Shown here: positions 1 to 48,694 of the stretch, in pieces
How the letters are laid out: each line of letters starts with the position of its first letter
How positions within the stretch are numbered: position 1 is the stretch's first letter
Source: a virus
Virus record (IMG/VR): IMGVR_UViG_3300046167_000269
Span: 1-48,694 of that record
DNA: 48,694 nucleotides
Direction: 5' to 3' (one strand)
Translations under genes and position numbers: made by a program
The notes under the pieces: generated by a model
Seen by the model: only the letters and a program-made list of their open reading frames with translations
Told to the model about the DNA's origin: nothing
Database searches by the model: none

Positions 1-371
1 ATGGCTGTTCTCTCCAAACCACAAAGCTCGTTCTTAATCTTTTGGAACTCACCCCAGTCTCTTAAGTGGGTGTCGCCATACAAACCATTAGAACAAATCC
101 TAATGTTTAGCCAAGTAGTACCTGTTAGTTCCTTTGAATGTAAAAGGGGATGACTGGCATCCATGTTTGACTTAGCAACTTTGTATTTACCATCAGAGGT
201 AAACCAAATCTCTGTTTCTTTTAATCGGTTCGCACCTTCTAGGGCTACTTGTTTTGAATCGCCATGCTTTCTTAATAAGGCAACCGTACTTTTAAAAGTT
301 CTACCTGCTTGGGTCACTCCGTTTGCACGGAGTTCCCATTGACCAAAGTAATCTGATTTAATAATTTGCAT
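1..371 (-). CDS. DUF7694-like protein, N-terminal 123 residues (gene continues across the window ends)
   Basis: The reading frame opens with ATG at 371-369, overlapping the stop of the upstream gene as TAATG, and stays open to base 1. It continues in frame from base 48694 to a TAA at 48552-48550 if the ends are joined, giving 171 residues. The joined protein contains NGLYGDTHLRDW, a KNELCGLERTAIEIYP segment that spans the junction, and YHLWVFPEG, which matches my memory of the DUF7694 phage family. Function is unknown. It is translationally coupled to the 85-residue gene upstream. Confidence 0.75.
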   Translation of the reverse strand, partial: MQIIKSDYFGQWELRANGVTQAGRTFKSTVALLRKHGDSKQVALEGANRLKETEIWFTSDGKYKVAKSNMDASHPLLHSKELTGTTWLNIRICSNGLYGDTHLRDWGEFQKIKNELCGLERTA

Positions 372-628
372 TAGCTCACCTTCTGAAAGTAGTGATCATT
401 AGACTGGCAGATAGAATCCCACTTGCTCCGTCTAATCTTTCTCCAAGACTTAGAGTTAAACAGATGCTTGTCTTTGAAGTAGTCTTTGACATAGACCCAC
501 TTGTAACCAAGCCTGACTGCTCTAGTACCGATACCTATATTGATACCCTTAATACTATGTTGGATGGACATATTGTTGAACCTGTAGAGTTCAAACTTAT
601 GCTTGGTCTTTCTCACTTTATTTTTCAT
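371..628 (-). CDS. Small basic protein of unknown function (85 aa)
   Basis: I do not recognise a family. The protein is rich in Lys, Arg and aromatic residues and has no obvious membrane segment, so nucleic-acid binding is possible but not shown. The start at 628 has a good ribosome binding site (AGGAGA, about 6 bases upstream), and a near-consensus minus-strand promoter lies at 674-701. Its stop overlaps the start of the DUF7694-like gene, so the two form an operon. A 116-codon frame on the other strand is treated as a shadow. Confidence 0.7.
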   Translation of the reverse strand: MKNKVRKTKHKFELYRFNNMSIQHSIKGINIGIGTRAVRLGYKWVYVKDYFKDKHLFNSKSWRKIRRSKWDSICQSNDHYFQKVS

Positions 629-673
629 ATTATCTTCTCCTATGAAGTTTCAATTTATTTCTTACCAATTACC

Positions 674-701
674 ATTATACCAGTTTGGGTCTATATTGCA
701 A
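674..701 (-). promoter_or_regulatory. Sigma70-type promoter with operator-like spacer
   Basis: On the minus strand TTGCAA (701-696) and TATAAT (679-674) are separated by 16 bases. The spacer holds ACCCAAACTGG (690-680), a degenerate version of the ACCCATNATGGGT element found in the other early promoters. It would drive the 85-residue gene and the end-spanning gene. Confidence 0.65.
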
Positions 702-731
702 GAAGTATTTTTTTTATATTTTTTTTAATGT

Positions 732-759
732 TTGGTTTTTAACCCCAATTCGGTATAAA
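732..759 (+). promoter_or_regulatory. Candidate promoter for the Mom-like gene
   Basis: TTGGTT (732-737) and TATAAA (754-759) are 16 bases apart, and the spacer contains ACCCCAATTCGGT, a weak match to the early operator. Together with the opposing promoter at 674-701 this makes 629-781 a divergent control region. The box matches are moderate, so this is tentative. Confidence 0.4.
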
Positions 760-781
760 ATTCAATGTTGGAAATAATAAA

Positions 782-1399
782 ATGAGTATCTATCAATCAA
801 CCCTGTTTGCAGAAGAAGAATCAATCTTTGTCGCAGATTACAGCATTCGCAGAATCCAATATCAAGAAGCGCTACCTTTTATTTTAAATATCCATTACGC
901 AAAGAGAGTACCAAGCATCAACTACGCATACGGTCTTTTTTTGCAACAAGAACTGGTTGGCATTGTGTCATATGGAATACCTGCATCTGCATCTTTATGT
1001 GAAGGAGTCGCAGGCAAGAACAACAAGCACCATGTCATAGAGTTAAATAGATTGGTTTTAAAACATAACAAAAAAAACGAAGCATCAATTCTTATAGGCG
1101 CATCTTTTAAACTATTACCCAAACCTAAGATCATAGTCTCTTACGCAGATACTAAAGAGAAACACTTAGGGGTTGTATATCAGGCAACCAACTTTATGTT
1201 CACTGGCACGACCAAAGAAAGAACAGACATGGCAGGTGCAGACGGTAAACACTCAAGACATCACCTAGGAGATGCAACCAAGAGAGTGCATAGAAGCGCA
1301 AAGCATAGATACATATATGTTATAGGTAATAAGAGAGATAAAAAGTTACTGATAAAACAGATCAATTATAAGGCTAAAGAATATCCAAAAATAAATTAG
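782..1399 (+). CDS. mom: Mom-like adenine-modification (GNAT-fold) protein
   Basis: Resembles the Mom family of phage Mu, a GNAT-fold enzyme that converts adenine in phage DNA to a carbamoylmethyl derivative and protects it from host restriction. Visible family features are HYAKR (38-42), IELNRLVL (86-93) before an acceptor-binding-like LIGASF, IIVSYADT (117-124) and HLGVVYQATNF (128-138). The length of 205 residues is near that of Mom family members. It precedes the packaging genes, so DNA could be modified before encapsidation. No Com-like translational regulator was seen nearby. Assignment rests on remembered motifs. Confidence 0.82.
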   Translation: MSIYQSTLFAEEESIFVADYSIRRIQYQEALPFILNIHYAKRVPSINYAYGLFLQQELVGIVSYGIPASASLCEGVAGKNNKHHVIELNRLVLKHNKKNEASILIGASFKLLPKPKIIVSYADTKEKHLGVVYQATNFMFTGTTKERTDMAGADGKHSRHHLGDATKRVHRSAKHRYIYVIGNKRDKKLLIKQINYKAKEYPKIN

Positions 1400-1452
1400 C
1401 TTTAATTTAATCTCAAAATGGAATATCATTGTTGCAGAAACATGATAGATAC

Positions 1453-1992
1453 ATGACAGATAAAAAAGCCAAAGTAAAAATCACAGATCAGATAAAGGAT
1501 GCAATCCGCAATGAGTATGTGCAGGGCGTAGAGCTAGACACAGGCGAAAGAACTATGTTTACTCTTGATGAGTTGATTGCAAAATACAATGTTTCTTCTA
1601 CCACCATCTACAGATTGTCTGCAAAAGACGGATGGAAAATGCAGAGAGAAGAATTTAGACACAAGCTGATTGCTGAGTTTGATGAGAAAAGACGAGAGCA
1701 GTTAGCAGAGGAAAGCATCAAGATTGATGAGCTTGCCTTAAAAATTTCCTATGAAATCTTTACCCATGTTCAGGGTTTAATAAAGTCAAATGACAAACCA
1801 AGTGGAATAGCATCATTATCACAAGCTGCAACCAATGCACAGAAGTTAGCTAAACTTGCATTAGGCGAAGCAACCCACAACATGAATCTAAATGCAAACA
1901 TCCAAGAAACAGATGCCTTCAGAGAAGCTATGGAATTGCTTGACTCAGTTGCAGAGCAACGCAGAGAAAGCAACGATAAAGCTGTACACTGA
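1453..1992 (+). CDS. terS: Terminase small subunit
   Basis: DNA-recognition subunit of the packaging motor. An N-terminal helix-turn-helix (about residues 25-55, with LDELIAKYNVSSTTIYRL) is followed by a long charged helical region for oligomerisation, as in many TerS proteins. I choose ATG 1453 (179 aa); an upstream TTG at 1429 would add eight residues. It lies directly before and overlaps the large subunit, the standard arrangement. Confidence 0.8.
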   Translation: MTDKKAKVKITDQIKDAIRNEYVQGVELDTGERTMFTLDELIAKYNVSSTTIYRLSAKDGWKMQREEFRHKLIAEFDEKRREQLAEESIKIDELALKISYEIFTHVQGLIKSNDKPSGIASLSQAATNAQKLAKLALGEATHNMNLNANIQETDAFREAMELLDSVAEQRRESNDKAVH

Positions 1993-3199
1993 TTGGCTTA
2001 AGACTGCTAGAGCAAAACAAATAGAACCTGCTGATGAGCATAACATTTGGCTCATACTTGCAGGTAGGGGTTGGGGTAAGACAAGAACTGGCGCACAGGA
2101 CATAGCTCTTTACGCCTTAAGAAATCCAAACACCATATGTGCAGTAGTAGCACCGACACACGGAGACTTACGCAGAGTTTGCTTTGGTGGGAACAGTGGC
2201 TTGCTTTCAATCATTCCTGACGAGTGTTATTCATCCAGTGCAGATTACAAAGGTTATTCATCTAGTCTGTCAGAGATAAGATTATTTAATGGCTCTAAGA
2301 TTGTTGGGTATGCAGCACAAGAGCCTGAAAGACTTAGAGGACCACAGTTTCATAGAGCATGGTGTGATGAGATTGCAGCTTGGCGTTATCCTGAAGCCCT
2401 AGACCAATTAATGTTTGGTCTTAGACTTGGAGATAATCCTAAGTGCGTGATCACAACTACACCTAAACCTAACAAGATGATTAAGACCTTGGTAGAAAGA
2501 GATGATGTCAGTGTTACCAGTGGTTCAACCTTTGAGAATGAAGATAACTTAGCCCAGTCAGCATTAGATATGTTAAAGCGTAGATATGAAGGAACAACGC
2601 TAGGCAGACAAGAACTCTACGCTGAAATCATAGAAGAATTAGAAGGAGCATTGTGGTCAAACAAACTTATTGATGAAGCAAGACTGCCTGAAGATACAGA
2701 AAAAGAGCTTAAGCAAATTATAGTAGCTATAGACCCTGCTGTAACAAACAACGAAGATTCAGATGAAACAGGCATCATGGTAGTAGGCAAAGACCATAAT
2801 AATGAGTATTATGTACTAGAAGATGCTTCAGGAAAGTACAGCCCTGACGGTTGGGCTAGAAAAGCTATCAATTGCTTTTATGATTGGGATGCAGATAGAA
2901 TAGTAGCTGAAGTAAATAACGGTGGCGATTTGGTGGAAAGACTATTACGAGGAATGGATGTAAACATTCCTTATAGGTCTGTAAGAGCTACAAGAGGTAA
3001 AATGGTAAGAGCCGAACCTGTTGCAGCACTTTACGAGCAAAGGCGTGTTCATCACATTGGTTATTTTCCTGAATTAGAATCACAGTTGTGTAGCTATACA
3101 GGAGAGACAAAACCTAGTCCTGACAGATTGGATGCTTTGGTTTGGGGTATATCCGAGATCAGCAAGTCTAAAGGCGAAGTAAATTGGAGAATAAGCTAA
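1913..3199 (+). CDS. terL: Terminase large subunit
   Basis: ATPase and nuclease of the DNA packaging motor. With the start at 1913, Walker A is GRGWGKT (51-57), Walker B is the WCDE of HRAWCDEIA, and the RNase H-like nuclease carboxylates appear in IVAIDPA, VAEVNNGG and SPDRLDAL. The start is uncertain: ATG 1892, ATG 1913, TTG 1940 and TTG 1949 share the frame, none has a strong ribosome binding site, and all overlap terS. The stop overlaps the portal start as TAATG. Confidence 0.93.
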   Translation: MPSEKLWNCLTQLQSNAEKATIKLYTDWLKTARAKQIEPADEHNIWLILAGRGWGKTRTGAQDIALYALRNPNTICAVVAPTHGDLRRVCFGGNSGLLSIIPDECYSSSADYKGYSSSLSEIRLFNGSKIVGYAAQEPERLRGPQFHRAWCDEIAAWRYPEALDQLMFGLRLGDNPKCVITTTPKPNKMIKTLVERDDVSVTSGSTFENEDNLAQSALDMLKRRYEGTTLGRQELYAEIIEELEGALWSNKLIDEARLPEDTEKELKQIIVAIDPAVTNNEDSDETGIMVVGKDHNNEYYVLEDASGKYSPDGWARKAINCFYDWDADRIVAEVNNGGDLVERLLRGMDVNIPYRSVRATRGKMVRAEPVAALYEQRRVHHIGYFPELESQLCSYTGETKPSPDRLDALVWGISEISKSKGEVNWRIS

Positions 3200-4558
3200 T
3201 GGCAGAACAAACATTTTTACAAAGATTGTTTAACAGACAACCTGTTGAACGCAAAAATTCAAACATGATGGGTTACTTTGGTGTTGGCACTGAAGAAGCA
3301 AAGTCGTATAAATATCAAGACCTAGCAAAAGAAGGCTACCTTAAAAACGCTATTGTTTATAGATGCGTTAATGAGATTAGCAAAGGTGCAAGTGCAGTAC
3401 CATTTGTTGTTAAGGCAGGCGATCAAATAATAGAACAACATCCGTTAATTGATTTATTGCAAAGACCTAATCCACTGCAATCCTACAGTGAGTTTTTTAA
3501 TAGCCTGTTTGGTTATGTGTTACTTAGCGGTAATGCTTACATACTTAAGACTGGCTCTGATATGGGAGCGCCAAAAGAACTGCATCAACTTAGACCTGAC
3601 CGTATAAACATAAAGGGAAGTGGCAAACCCATACCTGAGAAATATGAGTACATGGTCAATGGCAGAGTCAGCAATACTTATCTTGTTGATCAAGAAAATG
3701 GATTTAGTGAACTTAAACACATTAAGCTATGGAATCCATTAGACGATTACTACGGTTTGAGTCCAATGAGTGCTGCTGCTGTAGAGGTAGATCAATTCAA
3801 TATGTCTAGTAAACACAATGTAAATCTTCTACAGAATGGTGCTAGACCAAGTGGTGCAGTTATATTTAAACCACAAGATGATGCAGGCTTTGCAGTCAAT
3901 CTTAGTGAATCACAAAGACAACAACTTATCACTGACATGAATAATAGATTTACTGGTGCAAACAACGCAGGCAGACCTATGTTACTAGAAGGAGACTTTG
4001 ACTGGAAAGAGATGGGTCTTAGTCCTAAAGGACATGGACTTCCTTAACCTTAAGCATATGAGTGCAACAGACATTGCTCTATGTTTTGGTGTACCTAGTC
4101 AGCTTGTAGGTGTTCCTGATAGTCAGACCTACGCCAATGTCGCAGAAGCAAGACTTGCTTTGTATGAAGAAACAATTATTCCACATCTAAGAAAGATGGC
4201 ATCAGACCTAAACGAATGGTTAGTGCCATTGTTTGATGATCGTTTAACACTAGAGTTTGACATAGATGCAATCCCTGCTTTGTCAGAGAGAGTTAAGAGA
4301 ACCTATGAGAATGTTACATCTGCTGTAAGAGAAGGCATCATGACTAGAAACGAAGCTAGACAACAGCTTGGCTTAGAACCTGTTGATGGGGCAGATGACC
4401 TCTACATATCAGCTAATCTATTCCCTCTTACTGACGAAGGTGTAGAGAAGCCTGAGAACCCAGTTAATGAAGAAGATTTAGAAGATTATGATGATGAAGA
4501 AACTGATAAGGAAATAGCTTTCTTATTAGAAGAAGAAAAAGGCTTTGTCAGATATTAA
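3199..4558 (+). CDS. Portal protein (HK97 type), interrupted by a frameshift
   Basis: Forms the dodecameric head vertex through which DNA passes. The frame from ATG 3199 (ribosome binding site GGAG) shows typical portal sequence such as AIVYRCVNEIS, LLQRPNP and WNPLDDYYGLSPMSAA, but stops at 4047. The remainder lies in the +1 frame up to 4558. One surplus G in AAAGGACATG at 4030-4031 separates GLSPK from DMDFLNLKHM, and GLSPKDMDF is the conserved portal motif. Removing one base gives a normal portal of about 450 residues. A sequencing or assembly error is likelier than a broken gene, since portal is essential. Confidence 0.88.
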
Positions 4559-5222
4559 TACGATTCCTACCAGTGAAATGGCAGAAGAAGCTAAGAGAGG
4601 GCTTGAGCTTAGAAAAAAGTTCAATAGGGGCGGTACTGCTGTAGGTGTTGCTCGTGCAAATCAATTGGTTGCCAAAGAAAGGCTATCTATATCTACCTGT
4701 TAAAAGAATGTACAGCTTCTTTAGTCGTCATGAGGTAGACAAACAAGGGTCAGGGTTTCAGACAAGGCGAAGAAGGCTATCCAAGCGCAGGTAAGATTGC
4801 ATGGTTACTTTGGGGCGGAGATTCAGGCTTTGCTTGGTCAAAAAGAAAACGCCAACAAATCATCACAGAAGAAGATAAAGAGTTTGCTTTACAAGACCAT
4901 GTAGAGTCTAAAGAAGATCAGAAGGCGCTATCAGGCAAAGGTAAAAGAAGCTCTTAAAGGCAAGGTAGAAGATCACAACGAAAAACACGGCAACAGCAAG
5001 ACTAAAAGAGCTAACCTAAGAATGCTTGAAGCAGTCTTTAGAAGGGGTGTCGGAGCTTACAGAACTAACCCTTCAAGCGTAAGACCTAGTGTAAGCTCGC
5101 CTGATCAATGGGCATATGCAAGAGTAAATAGCTTCTTAAGGGCTTTATCATCAGGCAAGTTCAGAGGTGGCAAGCATGACACTGATTTATTTCCTAAAGG
5201 GCATCCATTATCTAGCAAATGA
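4545..5222 (+). CDS. Conserved phage protein of unknown function, with three frameshifts
   Basis: Three single-base insertions, near 4698-4701 (ACCTGTT), 4759 (TTTCAGA) and 4940-4941 (AAAGGTA), break one gene into four frames. Read through, it gives a family seen next to phage portal genes: EMAEEAKRGLELRKKFNRGG, an FSRHEVDK segment, YPSAGKIAWLLWGGD and, near the end, GKFRGGKHDTDLFPKGHPL. A TTG at 4545, preceded by AAAAGG and overlapping the portal end, fits as start. Only the last 66 codons (5022-5222) are open without correction. Function is unknown; it is likely part of the head module. Confidence 0.65.
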
Positions 5223-6034
5223 GAAACAACACTAAAAGGCTTAATGATTTTAGGCAAGGCAGAGTTAATTCAAGAGCAGAAGCAAGAAGGCAATTAGTTT
5301 TAAGAAACAATTTAGAAAAAAGATTTTTTAGAAAGCTAAATACTCTTTTTAGAAAGTTTGTTAATGTTCATATGCACCTTTATAAACAGTATGGAATCTA
5401 TGAGCCTACTGTTGCAGTCCAATCTTTAAACGAAGATTTTTTTCCACTGATACTGGCTCATTACAGAAGAACCTTTCAAGCTATCTATAAACTCAATGAA
5501 GATAAATACGAAATGATGCGTAAGGCTGATGAAGCCTTTGTGTTTGGTAGAAGCGTAGACTTTGAAGCTGTAGTTAATGAATATTTTACTGGCAGACAAT
5601 TAATACTGGCAGGTATATCAGAAAGAATGGCAACAAGAATAAGCAGGCTAATAGAACAAGGCAGAGCAGATAATCTTACATTGCCACAGATAGCTAAACT
5701 GGTATCAGATAAATTCTTGCCAATCAGCAGAAGCCGTGCAGCACTTATAGCAAGAACTGAAACACATAGCGCAGCTTCTTTTGCAAATCATGCCTATCAT
5801 GCAACCGTTGAGAAAGACTTAGGTGTAAAGATGTTAAAGAAGTGGGTAGCAACAAATGATGCAAGAACAAGGTCAACACATTCACAAGCAAACGGACAAA
5901 CGGTAGATATGGCAGAGGACTTTATTGTTGGTGGAGTTCCAATGGGATTTGCAGGTGATTCTAAAGGTGGTGCAAAAAATGTTATTAATTGCAGATGCGT
6001 AATTGTCTATGCTGATGAAAGGGATATGACCTAA
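5219..6034 (+). CDS. Minor head / head morphogenesis protein (Mu gpF, SPP1 gp7 family)
   Basis: Internal head protein that associates with the portal during assembly. The N-terminal half is helical and basic. The C-terminal half carries the family signature: SRAALIARTETHSAASFANH (residues about 175-194), a KKWVATNDARTRSTHSQANG segment and KNVINCRCVIVYADE, including the conserved NCRC. At 271 residues it is a normal length. Start ATG 5219 overlaps the previous stop (ATGA). It ends tail to tail with the minus-strand island. Confidence 0.87.
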   Translation: MRNNTKRLNDFRQGRVNSRAEARRQLVLRNNLEKRFFRKLNTLFRKFVNVHMHLYKQYGIYEPTVAVQSLNEDFFPLILAHYRRTFQAIYKLNEDKYEMMRKADEAFVFGRSVDFEAVVNEYFTGRQLILAGISERMATRISRLIEQGRADNLTLPQIAKLVSDKFLPISRSRAALIARTETHSAASFANHAYHATVEKDLGVKMLKKWVATNDARTRSTHSQANGQTVDMAEDFIVGGVPMGFAGDSKGGAKNVINCRCVIVYADERDMT

Positions 6035-6381
6035 TCAGTCCAGTCATACCCCCTAGTAAATCCAAGAGTACCCTTAGTTCTATTAAGACTAGACCAATGA
6101 ACGGCAAATGCTTTGCTTAAAACTACAGGGTCAATCCAAATCTCTTGATCAAAGATAGACTCAGGCTTTTCAAAATAATCTTTGCTCCATGATCTTCTAA
6201 GCCTTGCAGAGATAATTGTGTTGTATGAGACATTAGCCAAGCAAACTTCTTCTAGGGTATAGCTGTCATCAAAGATGATTGACTCACAGAAATCCAATGC
6301 TTGCTCTAATGTAGTGCCATCCTCGCAGACCCCATCTAAGATGAGGTCTTTGAGTTCCTTAAGTGTGAATAAGGTATTCAT
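6031..6381 (-). CDS. Hypothetical protein (116 aa), minus-strand island
   Basis: I do not recognise a family. The protein is acidic and soluble-looking with no membrane segment, and has helical N-terminal sequence followed by an aromatic-rich C-terminus. It starts inside the stop of the upstream gene (ATGA), so it is co-transcribed from the promoter at 6756-6785. Its stop overlaps the stop of the plus-strand minor head gene by a few bases, with no terminator visible between them. Confidence 0.65.
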   Translation of the reverse strand: MNTLFTLKELKDLILDGVCEDGTTLEQALDFCESIIFDDSYTLEEVCLANVSYNTIISARLRRSWSKDYFEKPESIFDQEIWIDPVVLSKAFAVHWSSLNRTKGTLGFTRGYDWTD

Positions 6382-6710
6382 TTTTGCACCTTTTCTTTTT
6401 TTCTTGCTCTTAATACAAGCGCAATTATTTTGTCATGCAACTTGTCAGCTTTATCATAATCATCACACATAAAGTATTCGCATTTATCATTTGGATTAAT
6501 ATATTCTTTTGCATCAGTGGGTATGCCAGTGAAGTTAAGCTCTAACAGACTGCTTAAAATCTCAAGTTCCTCATGTGTAAACTCAAGACTCTTAGCCTTT
6601 TGTCTTTTGCACATAGCAACAAAGTTTTTTTGTGCTGTTTTTTTATCAACAGCTTGTGTAGTCCATCCAGTATATTCACCTTCTGTTACTCGGTAGGTTT
6701 GTTTTTTCAT
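6378..6710 (-). CDS. Hypothetical protein (110 aa), minus-strand island
   Basis: Not recognised. The middle contains HEELEILSSLLELNF and an acidic stretch with CEYFMCDDYDKADKLHDKI, and the protein ends in a Lys/Arg-rich tail. It sits behind a complete control leader (promoter, operator, hairpin, AGGA ribosome binding site) shared nearly word for word with three other early genes. It is the first gene of a two-gene unit with 6031-6381. Confidence 0.7.
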   Translation of the reverse strand: MKKQTYRVTEGEYTGWTTQAVDKKTAQKNFVAMCKRQKAKSLEFTHEELEILSSLLELNFTGIPTDAKEYINPNDKCEYFMCDDYDKADKLHDKIIALVLRARKKEKVQK

Positions 6711-6722
6711 TTTATTTTATCC

Positions 6723-6735
6723 TGCTCTGTGAGCA
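6723..6735 (-). promoter_or_regulatory. Leader hairpin next to the ribosome binding site
   Basis: In the minus-strand transcript TGCTC-ACA-GAGCA forms a 5-bp stem with a 3-base loop, followed directly by AGGA and the ATG about 9 bases on. The same hairpin is upstream of the genes starting at 7339 and 43073, and with a compensating base-pair change at 8351. Confidence 0.55.
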
Positions 6736-6755
6736 TCAATTTAATTTATACAGTA

Positions 6756-6785
6756 AGTATATACCCATAATGGGTTTGTATGCAA
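6756..6785 (-). promoter_or_regulatory. Early promoter with palindromic operator
   Basis: Minus strand: TTGCAT (6785-6780), 18-base spacer, TATACT (6761-6756). The spacer contains the palindrome ACCCATTATGGGT (6775-6763). It lies just inside the terminator of the upstream unit. It would drive 6710-6031. Confidence 0.68.
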
Positions 6786-6828
6786 CACTTTTCTTTAAAT
6801 AAAAAAAACCCCCAGTAAAGGGGGTCTT
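6781..6828. repeat. 48-bp direct repeat, copy 1
   Basis: Identical over 48 bases to 7406-7453. Each copy contains an intrinsic minus-strand terminator and most of the -35 box of the next promoter. The pair brackets the single gene 6851-7339. Confidence 0.85.
6796..6826 (-). terminator. Rho-independent terminator
   Basis: On the minus strand CCCCC-TTTACT-GGGGG is followed by eight T, a standard intrinsic terminator, 25 bases past the stop of the 6851-7339 gene. It is inside one copy of a 48-bp exact direct repeat. Confidence 0.8.
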
Positions 6829-6850
6829 TCTCACAAGAATGAGGTATTTA

Positions 6851-7339
6851 TTAAAAAACCGTTTGATCTTTATTGTCATCAATAAAAGCTACAATCTTTT
6901 GTAAGACTGCATCATCCCACTTATGGAAATTGTGACTTCTATATAATCTTTTATTACCAATAAATTCTATTGCATAATTAAAGTTACAACCTGTATCAAC
7001 TATCTTAGTAAATAATTGATAAGACAATTTACCTTCTTTTCTGCTAAACATAACACCAATGCTTTCATTAACATCACCAAGCAACCTTTCTGAAAAGAAG
7101 TGTCCATCAGCAGCACCACCCATCTCAGTGAACCAAGTTGTCGGAAATGTCCAACCATCTATTATGAAGGCATCGTTATGTGCAAAGTTAATTATTGAGT
7201 CGGTTGTGTTAAACAAGATAGTGGTTTCGCTACCATCTAGTTTATTTATACCATTTTCTAAATAGAGTTGATGTGAAAATGCTTCACTCTTTGCTGTGTA
7301 CTCTAACCACTCTCTGTCGCTTTCTATAAATTCTATCAT
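6851..7339 (-). CDS. Hypothetical protein (162 aa), one-gene cassette
   Basis: Not recognised. The sequence looks globular, with WLEYTAKSEAFSHQLY near the start, FIIDGWTFPTTWFTEMGG in the middle and a C-terminal helical end; no membrane segment or metal motif is evident. The gene has its own promoter, operator and leader hairpin (7351-7410) and its own terminator (6796-6826), and is bracketed by 48-bp direct repeats. This arrangement is that of a moron, a passenger gene expressed independently of the operon around it. Confidence 0.68.
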   Translation of the reverse strand: MIEFIESDREWLEYTAKSEAFSHQLYLENGINKLDGSETTILFNTTDSIINFAHNDAFIIDGWTFPTTWFTEMGGAADGHFFSERLLGDVNESIGVMFSRKEGKLSYQLFTKIVDTGCNFNYAIEFIGNKRLYRSHNFHKWDDAVLQKIVAFIDDNKDQTVF

Positions 7340-7350
7340 TTTATTTTTCC

Positions 7351-7363
7351 TGCTCTATGAGCA
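7351..7363 (-). promoter_or_regulatory. Leader hairpin next to the ribosome binding site
   Basis: TGCTC-ATA-GAGCA on the minus strand, 5-bp stem with a loop differing by one base from that at 6723-6735, followed by AGGA and the ATG at 7339. Confidence 0.5.
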
Positions 7364-7381
7364 TCAAGTTAATATTTGATA

Positions 7382-7410
7382 ACTATAAACCCATTACGGA
7401 ATATATGCAA
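7382..7410 (-). promoter_or_regulatory. Early promoter with half-palindromic operator
   Basis: Minus strand: TTGCAT (7410-7405), 17-base spacer, TATAGT (7387-7382). The spacer carries ATTCCGTAATGGGT, in which one half-site matches the operator and the other is degenerate. Drives the 7339-6851 cassette. Confidence 0.62.
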
Positions 7411-7453
7411 CACTTTTCTTTAAATAAAAAAAACCCCCAGTAAAGGGGGTCTT
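7406..7453. repeat. 48-bp direct repeat, copy 2
   Basis: Exact copy of 6781-6828, containing the terminator of the 8351-7473 gene and part of the promoter of the 7339-6851 gene. Confidence 0.85.
7426..7451 (-). terminator. Rho-independent terminator
   Basis: Same CCCCC-TTTACT-GGGGG stem and T8 run as at 6796-6826, about 20 bases past the stop of the 7473-8351 gene. Confidence 0.8.
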
Positions 7454-7472
7454 AATTTTGAAGAATATAAAC

Positions 7473-8351
7473 TTACCCTAGAAGTTCCTCTAGGGCTTTT
7501 TTACCAACCTTCTTACCATCAACATATGTATAAGCTGTAAATTTCTTGTAAGTTCTATTTCTCTTACAAACAACCTTAAGAGTTTTTCCATTAACTTCTT
7601 TTTCAGCTTCAGATTCCAAAACAAAAAATCTTTGTTTTTTAAACTCTCTGCCATCCCAAGAAGTTTTAATCTCTATAGTTGGTTCTTCATTAAGAATGTC
7701 AGCAGATGCGATCTCAGATAATTCCTTAACAACTTTGCTTACAAGATTAGATTCAATTAAAGGCTTACCATAAAACTTTTCTATAAGCTCTTGTAAAAAA
7801 TACTTATGACCTTCTGCTTGATCTTTAATGTTTTTTAATCTTCTAGCTCTAGTTTCTCTCCAACTTTGAAGATACCTAGCAGGAGTTTTGTAATCAACCT
7901 CATCACAAATAAGTCTAAATTCATCAAATGTAAAAGCAACACTTGTATAGCCTTGCTCTACATATTTTTTGTATCTGCTTCTCATATAGTCTTGCGGTGA
8001 TAGTTTTAAATCATTAAGAGCATCATATGAGTGAAACATATTATAGATACTAGGTAATTCAACAAACTTTCCGTCCAACTTATATCCATATACAGTCTCA
8101 GGAAACCAATCGTTAACAGAATCTAAAGATGATTGTAGACTAGCTATTTTCTTATCTAGAGAAGCGATAGTTTTGTCAGCTAGAGTTCTGTCTAGTTGTA
8201 TTGGTAAGTTATCAGCACCACTACATACACCGTTAAAAAACCCCCAAGAAACATCATAGCCATGTTTAGCTAATCCGTTATGAGAGTTATCAACAGCGTG
8301 CATAGCACCGCAAACCTGACAATGACCTTTGTGTGTGTGAGTTGTTTTCAT
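7473..8351 (-). CDS. Hypothetical protein with N-terminal Cys/His cluster (292 aa)
   Basis: Function not recognised. The N-terminus has HCQVCGAMHAV, then AKHGYDVSWGFFNGVCSGA, a Cys/His pattern that recurs in phage and plasmid proteins of unknown role and may bind zinc. A coiled-coil-like segment follows (KTIASLDKKIASLQSSLDSV), then a long helical middle and a basic C-terminal domain with KVVCKRNRTYKKFTAYTYVD. It is the first gene of the island, with its own promoter leader and terminator. Confidence 0.7.
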   Translation of the reverse strand: MKTTHTHKGHCQVCGAMHAVDNSHNGLAKHGYDVSWGFFNGVCSGADNLPIQLDRTLADKTIASLDKKIASLQSSLDSVNDWFPETVYGYKLDGKFVELPSIYNMFHSYDALNDLKLSPQDYMRSRYKKYVEQGYTSVAFTFDEFRLICDEVDYKTPARYLQSWRETRARRLKNIKDQAEGHKYFLQELIEKFYGKPLIESNLVSKVVKELSEIASADILNEEPTIEIKTSWDGREFKKQRFFVLESEAEKEVNGKTLKVVCKRNRTYKKFTAYTYVDGKKVGKKALEELLG

Positions 8352-8363
8352 TTTATTTTTCCT

Positions 8364-8376
8364 TGCCCTAAGGGCA
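8364..8376 (-). promoter_or_regulatory. Leader hairpin with compensating change
   Basis: On the minus strand TGCCC-TTA-GGGCA takes the place of TGCTC-ACA-GAGCA. One base pair has changed from T-A to C-G with both sides altered, so pairing is preserved. The ribosome binding site AAGGA follows at once. Confidence 0.55.
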
Positions 8377-8396
8377 TCAATTTAATTTATACAGTA

Positions 8397-8426
8397 ATTA
8401 TATACCCATAATGGGTTAATGTGCAA
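8397..8426 (-). promoter_or_regulatory. Early promoter with palindromic operator
   Basis: Minus strand: TTGCAC (8426-8421), 18-base spacer, consensus TATAAT (8402-8397), with ACCCATTATGGGT (8416-8404) in the spacer. Drives the gene at 8351-7473 and is divergent from the head-protease gene. Confidence 0.68.
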
Positions 8427-8459
8427 CAATTAATTTAATTATTTAATTTCAACTATATC

Positions 8460-8488
8460 TTGTGCTTATATTACCCTTTATGTACTAT
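8460..8488 (+). promoter_or_regulatory. Candidate promoter for the protease/capsid genes
   Basis: TTGTGC (8460-8465) and TACTAT (8483-8488) are 17 bases apart. Transcription would start only a few bases before the ATG at 8498, and no clear ribosome binding site is present, so the message would be nearly leaderless. Tentative. Confidence 0.35.
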
Positions 8489-8497
8489 ATGTAGAAT

Positions 8498-9433
8498 ATG
8501 CCTATACCGAAACCGACAAGTGACGAAAGTAGGCAGAACTTTTTAAAAAGATGTATGGGAGATGACACTATGACGAGTGAGTATACCGACACAGATCAAC
8601 GCCTAGCCGTCTGTACTAATGAGTACGATTCTAATAAAGAAGATTCTATAGAGAATGATGAGAAGCATATAAGAGCAGTAGAAGAAACTGATGACTCTTA
8701 TATCATTGAGTTTGGCAAATCTAAGCCTGACACAGAAGAAACTGTTGATGAGATGAACTCAGAAAAAGAAGTAGAGAAAGAATCTATTGAAATCAAATCA
8801 AGCATTAAGGCTTATCAAGACGAAGATGAAGATAAAAACTATGGCACATTTGAAGGCTATGGTTCTGTTTTTGGTAATAAAGACTTAGGCAATGATGTTA
8901 TAGAAGCAGGCGCATTCGCTAAATCCTTAAAGAAAAGAAAACCACAAAATGTAAAACTCTTGTATCAACACAAGTCTGATATGCCTATTGGCGTGTTTGA
9001 CGAGATCAAAGAAGATGAGCATGGTCTTGTGGTCAAAGGTAGACTGGCTCTTAAAACACAAGCAGGAGCAGAAGCCTACGAATTATTAAAGATGGGAGCT
9101 TTGGACGGTCTATCAATAGGCTTTAGAGTAAACCCAAAAGAAGTTTCATATGATAAGCGTGGTAACAAACGCATTATCAAAGAAGTAGATTTAATGGAAG
9201 TATCGCTAGTAACCTTTCCCATGAACCCTCAGGCAACTGTTCGTTCAGTGAAAGGCGAAGAAATTTCCATTAGGGAATGGGAAAACGGATTGCGTGATGC
9301 TTTCAGTCTCTCTCGTTCAGAAGCAAAGGTTGCTGCAAAGGCAGTAACTAAGTGTTTTGATCAACGAGAGGTTGATGAAAGTGCAGAACTGGTAGATGCC
9401 ATAAAAGAACTAACTTTAACCTTAAAAACTTAA
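8498..9433 (+). CDS. HK97-type prohead protease with extra N-terminal domain
   Basis: Serine protease (peptidase U35 family) that matures the capsid. The protease domain covers about residues 100-245: the catalytic His is in LYQHKSDMPIG, the Ser in LDGLSIGF and an acidic residue in DLMEVSLVTFP. Residues 1-45 form a separate motif common in marine phages (MPIPKP, FLKRCMGDD, QRLAVCTNEY), and residues 45-100 are a highly acidic linker. At 311 residues it is longer than a minimal protease because of this N-terminus. Directly upstream of the capsid gene. Confidence 0.9.
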   Translation: MPIPKPTSDESRQNFLKRCMGDDTMTSEYTDTDQRLAVCTNEYDSNKEDSIENDEKHIRAVEETDDSYIIEFGKSKPDTEETVDEMNSEKEVEKESIEIKSSIKAYQDEDEDKNYGTFEGYGSVFGNKDLGNDVIEAGAFAKSLKKRKPQNVKLLYQHKSDMPIGVFDEIKEDEHGLVVKGRLALKTQAGAEAYELLKMGALDGLSIGFRVNPKEVSYDKRGNKRIIKEVDLMEVSLVTFPMNPQATVRSVKGEEISIREWENGLRDAFSLSRSEAKVAAKAVTKCFDQREVDESAELVDAIKELTLTLKT

Positions 9434-9445
9434 TAGGAGTAAATT

Positions 9446-10660
9446 ATGTCGGAAGATATAAAGAACGCTATTTCAGACTTGGGTCAAACTTTTGCAGAAT
9501 TTAAAAAAGTTAATGACGAAAGACTGGAAAACATTGAGAAAGGCGAAAGCACAGCATACAACGATGAGAAATTAGCACAGATTGAGTCTAAGTTAGACCA
9601 GTATGAAGCTATGAATCAGAAGTTAACTACTGCTGAAGCTAACGCTGAACACATCAAGGAGCAAGTTTCTAAGATTGAGACTATGGTCACTAGACCTGAC
9701 TCAGGCTTTGAAAGCAAGCAAGTTGATGATTATCTCAACGCTTTTGATTCATATTGCAGGAAAGGACTGGAAGGTCTACAACCTGATGAGAAAAAAGCAT
9801 TAACTGTCAGCAATGACTCAACAGGCGGATATTTAGCACCACCTGAGTATGTGAGAGAATTGTTAAAAACAATTACTGAAATCTCACCTATCAGAAGTAT
9901 TGCTAGAGTTCGTTCCACAGGCGCTAGAAGCATCCAAATCCCTAAAAGAGATGGACAATTCTCAGCACAGTGGGTTTCTGAAAGTGGCACAAGAAGTGAA
10001 ACTACTGGTTACACAGTCGGTTTAGAAGAATTACCTGCACACGAAATGTATGCATTGGTAGATATTTCTGAGCAAGACTTAGAAGATACAGTGTTTGACT
10101 TAGAAGCTGAAATGCAATCAGAGTTTGCAGAGCAATTTGCAAAAGCTGAAGGTAATGCATTTGTAGTTGGTGATGCTGTAGGAAAACCTCATGGATTCAT
10201 GGATCACTCAGGTGTGGGTCATGTTAATTCAGGGAACGCTTCTGCTGTAACTGCTGATGGACTTATTTCATTGGTACACAACATTAAGTCTGACTACACA
10301 AGAAACGGTACTTTTGTTTTCAATAGAGCTACTTTAGCTTCTATCAGAAAGTTAAAAGATACTGCTGGTCAGTATGTGTTCCAAACTGGAATGATGCTAG
10401 GTGGCAATATGGTTAACACCATACTTGGACACCCATATGTTGAAGCTACTGATATGCCAAGCGAAGGTTCTAACACTTTCCCTGTTGCATTTGGTGACTT
10501 CAGAAGGGCTTATATGATCGTTGATAGAGTAAATCTAGCTGTATTGCGTGACCCATTCACACAAGCTACAACTGGTAATGTTAGATACATTGCTAGAAAG
10601 CGTGTTGGTGGTCAGGTAGTTCAGAAAGAAGCTATCAATAAACTTAAATGTTCTACTTAA
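9446..10660 (+). CDS. Major capsid protein (HK97 fold)
   Basis: Main shell protein. Residues 1-110 are predicted coiled coil (an acidic/basic helical region like the HK97 delta scaffold that the protease removes). The mature domain starts around ALTVSNDSTGGYLAPPEYVR and shows family sequence including SPIRSIARV, AQWVSESG, AHEMYALVDISEQDLEDT, GNAFVVGDAVGKPHGFM and the late PVAFGDFRRAYMIVDR. Ribosome binding site AGGAG. It follows the protease with a 12-base gap. Confidence 0.95.
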   Translation: MSEDIKNAISDLGQTFAEFKKVNDERLENIEKGESTAYNDEKLAQIESKLDQYEAMNQKLTTAEANAEHIKEQVSKIETMVTRPDSGFESKQVDDYLNAFDSYCRKGLEGLQPDEKKALTVSNDSTGGYLAPPEYVRELLKTITEISPIRSIARVRSTGARSIQIPKRDGQFSAQWVSESGTRSETTGYTVGLEELPAHEMYALVDISEQDLEDTVFDLEAEMQSEFAEQFAKAEGNAFVVGDAVGKPHGFMDHSGVGHVNSGNASAVTADGLISLVHNIKSDYTRNGTFVFNRATLASIRKLKDTAGQYVFQTGMMLGGNMVNTILGHPYVEATDMPSEGSNTFPVAFGDFRRAYMIVDRVNLAVLRDPFTQATTGNVRYIARKRVGGQVVQKEAINKLKCST

Positions 10661-10670
10661 GGGGTAAACT

Positions 10671-11132
10671 ATGCAAGATTTAACACATAATATTGTTGTA
10701 GGTAACTCAATTATCAATGCTGTCAAAACTGCTGCCGCTAACGGCACTGGTATTGACCTTAAAGGCTTTGAAGAAGCTACTGCTATCGTAAGCGTAGGTG
10801 CAGAGGGTGATACACTTTCTTCATCTGTTTACTTTGAAATATCACTAGAGCATTCCGATGACGACTCAACTTACACTGATTGTGTACAGGCTGATGTTAT
10901 CAACGGAACTATTGATGCAGGCGGTATTTGGCTGAAACTTGATGGTACTACAGGGGGCGACCCTGACACCACAGGTGATCAATGGCAGCTTGGTTATGTT
11001 GGTGGGAAACGCTATGTAAGATTGGTACTTGCTAAAACAGGTACACACTCTAATGGCACACCCATTAGCGGAATGATTGTAAAGAGCAGACCTCGTGTTG
11101 CTCCTAAATCAAATGTTAAGCATAACGCTTAA
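10671..11132 (+). CDS. Putative head accessory protein (153 aa)
   Basis: Not assigned to a named family. The sequence is beta-rich, Gly/Thr/Asp-rich, without membrane segments, and contains VYFEISLEHSDDDSTYTDC and GGKRYVRLVLAKTGTHSNG, reminiscent of proteins that follow capsid genes in other siphophages. By position it may be a decoration or head completion protein. It has a strong ribosome binding site (AGGGG) and is followed by an intrinsic terminator, so it ends the head transcript. Confidence 0.65.
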   Translation: MQDLTHNIVVGNSIINAVKTAAANGTGIDLKGFEEATAIVSVGAEGDTLSSSVYFEISLEHSDDDSTYTDCVQADVINGTIDAGGIWLKLDGTTGGDPDTTGDQWQLGYVGGKRYVRLVLAKTGTHSNGTPISGMIVKSRPRVAPKSNVKHNA

Positions 11133-11145
11133 TTGAGGTAACTCA

Positions 11146-11175
11146 CTGGGGGGCGTAAAAACCCCCCTCTTTTCT
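11146..11175 (+). terminator. Rho-independent terminator after the capsid genes
   Basis: GGGGGG (11148-11153), loop CGTAAAAA, CCCCCC (11162-11167), then TCTTTTCT. Strong stem, somewhat interrupted T run. It separates capsid expression from the fibre module. Confidence 0.8.
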
Positions 11176-11186
11176 AGGTAGAAACA

Positions 11187-11555
11187 ATGGCAAAAACATA
11201 TAAAATAATCGTTCCTAAGCCTGCTTCGGCTAACGAAAAAGGAACAGAGGTTAAACTTTACACCGCAAACGAAATCGTAAAAGCAGAGGGCAAATGGCAA
11301 GAAGAAGTCATGGAATCCTTTATTGAAAACGGTTGGGCAATGGAAGTTAAAGTTGACTCAGCAGATGATGCTGTAGAAGTAGAAGCAGAAGTCAAAGAAG
11401 TTAAAAGAGCAAGAAACGAGAAAGGTCAATTAAAAGCAGATGACCCTAGCACTCCTGATGTAAATGAAGCATGGGAAGGTGGAGAAGCTCCTAAAAAAAC
11501 AACTGCAAAAAAGAAAACTACTAAAAAGAAAACAACAAAGAAAGCATCAAGTTAA
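11187..11555 (+). CDS. Hypothetical protein with Lys-rich tail (122 aa)
   Basis: Family not named. The folded part (about residues 1-65) is followed by RARNEKGQLKADDPSTPD and NEAWEGG, a pattern common in marine phage head regions, and a low-complexity basic tail of Lys/Thr/Ala (about residues 101-120) like histone H1 tails. A DNA or capsid-interior contact is possible but inferred. Confidence 0.65.
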   Translation: MAKTYKIIVPKPASANEKGTEVKLYTANEIVKAEGKWQEEVMESFIENGWAMEVKVDSADDAVEVEAEVKEVKRARNEKGQLKADDPSTPDVNEAWEGGEAPKKTTAKKKTTKKKTTKKASS

Positions 11556-11626
11556 ATTCTTTGTTATAGTTAAACGAGCAGATGCTTACAGAATGGTAGA
11601 TACCATGCAATTTATAGGAAGTTTTA

Positions 11627-11977
11627 ATGAGTGCAGGTTATCATCATTTCATCATAGAGCAGGGCGCAACATTTGGTCAGACCCTAACTCTTAAAGATTC
11701 ATCAGATGCAGTTATAAATTTAACTGGTTTCTCAGGCGCAATGCAGTTTAGAGAAAATCCTGATGCAAGTTCCTCAATCCTAGATATAACTACAGCTAAC
11801 AGTCGCATGACTATGGGTGGTGTCGCAGGAACAATAGCACTATTAGTAAGTGCCACAGATACAGCAGCACTTACCGCATCAGACGGTGTCTTTGATTTAG
11901 AGATCACCAGTGGTGCAGGTGTTGTATCAAGGCTTATAGAGGGTACTTACAGCATACGCAGGAACATAACTAGATGA
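11627..11977 (+). CDS. Putative baseplate/fibre-associated protein, BppU N-terminus-like (116 aa)
   Basis: Beta-rich protein with IEQGATFGQTLTLKD and NLTGFSGAMQFRENPD, resembling the N-terminal domain of BppU-type baseplate proteins that anchor fibres. Start has AGGAAG about 7 bases upstream. Its stop overlaps the start of the giant fibre gene (ATGA), suggesting coupled translation and a role in attaching the fibre. Assignment is moderate. Confidence 0.62.
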   Translation: MSAGYHHFIIEQGATFGQTLTLKDSSDAVINLTGFSGAMQFRENPDASSSILDITTANSRMTMGGVAGTIALLVSATDTAALTASDGVFDLEITSGAGVVSRLIEGTYSIRRNITR

Positions 11978-14900
11978 GTTCCGTAGATTCCATAACAATA
12001 ACCAATACTGATCAAACCAATCAGATAGAGATAACCTCTACTGACGGCATAACAGTTACAACGGTTGGCACACAAGGTCTAGCAGGACCAAGTGCAATTA
12101 TGAGTCGTGGTTTAGATCAAACCACAGCGACAAGCACAAACAACGGTGCATTGCTTGTTTACGATCATGGTAATGAGAAATGGACTGCATCAAATACAAC
12201 CGCAGCACAATCTCTTACACAAATACTATATAACTTGCAGTTAGGTGGTGGTGGCTCTACTGTAACAACCATACTTGATGAAGATAACATGGCTTCTGAT
12301 AGTGCAACTGCATTAGCCACACAACAAAGCATTAAAGCCTATGTAGATGACAATAATGTAAACCAAGACCTAGACATCAGAGATGATGACGGCAATCTTA
12401 TTGACATAAGGATAGATAGTGAGGTTTTACAACTATTAGGTGGAGATGGAATGACATCTTCAGCTTCAGGTGTAGGTGTTACATTTGCAGTTGATGCAAC
12501 CGTAGCTAGATTATCTGCAGCACAAACATTTACAAACAAGACCTTAACCAGTCCAGTTCTTAATGGCTCTCTATCAGGAACAGCTTTTCTTGATGAGGAC
12601 AACTTTAGTTCTAACAGTGCCGTTGCAGTAGCATCACAACAATCTATTAAGGCTTATGTAGATGCTGCAATCACAGCCGAAGATTTAGACATAACGGACG
12701 GAAGCAATACAGGTGCTATAGATTTAGACTCTGAAACACTTGGTATTCTCGGTGGCACAGGGCTTACTTCTAGCCTAAGTGGTAATAACATTACCCTTGC
12801 AATAGATAGTACCGTAGCAACGCTTACAGGAACGCAGACACTAACAAATAAGACACTTACTGCACCAGTAATTGCAACAATAAGCAATTCAGGAACAGTT
12901 ACCCTACCAACAGGATCAGAAACACTTGTTGGGCGTGCAACCACAGACACACTTACAAACAAAACATTAACTGCACCAACAATTAACTCACCCAAACTAA
13001 ATGGGTCAACAACAGTTACAACAACAGGCGCAGAGTTAAATATTCTTGATGGTGATACATCAGCATCATCAGTAGTTATAGTAGATGCCGACCAAATCAT
13101 TCTTAATGATAATGGCACAATGAAACAACTAGCTGTAACAAGGCTAGACACATATGTATCAGGAACAACGGCTACACTTACAAATAAAACCCTAACAAGT
13201 CCAGTCTTAAACGGAACATTATCAGGTAACGCTTTCCTAGATGAAGATGATATGTCATCTAACTCAGCTACAAAGGTAGCTTCACAACAAAGCATAAAAA
13301 CTTATGTTGATGCACAGCTTACCGCACAGGATTTAGATGTATCTGACGGTAGCAACGACATATCCATAGATTTAGATAGCGAAAGCCTAACACTAGCAGG
13401 TGGTACTGGTATCACATCCACCGCAAACACAAATACAGTTACTTTTGCTATAGATGGCACTGTAGCTACGCTTGCAGGTAGTCAAACGCTTACAAATAAG
13501 ACCATAGATGTAGATAACAACACAGTATCTAACATAGAGGTTGATAACCTTAAGTCAGGTGTACTTGACACTGACCTTTCTAGCGTTGCAGCAACAGACA
13601 CAACTATTGCTTCTGCAAAAGCGATTAAGACCTATGTAGATGCACAAGTAACTGCACAAGACCTAGATATATCAGATGGCTCTAATAATATTGCCATTGA
13701 TCTTGATAGTGAGACTTTATCTTTGCTTGGTGGTACAGGTGTAACCTCTACTGCTTCTAATAACGGCGTTACATTTGCAATAGGTCAATCTGTAGGCACA
13801 TCTGACAATGTGCAATTTGGAACTGTTACTGCAGCTTTAAGTGGCAACGCAAGTACGGCTACCGCACTAGAAACAGCAAGAACTATTGGTGGTGTTTCAT
13901 TTGACGGCACAGCAAACATAAGCCTTGCAGGTGTCAACACAACAGGTAATCAAGACACAAGCGGAAACGCAGCAACGGCTACAGCTTTAGCAACTGGTCG
14001 CACAATAGCCCTAGCAGGCGATGTAACTGCTTCAGGCGTAAGTTTTGACGGTACAGGTAATATAAGCCTAACCACAACAATTGCTGCAAATAGCGTGGCT
14101 CTTGGAACAGACACCACAGGAGATTATGTAGGCACTATTACTGGCGGAACTGGTATTGATTCTACAGGCGCAACAAGTGGTGAGGGAATAGCCCATACAC
14201 TTAGCCTTGACCTTAATGAACTACCCACAGAGACAACCATTGCTGATGCAGACTTTATTGCTATGGTGGATGCCACTGATGATGCTTCAGGCAAGATCAC
14301 CTTTGAGAACTTAGAAGATGCAATATTTAGTTCTGTAAGTGGCGATATTCTTATTGCAGAAGATGGTGCAGCTACCATACAGGCTAATAGTGTTGCACTA
14401 AGCACAGATACAACTGGTAACTATGTAGCAGGTATAAGCGGTACTGCTAACGAAATAGAAGTATCAGGTTCAGGTAGTGAGGGTGCAACGGTAACTGTAG
14501 GTTTGCCTGACAATGTAACCATCTCAGGCAACTTAACTGTAAACGGTACAACCACTACAACAGATACTAATGAACTTCATGTAAACGACCCATTAATCAA
14601 GCTAGCCAAAGACAACACAGCTAACTCACTAGATATAGGTTTCTACGGACAGTACAGGGCATCAGGTTCTAATAACCAATTTACAGGTCTATTTAGAGAT
14701 CAAAACGATAGCGGTAAATACAAACTCTTTGAACTCTTAGAAGCAGAGCCTACAACCACAGTCAACACAAGCGGTACTGGTTTCCAAATAGCCACATTGG
14801 TAGCAAACCTAGAGGGCGCTGTAACAGGCAACGCATCTACAGCTACTAAATTAGCAACAACAAGAGCAATAGCACTTTCAGGAGATGTAGTAGGTACAGC

Positions 14901-17900
14901 AAACTTTGACGGTTCTGCAGGTATATCCATAAGCACAACCATACAAGCAAACTCAGTTGCATTAGGTACAGACACAACAGGTAATTACATTGCAACTATT
15001 GCAGGAACATCTAATGAAATAGAGGTAAGTGGTAGCGGTAGTGAAAGTTCAGCAGTAACAGTTGGCTTGCCGTCAGCTACAGAGATTACAACTTCTCTTG
15101 GTGTAGGTGGTGGCTCTACTAACGGTGTAGCAATATCACAAGGCGCAATAGCCATTAAGAACGGTGGAACACAATCAAGAGTAGATTTTTATTGTGAATC
15201 ATCTAACGCACACTACACAAGACTGCAATCAGCAGCACATTCTGCTTATAGCGGAAACCCAACAATAACACTACCAGTAGCCACAGGAACTTTAATTGGT
15301 ACAGGCGATAGCGGTTCTGTAACCAATGCAATGTTAGCAAACTCAAGTGTTAACTTTGGTGGCGTAACAGTTGCACTAGGGGCAAGCGATACTACTCCTG
15401 CATTTAACTTACAAGATGCTACTGGTTATCCAACTTCGTCTTTAACTGGAACGATTACCAATGCACAGTTAGCAGGCAGTATTGCAAATGCAAAATTAGC
15501 CAATTCCACAGTTAGCTTTGGCGGAATATCACTTGCTCTCGGTGCTTCTGATGCAACACCTGCATTTGATTTAGCTGATGCAACAAACTACCCAACAAGC
15601 AGTCTTACAGGAACAATAACAAACGCACAACTTGCAGGCTCTATAGCTAACGCAAAACTAGCCAATAGCAGTATTACAGTTGGCGATGGTAGTAACACCA
15701 CAGCAATAGCATTAGGTGGAACTATCACTTATGCAGCAGGTGAGGGATTAGATGTAGCTGAAAGTTCAGGAACTATTACCTATTCAGCAGAAGATGCAAC
15801 AAGTTCAAACAAAGGTATAGCTTCATTTACAGGTGATTTTGCTGTAAGTAGTGGTGCGGTATCTCTTGGTACTTCAGGTGTAACTGCAGCAAGCTATGGT
15901 AGTGCTACGGCAGTTCCAGTAATAGCAGTTGATGCCAAAGGAAGAATAACAAGTGCAAGCACTGCAGCTATATCAACTAGCTTTACTCTTTCTGACGGCT
16001 CAAATACGCAAACAATAAGCGGTGGCGATACCTTAACAGTAGCAGGCACAAGCAATGAAGTAGATGTAGCCGTAAGTGCAACAGATACTTTGACAATAGG
16101 ATTGCCAAATGATGTAACTGTTTCTAACAATTTGACAGTAAGCGGTAACTTAACGGTAACAGGAACTACCACACAAACTGGTTCAGTTGTTACAGACAAT
16201 AACTTTACAGGATTAACAAACGCTAACACTGGCAACGCCACAGACTTTGGTTTCTACGGCAAGTATGTTGTATCAAGCACAACTAAATATGCAGGTATCT
16301 ACTACGATGCTTCCGATAGCGGAACATTCAAGATATTTAAAGATACGCAAACAGCACCAAGTTCAACGGTTAATAGTGGTGCTACAGGATATGCTGCAGC
16401 AGATTTAGTTATTGCAGGTCTAACAACCACAGGTATAACGCTTGGTGGTACAGCCATAACATCAACAGGCGCAGAACTAAACATATTAGATGGCGTAACT
16501 TCTACCGCAGCAGAACTTAATATTCTTGATGGTGTTACAGCCACAACTGGTGAGATTAACATTCTTGACGGTGATACAAGTGCTACATCTACCACATTAG
16601 CTGATGCAGATAGGGTAGTGGTAAATGACAACGGCACTATGAAGCAAGTTGCCCTTACAGACTTTGAGACATACTTTGAGACATCATTAGACACACTTAA
16701 CAATGTAACAAGCGTAGGAACTCTTACATCTCTTACAGTAAGTGGTGATGTAACAGTAGACACAAACACTTTAAAGGTTGACAGCAGTAATAACAGGGTA
16801 GGTATTCTTAATGCTTCGCCTGATGTTTCGTTGGATATTGGTAGTGCAACAGATGCTATTCATGTACCAGTAGGAACAACCAGTCAAAGACCAAACAGCC
16901 CTGCAGCAGGTTACTTTAGATACAACACAACTACAGGTGGTTTTGAGGGTTACACTGACGAGTGGGGTGCAATCGCAGGTGGTGGCGGTGCTTCTGCAAT
17001 GGAGACAGACAACTTTACAGGTAATGGCAGTACAACCGCATTTACACTAAGTAGTTCTGTAGCTAGCGAAGATAACCTAATTGTATTCATAGAGGGTGTG
17101 TTTCAAAACAAAGCAACTTATGCAGCTAGTGGTACTACAATCACATTCGCAACCGCACCTGCTAACACAAGAAAGATCGTAGTATTCCATGTAAGAACAG
17201 CTATATCAGGCACAAGCATGGTACAAGATGCCTTTACAGGTAATGGTTCAACAACTGCATATACATTAAGTGCCTTACCTAACAATGAGAACAACACACA
17301 GGTATACATAGACGGTGTTTATCAAAACAAGGCTACATACACCACAAGCGGAACAACACTAACATTTGATACCGCCCCTGCTAACTCAGCAGCCATAGAA
17401 GTAATGATGTTCGCACAGACAACTGTGAATGTGCCTGCATCAAACGCAGTAACCACAAGCACGATAGCAGACGGCAATGTAACCACAGTTAAGATCAATG
17501 ATGATGCCGTAACACTGGCTAAGATGGCAGGTCTTGCTAGAGGTAAGCTAATTGTAGGAGATGCTTCAGGAAATCCAAGTGCGTTGGCTCTAGGCTCTGC
17601 AAACTATGTTCTTACATCAGACGGTACGGATGTTTCATGGGCAGCTTCACAAGTAGAGGAATCACCATCATTTACAGGTAATGTTGCAGTAGGCGGAACT
17701 TTAGGCGTAACAGGGCAAAGCACACTAAGCGGTATTGCTTACCCAACATCAGACGGTAGCAATGGTCAAGTATTGCAGACAAACGGCTCAGGAACTTTAT
17801 CTTTTGCCACAGTAAGCGGAACTACAATTAACAACAACGCTAATAACAGAATCATAACTGGTAGTGGTACTGCTAATACTTTAGAGGGTGAAGCCAATCT

Positions 17901-18552
17901 TACTTTTGATGGAACTAATCTAGGAATTGGTGCATCAACAGTAGATGCTAAATTGCATATTGAGGTTTCTTCAGGTGATGCTAATTTAAAACTTGAAGAT
18001 GGTTCTGCAACATATATGCTTTTAGACCAAAACTCTATTGGTGGTTCAGATGTTATAAGATTTAAAACAGGTAGCAATCTTGATGAACGCATGAGGATTC
18101 TTAGCAGTGGTGGTATAACCTTTAACGGAGACACAGCCACAGCTAACGCACTTGACGATTATGAAGAAGGTACATGGACTCCAGCACTTGATAATATAAC
18201 AACGAATTCATCAACCATGTACGGCATATATACAAAGATTGGAAATATATGTCATATACACGCAAAAATTTCTGTAACAGTAGCTTCACTGCCTGGCGCA
18301 CAATTTCAGATAAGCGGTTTACCCTTTGCAGCTACAAACACAAGTGATACAGGGCAAAGAGCAATCATAACGATAGGTGGAGACTGTGCAAATACAGGTG
18401 GAGTAGTCAATGGAAGGGCGCAGTTCATAACCAATGGCAGCACCTTACAAGGAATCTACCTTAACAGCGGAACTACAGCGACTTTTACTTATAACATAAT
18501 GGATCACACTGTATTTGAGTTGCACATTCATGGATTTTACACAACAACATAA
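11974..18552 (+). CDS. Giant repetitive tail fibre protein (2192 aa)
   Basis: Probable receptor-binding fibre. It is Thr/Ser/Asn/Gly-rich with many degenerate repeats: LTNKTLTSPVLNG, ASQQSIKAYVDAQ, DLDISDGSN..IDLDSE, TGAELNILDGVT, GNLTVNGTT and two FTGNGSTTAFTLSS modules near residues 1680-1800. The C-terminal tip (about residues 2050-2192) contains LDDYEEGTWTPAL, a tip domain widespread in marine phage fibres. N-terminal residues 1-40 presumably attach to the virion. Its length and low complexity point to a long trimeric fibre. The gene lies among head genes rather than after the tail hub. Confidence 0.85.
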   Translation: MSSVDSITITNTDQTNQIEITSTDGITVTTVGTQGLAGPSAIMSRGLDQTTATSTNNGALLVYDHGNEKWTASNTTAAQSLTQILYNLQLGGGGSTVTTILDEDNMASDSATALATQQSIKAYVDDNNVNQDLDIRDDDGNLIDIRIDSEVLQLLGGDGMTSSASGVGVTFAVDATVARLSAAQTFTNKTLTSPVLNGSLSGTAFLDEDNFSSNSAVAVASQQSIKAYVDAAITAEDLDITDGSNTGAIDLDSETLGILGGTGLTSSLSGNNITLAIDSTVATLTGTQTLTNKTLTAPVIATISNSGTVTLPTGSETLVGRATTDTLTNKTLTAPTINSPKLNGSTTVTTTGAELNILDGDTSASSVVIVDADQIILNDNGTMKQLAVTRLDTYVSGTTATLTNKTLTSPVLNGTLSGNAFLDEDDMSSNSATKVASQQSIKTYVDAQLTAQDLDVSDGSNDISIDLDSESLTLAGGTGITSTANTNTVTFAIDGTVATLAGSQTLTNKTIDVDNNTVSNIEVDNLKSGVLDTDLSSVAATDTTIASAKAIKTYVDAQVTAQDLDISDGSNNIAIDLDSETLSLLGGTGVTSTASNNGVTFAIGQSVGTSDNVQFGTVTAALSGNASTATALETARTIGGVSFDGTANISLAGVNTTGNQDTSGNAATATALATGRTIALAGDVTASGVSFDGTGNISLTTTIAANSVALGTDTTGDYVGTITGGTGIDSTGATSGEGIAHTLSLDLNELPTETTIADADFIAMVDATDDASGKITFENLEDAIFSSVSGDILIAEDGAATIQANSVALSTDTTGNYVAGISGTANEIEVSGSGSEGATVTVGLPDNVTISGNLTVNGTTTTTDTNELHVNDPLIKLAKDNTANSLDIGFYGQYRASGSNNQFTGLFRDQNDSGKYKLFELLEAEPTTTVNTSGTGFQIATLVANLEGAVTGNASTATKLATTRAIALSGDVVGTANFDGSAGISISTTIQANSVALGTDTTGNYIATIAGTSNEIEVSGSGSESSAVTVGLPSATEITTSLGVGGGSTNGVAISQGAIAIKNGGTQSRVDFYCESSNAHYTRLQSAAHSAYSGNPTITLPVATGTLIGTGDSGSVTNAMLANSSVNFGGVTVALGASDTTPAFNLQDATGYPTSSLTGTITNAQLAGSIANAKLANSTVSFGGISLALGASDATPAFDLADATNYPTSSLTGTITNAQLAGSIANAKLANSSITVGDGSNTTAIALGGTITYAAGEGLDVAESSGTITYSAEDATSSNKGIASFTGDFAVSSGAVSLGTSGVTAASYGSATAVPVIAVDAKGRITSASTAAISTSFTLSDGSNTQTISGGDTLTVAGTSNEVDVAVSATDTLTIGLPNDVTVSNNLTVSGNLTVTGTTTQTGSVVTDNNFTGLTNANTGNATDFGFYGKYVVSSTTKYAGIYYDASDSGTFKIFKDTQTAPSSTVNSGATGYAAADLVIAGLTTTGITLGGTAITSTGAELNILDGVTSTAAELNILDGVTATTGEINILDGDTSATSTTLADADRVVVNDNGTMKQVALTDFETYFETSLDTLNNVTSVGTLTSLTVSGDVTVDTNTLKVDSSNNRVGILNASPDVSLDIGSATDAIHVPVGTTSQRPNSPAAGYFRYNTTTGGFEGYTDEWGAIAGGGGASAMETDNFTGNGSTTAFTLSSSVASEDNLIVFIEGVFQNKATYAASGTTITFATAPANTRKIVVFHVRTAISGTSMVQDAFTGNGSTTAYTLSALPNNENNTQVYIDGVYQNKATYTTSGTTLTFDTAPANSAAIEVMMFAQTTVNVPASNAVTTSTIADGNVTTVKINDDAVTLAKMAGLARGKLIVGDASGNPSALALGSANYVLTSDGTDVSWAASQVEESPSFTGNVAVGGTLGVTGQSTLSGIAYPTSDGSNGQVLQTNGSGTLSFATVSGTTINNNANNRIITGSGTANTLEGEANLTFDGTNLGIGASTVDAKLHIEVSSGDANLKLEDGSATYMLLDQNSIGGSDVIRFKTGSNLDERMRILSSGGITFNGDTATANALDDYEEGTWTPALDNITTNSSTMYGIYTKIGNICHIHAKISVTVASLPGAQFQISGLPFAATNTSDTGQRAIITIGGDCANTGGVVNGRAQFITNGSTLQGIYLNSGTTATFTYNIMDHTVFELHIHGFYTTT

Positions 18553-18594
18553 TAATTATGTCTATCGGAGATAGGCAGGGAAAAAGGAAAAAAA

Positions 18595-18882
18595 ATGGCA
18601 TTAAAAAAAGAAATGATAGAAGATAAAATAGAGATTGTAGGTGAATATAAAAACATACAAATTCGCACTGCTACAGTTATCACAGAAGATGGCGTAGAGC
18701 TAAACAGATCTTTTCATAGGCGTACATTAGAGTGCATAGCATCAGAAAAGAACGAGGACAACTCTTGGACTCATAATGATACAGATGTATCAAGCGAAAG
18801 CTCAGAGGTTCAAGGCATAGCTACAGCAGTTTGGACAACAACAGTTAAGAACGCTAAGAAAACAGCTAACGAGAACACATAA
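18595..18882 (+). CDS. Small fibre-module protein (95 aa)
   Basis: No named family. A short beta-rich protein with EYKNIQIRTATVITEDG and SFHRRTLECIASEKN; similar small genes occur between fibre genes of marine phages, where they may be accessory or tail assembly factors. Ribosome binding site AGGAAA. Its stop overlaps the next ATG (TAAATGG), so translation is coupled. A short hairpin (CTATC-GGA-GATAG) lies in the 42 bases before it. Confidence 0.65.
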   Translation: MALKKEMIEDKIEIVGEYKNIQIRTATVITEDGVELNRSFHRRTLECIASEKNEDNSWTHNDTDVSSESSEVQGIATAVWTTTVKNAKKTANENT

Positions 18883-20121
18883 ATGGCAAACACTAAGATC
18901 ACATCAAGAGTTATAGCAGACGATGCAGTAACCACTGCAGCGATTGCGGATGATGCTATTACCTCTGCTCTTATAGCTGATAATGCGGTTGGAATACCTG
19001 CTCTTGCTGTTTCTGATGGTAGTAATGGTCAATTCTTAAGAACAAACGGCTCAGGCACTTTATCTTTTGCAGATGCAGCAAGTGCTTTTGGAGACCTTAG
19101 TAATGTTACTGTTTCTGCTTCTAATCCAGCAATAAATACTAACCCTTCAACAGGGGTTGGTACTGTTTGGCTAAATTCATCAACTGGTAATATTTATGTT
19201 TTATCAGACGCAACAACTGGAGCAAATGTTTGGACAAATGTAGGAACAGGAACAAGTAATGTACAGCCTTATTCTGCTTCAGGTGGAACAAAAACAACTG
19301 TAGGTAGTTATACAGTTCATACGTTTACTAGTTCAGCAAACTATGTAGTTAGTGCAGGTGCAGCAAATGTTGATATTTTATTAGTAGCTGGTGGAGGTGG
19401 AGCAGGTTCTAATTTAGGCGGAGGCGGTGGTGCTGGTGGTATGCTAGTTCAAACTGGAGTAGCTACTAGTACAGGCACTTATTCAATTGTCATTGGAGCA
19501 GGCGGAACAGCCCCTTCATCTGCAGGTCAAGGCACACAAGGCTCAAATACAACTGGTCTTGGTTATACAGCTATTGGCGGTGGTTTTGGTACAGGAGGTA
19601 GTGATTCTAATGGCGGTTCTGGTGGGTCTGGTGGTGGCGTATCTGGATATCAAGGAAACCATGTTCCTGCAGGTTCTGGAACTTCAGGACAGGGAAGCGA
19701 TGGAGGTCAAAGTGTAGCATCTTATGGTGCTGGTGGCGGTGGCGGAAAAAATGCTGCTGGAGCTGATGGAGACCCATCCCCCCAATCAAACGGAGGTGAT
19801 GGTGGTGCTGGACTACAAAACAATTATGATGGCAACAACTATTATTATGCTGGTGGCGGTGGCGGTGGTTCATATTCAAACACTACTAGTGGCTCTGGCG
19901 GAATCGGTGGCGGCGGCGGTGCTGGTCGTGAATCAAGTTCAACTGCTGGAACTGGTGGTGGCTCTGCAAGAAATGCAGGTGGTAATGGTGGTCTATCAGA
20001 TGGTGGTGCAGGTGGTGCTAATACTGGCGGAGGTGGTGGCGGTGCTGCTCATGATGGGGGATCGGGTACTGGTGGAAATGGCGGCTCGGGAATTGTCATA
20101 ATAAGGTATCTAACAACATAA
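18883..20121 (+). CDS. Glycine-rich tail fibre protein (412 aa)
   Basis: Residues 1-70 carry AVTTAAIADDAIT-type repeats and SDGSNGQFLRTNGSGTLSF, nearly repeated in the giant fibre. The middle contains VDILLVAGGGGAGSNLGGGG, and residues about 170-400 are mostly Gly with Ser/Asn/Ala, typical of fibre glycine-rich sandwich domains. It ends with GIVIIRY, a common end of such fibres. Likely a host-recognition fibre or tip. Confidence 0.8.
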   Translation: MANTKITSRVIADDAVTTAAIADDAITSALIADNAVGIPALAVSDGSNGQFLRTNGSGTLSFADAASAFGDLSNVTVSASNPAINTNPSTGVGTVWLNSSTGNIYVLSDATTGANVWTNVGTGTSNVQPYSASGGTKTTVGSYTVHTFTSSANYVVSAGAANVDILLVAGGGGAGSNLGGGGGAGGMLVQTGVATSTGTYSIVIGAGGTAPSSAGQGTQGSNTTGLGYTAIGGGFGTGGSDSNGGSGGSGGGVSGYQGNHVPAGSGTSGQGSDGGQSVASYGAGGGGGKNAAGADGDPSPQSNGGDGGAGLQNNYDGNNYYYAGGGGGGSYSNTTSGSGGIGGGGGAGRESSSTAGTGGGSARNAGGNGGLSDGGAGGANTGGGGGGAAHDGGSGTGGNGGSGIVIIRYLTT

Positions 20122-20131
20122 GGAGAATAAT

Positions 20132-20479
20132 ATGGCACATTATGCAAAAGTAAATGCAGGAATAGTAGAAAAGATAATTGTAGCAGAACAAGATTTTATT
20201 GATTCTTATATAGATAATGAAGCTGGGAAATGGATTCAAACAAGTTATAACACTATAGGTAACAAACATAGATTAGGTGGAACACCTTTTAGAAAAAACT
20301 ATGCACAAGTAGGCGGAAGCTATGATAAAGAGCGTAATGCATTCATACCAATAAAACCTTTTAATTCTTGGATACTAAATGAAACAACTTGTAGATGGGA
20401 AGCACCAGTTGCTTATCCTGATGACGGTAAAGTCTATAGCTGGAACGAAACAGACCAACAATGGGATGAGATAAGCTAA
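20132..20479 (+). CDS. Conserved marine-phage virion-associated protein (115 aa)
   Basis: Resembles a small family common in cyanophages and other marine phages: MAHYAKVNAGIVEKIIVAEQ, IGNKHRLGGTPFRKNYAQVG and a C-terminal end with PYPDD-like GKVYSWNE. Those relatives are usually annotated as structural proteins of unknown role. Strong ribosome binding site (AAGGAG); stop overlaps the next ATG. Confidence 0.7.
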   Translation: MAHYAKVNAGIVEKIIVAEQDFIDSYIDNEAGKWIQTSYNTIGNKHRLGGTPFRKNYAQVGGSYDKERNAFIPIKPFNSWILNETTCRWEAPVAYPDDGKVYSWNETDQQWDEIS

Positions 20480-22152
20480 TGGCAAACACAGTAATACCAA
20501 GTGAACTATTAGCAGATAGCAGTGTCGCTACGGCTAAGATTGCGGATGATGCGGTCAACGCAGACAAGCTAGCATCTAATGCGGTAGTAACAGCATCTAT
20601 AGTTGACGATGCGGTAACAGGGGCAAAGATAGAAAATGCTGTAACGATTGCTACCTCAGTTACAAGCCCATTGGTAGACGGACAGAATTTCAAAATCAAC
20701 GGCGGTCAAGGCACAGATGGACAACTTCTAACATCTACTGGAAGCGGAGTTGCTTGGGAAGATGCGCCTGCTGGTGGTCCTACATTTAAAACCTTTGGTA
20801 CTTCTTCCATTATGGTTGGTGATGATGCTACAGGAACTATTGATGCAGCTAACTACAATACTGGATTAGGTATAGATGTTTTTGCAGCTTTAACAACAGG
20901 AGATGCTAATAATGCGGTTGGCTTTAGTGCTTTAAATGCAAACACCACTGGAAGCTTTAATACTGCTATGGGTCATTATGCCCTAGATGCTGCTGTTTCA
21001 GAAAGCAACAACACTGCGATAGGGGCGCTTACTTTAGAGTATTGTGTTGGTTCTGAGAACACAGCTGTGGGTTCAAGGGCATTGAACAGTAACACTTCGG
21101 CAGCTAGTAACACAGCAGTTGGTTATAATTGTTTAGCTACAAACACCACTGGCTCTTATAATACAGCAGTTGGACATGGTGCTCTAGATGCCAATACAAC
21201 AGCATCATTTAATACTGCGATAGGTAGAAATGCCTTGGGTGCAAATACAACAGGGTATGACAATACAGCAGTGGGTTTGAACGCAATGATTACTAATACC
21301 ACTGGGGCAACTAATACAGCAGTTGGTGTTGATGCTTTATATGCGAATACTGCTCAAGGTCCAAATGAAGCGTTTGGTTATCGTGCAGGAAGAAGTATAA
21401 CAACAGGATATTCTAATTCAGTTTTTGGCAGTTATGCTATGGACAATGCAACTGCTACAGGTTACGGAAATACTGTAATTGGACATGGTGCAGGACGACA
21501 AATGACAACCTGTTTTCAAAATACTTTTGTTGGTTCAGCAGCAGGTGATTCACAAACTACAGGCACAGGAAATGTATATGTTGGCTATGGTGCAGGTGAA
21601 GATTTTACAACTGGCAGTGATAATATTTATATAGGGGCAAATGCAGGTACAACAGAATACAGTGCAGGTTCAAACAGAATTGTTATAGGTCCGTCTTTAA
21701 ACGCAGACGGCAATAATAAAGCATTTATAGGTAAAAGCGGAAGTGCTGTAAGTTTAAATTTCACAAGCACTGGTACTTGGTCTCAATCTTCTGACATAAG
21801 AAAAAAACGCAATATAAAAGATGATGTTCTAGGATTAAGTTTTATAAATAACTTGCAGACTAAGACCTTTCAATGGAAGCCTAGCAATGAATTTCCTAAA
21901 GAATGGAATGATTATAGCGAAGAAAATACACAAGATACTGATGTAGTTATGCACGGATTAATTGCACAAAATGTTAAAGAAGCACTTGATATTGAGGGAG
22001 TAGATACATTTTCAGGATGGGAAGAAAGCATAGATGGTATGCAAAAAGTCTCTAAAGAAATGTTTGTTATACCCTTAATTAAGGCGGTGCAAGAACTAAC
22101 GCAACAAGTAGAAGAACTAAAATTAGAATTGAAAACATTAAAAGGAGAATAA
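20479..22152 (+). CDS. Tail fibre with YadA-like repeats and S74 autoprocessing chaperone
   Basis: Residues 1-60 contain AKIADDAV repeats. Residues about 130-400 are tandem NTAVGYxAL..NTTGSYN repeats, like the head of trimeric YadA adhesins, which form a left-handed beta roll. The C-terminus (about residue 435 onward) has SSDIRKKRNIKDD and a helical tail, the intramolecular chaperone / peptidase S74 domain that drives trimerisation and then cleaves itself off at the Ser. This implies a mature trimeric spike of about 435 residues. Confidence 0.87.
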   Translation: MANTVIPSELLADSSVATAKIADDAVNADKLASNAVVTASIVDDAVTGAKIENAVTIATSVTSPLVDGQNFKINGGQGTDGQLLTSTGSGVAWEDAPAGGPTFKTFGTSSIMVGDDATGTIDAANYNTGLGIDVFAALTTGDANNAVGFSALNANTTGSFNTAMGHYALDAAVSESNNTAIGALTLEYCVGSENTAVGSRALNSNTSAASNTAVGYNCLATNTTGSYNTAVGHGALDANTTASFNTAIGRNALGANTTGYDNTAVGLNAMITNTTGATNTAVGVDALYANTAQGPNEAFGYRAGRSITTGYSNSVFGSYAMDNATATGYGNTVIGHGAGRQMTTCFQNTFVGSAAGDSQTTGTGNVYVGYGAGEDFTTGSDNIYIGANAGTTEYSAGSNRIVIGPSLNADGNNKAFIGKSGSAVSLNFTSTGTWSQSSDIRKKRNIKDDVLGLSFINNLQTKTFQWKPSNEFPKEWNDYSEENTQDTDVVMHGLIAQNVKEALDIEGVDTFSGWEESIDGMQKVSKEMFVIPLIKAVQELTQQVEELKLELKTLKGE

Positions 22153-22153
22153 A

Positions 22154-22417
22154 ATGGCAACAGAAACAACAGTAACAGAAGTATTAGCAGCAGCAATGGA
22201 TAGTGTTGATTTAATAAATGGTGTGAATGGTGGAAGTTGGGATGTAGCTGGAATGAGTCAAACTAAAATAAATGAACTCGTTCAAAGAAATGTAGAACAT
22301 CTTGAAATCATACTTGAGTTTACAGACCCTAATGTTAAAGGCTCATCTAATAGCAAGAAAACAAACTGCACTTCAGCTATAGCAACAGGTAAGTCTTATA
22401 TTTCCAATAATTCTTAA
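22154..22417 (+). CDS. Hypothetical protein (87 aa), fibre module
   Basis: Not recognised by function. It contains MSQTKINELVQRNVEHLEIIL and an Ala/Val-rich N-terminus; similar short proteins follow fibre genes in cyanophages. Strong ribosome binding site (AAAGGAG) one base after the fibre stop codon. Confidence 0.65.
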   Translation: MATETTVTEVLAAAMDSVDLINGVNGGSWDVAGMSQTKINELVQRNVEHLEIILEFTDPNVKGSSNSKKTNCTSAIATGKSYISNNS

Positions 22418-22452
22418 TGATGCTAAGATAATAATTTTTACAGGAGTAATAT

Positions 22453-22746
22453 ATGGCAGAAGCTAAAGAAAACGGAAACACTTTAACCATTGACGGAGTT
22501 GCACATGATGCTGACTCTTTCTCAGACGAGGGTAAGCAACTGTTTGTTGAGTTATCTATTGTTGAGGAGAAGTTAAAGCTATCCAACCAAAGGTATAACG
22601 AAGTCATTGTTGACTTAAAATCACAACAAGCAGCAAAGGCTCAATATATCCAAAACATCATGGAGTTAGAGGGTATAGATGCGAACAAAGAAGATAGCGC
22701 CGAAGAAAAAACCAGTAGCGAAAAGGGCGATAAAAAAGCCAACTAA
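22453..22746 (+). CDS. DUF6447-like protein (97 aa)
   Basis: The first half has TLTIDGVAHDADSFSDEGKQ followed by a heptad-like helix (FVELSIVEEKLKLSNQRYN), the pattern of the DUF6447 family of cyanophage proteins; role unknown. The C-terminal 25 residues are low-complexity Glu/Lys/Ser and overlap the next gene in another frame. Confidence 0.65.
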   Translation: MAEAKENGNTLTIDGVAHDADSFSDEGKQLFVELSIVEEKLKLSNQRYNEVIVDLKSQQAAKAQYIQNIMELEGIDANKEDSAEEKTSSEKGDKKAN

Positions 22747-22909
22747 TGTAAGTGCATTAGAGTTGCATGAACAAATATGTGCAATTCGTTACGAGAACCT
22801 AGATAAAAGATTAGAGTCAGGTTCAGCTAGGTTTATTCGCATGGAAGCTATGATTTGGGGTTTGTATGCCGTTATCGTAGGCTCTTACTTATTAGACAAG
22901 GTGGCATAA
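22679..22909 (+). CDS. Small protein with basic N-terminus and one membrane segment (76 aa)
   Basis: Residues 1-22 are nearly all Lys, Arg, Pro and Ala. Residues about 56-72 (IWGLYAVIVGSYLL) form a hydrophobic helix at the C-terminus, giving a tail-anchored topology. It overlaps the previous gene by 68 bases in another frame, behind a GAGGGT ribosome binding site, and its stop overlaps the next start (TAATG). A holin-like role is conceivable but unsupported. Confidence 0.6.
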   Translation: MRTKKIAPKKKPVAKRAIKKPTNVSALELHEQICAIRYENLDKRLESGSARFIRMEAMIWGLYAVIVGSYLLDKVA

Positions 22910-23565
22910 TGGCAGGATTAGTAACAACAACAGCACCCACACAAGAACCAGTAACGCTACAGGAAGTTAAAGAGTATCTTAGAGTTGATGATGCCACTGA
23001 CGAAAGAGTGGTTAGACCTTTTATAGAGAGTGCTAGACGATTCTGCGAAGAACACACTGGTAGAGCCTTAATGACTCAAACGCTTACTTTGTTCTTAGAT
23101 GCTTTTGAAGATATAGACGACCCCTTGTGGGAAGGTGTGCGTACTGGTCCTTACCTTAACTACTATAAAAACTATGTGGTATTACCTAGAGCACCAGTAA
23201 CCTCTGTAACGCATATAAAGACATATGATGATGCAGATGTGGCTACAACCCTTGCAGCTTCTAAATATTACTTAGACAGCGCTAGAGAGCCTGCTAGGGT
23301 GGTTATGAGAAACGGTGAGACATTTCCTACCGCACTACGAGTAGCAAACGCCATTGAAATACAATATGTAACTGGCTACACATCGCAATACAACATTCCT
23401 GAACCCATAAAGCTAGGTATCATGCAACACATAGCTTACCTTTATGAACACAGAGGTGATATGTATGATGCGAAACTGCCCTATCCCCCAATGTTGAGAT
23501 CGCTGTACGCACCTTATGTAATCCATAGAGGTTTGGGTTCGTCCTCTCTCATGGCTCTCGGTTAA
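22909..23565 (+). CDS. Head-tail connector (adaptor), HK97 gp6-like
   Basis: Adaptor ring that docks below the portal. It has the family pattern: PVTLQEVKEYLRVDDATDE, then RRFCEEHTGRALMTQTLTLF, a beta region ending in LPRAPVTSVTHIKTYDD, and the C-terminal helix PIKLGIMQHIAYLYEHRGD. I start at ATG 22909, which overlaps the previous stop, rather than at in-frame 22855. It opens the connector/tail operon. Confidence 0.88.
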   Translation: MAGLVTTTAPTQEPVTLQEVKEYLRVDDATDERVVRPFIESARRFCEEHTGRALMTQTLTLFLDAFEDIDDPLWEGVRTGPYLNYYKNYVVLPRAPVTSVTHIKTYDDADVATTLAASKYYLDSAREPARVVMRNGETFPTALRVANAIEIQYVTGYTSQYNIPEPIKLGIMQHIAYLYEHRGDMYDAKLPYPPMLRSLYAPYVIHRGLGSSSLMALG

Positions 23566-23566
23566 G

Positions 23567-23896
23567 ATGGCTAACAGTATCGGCAAGATGCGATATAGGG
23601 TAAAGGTTGAGAGAGCAACCAATACTAGAGATGCAGGCGGTGGTTTAGCACAATCATTCGGCTCTGTAGCTACTATCTACGCAAATATTAAACCAAAGAA
23701 CGCTAACAGCGTATACAGACAGGGTATGTTGCAGGAAAAGGTTACGCATGAGATCACCATACGCTACATGAAGAACATAGACACCAACAGCAAGATTACT
23801 TACGGTAACAGGTCTTTTGCAATTAACGGCATTATCAATGTAGATGAAAGGGATAGATTCCTTACATTGCTCTGCGAAGAAGGTATTGCGATATGA
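23567..23896 (+). CDS. Head closure protein (head-tail joining)
   Basis: Stopper-type protein (SPP1 gp16 / HK97 gp7-like). Typical features are MRYRVKVERATNTRDAGGGL at the start, a beta-barrel core, VTHEITIRYMKNID and the late NGIINVDERDRFLTLLCEE. Length of 109 residues is standard. It sits in the canonical order between connector and gp10-like genes. Confidence 0.87.
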   Translation: MANSIGKMRYRVKVERATNTRDAGGGLAQSFGSVATIYANIKPKNANSVYRQGMLQEKVTHEITIRYMKNIDTNSKITYGNRSFAINGIINVDERDRFLTLLCEEGIAI

Positions 23897-24324
23897 GTTT
23901 TAAAAATTTAGATGCTTTTAAAAAAAGATTAGACAAAAGACTAACAACTAAAGCACATAGTAATGCAAAGTCTGCAGTTACTAGATCAACCATGCTTGTG
24001 CAAAACTTTGCAAAAACAAGTATAACAGCAGGCGGTACTGGTGAAACTGTACAAAAATATGACCCAAGAAGAACGCATACGCAATCAAAACCATTATCAC
24101 CACCTGCAAGTGATACAGGATTTTTGGTAAGCCAAATAACAATGGATGTTGATACAAAAGCAAACGGTAGTGTTGTAGGTCAAATAATATCATCAGCACC
24201 CTATTCAAAACCCTTAGAGTTTGGCACTGTCAATATGCAACCAAGACCTTTTATGCAACCTGCATTAAGAAAAAACAAATCTAAAATATTGCAAATATTT
24301 AAGAAAGAGGGAGTCATAAGATGA
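23893..24324 (+). CDS. Tail completion protein, HK97 gp10 family
   Basis: Neck protein linking head and tail. Family marks are the basic helical N-terminus, a GGTGETVQKYDPRRTHTQS loop, SKPLEFGTVNMQPRPFMQPA and a final helix. The PLEFGT...PRPFM core is diagnostic. Overlaps both neighbours by four bases (ATGA), consistent with coupled translation. Confidence 0.87.
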   Translation: MSFKNLDAFKKRLDKRLTTKAHSNAKSAVTRSTMLVQNFAKTSITAGGTGETVQKYDPRRTHTQSKPLSPPASDTGFLVSQITMDVDTKANGSVVGQIISSAPYSKPLEFGTVNMQPRPFMQPALRKNKSKILQIFKKEGVIR

Positions 24325-24722
24325 GTGTTGGTCAATTTGCCCTACAGTCAAGTATTTATACAGCGTTAAATGTATCTGCAATCACAACTACGCTTGCCTG
24401 TGGTGTCTATGACGAGGTTGTTGAGGGTAACAGCTACCCTTTTATTACCTTAGGTGAAGAAACTGCAATAGATTACAGTACAAACAACCTTGTAGGCGCT
24501 GAAACAACAATCAATATACATATTTGGTCAAGATATAAAGGGTCAAAGCAAACAAAACAAATTATGGACAAGGTGCATGATTTATTGCATGATGTAAGTC
24601 TAACTGTTAGCGGTGTCAACCTTATTAACCTAAGATTTGAATACAGCGACATTATGAGAGACCCTGATGGGATAACTCGGCACGGTGTCATGAGATTTCG
24701 TGCGATTACACTAGGTACTTGA
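24321..24722 (+). CDS. Tail terminator / completion protein, DUF3168 family
   Basis: Caps the tail tube at the head end. Features: QSSIYTALNVSAITTTLACG, YPFITLGEETAIDYSTNN, TTINIHIWSRYKGSKQTKQI and a C-terminal strand with RFRAITLGT. Length 133 residues fits the family. Precedes the tail tube gene as expected. Confidence 0.85.
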   Translation: MSVGQFALQSSIYTALNVSAITTTLACGVYDEVVEGNSYPFITLGEETAIDYSTNNLVGAETTINIHIWSRYKGSKQTKQIMDKVHDLLHDVSLTVSGVNLINLRFEYSDIMRDPDGITRHGVMRFRAITLGT

Positions 24723-24810
24723 TTCAATACCAAATACCGAAGTAATACGGTGGCAGATGCCTTATTTTTTAATTAGAGGAATAAATACCCTCTGTATTTA
24801 GGAGTATATT
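24723..24810 (+). other. Intergenic leader before the tail tube gene
   Basis: This 88-base gap contains a weak TTGATT...TAATAC box pair, a short GGC-AGAT-GCC hairpin followed by a T-rich run, and a second hairpin, AGAGG (24775-24779) with CCTCT (24789-24793), ahead of a strong AGGAG site. It may tune expression of the abundant tail tube protein; none of the elements is convincing alone. Confidence 0.3.
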
Positions 24811-25224
24811 ATGGCAGCACAAAAAGGTAGTGCAATGCTAATGAAAGTAGGTAACGCAGGTTCACCTGAGACTTTCACAACAATAGCAGGGCTTAGATCA
24901 ACAAGTCTAACAGTAAACAACGAATCAGTAGATGTAACTAATAAGGATTCTTCAGGTAAGAGAACTTTATTAGCTGCAGCAGGGGTTCAATCAATCAGTG
25001 TTTCAGGTAGTGGCGTATTCACAGACGGTGCATCAGAAACAACTATCAAAACGAACGCTTTAGCAGATACGCAAAACAACTATCAGTTTTTAGTTCCTGA
25101 CTTTGGTACTTTTACAGGTGCTTTCCAAGTAACCAGTTTAGAGTATGCAGGGGAATACAACGGTGAAGTAACCTACAGTATGTCCTTTGAATCAGCAGGA
25201 ACAATTACATTCGCAGCAGTATAA
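24811..25224 (+). CDS. Major tail tube protein
   Basis: Tail tube subunit of the TP901-1-like family. It begins MAAQKGSAMLMKVGNAGSPE and contains RSTSLTVNNESVDVTNKDS, GVQSISVSGSGVF and a C-terminal YAGEYNGEVTYSMSFESAG. Length 137 residues is normal, and it has its own leader and a strong ribosome binding site, consistent with high expression. Confidence 0.9.
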   Translation: MAAQKGSAMLMKVGNAGSPETFTTIAGLRSTSLTVNNESVDVTNKDSSGKRTLLAAAGVQSISVSGSGVFTDGASETTIKTNALADTQNNYQFLVPDFGTFTGAFQVTSLEYAGEYNGEVTYSMSFESAGTITFAAV

Positions 25225-25228
25225 GACT

Positions 25229-25468
25229 ATGGCTTGGGAACAAGTAAAAGTTAAAGGCGAAAAAAATACTGTTACAGGTATGATGCAGGGCGATCAACTG
25301 GATATGCCCAATGTATTAATCGGTAAGAGTGTCAAGGTTAATGGTAAGGACATCTCAGTCAAATCCTATGTGGTTGACGAGAGAGATGATATGTTAAAAA
25401 TCACGCTTGCAATGGCAAGCCCAACAAAGGAGAAGTCAGATGACAAACCCACTCAAGGGACAGATTGA
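25229..25468 (+). CDS. Small tail-module protein (79 aa)
   Basis: Unknown function. Beta-rich, with EQVKVKGEKNTVTGMM and VNGKDISVKSYVVDERDD. I place the start at ATG 25229, just after the tail tube stop; an in-frame start at 25187 would overlap the tube gene without a ribosome binding site. Overlaps the following chaperone gene by 29 bases. Confidence 0.62.
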   Translation: MAWEQVKVKGEKNTVTGMMQGDQLDMPNVLIGKSVKVNGKDISVKSYVVDERDDMLKITLAMASPTKEKSDDKPTQGTD

Positions 25469-25787
25469 AGTAACATTAGGTGATAACACCTACAAAGCAC
25501 GATTAACAGTTGATGCAATTATTACGATAGAGACAGCCGTAGGTTGTGGAATTATCAAACTTGCACAAAAAATGGCAGATGCAGACATAAGATTAACAGA
25601 CCTTATTGTTGTATTGCTTTCAGCTTTGCGTGGTGGCGGTAATGATCTACAAGAAAAAGATATTACTAAAATCATACAAGATGTTGGAATCATTGAAGCT
25701 ACAAGATGTGTAGCTGAATTAATAGCGAAATCACTTCAAGCTGATTCAGAGGAAGATGCAAATGAGGGAAAGCAAGTAGAGGGGTAG
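25440..25787 (+). CDS. Tail assembly chaperone, G-type product (GTA gp11-like)
   Basis: Acts with the tape measure protein during tail assembly. The family resemblance is GQIEVTLGDNTYKARLTVDA and GCGIIKLAQKMADADIRLTD, matching gene-transfer-agent family proteins. Start ATG 25440 behind AAGGAG. Near the end, GGGAAAG (25766-25772) is a -1 slippery site in the right frame, making a second, longer G-T protein. The unshifted product is 115 residues. Confidence 0.85.
   Translation: MTNPLKGQIEVTLGDNTYKARLTVDAIITIETAVGCGIIKLAQKMADADIRLTDLIVVLLSALRGGGNDLQEKDITKIIQDVGIIEATRCVAELIAKSLQADSEEDANEGKQVEG
25766..25772 (+). other. Programmed -1 frameshift site (slippery GGGAAAG)
   Basis: In the reading frame of the G-type gene the codons are G GGA AAG, the X XXY YYZ form. 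The heptamer is the same as in the phage lambda G-T chaperone pair. After a -1 shift the frame runs open to 25987 and yields a GT fusion. Confidence 0.85.
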
Positions 25788-25987
25788 CTGTAAATGAACT
25801 TCCTATCAAAAGATACATGAGTATTTGTATTGGCATGATAGGTATGCAACCCTCTGAATTTTGGAATCTATCTATACCTGAAATCCATTTAGCTATTGAT
25901 GGATTTATAGAGTTCAATGGTGGCGAAAAAGAAGCTCCCATGCAAAAAGACGAATTAAAAAAACTTATGGAGTTATACCCTGACTAA
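25766..25987 (+). CDS. Tail assembly chaperone, T extension (read only by -1 frameshift)
   Basis: This frame has no good start codon of its own before an internal ATG, so it is probably translated only as a fusion with the preceding gene: 111 codons of G plus 71 of T, giving about 182 residues. It encodes LPIKRYMSICIGMIGMQPSE, WNLSIPEIHLAIDGF and a basic end, similar to small alphaproteobacterial tail assembly chaperones. Its stop overlaps the tape measure start. Confidence 0.8.
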   Translation, partial: GKASRGVAVNELPIKRYMSICIGMIGMQPSEFWNLSIPEIHLAIDGFIEFNGGEKEAPMQKDELKKLMELYPD

Positions 25988-27783
25988 TGGCTACACCAGT
26001 TGACACACTTATAGTTGAAATTAAAGCGGAGACAGCAAAACTACGTAAAGGTTTAGATCAAGTAAATAAAAAACTTGATCAGACTAATGTAAAAGCAAAA
26101 TCTTCAGTAATGACATTTGGCAATTTAGCTAAAGTTTTTGCTGCTATTGGATTTGCAAGAGTAGGTGCTGAGATTGTTAATACTTCAAGACAGTTTCAAG
26201 ATTTAGAAGCCACATTAAAAGCAATTACAGGTTCAGCAGAGGGCGCTGCACTAAGCATGGATATGGTGCGAAAGTTTACACAAGGCACAACATTTCAGTT
26301 ACAAAATGTTGCTTCAGCCTTCACGACATTGCTTAATGCAGGCATAGCGCCAACAGAGGATGTTTTAACAGATTTTGGTAATTTAGCTGCAGGTGCAGGT
26401 AAGGATATTACACAGCTTGCCCAAGCTATTTTCAATGCAACAACTGGTGAAATGGAAATGTTAAAACAGTTTGGTGTAATAGCTAGGGTTGAAGGAGATC
26501 AACTAGCAGTTACTTTTAGAGGTAATACAAAAAAAATTGGTAGAGATGCAGACTCAATTGTTGAGCATTTAAGAGGTATATCACAAGATGCTTTTTCTAC
26601 AGCATTAGAAGAAAGATTAAACACTGTATCAGGTGCTTTTTCTAATTTACTTGATGGTGTAGCTGAACTTTTTAATGCCATTGGTGAAAGCGGTTTAAAT
26701 GAAGTTTTAACAAGAACAGCCAAAAAACTAATAGATATTGCAAATGCTGCAAAACCAGTAGGCGAAGCAATTGGTAGCGGTTTGCTTAAAGCATTTAATC
26801 TTTTGCGAAATGTCTTAAGAGCAGTACAAGCAAACATGAATACATTAATGGTAATTCTTGCTTTATTTGCAACAAGACAAGCAGCTCTAGGTGCTACTTT
26901 GCTTTTATCTAAGGCAATGCTAGCTTTATCAAAATCAATAGCTATGGCTAGAGCAGCAATGTTATTGCTTTCTAGAAATCCTTTGTTTACCGTATTAATT
27001 CTTGCTACAGCAGGTGTTGGTATGTTTACTGATAAGATTGATGAATTAGCAGATAAAGCTAAAAAATTGGCTAATTCTTTTGGTATGAAAATGGGTTTTT
27101 TTGAGCCTGATAACTTAGATGATACCAATAAAAGCGTAGATGAAATGAATCAACAGATACAAGATATGGTAGATGCAATGGGAAGTGATTTAGACCCTGC
27201 ATTAAAAGGTTCTGAAATAGCTTTAGGTGATATGAGAGAAGCTGTTATTAATTCATCAAACGCATTTACAACAGAATTTGTTGATTCTCTATTAGAAGGA
27301 GAGAGCGCATTAGATAGTTTTAAAAACTTTGCAAGAAACATAGTTTCACAAATTATTGCAATTTTTATGCAAATGGCTGTTGTTAATAAAATTTTAAACG
27401 CTGTTTTTAATTTGCAAGGCACTAATCGTTTAAGTGAAATTAATTTAAACAACCCTGATGTTAGCAATATAGCTGACTCTTTTTCAGCAGGTGGCGGTAC
27501 TATACAAGGCGGTAAAGTTGCAATGGTAGGTGAGCGTGGTCCTGAATTATTTATACCCAATACTGGTGGAACAATTTTAAATAACATGAATACTAAAAAT
27601 GCTATGGGCGGTGGCGCACCTATCATAATAAATCAATCTGTCAACTTTGCTACTGGTGTTGTTCCTACGGTTAGAGCAGAGGTTACAAAAATGATGCCAC
27701 AGATAGCAGATGTAACTAAAGGTGCTGTAGCTGAAGCTGCAATGCGTGGTGGTAATTTTAGGAGAGCATTACAGGGTGGCTAA
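25987..27783 (+). CDS. Tape measure protein
   Basis: Sets tail length and is ejected during infection. Residues 1-60 are helical with VEIKAETAKLRKGLDQVNKK, residues about 75-240 match the conserved tape measure core (LEATLKAITGSAEGAALSMD, FTTLLNAGIAPTEDVL), residues about 275-345 contain hydrophobic membrane-like helices, and the end carries GERGPELFIPNTGG, a common motif. At 598 residues it predicts a tail of roughly 90 nm by the usual 0.15 nm per residue rule. Confidence 0.93.
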   Translation: MATPVDTLIVEIKAETAKLRKGLDQVNKKLDQTNVKAKSSVMTFGNLAKVFAAIGFARVGAEIVNTSRQFQDLEATLKAITGSAEGAALSMDMVRKFTQGTTFQLQNVASAFTTLLNAGIAPTEDVLTDFGNLAAGAGKDITQLAQAIFNATTGEMEMLKQFGVIARVEGDQLAVTFRGNTKKIGRDADSIVEHLRGISQDAFSTALEERLNTVSGAFSNLLDGVAELFNAIGESGLNEVLTRTAKKLIDIANAAKPVGEAIGSGLLKAFNLLRNVLRAVQANMNTLMVILALFATRQAALGATLLLSKAMLALSKSIAMARAAMLLLSRNPLFTVLILATAGVGMFTDKIDELADKAKKLANSFGMKMGFFEPDNLDDTNKSVDEMNQQIQDMVDAMGSDLDPALKGSEIALGDMREAVINSSNAFTTEFVDSLLEGESALDSFKNFARNIVSQIIAIFMQMAVVNKILNAVFNLQGTNRLSEINLNNPDVSNIADSFSAGGGTIQGGKVAMVGERGPELFIPNTGGTILNNMNTKNAMGGGAPIIINQSVNFATGVVPTVRAEVTKMMPQIADVTKGAVAEAAMRGGNFRRALQGG

Positions 27784-28645
27784 ATTAATATCAATGCCAG
27801 CAAGTCCAAACTTCATTACAAGCAACTGGTCGCTTGTAAGAACAGTTGGAATTACAACAAGTCCTTTTACTGGAAAAACAAAAACACAAGAATTTGACGG
27901 TGTCTATTGGACAGCAGAAGTATCTTTACCGCCCATGCGTAGATCACAAGCAGTTGAATGGCAGTCTTTTCTTTTGGAACTAAATGGTACGGTAAACCAC
28001 TTTAAGTTTGCTGACCCTGATGCACTCACAAACACAGGAACATATAGCACAGGACACCTAACATCTGAACTAAGAACAAACAGTAGTTCGGTAACGCTTT
28101 CTTTTAGTGGCTCAACAATAACAGCAGGTGCTTCTACTTTTGGAAGTGCAAAGGTTGGTGATTTTATAGTTGTTACTGGAGCAACAAATGAAGATAACAA
28201 CGGTACACATAAAATTACAACAGTAACAAGTGCAACAGTGGTCGTAACAACAAGCACATTCACAACAGAATCAAACACGGCAAGTTGCAAGGTTAGAACC
28301 AATGTCAAGGGTGCTACTGGATTATCGCTTCTCGCTTCCACAAACGCTGCTAGTGGCACTATTAAGAAAGGAGACTACTTACAGATACAATCGGCTGCAA
28401 ACACCACAGCAACGCCCACACAATTAGTTATGGTTACGGAAGATGCAACGGCTACGGCTGACGGTGCAAAAGATTTCTATGGTGTCGCTATACAACCCAA
28501 GCTAAGATCAGACCTAGCAACAGGACATTACGCAGTATTCACAAACCCAAAAGGGACATTTAGGCTCATATCTAATGAGGTTAGTTGGTCAGCAGACCGA
28601 ATATCCAATTACGGCATTAGTTTTTCTTGTATTGAGGTAATTTAA
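27776..28645 (+). CDS. Putative distal tail protein
   Basis: Ring protein at the tail tip. Its N-terminus resembles siphophage distal tail proteins: NWSLVRTVGITTSPFTGK followed by VSLPPMRRSQAVEWQSFLLE and FKFADPDAL. Residues about 90-200 form a Thr/Ser-rich inserted domain, and the ending ISNYGISFSCIEVI is typical. I choose GTG 27776, 11 bases after AGGAGA inside the tape measure gene. Confidence 0.75.
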   Translation: MAKLISMPASPNFITSNWSLVRTVGITTSPFTGKTKTQEFDGVYWTAEVSLPPMRRSQAVEWQSFLLELNGTVNHFKFADPDALTNTGTYSTGHLTSELRTNSSSVTLSFSGSTITAGASTFGSAKVGDFIVVTGATNEDNNGTHKITTVTSATVVVTTSTFTTESNTASCKVRTNVKGATGLSLLASTNAASGTIKKGDYLQIQSAANTTATPTQLVMVTEDATATADGAKDFYGVAIQPKLRSDLATGHYAVFTNPKGTFRLISNEVSWSADRISNYGISFSCIEVI

Positions 28646-29286
28646 TGGCTACTAGGCAAGGTTTAGATAGTTCTATCGTAAATCGTCTAGGCGCAGATGA
28701 ACAAGCCTTATTCTTTGCAGTCAAAGCAGAGTTTGATACTGATGATATTCTTGTATGGTCAGGTATAGATGATCTTGTCATAGGCTCAGATACATACACT
28801 GGTGCAGGAACATTATTAAGCGTAAGTAACTCAGAAGATAATTTAGAACTTAAATCTAATGGTCTTGTTGTTGCTCTATCAGGAATGGACACGACAGTTG
28901 TTAATTACGCACTCACAGAAAACTATCAAAACAGACCTATTACTATTTTTATGGGTTATGTTATGGGTGGTACAAATGAGGTAGCAGGGACTCTTACTTT
29001 GTTTAAAGGTAGAATGACTAGCCTTGTCATAAACGATACGCCTGAAGGCTCTACAGTGACCGTAGATGCGGAAAATAGGTTGGTAGACCTAGATAGACCG
29101 TCTAATCTTAGATACACAAAAGAATCACAAAACTTTTTATTTTCAGGCGACACAGGTTTTAACCGTGTTTCATCCTTGCAAGACAAACAAATAAACTGGG
29201 GCAAAACATCTAGTAGCGGTGGCGGTGGTGGTGGATCAATTGGTGAAGATGAATACAATCAAAGTTATAGAAATCAAAGAAGATGA
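28645..29286 (+). CDS. Tail tip/hub protein, DUF2163-like
   Basis: Resembles the DUF2163 tail proteins of gene transfer agents and YuA-like phages: FFAVKAEFDTDDILVWSGID, YTGAGTLLSVSNSED, GLVVALSGMDTT and ENRLVDLDRPSNLRYTKESQ. The last 25 residues contain a run of Gly and a charged tail. Start overlaps the previous stop (TAATGG). Confidence 0.75.
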   Translation: MATRQGLDSSIVNRLGADEQALFFAVKAEFDTDDILVWSGIDDLVIGSDTYTGAGTLLSVSNSEDNLELKSNGLVVALSGMDTTVVNYALTENYQNRPITIFMGYVMGGTNEVAGTLTLFKGRMTSLVINDTPEGSTVTVDAENRLVDLDRPSNLRYTKESQNFLFSGDTGFNRVSSLQDKQINWGKTSSSGGGGGGSIGEDEYNQSYRNQRR

Positions 29287-29699
29287 AAAAACGACTTAAT
29301 TGGGAACCTATGTTTCACGACTTTGTAAAACATAATAATTACCCTTTTGTATGGGGGCAAAACGATTGTTGCAAGTTTAGCAATGCAGTCATAAAGCAAA
29401 TTACTGGTGAAGATTTAATACCTAAAAAATTGGATTGGGATGACGAAGAAAGCGCCATGAAAGCCATTGCATCTTATGGTGGTGATTTAGAAACAAGCAT
29501 AGAGAAAGCCTGCAATGCAAAGGGCGTAGGTGAGATTGATAAAGCATTTATGACTTGTGGCGATCTTGTTGTTTATGAACAAAGTCAAGGGTCTTATTTG
29601 GTTGGTATGTGCAATGGTTTTGGAATACTAACACCTACAGATAATGGTATAGGCGTGGTTGATTGTGATTTAGCTTATAGAGTTTGGAGATTTGATTAA
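29283..29699 (+). CDS. DUF6950 / NlpC-P60-like tail peptidase
   Basis: Likely cell-wall peptidase of the tail tip, at the position of the NlpC/P60 gene in gene-transfer-agent clusters. PFVWGQNDCCKFSNAVIKQI holds the proposed catalytic Cys, and the strand CGDLVVYEQSQGSYLVGMCN holds the later core; a canonical catalytic His is not obvious, so activity is uncertain. ATGA overlap with both flanking genes. Confidence 0.7.
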   Translation: MKKRLNWEPMFHDFVKHNNYPFVWGQNDCCKFSNAVIKQITGEDLIPKKLDWDDEESAMKAIASYGGDLETSIEKACNAKGVGEIDKAFMTCGDLVVYEQSQGSYLVGMCNGFGILTPTDNGIGVVDCDLAYRVWRFD

Positions 29700-32600
29700 T
29701 GGCTAAACAAATAAAAGCTGCGGTAATCACTGCATTAATTGTAATTACAGCAGGTGCTCTTGTTGTTGCAACAGGGCTTACAAGTCTTACGATGGCAACA
29801 GTATATTCCTCTGCTCTTTTTTCAGGCGCTACGACACTTGTAGCAAGCGTAATAGGCAAGATGACCTCAAAAGGTGTAGAAGCATCTCAAGCTAATTTTG
29901 GCAATAAGTTTGCAACTCGTGCGCCATTAGCACCAAGGCAAATTATTTATGGTGAATGCCGCGTAGGCGGTACAATCGTTCATATTGAAACAGCAGGCGT
30001 AGATAATCATATGTTACATATGATAGTGGCAATCGCAGGGCATGAAATAGAATCTATTGAAACAGTTAGGCTAAATGATGTTAATTTAACATCTACAACT
30101 AGCACTATTAACGGACAAACAGTTCATACCGCAACAAATTCAGAGTATACGAATACTGAAAATGGTAATTCATTTACAGATGGCAGATTAATTCGTTTTA
30201 CCAAACATCTTGGCGCAGACGATCAAACTGCTGACAATTTTGCAATACAATCATTAGCAGGTACAAGTGCATCTATTACAAGCACTGATAGATTTAGGGG
30301 TGTTGCTTATGTTTATATGCAAATGGTATTTGATGCAGAGAAGTTTGGTGGTGGTATGCCTGCAACATCATTTGTAGTTAAAGGAAAAAATGTTTACGAC
30401 CCAAGAACAGGTGCAAACGCTACAACAGACTTGCAAAGATCAAATCCCGCATTAATTATTAGAGACTACTTAACAGATACACAATATGGGTTAAAAGCCA
30501 AGGCATCAGAAATTAATGATACGACTAATGCAGGTGGTATAGCTTCTGCTGCTAACACTTGTGATCAACAAGTTACGCTAGCTGATGGCTCTACACAAGA
30601 AAGAAGATATACAGCAAATGGTTTTACTAATTTTAGCGCAAATGGTAATGGTGTTTTAGAGTCTGTTTTAAGCTCTATGGCAGGCAAGATGTCATATGTA
30701 AACGGTGAGTTCACAGTTTTTGCAGGCGCATCACAAACACCTAGTCTTACAATAACAGATGATGAGTTATTAGCGCCTATCGCAGTATCTACAAATGCAA
30801 CAAGTGGCGATTTATATAATTCAATAAAACCAATATATGTTGATGCATCACTGAATTATATATCTACAGATGCAGAGGTTTATCAAGACTCAACATTTTT
30901 GAATGCTGATACGCCTAGCGGAGAAAGCACAGCAAACTATGTAAAACAAATGGAAACACAATTACCTTTTACTGTAACAGACACCATGGCTCAAAGATTA
31001 GGGCGCATAGCGTTAAAAAGTCAAAGACAGACAACTTCTTTATCGGTATTAGTAAGTTTGCAGTTTATGCGATGTCAACCTAATGATTGGGTATATCTGA
31101 CAAATGAAAGGTTAAATTACAATCAAAAAACATTTGAAGTTCTGTCTACTAATATGGAAGTTATACAAGATGGTGATGTGCCAGTTATAGCAACTAGATT
31201 AGAACTTAAAGAAGTAGAAGCATCCGTATTTAACTTTGCAACTAATGACTACACCACAGGTCAAGCAGAAGGCTCTAATGTGTCAACAGGTGATTACAGT
31301 GTAACAGCACCAACAAACCTTTCTCTATCACAACAGAACGCTATTGACGGCACGACCAGTAAGGTAGACATACTAGTTAACTGGACTAACAATGCCAGTG
31401 ATAAAGTAACGCTTACAGAGATAACTTATAAGCTAAACGGTGATTCTAACTACACATCCGACTTTACAGCAGGCAAGGGCGTAACAAAGGCATCTATTCC
31501 TAATGTGGTGGTGGGTAGCACCTACAATGTAAAGATTAGACATATAGATGTTAATGGTGTGGCTAGTGCTTATACTAGCGCAGTTAATATCACAATTGCT
31601 GCAGCTTCTTCTGCACCAGCAACACCTTCAAACCTATCTGCATCAGCAAGTAAAGGGCAAATACTTGTTTCTTGGACTAACCCTAACAATACTGATTTAA
31701 GAGCAGTAAAGGTATACAGGAAAACATCAAATAGCACACCAACTGATGATACAAACTTAGTAGATACCCTTGCAGGTGAGCCTAACGCAGTAACAACAAC
31801 CGTCTTTGGTGATCAAGATGGTCTTACAGCAGGAACAACTTACTATTTTTGGGTAAGAGCAATCAATCATTCAGGACAGCACTCAAGTTTTAGCAGTTCA
31901 GTAAATGGTAACTTTGCTGCAGCAGGTATTGCTGACGGTTCTATTACGACCCTTAAACTTGCAGCAGAAGCGGTTACAAATGCCAAGATAGCAGTTGCAG
32001 CCATACAAGGAGATGTGATTGCAGCAGGTGCAATTACAGAAGCTAAACTTGGAACTGATGCGGTTACTTCAGCTAAGATTGCAGACAACGCAGTTACATC
32101 AGCAAGAATAGCTGCAGATGCAGTAACTACTGCAAAAATAGCAGACGATGCCGTAACCAACGCACTCATAGCCACAGATGCAGTTAACCAAGACTCTATT
32201 GCAGCAAACGCAGTAACAGCTACACAGATAGTAGCAGGAACTATTACCGCTAGTGAAATTGCATCAAACGCTATAACTACAGCAAAGATAAATGCAGGCG
32301 CTATTACTGCAGCTAAGATAGGTACAGGTGAAATAACAGCAACGCAAATAGCATCAAACACAATCACTGCAAGTCAAATAGCAGCAGATGCGATAGGTGT
32401 AAGTGAATTAGCTGCAAACTCAGTAACAGCCGCAGCAATTGTAGCAAATACAATTACGGCATCAGAAATAGCTACAAATACAATTACAGCAACACAAATT
32501 GCTGCAGGTGCAATAGCGACAGATGAATTGGCAGCAGATGCAGTAACGGCAGCAAAGATCACAGCAGGAACTATTACAGCTACAGAGATAGCAAGTAATA

Positions 32601-33088
32601 CTATTACTGGTACGCAAATAAATGTAGACACCTTAAATGTAAAACATTTTGCCGATGTAAGCGCAGATATAATTAATCAAACATCAGGCACAGTTCCTTT
32701 GGCTGTATACAACAGCGCAAATCAGTTTGACGGTAGTTTTCCAGGCGACCAAGAAAATAACACTGAGACTACTTTCTTACCAATAACAGTTGCCAATGTA
32801 AGAAACGGTGCAACCTATCAAGTTCTTTACAGTGCCGTATTAGGAGATACAAGACAGGGAAAAATACAGTATTGCTTTAACTCTAGTTTTTCAAGTGGTG
32901 TTACAACCCTTTCACCAGTTGTATCATCTGATGCAGGTACATTTAGGACTTATGTGTTTATGTGGCAGGGAACAATATCAGGAATGTCTAGTTCACAAGA
33001 AACAGTTTATTGGAGAATCAATTGGATAGGCGGAACGCACAACAGTACATATCAAAGTATGTATGTGTACATAGATAACACCACATAA
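29699..33088 (+). CDS. Tail hub / central fibre protein with FN3 domains and AVT-IA repeats
   Basis: Large host-contact protein in the position of lambda J and GTA hub. The N-terminus has hydrophobic helices (about residues 8-60), residues about 75-520 form the hub, and residues about 530-730 hold two fibronectin type III domains (LSLSQQNAIDG, PSNLSASASKGQILVSWTNP). Residues about 740-985 repeat AVTxAKIAxxAIT more than ten times, predicted to form an elongated fibre stalk, and a tip domain ends the protein. Confidence 0.88.
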   Translation: MAKQIKAAVITALIVITAGALVVATGLTSLTMATVYSSALFSGATTLVASVIGKMTSKGVEASQANFGNKFATRAPLAPRQIIYGECRVGGTIVHIETAGVDNHMLHMIVAIAGHEIESIETVRLNDVNLTSTTSTINGQTVHTATNSEYTNTENGNSFTDGRLIRFTKHLGADDQTADNFAIQSLAGTSASITSTDRFRGVAYVYMQMVFDAEKFGGGMPATSFVVKGKNVYDPRTGANATTDLQRSNPALIIRDYLTDTQYGLKAKASEINDTTNAGGIASAANTCDQQVTLADGSTQERRYTANGFTNFSANGNGVLESVLSSMAGKMSYVNGEFTVFAGASQTPSLTITDDELLAPIAVSTNATSGDLYNSIKPIYVDASLNYISTDAEVYQDSTFLNADTPSGESTANYVKQMETQLPFTVTDTMAQRLGRIALKSQRQTTSLSVLVSLQFMRCQPNDWVYLTNERLNYNQKTFEVLSTNMEVIQDGDVPVIATRLELKEVEASVFNFATNDYTTGQAEGSNVSTGDYSVTAPTNLSLSQQNAIDGTTSKVDILVNWTNNASDKVTLTEITYKLNGDSNYTSDFTAGKGVTKASIPNVVVGSTYNVKIRHIDVNGVASAYTSAVNITIAAASSAPATPSNLSASASKGQILVSWTNPNNTDLRAVKVYRKTSNSTPTDDTNLVDTLAGEPNAVTTTVFGDQDGLTAGTTYYFWVRAINHSGQHSSFSSSVNGNFAAAGIADGSITTLKLAAEAVTNAKIAVAAIQGDVIAAGAITEAKLGTDAVTSAKIADNAVTSARIAADAVTTAKIADDAVTNALIATDAVNQDSIAANAVTATQIVAGTITASEIASNAITTAKINAGAITAAKIGTGEITATQIASNTITASQIAADAIGVSELAANSVTAAAIVANTITASEIATNTITATQIAAGAIATDELAADAVTAAKITAGTITATEIASNTITGTQINVDTLNVKHFADVSADIINQTSGTVPLAVYNSANQFDGSFPGDQENNTETTFLPITVANVRNGATYQVLYSAVLGDTRQGKIQYCFNSSFSSGVTTLSPVVSSDAGTFRTYVFMWQGTISGMSSSQETVYWRINWIGGTHNSTYQSMYVYIDNTT

Positions 33089-33090
33089 GC

Positions 33091-33462
33091 ATGAAACATT
33101 ATTCAATCTACAATCTAACAACAGGATTAATTCATACACAAGGTCAATCATCTTTAGATGATATAACCGATATTGTTTTAAACAGTGGAGATGGTATTTT
33201 AGAGGGCGAACACGACAGAGCAACGCAAAAAATAGTTGACGGTGTTGCTGTAAGTCATACGCCTGACATTTGGATAAAACTTAGAAGAAGTAGAAACTTT
33301 TTATTGACGGAATCAGACTGGACACAAGTAGCAGACACACCCTTAACAGATTCAAAAAAAGCAGAATGGGCAACTTATAGACAAACATTAAGAGACTTAC
33401 CTGCGAATAACACAAGTGCAACATCTATTGATGATGTTACATTTCCAACACCACCATCATAG
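33091..33462 (+). CDS. Tail fibre assembly chaperone-like protein (123 aa)
   Basis: The C-terminus matches the phage tail assembly chaperone family that follows fibre genes: IKLRRSRNFLLTESDWTQ, then WATYRQTLRDLP and DVTFPTPP. The N-terminal half (MKHYSIYNLTTGLI) is a family-like leader. It lies two bases after the hub stop, suggesting it folds the hub's fibre region. Confidence 0.85.
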   Translation: MKHYSIYNLTTGLIHTQGQSSLDDITDIVLNSGDGILEGEHDRATQKIVDGVAVSHTPDIWIKLRRSRNFLLTESDWTQVADTPLTDSKKAEWATYRQTLRDLPANNTSATSIDDVTFPTPPS

Positions 33463-33471
33463 GAGTAGATT

Positions 33472-33858
33472 ATGCAACAAGACGGAAGATTTAGCGGAGA
33501 CATGGATAGAAACGAAGTAGAGATGGATTTGCAAAAGTTCATGGCTATGATAGAGGAGATCGGTCAGCTTAAAGATAAGATAAGGGAACTAGAAGATGCA
33601 ACCAATGTTAATCCTTGGCAAAAGGTTATACATCTAGCAAGGGCAGTGGACTCATGGCGCATATTCCCTAGAATCTTTGTAGTGGTTTACATCTATCTTA
33701 TGTATGAATCAGTCATATGGTTTATGAACCTACCTGAGCCTAACCTAGAGCAATCAGCACTGGTATCTGTAGTAGTGGGTGCTATGGGTGTTGTATTTGG
33801 TGTTTATTCAGGTAAGTCAGGACAAAGCAAAGGCTTCAAGGGTGAAGAAGATAAGTAA
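33472..33858 (+). CDS. Holin-like membrane protein (128 aa)
   Basis: Residues 20-45 are helical and charged, followed by two hydrophobic segments (about 69-86, FVVVYIYLMYESVIWF, and about 97-114, ALVSVVVGAMGVVFGVY) and a Lys-rich C-terminus. This two-helix form with a basic tail resembles class II holins and a marine phage membrane family. Position ahead of spanins and endolysin supports a lysis role, which remains inferred. Ribosome binding site AGGAG. Confidence 0.6.
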   Translation: MQQDGRFSGDMDRNEVEMDLQKFMAMIEEIGQLKDKIRELEDATNVNPWQKVIHLARAVDSWRIFPRIFVVVYIYLMYESVIWFMNLPEPNLEQSALVSVVVGAMGVVFGVYSGKSGQSKGFKGEEDK

Positions 33859-33866
33859 AAATTCAC

Positions 33867-34160
33867 ATGGATGCCTTTACATTAATTGAAGATGTAGGGT
33901 TGCCTATAGCCAGTGGCTTGGTTATGGGTTATTTTATATTCCTAATCATGCAACAGATGATGAACGGTTTAGTCAACAAGATTAAGACCGTAGAGGGCAT
34001 TGCAAAGATGCTTATTACTAGGGCATCAATAATGAACAACGACATGATACGAATTGATACAAGCGTGTCTAGTGCCTTGAATTTGCCACCTGACCTAGAT
34101 CGTATCGCAAGAGCAGAAAACTTTGTAGAGGACGGCAAGATAGATGCTAGGCGTGATTAA
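33867..34160 (+). CDS. Small membrane protein A of a tandem pair (97 aa)
   Basis: One N-terminal hydrophobic helix (about residues 11-30, GLPIASGLVMGYFIFLIM) is followed by an amphipathic helix and MNNDMIRIDTSVSSAL, a form close to DQDMIRLQQKVNTVL in the next gene. The two are probably distant paralogues. Function unknown; a holin or antiholin role is possible. Stop overlaps the next start. Confidence 0.6.
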   Translation: MDAFTLIEDVGLPIASGLVMGYFIFLIMQQMMNGLVNKIKTVEGIAKMLITRASIMNNDMIRIDTSVSSALNLPPDLDRIARAENFVEDGKIDARRD

Positions 34161-34402
34161 TGGATATAGTCGCACTAATAGATAAGTTTGGTTTTACAAC
34201 AGTCATGGTCGTTGGCTTGGGCTATTTTGTGTATTATGTGTGGATAACTATAACCAAAACCATTGACCCTGCAGTAGCAGAAATGCAAAAGACTATCATT
34301 AGGCTTACTGATCAATTAAGGCTCTTAGATCAAGATATGATACGATTACAACAGAAGGTAAATACAGTTTTAAAATTAAAAGATGATGACGCTGATAATT
34401 GA
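34160..34402 (+). CDS. Small membrane protein B of a tandem pair (80 aa)
   Basis: Hydrophobic segment at about residues 12-32 (TTVMVVGLGYFVYYVWI), then a helix with TIIRLTDQLRLLDQDMIRLQ. Sequence layout parallels the preceding gene, suggesting duplication. It lies directly upstream of the csgF-like unit in the same transcription direction. Confidence 0.6.
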   Translation: MDIVALIDKFGFTTVMVVGLGYFVYYVWITITKTIDPAVAEMQKTIIRLTDQLRLLDQDMIRLQQKVNTVLKLKDDDADN

Positions 34403-34481
34403 TTTTTTTATTGATCTAACAATAATATTATTTTCAGTAGGTTTGATAATGTCATGGTTTGATGATAACCATCCTTTATGA
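34386..34481 (+). CDS. Possible 31-residue hydrophobic peptide
   Basis: An open frame from ATG 34386 to TGA 34481 encodes a single hydrophobic helix ending FDDNHPL. It overlaps the end of the preceding gene and its stop overlaps the csgF-like start (ATGA). No clear ribosome binding site, but the tight packing and membrane character suit a small lysis or leader peptide. Confidence 0.4.
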   Translation: MTLIIDFFIDLTIILFSVGLIMSWFDDNHPL

Positions 34482-34990
34482 AGAAAAGATTGACAAAACA
34501 AGAGAGAATAAAAGAAGAAGCAGTAAAGACTAGAATTGCTGTGTGGGCTTTTTTAATGGGTTGGATTTTAATTATTATAATTATCAGCGTAAATTTAAAT
34601 GCAGACGAAATGGTACATCAATTTAAGAGTCCTAGTTTTTCAGGTGTTGGAACATCAAGCCATTATCTGACTATAGAGAACCAACAGTTCAACAGGAAAC
34701 AGGCTATAGCTGATGAAATTAAAGCTTATCAAGATGATCTAGAGCGAGAAAAAAACAACACAACATTAGCAAGGTTTATAAGAAACCTAGAAAGCAGGAT
34801 TTATGCACAACTTAGCAGGCAGCTTGTTGACAATCTTTTTGGCGAAACACCAAGTGAGTCAGGGGTGCTTGAACTAGAGGGCAATACAATAGAATACAAT
34901 GTAGACGGAGACTTTATAACTCTTGTTATTACGGATAGCGATGGAAACACAACTGAAATCACTTTGCCTATTGGGAATTTTGCTTTCTAG
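34478..34990 (+). CDS. csgF: CsgF-like curli assembly protein
   Basis: In bacteria CsgF plugs the CsgG outer-membrane pore and couples curlin export to nucleation outside the cell. Here a basic N-terminus and a hydrophobic helix (residues 20-38) precede NADEMVHQFKSPSFSGVG (41-58); VHQFKSPSFSG parallels the conserved N-terminal TFQFRNPNFGG of E. coli CsgF, the CsgG-binding segment. The rest follows CsgF too: FIRNLESRIYAQLSRQLVDN, then YNVDGDFITLVITDSDGNTT before the end. It overlaps the csgG-like gene. Confidence 0.82.
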   Translation: MKKRLTKQERIKEEAVKTRIAVWAFLMGWILIIIIISVNLNADEMVHQFKSPSFSGVGTSSHYLTIENQQFNRKQAIADEIKAYQDDLEREKNNTTLARFIRNLESRIYAQLSRQLVDNLFGETPSESGVLELEGNTIEYNVDGDFITLVITDSDGNTTEITLPIGNFAF

Positions 34991-35771
34991 CTGTACCAAT
35001 TGGTCAATATTAAATAATTACATACCACCAGTTAGCTTAACCAAGCAGGCAGAAGTTGGAACTTTAATTAATAAAGAGCTTGCGAATATAGGCAAGCCTT
35101 TCATAAAACCAACGATAGCCGTATATCCTACAAGTTTTACAGATCAAACAGGACAACGCAGAAGTAATAGTTCATACGCATCTTTCTCAACAGCTATCAC
35201 ACAAGCACCTCATGCCTATTTAATTCGTGCCTTGAAACACGCTAGTGATGGTGAGTTCTTTGATGTGGTAGAAAGGGTTGGTTTGGATAATCTAACCAAA
35301 GAAAGACAACTTATAAGATCAACAAGAAAAGACTTCAAAGAAAGCAAAGATTTATTACCCTTAACTTTTGCAGGTTTGTTAATGGAAGGTGGTGTGATAG
35401 GATATGAAAGCAACATAAAGTCAGGTGGCTTGGGTGCTAGATATTTGGGCATAGGCTCAACCAAAGAGTACAGACAAGATATTGTTACCGTTTCTTTGCG
35501 TACCGTTTCTGTAAGTACAGGGAAAGTTTTGACTGAAGTGCTTACAACAAAATCAATCTTAAGTGTAGCAATCAGCCAAGATGCTTTCCGTTTTGTTTCT
35601 AATGATACTGAATTAGTAGAGATAGAAAATGGGATGGTAGAAAATGAATCTGTAAATATTGCACTACAAAATGCAATAGAAACAGCAGTCTTAGAAACCA
35701 TACAACTAGGTTTAAAGAAAAATTTATGGAGCATAATAGATGAAGAAATACTTAATGCTATTCGTGGTTAG
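34941..35771 (+). CDS. csgG: CsgG-like outer-membrane curli export pore (lipoprotein)
   Basis: CsgG forms a nonameric outer-membrane channel. The start at 34941 gives a lipoprotein signal with lipobox LLSSC (residues about 12-16 region). Then IPPVSLTKQAEVGTLINKEL, AVYPTSFTDQTGQRRSNSSY, RALKHASDGEFFDVVERVGL, LTKERQLIRSTR, LMEGGVIGYESNIKSGGLGA, ARYLGIG, YRQDIVTVSLRTVSVSTGKV follow the CsgG family in order, including the pore and periplasmic helices. Length of 276 residues equals E. coli CsgG closely. Overlaps both neighbours. Confidence 0.88.
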   Translation: METQLKSLCLLGILLSSCTNWSILNNYIPPVSLTKQAEVGTLINKELANIGKPFIKPTIAVYPTSFTDQTGQRRSNSSYASFSTAITQAPHAYLIRALKHASDGEFFDVVERVGLDNLTKERQLIRSTRKDFKESKDLLPLTFAGLLMEGGVIGYESNIKSGGLGARYLGIGSTKEYRQDIVTVSLRTVSVSTGKVLTEVLTTKSILSVAISQDAFRFVSNDTELVEIENGMVENESVNIALQNAIETAVLETIQLGLKKNLWSIIDEEILNAIRG

Positions 35772-36438
35772 TTTTTTGTACGCAGACAATGAGGTTTATG
35801 TAGATCAAGTAGGCGCTACATTTAACTTAGATATAGAGCAATTAGGCTCATCAAACATAATAGGTGGTGCAACTGCAGCAGCAGGCTCAATGAACGCACT
35901 TGACCTTGACGGTGCAACAATGACTTTAGACATTAATCAAATAGGCGACAGCAATAAATTTTTAGGCGACATCACAGCCGATACATTCACAGGGTTCTTT
36001 GAGTTTGATGGCGATAGTAATACATTCAACATTCAAACTGACCCTACTAATACACATGGCGCAGACAACGGAAACTTCAATGTAGATGTAACTGGTGGAA
36101 GCAATACTTTTACCCTTGATGTAGCTACAAATGACCTTGCAGGAACTTTAGACCTTGACTGGATAATACAAGGAGACAGCAACACTTTTGACTTTGATAT
36201 TGACTATGATACGGCAACAAACTATGTTGATGTAGATGGAGATTCAAATACAGTTAATTTTGACGGTGATGGATATGCGGATGCCTTTTTTAAACTAGAG
36301 CATGATGGAAACTCTAGAACATTTAACATAGACCAACAAAGTACATTAGCTAGTGACTGGTTACGCATCAATTCTAACGGCAATAGTGGTACTGTTTGTG
36401 TCATTCAAAGTGACGGCGGAACAAGTACCTCGTGTTGA
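35740..36438 (+). CDS. Curlin-like repeat protein (candidate CsgA/B-type fibre subunit)
   Basis: Signal peptide (residues 1-15, ends about FLYADN) is followed by about eight repeats of a beta-arch pattern, with Asp-rich variants: IEQLGSSN, INQIGDSNKF, FDGDSNTFNI, GGSNTFTLDV, IQGDSNTFDF, VDGDSNTVNF, HDGNSRTFNI, NGNSGTVCVIQ. Curlin repeats have the related Q..G..N form but are Gln/Asn-rich; here Asp and Thr replace many of them. Two Cys near the C-terminus could form a disulfide. Start overlaps the csgG-like gene. Confidence 0.75.
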   Translation: MKKYLMLFVVSFLYADNEVYVDQVGATFNLDIEQLGSSNIIGGATAAAGSMNALDLDGATMTLDINQIGDSNKFLGDITADTFTGFFEFDGDSNTFNIQTDPTNTHGADNGNFNVDVTGGSNTFTLDVATNDLAGTLDLDWIIQGDSNTFDFDIDYDTATNYVDVDGDSNTVNFDGDGYADAFFKLEHDGNSRTFNIDQQSTLASDWLRINSNGNSGTVCVIQSDGGTSTSC

Positions 36439-37462
36439 TGTTGGAGAAATATCAGAACTAAACGGCATTGCTCGTATTGTACGAGACAAAACAGAAACAG
36501 CAGAATTAAATGATGACATAAGATCATACGACACCCTTGAGACCTCTAATGGTCGCATGGCTGTTACTTTCCTTGATGACACTCTTATACGCCTTACTGA
36601 ACACTCACAAGTATTAATAGATGAGTTTGTTTATGACCCTGACCCTAATAAATCAAAAATGGCACTCAACTTTGCCAAAGGCACTGCAAGATTTGTAACT
36701 GGTAAATTAAACAAGGTTGCTAAAAAAAATATAACAATTAGAACCAATAGTGCGACTGTAGGCATAAGAGGTACAGATTTTACTATCACAACCAATGAGA
36801 TTGGTGAGTCATTAATAATTTTGTTGCCTAATGAAGATGGTACTGCAAGCGGTGAAATAGAAGTCATGACTGCTATGGGTACTGTATTGCTTAATAAACC
36901 ATATCAATCAACAGTTACAACGGTCTTTGAATCTGCGCCAAGCAAACCAGTCATATTAGATTTAACACTAGACCTTATAGACAATATGTTAATTGTTACT
37001 AATCCCAAGCCTAATGAAGCCCTTGCTGAAGAAACAACAGATAAAAGTAGCAATGTTCTAGATGTGGATTTTTTAGAGTTTGACGAACTTGAGCAAGATT
37101 TTCTAGCAGAAGATGATCTGCAATTCACAGAGTTAGATATAAATTTTCTTGATGTAAATTTCTTTGAGGACTTGCTAAAGATAGTAAATGAACTTGACAA
37201 GCTAAAAGAAGATGACCTGCAACAAGAGCAAACCATAACTAGAATTACTGGCACAAAGGTTGGGCAAGATACTGATACTCAAATTATTACATTAGTAACA
37301 GGCGATCTAATAAGTCTGCGTAGAAGGGTGCAACAGTCAGTGCAAGTAGATTTGAACTCTAGTCAAGGATATACTGTAATCTTTATACAGGACGGTGTTT
37401 CCAACATTGTAAAGATAAACGGTGGTGGTGATTCAGTCATAAGTATTAAACAAGGCTCATGA
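36353..37462 (+). CDS. Secreted FecR-domain protein with C-terminal curlin-like repeat
   Basis: A GTG start at 36353 gives a signal peptide (ILTAIVVLFVSFKVTA) encoded in the +1 frame of the curlin-like gene. The FecR domain covers about residues 28-150, with GEISELNGIARIVRD, NGRMAVTFLDDTLIRLTEHS and NSATVGIRGTDFTITTN. A region of Asp/Glu/Leu repeats (about 225-290) follows. Residues about 338-369 contain VIFIQDGVSNIVKIN and GGDSVISIKQ, similar to the curlin repeat. Here FecR is probably a structural or sugar-binding fold, not a sigma-factor regulator. Confidence 0.78.
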   Translation: MTGYASILTAIVVLFVSFKVTAEQVPRVDVGEISELNGIARIVRDKTETAELNDDIRSYDTLETSNGRMAVTFLDDTLIRLTEHSQVLIDEFVYDPDPNKSKMALNFAKGTARFVTGKLNKVAKKNITIRTNSATVGIRGTDFTITTNEIGESLIILLPNEDGTASGEIEVMTAMGTVLLNKPYQSTVTTVFESAPSKPVILDLTLDLIDNMLIVTNPKPNEALAEETTDKSSNVLDVDFLEFDELEQDFLAEDDLQFTELDINFLDVNFFEDLLKIVNELDKLKEDDLQQEQTITRITGTKVGQDTDTQIITLVTGDLISLRRRVQQSVQVDLNSSQGYTVIFIQDGVSNIVKINGGGDSVISIKQGS

Positions 37463-37686
37463 CACATATAAAAAAATTTATAGCTTGGTTTATTGGATTA
37501 TTCCAACAACGCTATCAAATCAGAGTATCTTTTAACAAAGAGTACGGTGATGCAGACGACAAGGTTTACATCAGCAAAAAGATTTTAGTACAAAAAGAAA
37601 AACATCTTAAATTTCGCAATTTAGACAATAAAGTTATAGAGTATAGAAGTGCAGGCGGACTAAATTACATTATTGAGGATATGTAA
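37459..37686 (+). CDS. Small protein of unknown function (75 aa)
   Basis: N-terminal hydrophobic stretch (KKFIAWFIGLF) may form a signal anchor, followed by a basic beta-rich part (YQIRVSFNKEYG, KILVQKEKHLKFRN). It overlaps the FecR-domain gene and ends at the start of the i-spanin-like gene. It does not resemble CsgE to me. Unknown. Confidence 0.6.
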   Translation: MTHIKKFIAWFIGLFQQRYQIRVSFNKEYGDADDKVYISKKILVQKEKHLKFRNLDNKVIEYRSAGGLNYIIEDM

Positions 37687-38081
37687 TGCAACAGATTCTA
37701 ATTGGAATTATTATCATGCTAGGTTTAGCAACCTATTATTTTTACAGTCAAAATCAAATACTTAGTGCAAACAATTCAGCATTAGAAGGCGCAGTTGCCA
37801 CACAAGAAGAAGCGATTGCTACGATACAAGCGGACTTTGAATTACAAACACAACAGTTACAAGACCTTACAGTTAAAAGCCAAGCTGCACAAAAAGAATT
37901 AAATAGATATACACAGTTTATACAAAACTACGAGTTAGCATCTGAAATACTAGCAGACCCAATTAAAATGGAGAGGAAAATAAACAATGGTACAAAGCAT
38001 ATCATGGAAAACATTGAGCAAATCAGCAGTGATGTTGATGGTCTTGATAATGGCTTGCAGTTGCAGTCTACTTCCGACTAG
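37686..38081 (+). CDS. Rz-like i-spanin candidate
   Basis: A single N-terminal membrane helix (residues about 3-19) and a long periplasmic coiled coil (about 30-110, with EEAIATIQADFELQTQQLQD) match inner-membrane spanin architecture. The nested lipoprotein gene in another frame (37987-38376) is the usual partner arrangement. Spanins fuse inner and outer membranes at the end of lysis. Family identity is architectural, not sequence-based. Confidence 0.65.
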   Translation: MQQILIGIIIMLGLATYYFYSQNQILSANNSALEGAVATQEEAIATIQADFELQTQQLQDLTVKSQAAQKELNRYTQFIQNYELASEILADPIKMERKINNGTKHIMENIEQISSDVDGLDNGLQLQSTSD

Positions 38082-38376
38082 AGAAATACAAGTAAGCGCC
38101 AAGCCTTTAGAACGCAAGATAGTGCAACCTGTCATGCCTAGAGCAATTGACCTTAAAGAATTGCAGTGGATGACTGTTACACCTGACAACTGGGAAGATC
38201 AATTAGCAAGAATAGAGCAACAAGAGGGTGAATTAGTGTTCTTAGCTATGACCATTCCTGACTATGAAGTCATGGCATACAATATGCAAGAGATCAAAAG
38301 ATACATCACAGAACTAAAAGATGTGGTGGTTTACTACCGAAAAGTAACAACAGAAAACCTTTCAAAAGAAGAATAA
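37987..38376 (+). CDS. Rz1-like o-spanin candidate (lipoprotein)
   Basis: Signal sequence with a lipobox around LIMACSC, then a periplasmic domain with PRAIDLKELQWMTVTPDNWE and MTIPDYEVMAYNMQEIKRYI. It overlaps the end of the i-spanin candidate in a different frame by 95 bases. The Pro-rich linker is short, and the domain after it resembles small lipoproteins that I recall near phage lysis genes. Role inferred from position. Confidence 0.6.
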   Translation: MVQSISWKTLSKSAVMLMVLIMACSCSLLPTREIQVSAKPLERKIVQPVMPRAIDLKELQWMTVTPDNWEDQLARIEQQEGELVFLAMTIPDYEVMAYNMQEIKRYITELKDVVVYYRKVTTENLSKEE

Positions 38377-38412
38377 ATCTGATAGCCTTTAATTTTCATA
38401 TAGGAGAATAAT

Positions 38413-38577
38413 ATGGGAATGATAGGAGAATGGATAGGAATTATCACAGGTGTAGTATGTTTAGCATCTATTATCTGTGCATTAACTCCGACTCCGAAAG
38501 ATGATGCAATGATCGGAAAGTTCTATCGCTGCATTGAACTTTTGGCTCTAAATATAGGGCGTGCAAAAGAGAAGTAG
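38413..38577 (+). CDS. Small membrane protein (54 aa), holin-like
   Basis: ATG 38413 is preceded by a strong AGGAG site. The protein has one hydrophobic helix (about residues 6-24: EWIGIITGVVCLASIICAL), then TPTPKDD and an amphipathic C-terminal helix. Similar short proteins accompany lysis genes in marine phages. It is followed by an intrinsic terminator. Confidence 0.6.
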   Translation: MGMIGEWIGIITGVVCLASIICALTPTPKDDAMIGKFYRCIELLALNIGRAKEK

Positions 38578-38583
38578 ATACTA

Positions 38584-38608
38584 GAGGGGGTGCAGAAGCA
38601 CCTTTTTA
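38584..38608 (+). terminator. Rho-independent terminator
   Basis: GGTGC-AGAA-GCACC stem with extra G-T pairs on both sides, followed by TTTTT, just after the 54-residue membrane gene and before the nuclease gene. Confidence 0.75.
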
Positions 38609-38612
38609 ATTT

Positions 38613-39008
38613 ATGGCAAATAAAATAACACCATTCGTATATAACGCTATTCTTGAAAGGGTCGTAGATGGAGACACCATTGATGTTACTCTTGACTTGG
38701 GATTCAGTGTCTTTCTTCACAAGCAACGCTGCAGGTTGGCAGGTATAGACACTCCTGAGTCAAGAACTCGTAACCTAGCCGAGAAAGCATTAGGTAAAAA
38801 GGCATCAGCAAGACTTAAAGAAGTTTGCGTAGGCTCATTCAAAATACAATCACTAGGCAAAGGTAAATATGGCAGAATACTTGCAATCCCTTATACGGAA
38901 GATGGGCAAGATATTTGCCAAATGCTTATCAATGAGGGTCATGCAGTTGAATACTGGGGCGGAACTAAAAAAGCAAAAGTCAGAGATGACGGAACTTGGG
39001 GAGAATAA
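38613..39008 (+). CDS. Staphylococcal-nuclease-like (SNc/thermonuclease) domain protein
   Basis: Ca-dependent nuclease fold. VVDGDTIDVTLDLGF (residues about 17-31) holds the metal-binding Asp residues, CRLAGIDTPESRTRN the catalytic Arg and Glu region, and GKGKYGRILAIPYT the second Arg; a Gly-rich ending WGGTKKAKVRDDG follows. No signal peptide, so it probably acts in the cytoplasm. It could degrade host DNA or process DNA during maturation. Confidence 0.85.
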   Translation: MANKITPFVYNAILERVVDGDTIDVTLDLGFSVFLHKQRCRLAGIDTPESRTRNLAEKALGKKASARLKEVCVGSFKIQSLGKGKYGRILAIPYTEDGQDICQMLINEGHAVEYWGGTKKAKVRDDGTWGE

Positions 39009-39009
39009 T

Positions 39010-39453
39010 ATGCACATATCACAAGAGGGTATAGATTTAGTCAAGAAGTTTGAGGGTTGCAAATTAGAAGCATATCAATGTGCTGCAGGTGTGTGGACTA
39101 TAGGCTATGGCTCAACACATGGTGTACAAAAGGGTGATACATGGTCGCAAGAGAAAGCAGAGATAATGCTTATAGATGAACTAGAAGAATATGGTAAGTA
39201 TGTAGAAGAAGCAGTTACCATACCTCTAAATCAATGTCAGTTTGATGCTCTTACTTCTTGGACATTTAACTTAGGACCAAGCAACTTAAAAAGTAGCACT
39301 ATGTTGCAGGTTTTAAATCAAGGTGATTATGAGGGTGTTCCATATCAAATAAAAAGATGGAACAAAGTAAGCGGACAAGTAAATGATGGTTTGATTCGTA
39401 GACGAGAAGCAGAAGCATTATTATTTGAGGGCAAACATTGGGAAAATGTCTAA
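39010..39453 (+). CDS. GH24 endolysin (phage lysozyme)
   Basis: Cleaves host peptidoglycan. KKFEGCKLEAY holds the catalytic Glu and AGVWTIGYGST the active-site strand; the usual Asp between them is replaced by Cys (YQCAAG), a variant known in this family and tolerated in T4 lysozyme. NLGPSNLKSSTMLQVLNQGDY and GLIRRREAEALLFEG are family regions. No export signal, so it needs a holin. ATG 39010 follows AGAATAATA. Confidence 0.9.
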   Translation: MHISQEGIDLVKKFEGCKLEAYQCAAGVWTIGYGSTHGVQKGDTWSQEKAEIMLIDELEEYGKYVEEAVTIPLNQCQFDALTSWTFNLGPSNLKSSTMLQVLNQGDYEGVPYQIKRWNKVSGQVNDGLIRRREAEALLFEGKHWENV

Positions 39454-39672
39454 ATGGCTCTCAGCAAAACACAGAACAAAAGGCTTGGGGTAATACTAAG
39501 TGTTATGTTCAAGGAAGAAACGCCACAGGAGATGCTAGAGGATGTCATACGGCATGGTTTTGTAGAGAAAGTTGATAATACTTTTCAACTCACAGATAAA
39601 GGCATTGATGAAAAAAACCGACTCTGTACTTTGTCAGGACTTAATATTAAATATTCTTCAGAGAAAACCTAG
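39454..39672 (+). CDS. Hypothetical protein (72 aa)
   Basis: Not recognised. Basic start, LGVILSVMFKEETPQEMLED, and FQLTDKGIDEKNR, which looks like a winged-helix fragment (a C-terminal wing pattern). Starts one base after the endolysin stop and overlaps the next gene's GTG. Confidence 0.6.
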   Translation: MALSKTQNKRLGVILSVMFKEETPQEMLEDVIRHGFVEKVDNTFQLTDKGIDEKNRLCTLSGLNIKYSSEKT

Positions 39673-39854
39673 TGTACCTTATGACTGTATGCCAAAACTG
39701 CGACTTAGAGAAATTGAATTGCAAATGTCCAAATTCAATCAACAAAGGCAATTATTACGAAGCAACGACACAGAAGTTTTACAAATGGGAAGAACTTATG
39801 GAGTTCTACAAGACTAAATCCAATCGTTTCCCTCATACCAACCCACAAGACTAA
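39672..39854 (+). CDS. Small zinc-ribbon-like protein (60 aa)
   Basis: CQNCDLEKLNCKCP supplies four Cys in a zinc-binding spacing, followed by FYKWEELMEFYKTK. The start may be GTG 39672 or ATG 39681. It converges with and overlaps the end of the 2OG oxygenase gene by about 40 bases. A frame at 39572-39817 competes for the region; I prefer this one because of the Cys pattern. Confidence 0.6.
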   Translation: MYLMTVCQNCDLEKLNCKCPNSINKGNYYEATTQKFYKWEELMEFYKTKSNRFPHTNPQD

Positions 39855-40371
39855 ATCTCTCGCCCTTAGTTACCTCAGTAACCCTGTGGTAAAGAAAAGA
39901 CGGAAAAACTAGGATAGTTCCTTTCTCTCTTAGCTTTTTTTTATCTAACTTGCCCATGTCTTTGCTGAACTCAAAGTCACCACCAACATAGTCAATGCTA
40001 TCTGATAGTTGCACTGTGATGCTTAGTTTTCTCTGTGATGAATTGTCAAAGATATTGGAATCCATGTGAAAGTCATAAAAATCCCCTTTGCTGTACTTGG
40101 CTATTTGAAACTCTTGGAAACCATTTAGCTGTACACCAAAGCACTCACGATTTGCCATAGTAATGTACTGACTCATAACTCTATTAAGATAAGTGCCATT
40201 CTCAGAGTCATACTCACATGGCAAAATATTAGACGATCTAACATTTTTATCTATACTGGCAACATTGCCTATCTCAGCTTCTTTAGGCTTGCCCTCTATG
40301 TATAAAGCCTTGATAGCTTCGCAGTGTTCATCACTTAACTCTGCTTGCCATGAGTAACAGTACGAGTTCAT
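39814..40371 (-). CDS. 2-oxoglutarate/Fe(II)-dependent oxygenase (PKHD-type)
   Basis: Non-heme iron oxygenase of the prolyl-4-hydroxylase-like superfamily. The iron triad is H102-x-D104 (DFHMDSN) and H162 (FLYHRVTEV), with R172 for 2-oxoglutarate. Strand sequence RKLSITVQLSD and GGDFEFS fit the jelly roll. Length of 185 residues is typical. Substrate unknown; phage copies may modify host or phage proteins or nucleic acid. Start overlaps the stop of the 33-residue frame (TAATG). Confidence 0.88.
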   Translation of the reverse strand: MNSYCYSWQAELSDEHCEAIKALYIEGKPKEAEIGNVASIDKNVRSSNILPCEYDSENGTYLNRVMSQYITMANRECFGVQLNGFQEFQIAKYSKGDFYDFHMDSNIFDNSSQRKLSITVQLSDSIDYVGGDFEFSKDMGKLDKKKLREKGTILVFPSFLYHRVTEVTKGERFSLVGWYEGNDWI

Positions 40372-40472
40372 TAGGTTCGCACTCTAAATAAATACAAAAG
40401 GTTTCTAATAGTCTGTTTGGGTAAATGTTGTAGATGTTTAGGTATCTCTATGCCTTGAACTTCAGTAGTCAT
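40371..40472 (-). CDS. Possible small protein (33 aa)
   Basis: ATG at 40472 overlaps the end of the 47-residue membrane gene, and the TAA at 40371 overlaps the start of the oxygenase gene (TAATG). This tight stitching in the same direction suggests a real coupled gene. The sequence is basic with PKHLQHLPKQTIRNLLYLF; no family known. Confidence 0.42.
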   Translation of the reverse strand: MTTEVQGIEIPKHLQHLPKQTIRNLLYLFRVRT

Positions 40473-40605
40473 TATCCTTACCCCACTTACACTTAATAAT
40501 ATCCTCTAACTCATTAGCCGTATTTTCATTGACTATAAAATCAATAATAATCCAAGCCATCATCCATATTGCCACTGGCAATATAAGCCAAAATAGATAA
40601 TTCAT
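40462..40605 (-). CDS. Small membrane protein (47 aa)
   Basis: Starts ATG 40605 after a GGGGG run that could pair with the anti-SD. A hydrophobic helix (LFWLILPVAIWMMAWIIIDF, residues 4-23) is followed by an acidic and basic tail. Unknown function. Confidence 0.5.
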   Translation of the reverse strand: MNYLFWLILPVAIWMMAWIIIDFIVNENTANELEDIIKCKWGKDNDY

Positions 40606-40614
40606 AGTACCCCC

Positions 40615-40851
40615 TTAGTATTTAACAATATTACCTTTGCTATCTATGAAAGAATAATCTTTCATTAATTCTTTTAACATAAAGTCTATAACTTCTGCGT
40701 GTATATGTGCATCATTACTAGGCTTATCCAGTTCTTTAATAATTCTATCAATCTTATCGTGCTCATCAGATTTAATTACATTGTTTTTAACATACTGTTT
40801 TAATGCTCTTTTCATTATTACCGTATCTGATCTAAATAAATTCTTGTACAT
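40615..40851 (-). CDS. Hypothetical protein (78 aa)
   Basis: Not recognised. Helical and charged, with ALKQYVKNNVIKSDEHDKID and VIDFMLKELMKDYSF. Strong AAGGAG ribosome binding site before 40851. Part of the run of small early genes. Confidence 0.62.
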   Translation of the reverse strand: MYKNLFRSDTVIMKRALKQYVKNNVIKSDEHDKIDRIIKELDKPSNDAHIHAEVIDFMLKELMKDYSFIDSKGNIVKY

Positions 40852-40853
40852 AA

Positions 40854-41132
40854 TTACTCCTTAAATTTTTTTTGTATAAACTTAAACAATCCATAAATTG
40901 TAAGACCATAAAATGCTAATACGCTCATTGGCAGTGCTATGTATGCAAGTTCCCATGGTGATAAAAAAAGAAGTTCCCATGTAAAATTAATTGCAGCTTC
41001 GGCATCGCCTTGTGTGCTGTTTGACAATCCACTAATTTCATTAATAATTTCCAACTCATACTCTGTAACAAAGTTTATCCAATCATCTTCGGTAAAACAA
41101 ATTTCAAAATGTTCAGGACATTCATGCTCCAT
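40854..41132 (-). CDS. Small membrane-associated protein (92 aa)
   Basis: N-terminal acidic region with HECPEHFEICFTEDDW, then a hydrophobic helix (about residues 61-84, LAYIALPMSVLAFYGLTIYG) and a basic C-terminal end (FKFIQKKFKE). Single-pass topology with cytoplasmic basic tail. Overlaps the upstream stop. Confidence 0.6.
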   Translation of the reverse strand: MEHECPEHFEICFTEDDWINFVTEYELEIINEISGLSNSTQGDAEAAINFTWELLFLSPWELAYIALPMSVLAFYGLTIYGLFKFIQKKFKE

Positions 41133-41320
41133 TAGTGCAACACCCTTTCCCTACAACCATTCTTCATAAAATCATGCAGGTCTGCATAATCTTCTTCACT
41201 GATAATATCTCTGACCTCGTGTATAGGCATACTCATTAGATCAGCGTGATACTTAATTGATAACTTAGCCACCTTGCGTTCTAAAGGTGACATATCTTTA
41301 AACTCGTCATTAATACTCAT
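41132..41320 (-). CDS. Hypothetical protein (62 aa)
   Basis: Not recognised. Acidic-basic helical sequence with MSPLERKVAKLSIKYHADLM and HEVRDIISEEDYADLHDFM. Overlaps the neighbouring gene by one base; ribosome binding site AAGGA-like. Confidence 0.6.
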   Translation of the reverse strand: MSINDEFKDMSPLERKVAKLSIKYHADLMSMPIHEVRDIISEEDYADLHDFMKNGCRERVLH

Positions 41321-41329
41321 AATTAATCC

Positions 41330-42382
41330 TTAAAAATTAAATGATTGTTTTTCTTCATGCGTACCAAAATGGTATATAGCTTTGGTCAATCTGTATATGC
41401 ACATCTCATAAGTGATAGGAGCAGACTCAGGGTTGTTAGTATCTTTTAATTTAAAACATCTTTTTCTAAGATCAAAGATAGTCATGCCATCTCTAAACAT
41501 ATCTAAGCATTGCTGATGCAGATTCTCAGAGAGCTTGTTTTTAAACTTAGTCAAAGTGTTTTGAATGATGCCTGTTTCCTCAGAAAGTATTTTGCCGAGA
41601 GTATCAAGGTCATCTATGGTGTAAGTCCTAAATGTTTTCCAATCTCTAGCATCCTCTTTTGTCTCTACAACTGGAGCAGGGTCATACTTAACAGCGTGTT
41701 TTGTATTTCTTGTGTGTTTAATATTAGGAAATAGCTTGTTAGGATTTTTATTTTCAGTGTAGATATAATCTAAGTTTTTTGCATGAGTCTTTCTTGCATC
41801 CTGTAAAGTCATTTCACTGGTATCTCCAATCTTAACTCTAATAGTGTTTTTACCTACCTTAGAGTTCTTGGCTCTAGTGTAGTAAACCTTGCCAAACTTC
41901 TTAAATCTAATAGCCAAGCCTTTGCTCACGGTGTCGTGTACCCAAGTATCTCTCTTGCCGTTTAGCATACTTATACCTTGATCAGTAAACTCAACGCTGT
42001 AGTTAGTTCTCTTAATATTTATAGGGTTCTTACGAGTGCCTATATGACTACCCTGATACTCAGCACCTTGACTGTTACCACTGGTCATTCTATTGATTTG
42101 AGTAATAACTTCTTTTATTGGTGGTGATGATACGGCTTTAACTTTAGCCTGTAGCTTACGCACCTCGTTTAATCTTTTTTGTAGTTGCTCCTCAATAATC
42201 GGAGCAATAACTTTGATTAAGTCATCTTTGTTGCTGTAAAAATGATTAATAAAATTATTAAGAATATCAGATTTGTTTATGCCAAACTCTTTATGTAGTT
42301 CGTGCAAGTCTTTCCACAAATCAGCATCACAGACAATATTGACATTACCAGTTATTTTCTTTTTGTTTTCTTCAAAATTCAT
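41330..42382 (-). CDS. RHH-like plus integrase-arm-like (DUF4102-type) DNA-binding protein without recombinase domain
   Basis: Residues about 10-45 (NVNIVCDADLWKDLHELHKE) resemble a ribbon-helix-helix start. A coiled coil follows. Residues about 125-210 resemble the Arm-type DNA-binding domain of P4-like integrases: EFTDQGISMLNGKRDTWVHD, KGLAIRFKKFGKVYYTRA and VKIGDTSEMTLQDARKTHAK. The C-terminal 110 residues show no Arg-His-Arg-Tyr recombinase set. I choose ATG 42382 behind AAGGTG; ATG 42427 would add 15 residues. Confidence 0.65.
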   Translation of the reverse strand: MNFEENKKKITGNVNIVCDADLWKDLHELHKEFGINKSDILNNFINHFYSNKDDLIKVIAPIIEEQLQKRLNEVRKLQAKVKAVSSPPIKEVITQINRMTSGNSQGAEYQGSHIGTRKNPINIKRTNYSVEFTDQGISMLNGKRDTWVHDTVSKGLAIRFKKFGKVYYTRAKNSKVGKNTIRVKIGDTSEMTLQDARKTHAKNLDYIYTENKNPNKLFPNIKHTRNTKHAVKYDPAPVVETKEDARDWKTFRTYTIDDLDTLGKILSEETGIIQNTLTKFKNKLSENLHQQCLDMFRDGMTIFDLRKRCFKLKDTNNPESAPITYEMCIYRLTKAIYHFGTHEEKQSFNF

Positions 42383-42392
42383 AGCTTTCACC

Positions 42393-42614
42393 TTATATAC
42401 CCAACCTTGACTTGTGATAATCGTCACGCATCTCAGTAATTTTTAAATGTAAATATTCAATAAGCACTGACTCAGGCGTTTGACCTAAATGCTTATTGGC
42501 AATTCTTGATTTATTTATGTCAGTTAAGACATTGTTATACGACTTAACCAGTTCCCACATATCAATCTCATGAATATAAGAGTCTAGTTCTCTTAGTTGA
42601 TCTTTAGTTATCAT
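42393..42614 (-). CDS. Hypothetical protein (73 aa)
   Basis: Not recognised. Helical, with ELDSYIHEIDMWELVKSYNN and IANKHLGQTPESVLIEYLHL. Start 42614 has a GAGAGG site at good spacing after the neighbouring stop. Confidence 0.6.
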   Translation of the reverse strand: MITKDQLRELDSYIHEIDMWELVKSYNNVLTDINKSRIANKHLGQTPESVLIEYLHLKITEMRDDYHKSRLGI

Positions 42615-42615
42615 C

Positions 42616-42777
42616 TTATACCTCTCTAGGTTTGATAGAAGCAGTCTGACCAGTAGACCAAATCTGATCTACTCGTCTTTGTGCATCTGCTTTGTTGTTG
42701 AAAGTTGCGATTCTTCTGTGATCTCCATACCTGCCAATATGGAAGAAGAACTGGTAAACATCATAGACTGTGTTCAT
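42616..42777 (-). CDS. Small protein (53 aa)
   Basis: ATG 42777 overlaps the stop of the upstream gene (ATGA). The sequence reads MNTVYDVYQFFFHIGRYG, then TFNNKADAQRRVDQIW and a short basic tail. The alternating aromatic strand followed by a helix suggests a small alpha/beta fold. Unknown function. Confidence 0.55.
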   Translation of the reverse strand: MNTVYDVYQFFFHIGRYGDHRRIATFNNKADAQRRVDQIWSTGQTASIKPREV

Positions 42778-43073
42778 GATCTTGCTCCAAATTCATTAGC
42801 AATATAACCATCAAACAATTCATCATATTTGTTTTTGATTTCTGATAATGATAATTTTTCAACACCTGTAGGTCTAAAATCCATTATGTTGTTATGTAGC
42901 TCTACATAAGACTCACTCATTTCAAAATGAGCTAAGTCATATGGTGTAAATATGCCTTGTGAATTAAGATCATCTAAGGTATCAGGTGCAAAGCCTATAG
43001 ATACTAAGAATTTATTGTTATCAACCATAAAATCTTTTAAAGACTTGTAATTTGTATGGATTGGTTTTTTCAT
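42774..43073 (-). CDS. Hypothetical protein (99 aa), operator-controlled
   Basis: Not recognised. Contains FAPDTLDDLNSQGIFTPYDL and VEKLSLSEIKNKYDELFDGY. I use ATG 43073, where the promoter leader ends with GAGCAGG hairpin and ribosome binding site, instead of the in-frame ATG at 43100 that lies within the leader. First gene of an operator-controlled unit. Confidence 0.65.
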   Translation of the reverse strand: MKKPIHTNYKSLKDFMVDNNKFLVSIGFAPDTLDDLNSQGIFTPYDLAHFEMSESYVELHNNIMDFRPTGVEKLSLSEIKNKYDELFDGYIANEFGARS

Positions 43074-43081
43074 TTTATACC

Positions 43082-43094
43082 TGCTCTGTGAGCG
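43082..43094 (-). promoter_or_regulatory. Leader hairpin next to the ribosome binding site
   Basis: GCTC-ACA-GAGC, a 4-bp stem (the fifth pair is mismatched) just before AGG and the ATG at 43073; same element as upstream of the minus-strand island genes. Confidence 0.45.
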
Positions 43095-43113
43095 TTTCAT
43101 TTAATATGCAGTA

Positions 43114-43143
43114 ATTATAAACCCATAATGGAATTAGATGCAA
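43114..43143 (-). promoter_or_regulatory. Early promoter with partly palindromic operator
   Basis: Minus strand: TTGCAT (43143-43138), 18-base spacer, TATAAT (43119-43114). Spacer carries ATTCCATTATGGGT (43134-43121). Same arrangement as the leaders at 6756, 7382 and 8397. Confidence 0.68.
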
Positions 43144-43161
43144 CACTTTTATTAATTTATT

Positions 43162-43509
43162 TTAAAATGGTAAATCGTTGTCCTCTTGGCTATCATCTCT
43201 CCAAAGTTTTTCTTCCCATAATCTTTTAGCCCAAACTTGTCCAAAGTCAGCAGGCAAACCATAACTCGTAAAGAACTTATACTCATCACCAAACTTCGTA
43301 TGAAGCTGTGCATGATGATGTAAACATAAAGGTATAGCATTCCTATCATTAGCCTTTAAGCTCATGCCACGAACTCCGTCATAGGGTTTAAGTAAATGAT
43401 GCGCCTGCACTTCTCTTGAGTGGGAGTAGTAACCTGCTTTACACAATAGGCAAGGCAGTGTCCTAATCCATTTAAGGTGCGACTCATCTTTGTATCTTTT
43501 ACTAGGCAA
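43162..43509 (-). CDS. HNH nuclease family protein (DUF968-like)
   Basis: Contains CLLCKAGYYSH, VQAHHLLKPYDG, RGMSLKANDRNAIPLCLHHH and QLHTKFGDEYKFF, giving the Cys/His zinc and HNH catalytic layout of the DUF968 and Ref-like recombination proteins. The C-terminus ends EDNDLPF, like an SSB-tail peptide. Likely a recombination or replication accessory nuclease; the neighbouring genes form the recombination block. Confidence 0.82.
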   Translation of the reverse strand: MPSKRYKDESHLKWIRTLPCLLCKAGYYSHSREVQAHHLLKPYDGVRGMSLKANDRNAIPLCLHHHAQLHTKFGDEYKFFTSYGLPADFGQVWAKRLWEEKLWRDDSQEDNDLPF

Positions 43510-43510
43510 G

Positions 43511-43885
43511 TTAAAAAGGCGCTTCTTCTACCTCAGTTTTATGAGCAACAGTTTCTTCATCATCCTTTACTCTAAGACTAACAGCAGTGTATTCATTGCC
43601 TTTATCTGATACTTTTTTCCAACCACCAAACTTGTACTGGACATTGTTCCAAGTTATTGGACCACCAATATCAGGACTTCTTTCAGATTTCTTTTCTTCG
43701 TTAAGATGCAACAAACCTGCAGAGACCATAAGCTCATACTTATCTTCACCCTTAACTTTTGTTTTAACAATTGCAGAATAAATCTCCTCGCCATTTATTT
43801 GCATAGTGCCTTTGCGTATCACAGTAGAACCAGTCTCATGCCAAAGAAAACCTTTTAGCTCTTTATCATATTGCTTATCATCCAT
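43511..43885 (-). CDS. DUF736-like, possible ssDNA-binding protein (124 aa)
   Basis: The region SPDIGGPITWNNVQYKFGGW to KKVSDKGNEYTAVSLRVKD resembles DUF736 proteins, which have an OB-like beta pattern. The C-terminus HKTEVEEAPF is acidic and ends in Pro-Phe as SSB proteins do. Together this suggests a phage ssDNA-binding role. Start 43885 overlaps the neighbour by eight bases; ribosome binding site AGGAG. Confidence 0.6.
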   Translation of the reverse strand: MDDKQYDKELKGFLWHETGSTVIRKGTMQINGEEIYSAIVKTKVKGEDKYELMVSAGLLHLNEEKKSERSPDIGGPITWNNVQYKFGGWKKVSDKGNEYTAVSLRVKDDEETVAHKTEVEEAPF

Positions 43886-44144
43886 TTTTTTCTCCTATTA
43901 ATTTATATTTAAACCCCTTACCACTTGTCCTGCGTTTCTTTTCTATAACTTCTCCAAAGGCAGGAAGTTTATATTTAAGTCTAGCAGGGTCTTTCCTCAA
44001 GTTGCGTATAGAAGCAGAAATAGACGGCTCTCCGTAAAACTGTCCTGTTTTCTGCTTGATAGCATCTTGTAGTTCCCAAAATGTCCAATATCTGCCGTCA
44101 CGCATACAGAAATAGACACAATCATCTAATGTCAGCTTACTCAT
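43878..44144 (-). CDS. Winged-helix-like DNA-binding protein (88 aa)
   Basis: The segment WTFWELQDAIKQKTGQFYGE followed by SISASIRNLRKDP and GFKYKLIGEK resembles a winged helix (recognition helix and wing). Probably a DNA-binding helper; start overlaps the annealase gene stop (ATGA). Confidence 0.65.
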   Translation of the reverse strand: MSKLTLDDCVYFCMRDGRYWTFWELQDAIKQKTGQFYGEPSISASIRNLRKDPARLKYKLPAFGEVIEKKRRTSGKGFKYKLIGEKNG

Positions 44145-44794
44145 ACAACTTTCTTAGAGTAAATATCTATTAGCTTCTCAAACGCCTGTAAGTCTCTATC
44201 GTTCTCAGGCAAATCATTGTAGATGCGTTCTATTTCACTAGAGTTAGCTTTAAATACATCTATGCACTCTTGATCTTCAGGATTAGCTAAAACCTTACGC
44301 AAGCCACCTATGAAAGCATGAGTGTCAGGAAAGGTTGCATATGGATGACCTTTTGCATTCTTAAGAACCAAAGATTCTTTAAGATCAGGTGCAGGTTGTT
44401 TGTTGTTTATGGCATTGTCCATTTCAAAAGCGGAAGCATATTCACCACCACCGAGAGCTAACGAAGCAAGCGCTCTGCCGATTGCACTGGTGCAACAGTT
44501 TTCTAAAGCAGAGGTTTTATTAACCATGCCTTGCGCTCTAAATTCTTCAGCATAGTCACTGCCTATTTCACGCCATGTGCCATCCACATAAACGCTCACA
44601 GTAGCTTGTACCACTACTCTTTCCAAGTCATTGTGGATAATCTTAGTCTGCACATTGGCATTGCTACCAAAGTGTTTTCTAAATATCTGTAACCGTTTAT
44701 CTACGGTTGTGTAGAACTTACCTTTGATATTGGTTTTATCGCTATCAGCAAGGTTAGCTATTTCATTTATTGATTCAATCAATTTATCACTCAT
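44141..44794 (-). CDS. ssDNA-annealing protein (ERF/Rad52-like family)
   Basis: Residues about 25-130 carry the pattern of this phage recombinase family: FYTTVDKRLQIFRKHFG, ERVVVQATVSVYVDGTWREI and NCCTSAIGRALASLALGG, ending GEYASAFEM. Paired with the adjacent nuclease it would promote single-strand annealing recombination. ATG 44794 overlaps the nuclease stop and follows GGAGAATAAA; the longer in-frame start at 44842 is inside the nuclease gene. Confidence 0.72.
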   Translation of the reverse strand: MSDKLIESINEIANLADSDKTNIKGKFYTTVDKRLQIFRKHFGSNANVQTKIIHNDLERVVVQATVSVYVDGTWREIGSDYAEEFRAQGMVNKTSALENCCTSAIGRALASLALGGGEYASAFEMDNAINNKQPAPDLKESLVLKNAKGHPYATFPDTHAFIGGLRKVLANPEDQECIDVFKANSSEIERIYNDLPENDRDLQAFEKLIDIYSKKVV

Positions 44795-45540
44795 TTTATT
44801 CTCCATAGTTCTTTGGCAGCTTGAGTATCTGAGTCTGACCACATCCAGTGGGATAGGTCAGGATAGAACTGGTCAACCAAAGAGTTAACATCATTATTCT
44901 GTAGAAGGTTCATTATTGCTAACGAAGCCCTATACACCTCATCTAATCTCATGCTTATGTCGTCTATCTCAAATGTGATGACCTCTGATTTGGTCTTAGT
45001 CACATAGATATAATCAGCATACGCATGATCTTTTTCTAACGCAGTAGCATAAATTGCTAGTTGCCTTTGAACTGGTGGGAGTAATGCAGGTGGTTTCTTT
45101 GCAGAGGTTTTTATGTCTCTGATGCAATCCTCATACTCTAAATCTGTGTACCCTATAACTGATACTGGTAGCCCTACATCTATCTCTACTTTCTTTTGAT
45201 AGCTAACAGGCTCGCCTAAGTGTTTATAGAAAGGCAATCCTATAGATAGATACTTCTCTATGTTGTTGTACTCTGTGTCTGCTTTCTCTTGATCAAACAC
45301 CACGCCTTGACTCTGTTCGTAGCCCATAAGCGATTTGAACTCAGCCTGTGCATCTTCTATAGATGTCTTGTTGCCAATGGCATGATCTATGACCGTACCT
45401 CTTAACATGGCAGGGTTGGTAGGTGACTTATGTTTGGCTAAGTACCGAACAATAAACAGTGGTGGGTTTTGTATGAATAGGTTTATAGAACTGGCTGATA
45501 GGTGTTCAATCTCAAACTGTTCAAATGGATTATTTTTCAT
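44791..45540 (-). CDS. PD-(D/E)XK exonuclease (Cas4/RecB-like)
   Basis: Recombination exonuclease. RGTVIDHAIGNK holds the motif I His, GYTDLEYEDCIRDIKTS holds the Asp and the D-x-K core, and PVQRQLAIYATALEK is the QxxxY motif. Length of 249 residues is typical. It precedes the annealase gene, the usual exonuclease/annealase order. The promoter at 45585-45613 drives the unit; ribosome binding site GAGG. Confidence 0.85.
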   Translation of the reverse strand: MKNNPFEQFEIEHLSASSINLFIQNPPLFIVRYLAKHKSPTNPAMLRGTVIDHAIGNKTSIEDAQAEFKSLMGYEQSQGVVFDQEKADTEYNNIEKYLSIGLPFYKHLGEPVSYQKKVEIDVGLPVSVIGYTDLEYEDCIRDIKTSAKKPPALLPPVQRQLAIYATALEKDHAYADYIYVTKTKSEVITFEIDDISMRLDEVYRASLAIMNLLQNNDVNSLVDQFYPDLSHWMWSDSDTQAAKELWRIK

Positions 45541-45563
45541 CTTTTAAATACCTCAATTTATGC

Positions 45564-45592
45564 TTTCAATAAATACGAAATGGAATTATAAT
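45564..45592 (+). promoter_or_regulatory. Candidate promoter of the Cro-like regulator
   Basis: TTTCAA (45564-45569), 17-base spacer and TATAAT (45587-45592), sharing the ATTATAAT palindrome with the opposing promoter. The operator-like GGGTTTACCACAACCC (45601-45616) lies just downstream, so binding there could repress both. Confidence 0.45.
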
Positions 45593-45613
45593 CACATATT
45601 GGGTTTACCACAA
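45585..45613 (-). promoter_or_regulatory. Minus-strand promoter of the recombination operon
   Basis: TTGTGG (45613-45608), 17-base spacer, TATAAT (45590-45585) on the minus strand, with ACCCAATATG (45604-45595) in the spacer, a half-operator. The -10 overlaps the plus-strand TATAAT at 45587-45592 of the Cro-like gene, so the two divergent promoters are in conflict. Confidence 0.65.
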
Positions 45614-45641
45614 CCCTAAATTTAATATTAGGAGACAACCA

Positions 45642-45845
45642 ATGAAGCTGAAAGATTTTTTGCAAGAGAACAACTACACTCAAAATAAATTTATAGAAGC
45701 TGTGCATGAAGAAACAGGACATAGATTTTCTCAGGGCGGTCTTGCTAAATACATCATTGGTGTTCGCATACCTAGAAAAAAAGAGATGGGAGTTATTCAT
45801 AGTTTTACCAAAGGCGTAGTATCACCCAACGACTTTTACTTATAG
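45642..45845 (+). CDS. Cro-like HTH transcriptional regulator (67 aa)
   Basis: Helix-turn-helix of the XRE/Cro type: LKDFLQENNYTQNKFIEAVH, then RFSQGGLAKYIIGVRIPRKK and a C-terminal MGVIHSFTKGVVSPNDFYL, the usual end of phage Cro-type proteins. Ribosome binding site AGGAG. It is the only plus-strand gene in the minus-strand early region, sits beside an operator-bearing divergent promoter and ends tail to tail with the primase-helicase gene. A candidate binder of the ACCCATNATGGGT elements. Confidence 0.8.
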   Translation: MKLKDFLQENNYTQNKFIEAVHEETGHRFSQGGLAKYIIGVRIPRKKEMGVIHSFTKGVVSPNDFYL

Positions 45846-47525
45846 ACTCCAATCGTCTATCTCGTAATTTCTTTCTATAAAGATTCGCTTGTCCATATCA
45901 TAGAAGAACTTTACCTGTCCGATCTTACCGTATAAGTCCTGTTCTCTTATCTTGCGTGTAATTACGCTAGTGGAGTTGTCATCAAAGTCTCTGTGAATCG
46001 TTAGGACTGCATCAGACTGGTTGTGCCAATGTGCAGCTCCACTTATATCGTAAGCAGAAGGTGGCAGGTAAGAACCATCTTGAGACTTAGGTAGCTTTGT
46101 TGGATGGGCAACCACCCACATAGTTACCTCGTAGTTTCTAGCAAAGCGCTTACAGCTAGAGATAAAATCTCTTATGTGTTCATCCTCACGCTGATTGCCT
46201 TCTCGTTTTGCACTGACCTCATTGTAAGGGTCTATGACTATCCCATTGACTCCGTGTTTGTAAACACTGGATTTTGCTATGTCTATGATTAGGTCTATCT
46301 CAGGTACGGCATCTTTAGATTCAATAAAGAAGAAGTGTTTATCAATAAAACCCATAGCTTCTACCAACTCTGATCTGCTCATGCGATTACCGAAGCCCTC
46401 ATCAAATGCTTTCTGACAATACATCTGTGTCATCCTTCTGATGTGCATACTCGTTGAGTGTTCAGGAGAAAAGATTGCAAACTTCCAACCCTGATTCTTT
46501 GCTAGGTTCAGAAGTATCTGATCAAGTATTAAAGACTTACCATGATTGGGTATACCAGTAATCACATGGAAAGTACCAGTCATGATCTTGTAAATGTCAT
46601 CAAGTGAACCCATGCCGATCTCTACAGGCTTCTCATAGTTCCCCTCATACAGATCAATCAGTTGATCAAAGTAGTCATGACCTTTGTACAAGCCGTTGAT
46701 AGGATAGGGTATAGCATTGTCTATAAGTTCCTTGAGTTTGGTTGCACCATGTTTCATTAGAACCTCATTGGCATCTTTGCATCCTTCAGGACACTTCACA
46801 TACCAACAGCGATCTTTACCGAACCTATGTAGCAGTTCTTTGTGTAGCGATCTACCTGCTGTGTCATTGTCAGTAAATATAATTATGTTCTTGGCAACGA
46901 GAGGTGAGTTATCTAAGGCTTTAAACCTTGCATCATTTGGGTCAAACTTTGCTTCTTTAGGCGCACCATCAGGAAGCGTTGTGCTGTTCGTTATGCCACT
47001 CTCAAACAAACTGATGCAATCCATCTCACCTTCGCAGAAAATAACGGTATCGCTTTTGTACACATTGTCATAGTTATATAAGATGCGTTTAGCGTTAGGC
47101 GATTGTCTAAACTGTTTATCAACTGTCCTGTATTTAACATTCACCAGTGAGCCGTGTTCATCAAAGTATTGAAATGCAATCCATGAGTTCTCGTTAAAGA
47201 TTTTCATAGAGTCAACCGTTGATTTAGAAATGCCACGATCACCGAAGAACTTATACATGGAATTATCTGTAGACTTAGACTCAGGAACTACTGGTGTTTG
47301 ATAGGTCTTTGGCTTAAAAGAATTAGACCCATCTCCTGACCCACCTCTAAATTCACAATGGTGACAATTCCAAACCACCGTATTATTTTCTATGGTGACT
47401 GAGAGTGGATTATCTTTTGGATTGTGTGGGGGCTGACAGGAAGGACACTTTACTTTTTGATTACCTATACCGTAATGTTTTAAATTTATTCTGTTGTCCA
47501 TAAGGACGGTACTTATATCTTTCAT
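45840..47525 (-). CDS. Replicative primase-helicase (T7 gp4-like)
   Basis: Bifunctional protein for priming and unwinding at the fork. A CxxC...CxxC zinc finger (C27, C30, C54, C57) is followed by the TOPRIM region (VIFCEGEMDCISLFESG, IIFTDNDTAGRSL) and a RecA-like helicase domain from about residue 310 with Walker A GIPNHGKS, VIDPYNEVSAK and a late WVVAHPTKLP. Length 561 residues matches T7 gp4. AAGGAAAT ribosome binding site. Confidence 0.92.
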   Translation of the reverse strand: MKDISTVLMDNRINLKHYGIGNQKVKCPSCQPPHNPKDNPLSVTIENNTVVWNCHHCEFRGGSGDGSNSFKPKTYQTPVVPESKSTDNSMYKFFGDRGISKSTVDSMKIFNENSWIAFQYFDEHGSLVNVKYRTVDKQFRQSPNAKRILYNYDNVYKSDTVIFCEGEMDCISLFESGITNSTTLPDGAPKEAKFDPNDARFKALDNSPLVAKNIIIFTDNDTAGRSLHKELLHRFGKDRCWYVKCPEGCKDANEVLMKHGATKLKELIDNAIPYPINGLYKGHDYFDQLIDLYEGNYEKPVEIGMGSLDDIYKIMTGTFHVITGIPNHGKSLILDQILLNLAKNQGWKFAIFSPEHSTSMHIRRMTQMYCQKAFDEGFGNRMSRSELVEAMGFIDKHFFFIESKDAVPEIDLIIDIAKSSVYKHGVNGIVIDPYNEVSAKREGNQREDEHIRDFISSCKRFARNYEVTMWVVAHPTKLPKSQDGSYLPPSAYDISGAAHWHNQSDAVLTIHRDFDDNSTSVITRKIREQDLYGKIGQVKFFYDMDKRIFIERNYEIDDWSL

Positions 47526-47534
47526 TTTATTTCC

Positions 47535-48188
47535 TTACCCTGCAAGAGAGTTCAATGATTTTTTAACTTTTGTTACTGTTGTATCTGCATCATCAAGATA
47601 CCGTTTTTGATTTAACCATGTTGTGCAATGGGGTACAAATTTTAAATCCATCTTTTCATCTTTAACAAACTCTGCATAGGACTTAATCTTTTCTAAGAGT
47701 TCTTCATGAGATATATCATTTAATGCAATCTTATATTTTTGAGAAGCTGCGTACTTGTTTGTCTTGCGTGGATAGATTTTCCAAAACTCCTCAAAGAGGT
47801 CTTTAGTATTATCTTTAGTATTCTCTTTAGTATTGGGGGGTGGTGAGACAGGGGGGGTGGTGGTCTCCTGACCCTGAGGGGTAGGGGTCTCATCACCAGT
47901 GGGGGTCTGTAGACCCTGACCTAGATGTAAGGTGTATCGGTTTGATATGTTCCCACCATCTGCTTTAAATCTAGCCGTGATCTCAAGCAGGTCTTGTTGT
48001 GCAAACTCTTTGATAATCTTACCAATGTGTTTAGGGTCTTTAATTCCTGCAAGTAGACCTATGTGCTGATAGCTAGGATAACAACTACCTTTCTCATCTG
48101 CGTAATTGGCAAGGATGACTAGAACTAATTTCTTGGTTGGAGTTAAGCCCTCTAGTTTGAGGGCTTTGTTTAGTAACTCAATTGACAT
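47535..48188 (-). CDS. Replication-initiator-like HTH protein
   Basis: Residues 1-90 form a winged helix of the HTH_36 type found in phage and plasmid initiators (LTPTKKLVLVILANYADEKG, LAGIKDPKHIGKIIKEF). A Pro/Thr-rich linker (about residues 96-130) follows, then a C-terminal domain with LFEEFWKIYPRKTNKYAASQ, present in phage replication proteins. The linker DNA carries iteron-like repeats. Overlaps the upstream gene by 11 bases. Confidence 0.75.
   Translation of the reverse strand: MSIELLNKALKLEGLTPTKKLVLVILANYADEKGSCYPSYQHIGLLAGIKDPKHIGKIIKEFAQQDLLEITARFKADGGNISNRYTLHLGQGLQTPTGDETPTPQGQETTTPPVSPPPNTKENTKDNTKDLFEEFWKIYPRKTNKYAASQKYKIALNDISHEELLEKIKSYAEFVKDEKMDLKFVPHCTTWLNQKRYLDDADTTVTKVKKSLNSLAG
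47801..47836. repeat. Three 12-bp tandem repeats within the initiator gene
   Basis: The unit CTTTAGTATTNN occurs three times in tandem. They encode the TKENTKDNTKD linker, but such direct repeats inside an initiator gene also recall iterons of the lambda origin. The adjacent 90 bases on the plus strand are strongly G-rich in an otherwise AT-rich genome and include the inverted repeat GGTCTGTAGACC. Confidence 0.6.
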
Positions 48189-48480
48189 AGGACTGAATAT
48201 AAGAACTGGTATCTGATTCTAAGATTGCATCTACAATGGAGTCATCAAAGTTTGCAGACATCAAACAACATCTAATCTTAGTACCAAGCAATGTATAACC
48301 TAAAGATTGTAGCCTATCAGTCTCGGCATCTATCTCATCATCTGCCTTTGTGTAAGCACCTGTTCCATACTGACCTTCAGTGTACCTGTTCCAAACACCC
48401 CAAGTGTTACCAGTATCAGGGTCAAGCACATAGATTGTGAAAGCTGTGATGTGTTTAAGTTCGTGGGATTGTGTTTTCAT
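48178..48480 (-). CDS. Hypothetical protein (100 aa)
   Basis: Not recognised. The N-terminal half has ITAFTIYVLDPDTGNTWGVW, a beta-rich pattern, and the second half is acidic with GYTLLGTKIRCCLMSANFDD. First gene of the long replication operon, with TAGGAG ribosome binding site and a promoter at 48509-48537. Confidence 0.65.
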   Translation of the reverse strand: MKTQSHELKHITAFTIYVLDPDTGNTWGVWNRYTEGQYGTGAYTKADDEIDAETDRLQSLGYTLLGTKIRCCLMSANFDDSIVDAILESDTSSYIQSYVN

Positions 48481-48508
48481 TTTATCTCCTAATTAATTTA
48501 AAGAACCG

Positions 48509-48537
48509 AGCATAATTTATTTAATAATTTTATGCAA
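48509..48537 (-). promoter_or_regulatory. Promoter of the replication operon
   Basis: Minus strand: TTGCAT (48537-48532), 17-base spacer, TATGCT (48514-48509). Unlike the others, the operator-like ACCATAATGGGT element (about 48549-48537) lies upstream of and touching the -35 box, so a regulator might activate or repress differently here. Confidence 0.6.
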
Positions 48538-48549
48538 CCCATTATGGTA
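48537..48549 (-). promoter_or_regulatory. Operator-like palindrome upstream of -35
   Basis: CCATAATGG, the core of the early operator, overlaps the -35 box by one base. Its placement differs from the spacer position in the other promoters. Confidence 0.55.
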
Positions 48550-48694
48550 TTAAAGTAATCTTTGTGTTGGTGATTCATCAGCAGACACATCTCTATTGAA
48601 ATATCCAAGTGGCATTTCAGCACCCTCAGGAAAAACCCATAGGTGATAACAGTTATCAGTGTCATGTAGAAAGGACTCTTTAGGATAAATCTCA
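48550..48694 (-). CDS. DUF7694-like protein, C-terminal part (gene continues at 371-1)
   Basis: Open frame from the window edge to TAA 48552-48550 encodes IYPKESFLHDTDNCYHLWVF and GYFNRDVSADESPTQRLL. It joins in frame with the N-terminal part at 1-371, reconstructing a 171-residue protein with the YHLW region typical of the DUF7694 family. Function unknown. Confidence 0.7.
   Translation of the reverse strand, partial: EIYPKESFLHDTDNCYHLWVFPEGAEMPLGYFNRDVSADESPTQRLL

Follow-up and report, generated by a model that had tools for sequence, protein, structure and literature searches.

A CsgE-less curli-type gene cassette, possibly for a cell-surface fibre, alternates with an unrelated cassette beside the lysis genes of a siphovirus-like phage

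The viral DNA analysed here (IMG/VR record IMGVR_UViG_3300046167_000269, 48,694 nucleotides; hereafter the window) carries four overlapping plus-strand ORFs at positions 34478–37462, where a first-pass annotation had placed them. Profile matches confirmed its assignment of a CsgF-like plug, a CsgG-like pore, a FecR-domain protein (also bearing a predicted signal peptide) and adjacent spanins (Table 1). Judged by sequence, the four genes are confirmed as a predicted secretion set in the lysis region: CsgG and CsgF are joined by a candidate substrate and by a FecR protein. Chance or an assembly artefact was rejected as their origin, since the set recurs in many contigs from different metagenomes.

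Table 1 Genes of the curli-type module and its surroundings in the window.
Feature	Position	Strand	Evidence
Membrane protein, holin candidate; left slot border	33472..33858	+	Common to both cassette types; 91-92% DNA identity to other-cassette phages
Small one-TM coiled-coil protein, first module gene (hol2)	33867..34160	+	phrog_18771 E 1e-23
Paralogue of 33867..34160, one TM and coiled coil	34160..34402	+	phrog_18771 E 4e-23
CsgF homologue	34478..34990	+	PF10614 E 1.5e-17; alignment with E. coli CsgF
CsgG homologue, predicted outer-membrane lipoprotein secretion pore	34941..35771	+	PF03783 E 9e-48; lipobox LSSC
Curlin-like repeat protein, predicted to be secreted; candidate for the fibre subunit	35740..36438	+	AF2 model; Curlin_rpt matches of homologues
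Predicted secreted FecR-domain protein, acidic linker, curlin-like C-terminus	36353..37462	+	PF04773 E 2.8e-11
75-aa protein without assigned function; right slot border	37459..37686	+	Retained with either cassette
Rz/Rz1-type spanin genes (inner and outer) in overlapping frames	37686..38376	+	PHROG Rz-like spanin E 4e-8, 1e-12
Endolysin, phage lysozyme	38869..39453	+	PF00959 E 6e-46

The phage that carries the module is marine and siphovirus-like, and its tail is of the lambda-J type. A DNA-level search against annotated phages gave no match. The best MCP match was to a Rhizobium phage (50%), and the tape measure protein matched phages of diverse hosts (30–39% over less than half); neither protein pointed to a particular host. 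The GC content of 38.4% does not settle the host. No tRNA genes or Rfam families were detected in the window, and promoter-like sites were no more frequent in it than in shuffled sequences.

By sequence comparison, the identities of CsgF and CsgG are certain. The CsgG homologue matched the solved E. coli CsgG at E 6e-43, so that the fold comparison proposed in the first-pass annotation came out in its favour; translation most likely starts at the ATG at 34941, giving a lipoprotein with the lipobox listed in Table 1. The exported part of CsgF starts DEMVHQFKSPSFSGVG and aligns with the CsgG-binding N-terminus of what we take to be the E. coli CsgF sequence. CsgG is encoded on more than 570 stretches of viral contigs, and of 79 viral CsgF homologues almost all retain the docking motif. 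The description of the OM43 myophage Melnitz, which treats only csgF and csgG, argues that CsgF has possibly lost its pairing with CsgG (PMC9004378); the predicted docking segment is in fact conserved. As noted in the first pass, no CsgE was found: PF10627 was negative in the window and in four related records, while the E. coli control was positive. Published phage modules are likewise reported to lack CsgE (PMC9599517), and its absence is therefore not disqualifying for a pelagiphage-type type VIII secretion system (T8SS).

The three genes upstream of csgF (33472–34402) had been described as holin-like. The first, a holin candidate, is independent of the module; the other two belong to the secretion module. 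A gene of the type at 33867–34160 (hol2), csgF, the curlin gene and fecR were each present in 36 of 36 loci, a small TM gene always preceding csgF, while the paralogue type at 34160–34402 occurred in only part of the modules. Their association with csgF, which persists where lysis genes are not nearby, argues against a holin role. Neither product has a holin or kinase domain in Pfam. Position and size suggest that they correspond to the gene labelled ‘HK’ in pelagiphages (PMC9599517); a histidine kinase was rejected for this gene, as the products are 80–97 aa long and match none of the Pfam kinase domains up to E 1.

The curlin-like protein starts with a signal peptide and contains repeats of the form G-x-S-N-T/V, and it aligns with the curlin-associated protein of pelagiphage HTVC008M. 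The beta-repeat architecture proposed in the first pass was borne out in part: AlphaFold2 predicted an all-beta protein (mean pLDDT 84.7, pTM 0.82), but a beta-solenoid was not established. Foldseek against the PDB gave no match better than E 0.15. The weak best matches were mostly beta-helix proteins. The Pfam curlin repeat (PF07012) matched nothing in the window, this protein included, but was reached by 13 of its 42 homologues (best E 2.5e-4). Profile searches of the curlin-like and FecR families against PDB sequences found nothing convincing.

In the FecR protein, an N-terminal signal peptide is followed directly by the FecR domain, the sole Pfam match. Curlin profiles match this protein only in its C-terminal segment (hhalign E 3.4e-4), which has no Pfam curlin match. 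A motif Q.G..[NRKQ]...Q, with a second Q about 21 residues further on, is found at the C-terminus of all 82 distinct FecR homologues, which form one homologous family and are not independent cases; within these proteins Q.G..[NRKQ] is restricted to the C-terminus. The acidic linker and the C-terminus were both modelled with low confidence. In Foldseek, the FecR domain weakly matched 5ix9, a ‘Cell surface anchoring domain’ (E 8.8e-3), whereas FecR/anti-sigma domains scored better (1e-4), PupR being among those it resembles. The match to 5ix9 recalls the retention modules of LapA/RTX adhesins, in which the adhesin is held in an outer-membrane channel by a folded periplasmic stop (PMC13090378); those adhesins use TolC-like channels, while here CsgG would be the channel. 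Given the curlin-like C-terminus in 82 of 82 homologues and the adhesin-anchor-like domain, the FecR protein is more plausibly a fibre anchor or nucleator than an iron regulator.

The resemblance to PupR would also fit an envelope sensor formed by FecR and a CHASE2-adenylate cyclase, the T8SS serving as an import or signalling device for iron or vitamins (PMC9599517). A gene for such a cyclase follows fecR in 30 of the 36 loci and in alphaproteobacterial operons; it is present even in two relatives (L010 and L012) whose CsgG is 98–99% identical to that of the window. We nevertheless consider this sensor unlikely. It gives no role to the curlin gene or to the conserved curlin-like C-terminus, fecR is kept without the cyclase in the window and in six of the 36 loci, and the window protein, with its signal peptide, lacks the cytoplasmic anti-sigma region and TM segment of FecR iron-signalling regulators.

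The module sits in a fixed slot, bounded by 33858 and 37459, that in close relatives is taken up by an unrelated secreted cassette of four genes (cassette B). DNA identity of 91–92% to cassette-B phages stops at 33861 and resumes at 37473. Cassette B encodes a pair of predicted secreted proteins, one Asn/Thr-rich and one acidic, together with a small lipoprotein and a TM protein that has a coiled coil; its large protein has no Pfam match above the cut-off and no PDB relative. The two cassettes never occurred together (21 versus 9 records, none with both, among records selected because one of the cassettes was present, of which many are incomplete), and at least 5–7 swaps have taken place in related phages.

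This exchange bears on the suggestion, made in the first pass and for Melnitz (PMC9004378), that CsgG and CsgF form an outer-membrane pore timing or aiding lysis. In the window the module does have a holin candidate on one side and the spanins on the other, and in related viral contigs it is usually found beside spanins and endolysin. Cassette-B phages, however, retain endolysin and spanins without CsgG at the identical site. In HTVC008M the module lies far from the lysis genes, flanked by ssb and by baseplate/tail genes, and modules retain the secretion substrate throughout and the CsgF docking segment almost throughout. A lysis role is disfavoured because of this location, the substrate and the unrelated cassette that fills the slot while the lysis genes persist, and we regard it as improbable.

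We favour, with a probability of roughly 55%, a CsgE-less type VIII secretion cassette that would give infected cells a beta-rich surface fibre late in infection. It would be one of two late cassettes for surface proteins that can replace each other in a slot by the lysis genes. CsgG would form the outer-membrane pore and CsgF would dock there through its conserved N-terminus, while the curlin-like protein would be exported as the fibre subunit. The FecR protein may both anchor and nucleate the fibre: the folded FecR domain would remain periplasmic, and a long linker would carry the curlin-like C-terminus that templates the fibre. The benefit to the phage is most likely an altered infected-cell surface, through superinfection exclusion or aggregation. 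Against such a fibre, no clumping was seen in Melnitz-infected cultures (PMC9004378). The position of the module directly after the tail genes in the window phage could suggest that the fibre decorates virions or progeny rather than cells, but this is very improbable: all four products carry export signals while virion assembly is cytoplasmic, and the module also occurs in phages without these tail genes. More tentatively than the cell-surface fibre itself, we propose that marine phages keep a dedicated late slot whose two unrelated extracellular-protein cassettes replace one another as selection acts on the surface of infected cells, with FecR as a plug-type anchor and nucleator representing a new mode of holding a curli fibre.

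Published interpretations of phage curli genes invoke iron-regulated import, pores for lysis or sibling capture (PMC9599517, PMC9004378, PMC7029224). That these genes alternate with a second secreted cassette, similarly common at the slot, moves the question from why phages carry curli to why these phages should need to present something on the cell ahead of lysis, and closely related phages differing in cassette provide natural experiments. The FecR–curlin fusion offers a concrete, testable anchor hypothesis and speaks against the iron-regulator label.

The csgF-csgG-curlin-FecR set itself was known before, having been described from pelagimyophages, pelagipodophages and Melnitz (PMC9599517, PMC7029224, PMC9004378). 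The first-pass annotation had taken the substrate and FecR protein as distinguishing marks; they are not, as the identical four-gene order is present in pelagi-podo- and myophages, HTVC008M and Melnitz (PMC9599517), and the proposed search of phage genomes recovered it in the latter two. The window shares the order small TM gene-csgF-csgG-curlin-fecR, without CsgE, with the T8SS of HTVC008M, HTVC023P-type podophages and pelagimyophages (PMC9599517, PMC7029224); protein identity to HTVC008M is 45% for CsgG and 38% for FecR. Unlike these, the window has a siphovirus-like carrier and a lysis slot, and lacks the adenylate cyclase and second curlin gene, both frequent but not universal in pelagiphage-type modules. 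HTVC008M additionally encodes a PA14-plus-curlin protein, a predicted adhesin-like subunit, and the Melnitz locus comprises csgF, csgG, a curlin-associated protein, a FecR protein, a second curlin protein and a cyclase. With E. coli curli (CsgA-G) the window shares the CsgG pore and the N-terminal docking segment of CsgF; it differs in the lack of CsgE, in degenerate curlin repeats and in a FecR-domain protein replacing classical CsgB. New are the siphovirus-like carrier, the genes at 33867–34402 as module members, the curlin-like end of FecR and the fixed slot alternating with cassette B.

Alphaproteobacterial MAGs of Hyphomonas and Caulobacteraceae (L195, L197 and L198) also carry operons with the order csgF-csgG-curlin-fecR-cyclase, on apparently bacterial contigs. 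These operons differ in that CsgG is just 43–49% identical and the FecR C-terminus is only partly curlin-like, and no hol2-type TM gene was found in them. Such operons are the probable source of the viral module.

The window's record, a single virus record of 48.7 kb, encodes an HK97-type capsid, a head-tail adaptor, a tape measure and lambda-J-like tail proteins, and the phage is therefore siphovirus-like by gene content. The four curli-type ORFs recognized in the first-pass annotation are real: they overlap head to tail, Pfam confirmed CsgF, CsgG and FecR, and CsgG matched the solved E. coli CsgG (E = 6e-43). The spanins proposed there were confirmed as Rz-like and lie, with a lysozyme endolysin, 3′ of the csg genes. 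The CsgF, CsgG and FecR proteins fall into function-unassigned phage families (phrog_35372, 20175 and 37870), whereas the PHROG search gave no such family for the curlin-like protein.

Features of the csg module, the alternative cassette and their surroundings (window positions unless a related locus is named)
Feature	Position	Remarks
ORF of 2192 aa	11974-18552	Tail-fibre-like matches; between head and tail genes
Left border gene	33472-33858	Membrane protein, holin candidate
hol2	33867-34160	Small TM/coiled-coil gene; phrog_18771
hol2 paralogue	34160-34402	phrog_18771
csgF	34478-34990	Pfam CsgF, E 1.5e-17
csgG	34941-35771	Pfam CsgG, E 9e-48; ATG start yields lipobox LLSSC
Curlin-like gene	35740-36438	
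FecR-domain gene	36353-37462	Pfam FecR, E 2.8e-11
Right border gene	37459-37686	
SNase nuclease and endolysin genes	38613-39453	Share 140 bases, read in different frames; paired in many relatives
Cassette B	L132:6002-9917; L117:9073-12967; L137:15551-19437	
Differing genes between hol1 and hol2	L012:5738-6885; L130:6944-7807	Minus strand; close relatives

The module extends beyond these four genes. In the 36 fetched loci with enough flank for gene order to be counted, csgF, curlin and fecR were each present in 36, as was hol2 5′ of csgF, and an adenylate cyclase of CHASE2 plus cyclase architecture in 30. The hol2 gene and its paralogue, left outside the set as holin-like in the first-pass annotation, belong to the module; Pfam found neither a kinase nor a holin domain in them, and by position and size they are the genes termed HK in PMC9599517. 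The CHASE2-adenylate cyclase is absent from the window and was found in phages L010 and L012, whose CsgG is 98-99% identical to the window's. The gap between hol1 and hol2 is a further variable spot adjoining the module.

This module is of a known kind, and the candidate substrate and FecR protein to which the first-pass annotation drew attention do not set this phage apart. Among annotated phages, relatives of both CsgG and FecR were found only in Pelagibacter phage HTVC008M and four Melnitz phages, with the window's gene order (csgF-csgG-curlin-fecR), and IMG/VR holds more than 570 CsgG-encoding stretches. The set has been published for pelagimyophages (PMC7029224) and for HTVC023P-type podophages, where FecR accompanies it along with an adenylate cyclase and a “histidine kinase” (PMC9599517); for Melnitz, csgGF has been described (PMC9004378). 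Since the carriers named in PMC9599517 are Podoviridae and Myoviridae, with Siphoviridae mentioned for other genes, no siphovirus-like carrier seems to have been described in the accessible literature. The CsgG encoded on a 1.5 kb contig labelled “Salmonella phage S.Kent 1-2-1” (OR851715.1) shares 40% identity with that of the window; this record is low-coverage and unverified, and perhaps not phage DNA.

Hyphomonas and Caulobacteraceae MAGs (L195, L197 and L198) contain bacterial csgF-csgG-curlin-fecR-cyclase operons, in agreement with the alphaproteobacterial origin of the module given in PMC9599517. Module genes with a viral look (hol2 present or high viral-profile scores) also occur in MAG records labelled Flavobacteriales, Sphingobacteriales, Pelagibacter and Pirellulales (L196, L201, L206 and L254), which are probably misbinned phage contigs.

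The csg genes are missing from three siphovirus-like phages closely related to this one (L117, L132 and L137). Their gap between the same two border genes is occupied by an unrelated cassette, cassette B, whose four products are an Asn/Thr-rich secreted protein of ~375 aa, an acidic secreted protein of ~750 aa, a TM coiled-coil protein of 119 aa and a small 67-aa lipoprotein. DNA identity between the window and the related contigs L277, L117 and L291 is 91-92% until 33861 and returns at 83-89% within 37459-37686, with no alignable DNA in between. Two neutral markers were used for sampling. By the tail gene, 22 relatives whose sequence reaches 1.5 kb or more beyond J, some being one phage in several assemblies, comprised 19 with the csg module (one scored by small TM genes alone), three with cassette B and none with neither. 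By the outer spanin, csg-module genes were found in 34 of 80 loci, cassette B in 30 and only its last genes in another four; two (L424 and L426) clearly had neither and 10 were too short to judge. Among 30 whole records, picked for carrying one cassette and many of them incomplete, 21 had CsgG, nine the cassette-B protein and none both. A quick spanin tree (95 rows, some long branches) required at least seven changes of cassette state, five of them forced by well-supported branches, and the window's supported clade unites six csg phages and three cassette-B phages. The csg module also moves across phage types: the record of L143 combines 90% identity to the window in a tail protein with only 57% in CsgG, and that of L019 has a CsgG 89% identical, the same tail gene not being found within its 41 kb.

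The acidic cassette-B protein had no relative among annotated phages and 234 stretches among viral contigs. A domain of the Asn/Thr-rich protein also occurs in Pelagibacter phages HTVC202P, HTVC033P (near a lysozyme gene), HTVC023P, HTVC115P, Mosig and Baldr, none of which was matched in the CsgG search; the domain search gave no match in HTVC008M or Melnitz.

Most likely, a CsgG/CsgF pore made late would secrete the curlin-like subunit, which would assemble on the FecR-domain anchor, giving the infected cell a beta-rich coat or fibre ahead of its opening by spanins and endolysin. The first-pass annotation had also considered use of the pore in lysis; that an unrelated secreted cassette can occupy the same slot speaks for a cell-surface function and against a pore needed for lysis. 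The gain to the phage may be that competing phages are kept out, that cells aggregate, or another effect; cultures infected with Melnitz did not clump (PMC9004378).

The exported CsgF N-terminus (DEMVHQFKSPSFSGVG) aligns with that of E. coli CsgF and is strongly conserved among viral homologues. Phage CsgF thus looks still able to dock, and this conservation disagrees with the suggestion in PMC9004378 that CsgF and CsgG of phages are no longer partnered. For the curlin-like protein, of which the first-pass annotation expected a beta-solenoid, the model is all beta (pLDDT 84.7, pTM 0.82), but its closest structural neighbours, mostly beta-helix proteins, were not significant. The Pfam curlin repeat was detected in 13 of 42 homologues. 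A second curlin protein of HTVC008M combines a PA14 domain with curlin repeats, an adhesin-like design absent from the window.

In the FecR protein, a signal peptide and the FecR domain are followed by an acidic linker of low model confidence and then by a curlin-repeat-like C-terminus (in the window, GYTVIFIQDGVSNIVKINGGGDSVISIKQGS). In all 82 distinct viral homologues Q.G..[NRKQ] lies 23-25 residues before the end, followed ~21 residues later by a second Q, and in none does the motif occur elsewhere; shuffled C-termini attain it in 6%, and as the homologues form one family the count reflects conservation, not independent cases. In single profile-profile comparisons, the C-terminal 45 residues alone matched curlin families (E = 3.4e-4 and 1e-3), the preceding, largely overlapping segment matched more weakly, and remaining segments gave E values of 0.06 or worse; no family member reached the Pfam curlin model. 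Structure prediction was good for the FecR domain and poor for the remainder. Foldseek matched this domain to anti-sigma FecR/PupR domains (E = 1e-4) and to the “cell surface anchoring domain” 5ix9 (62 columns, 1.6 Å, E = 8.8e-3, probability 1.00), which we take to be the anchoring region of a Marinomonas adhesin. We infer that the protein is an anchor or nucleator and probably not an iron regulator. Retention domains of the 5ix9 type keep adhesins in outer-membrane channels (PMC13090378), and modules without the cyclase still retain fecR.
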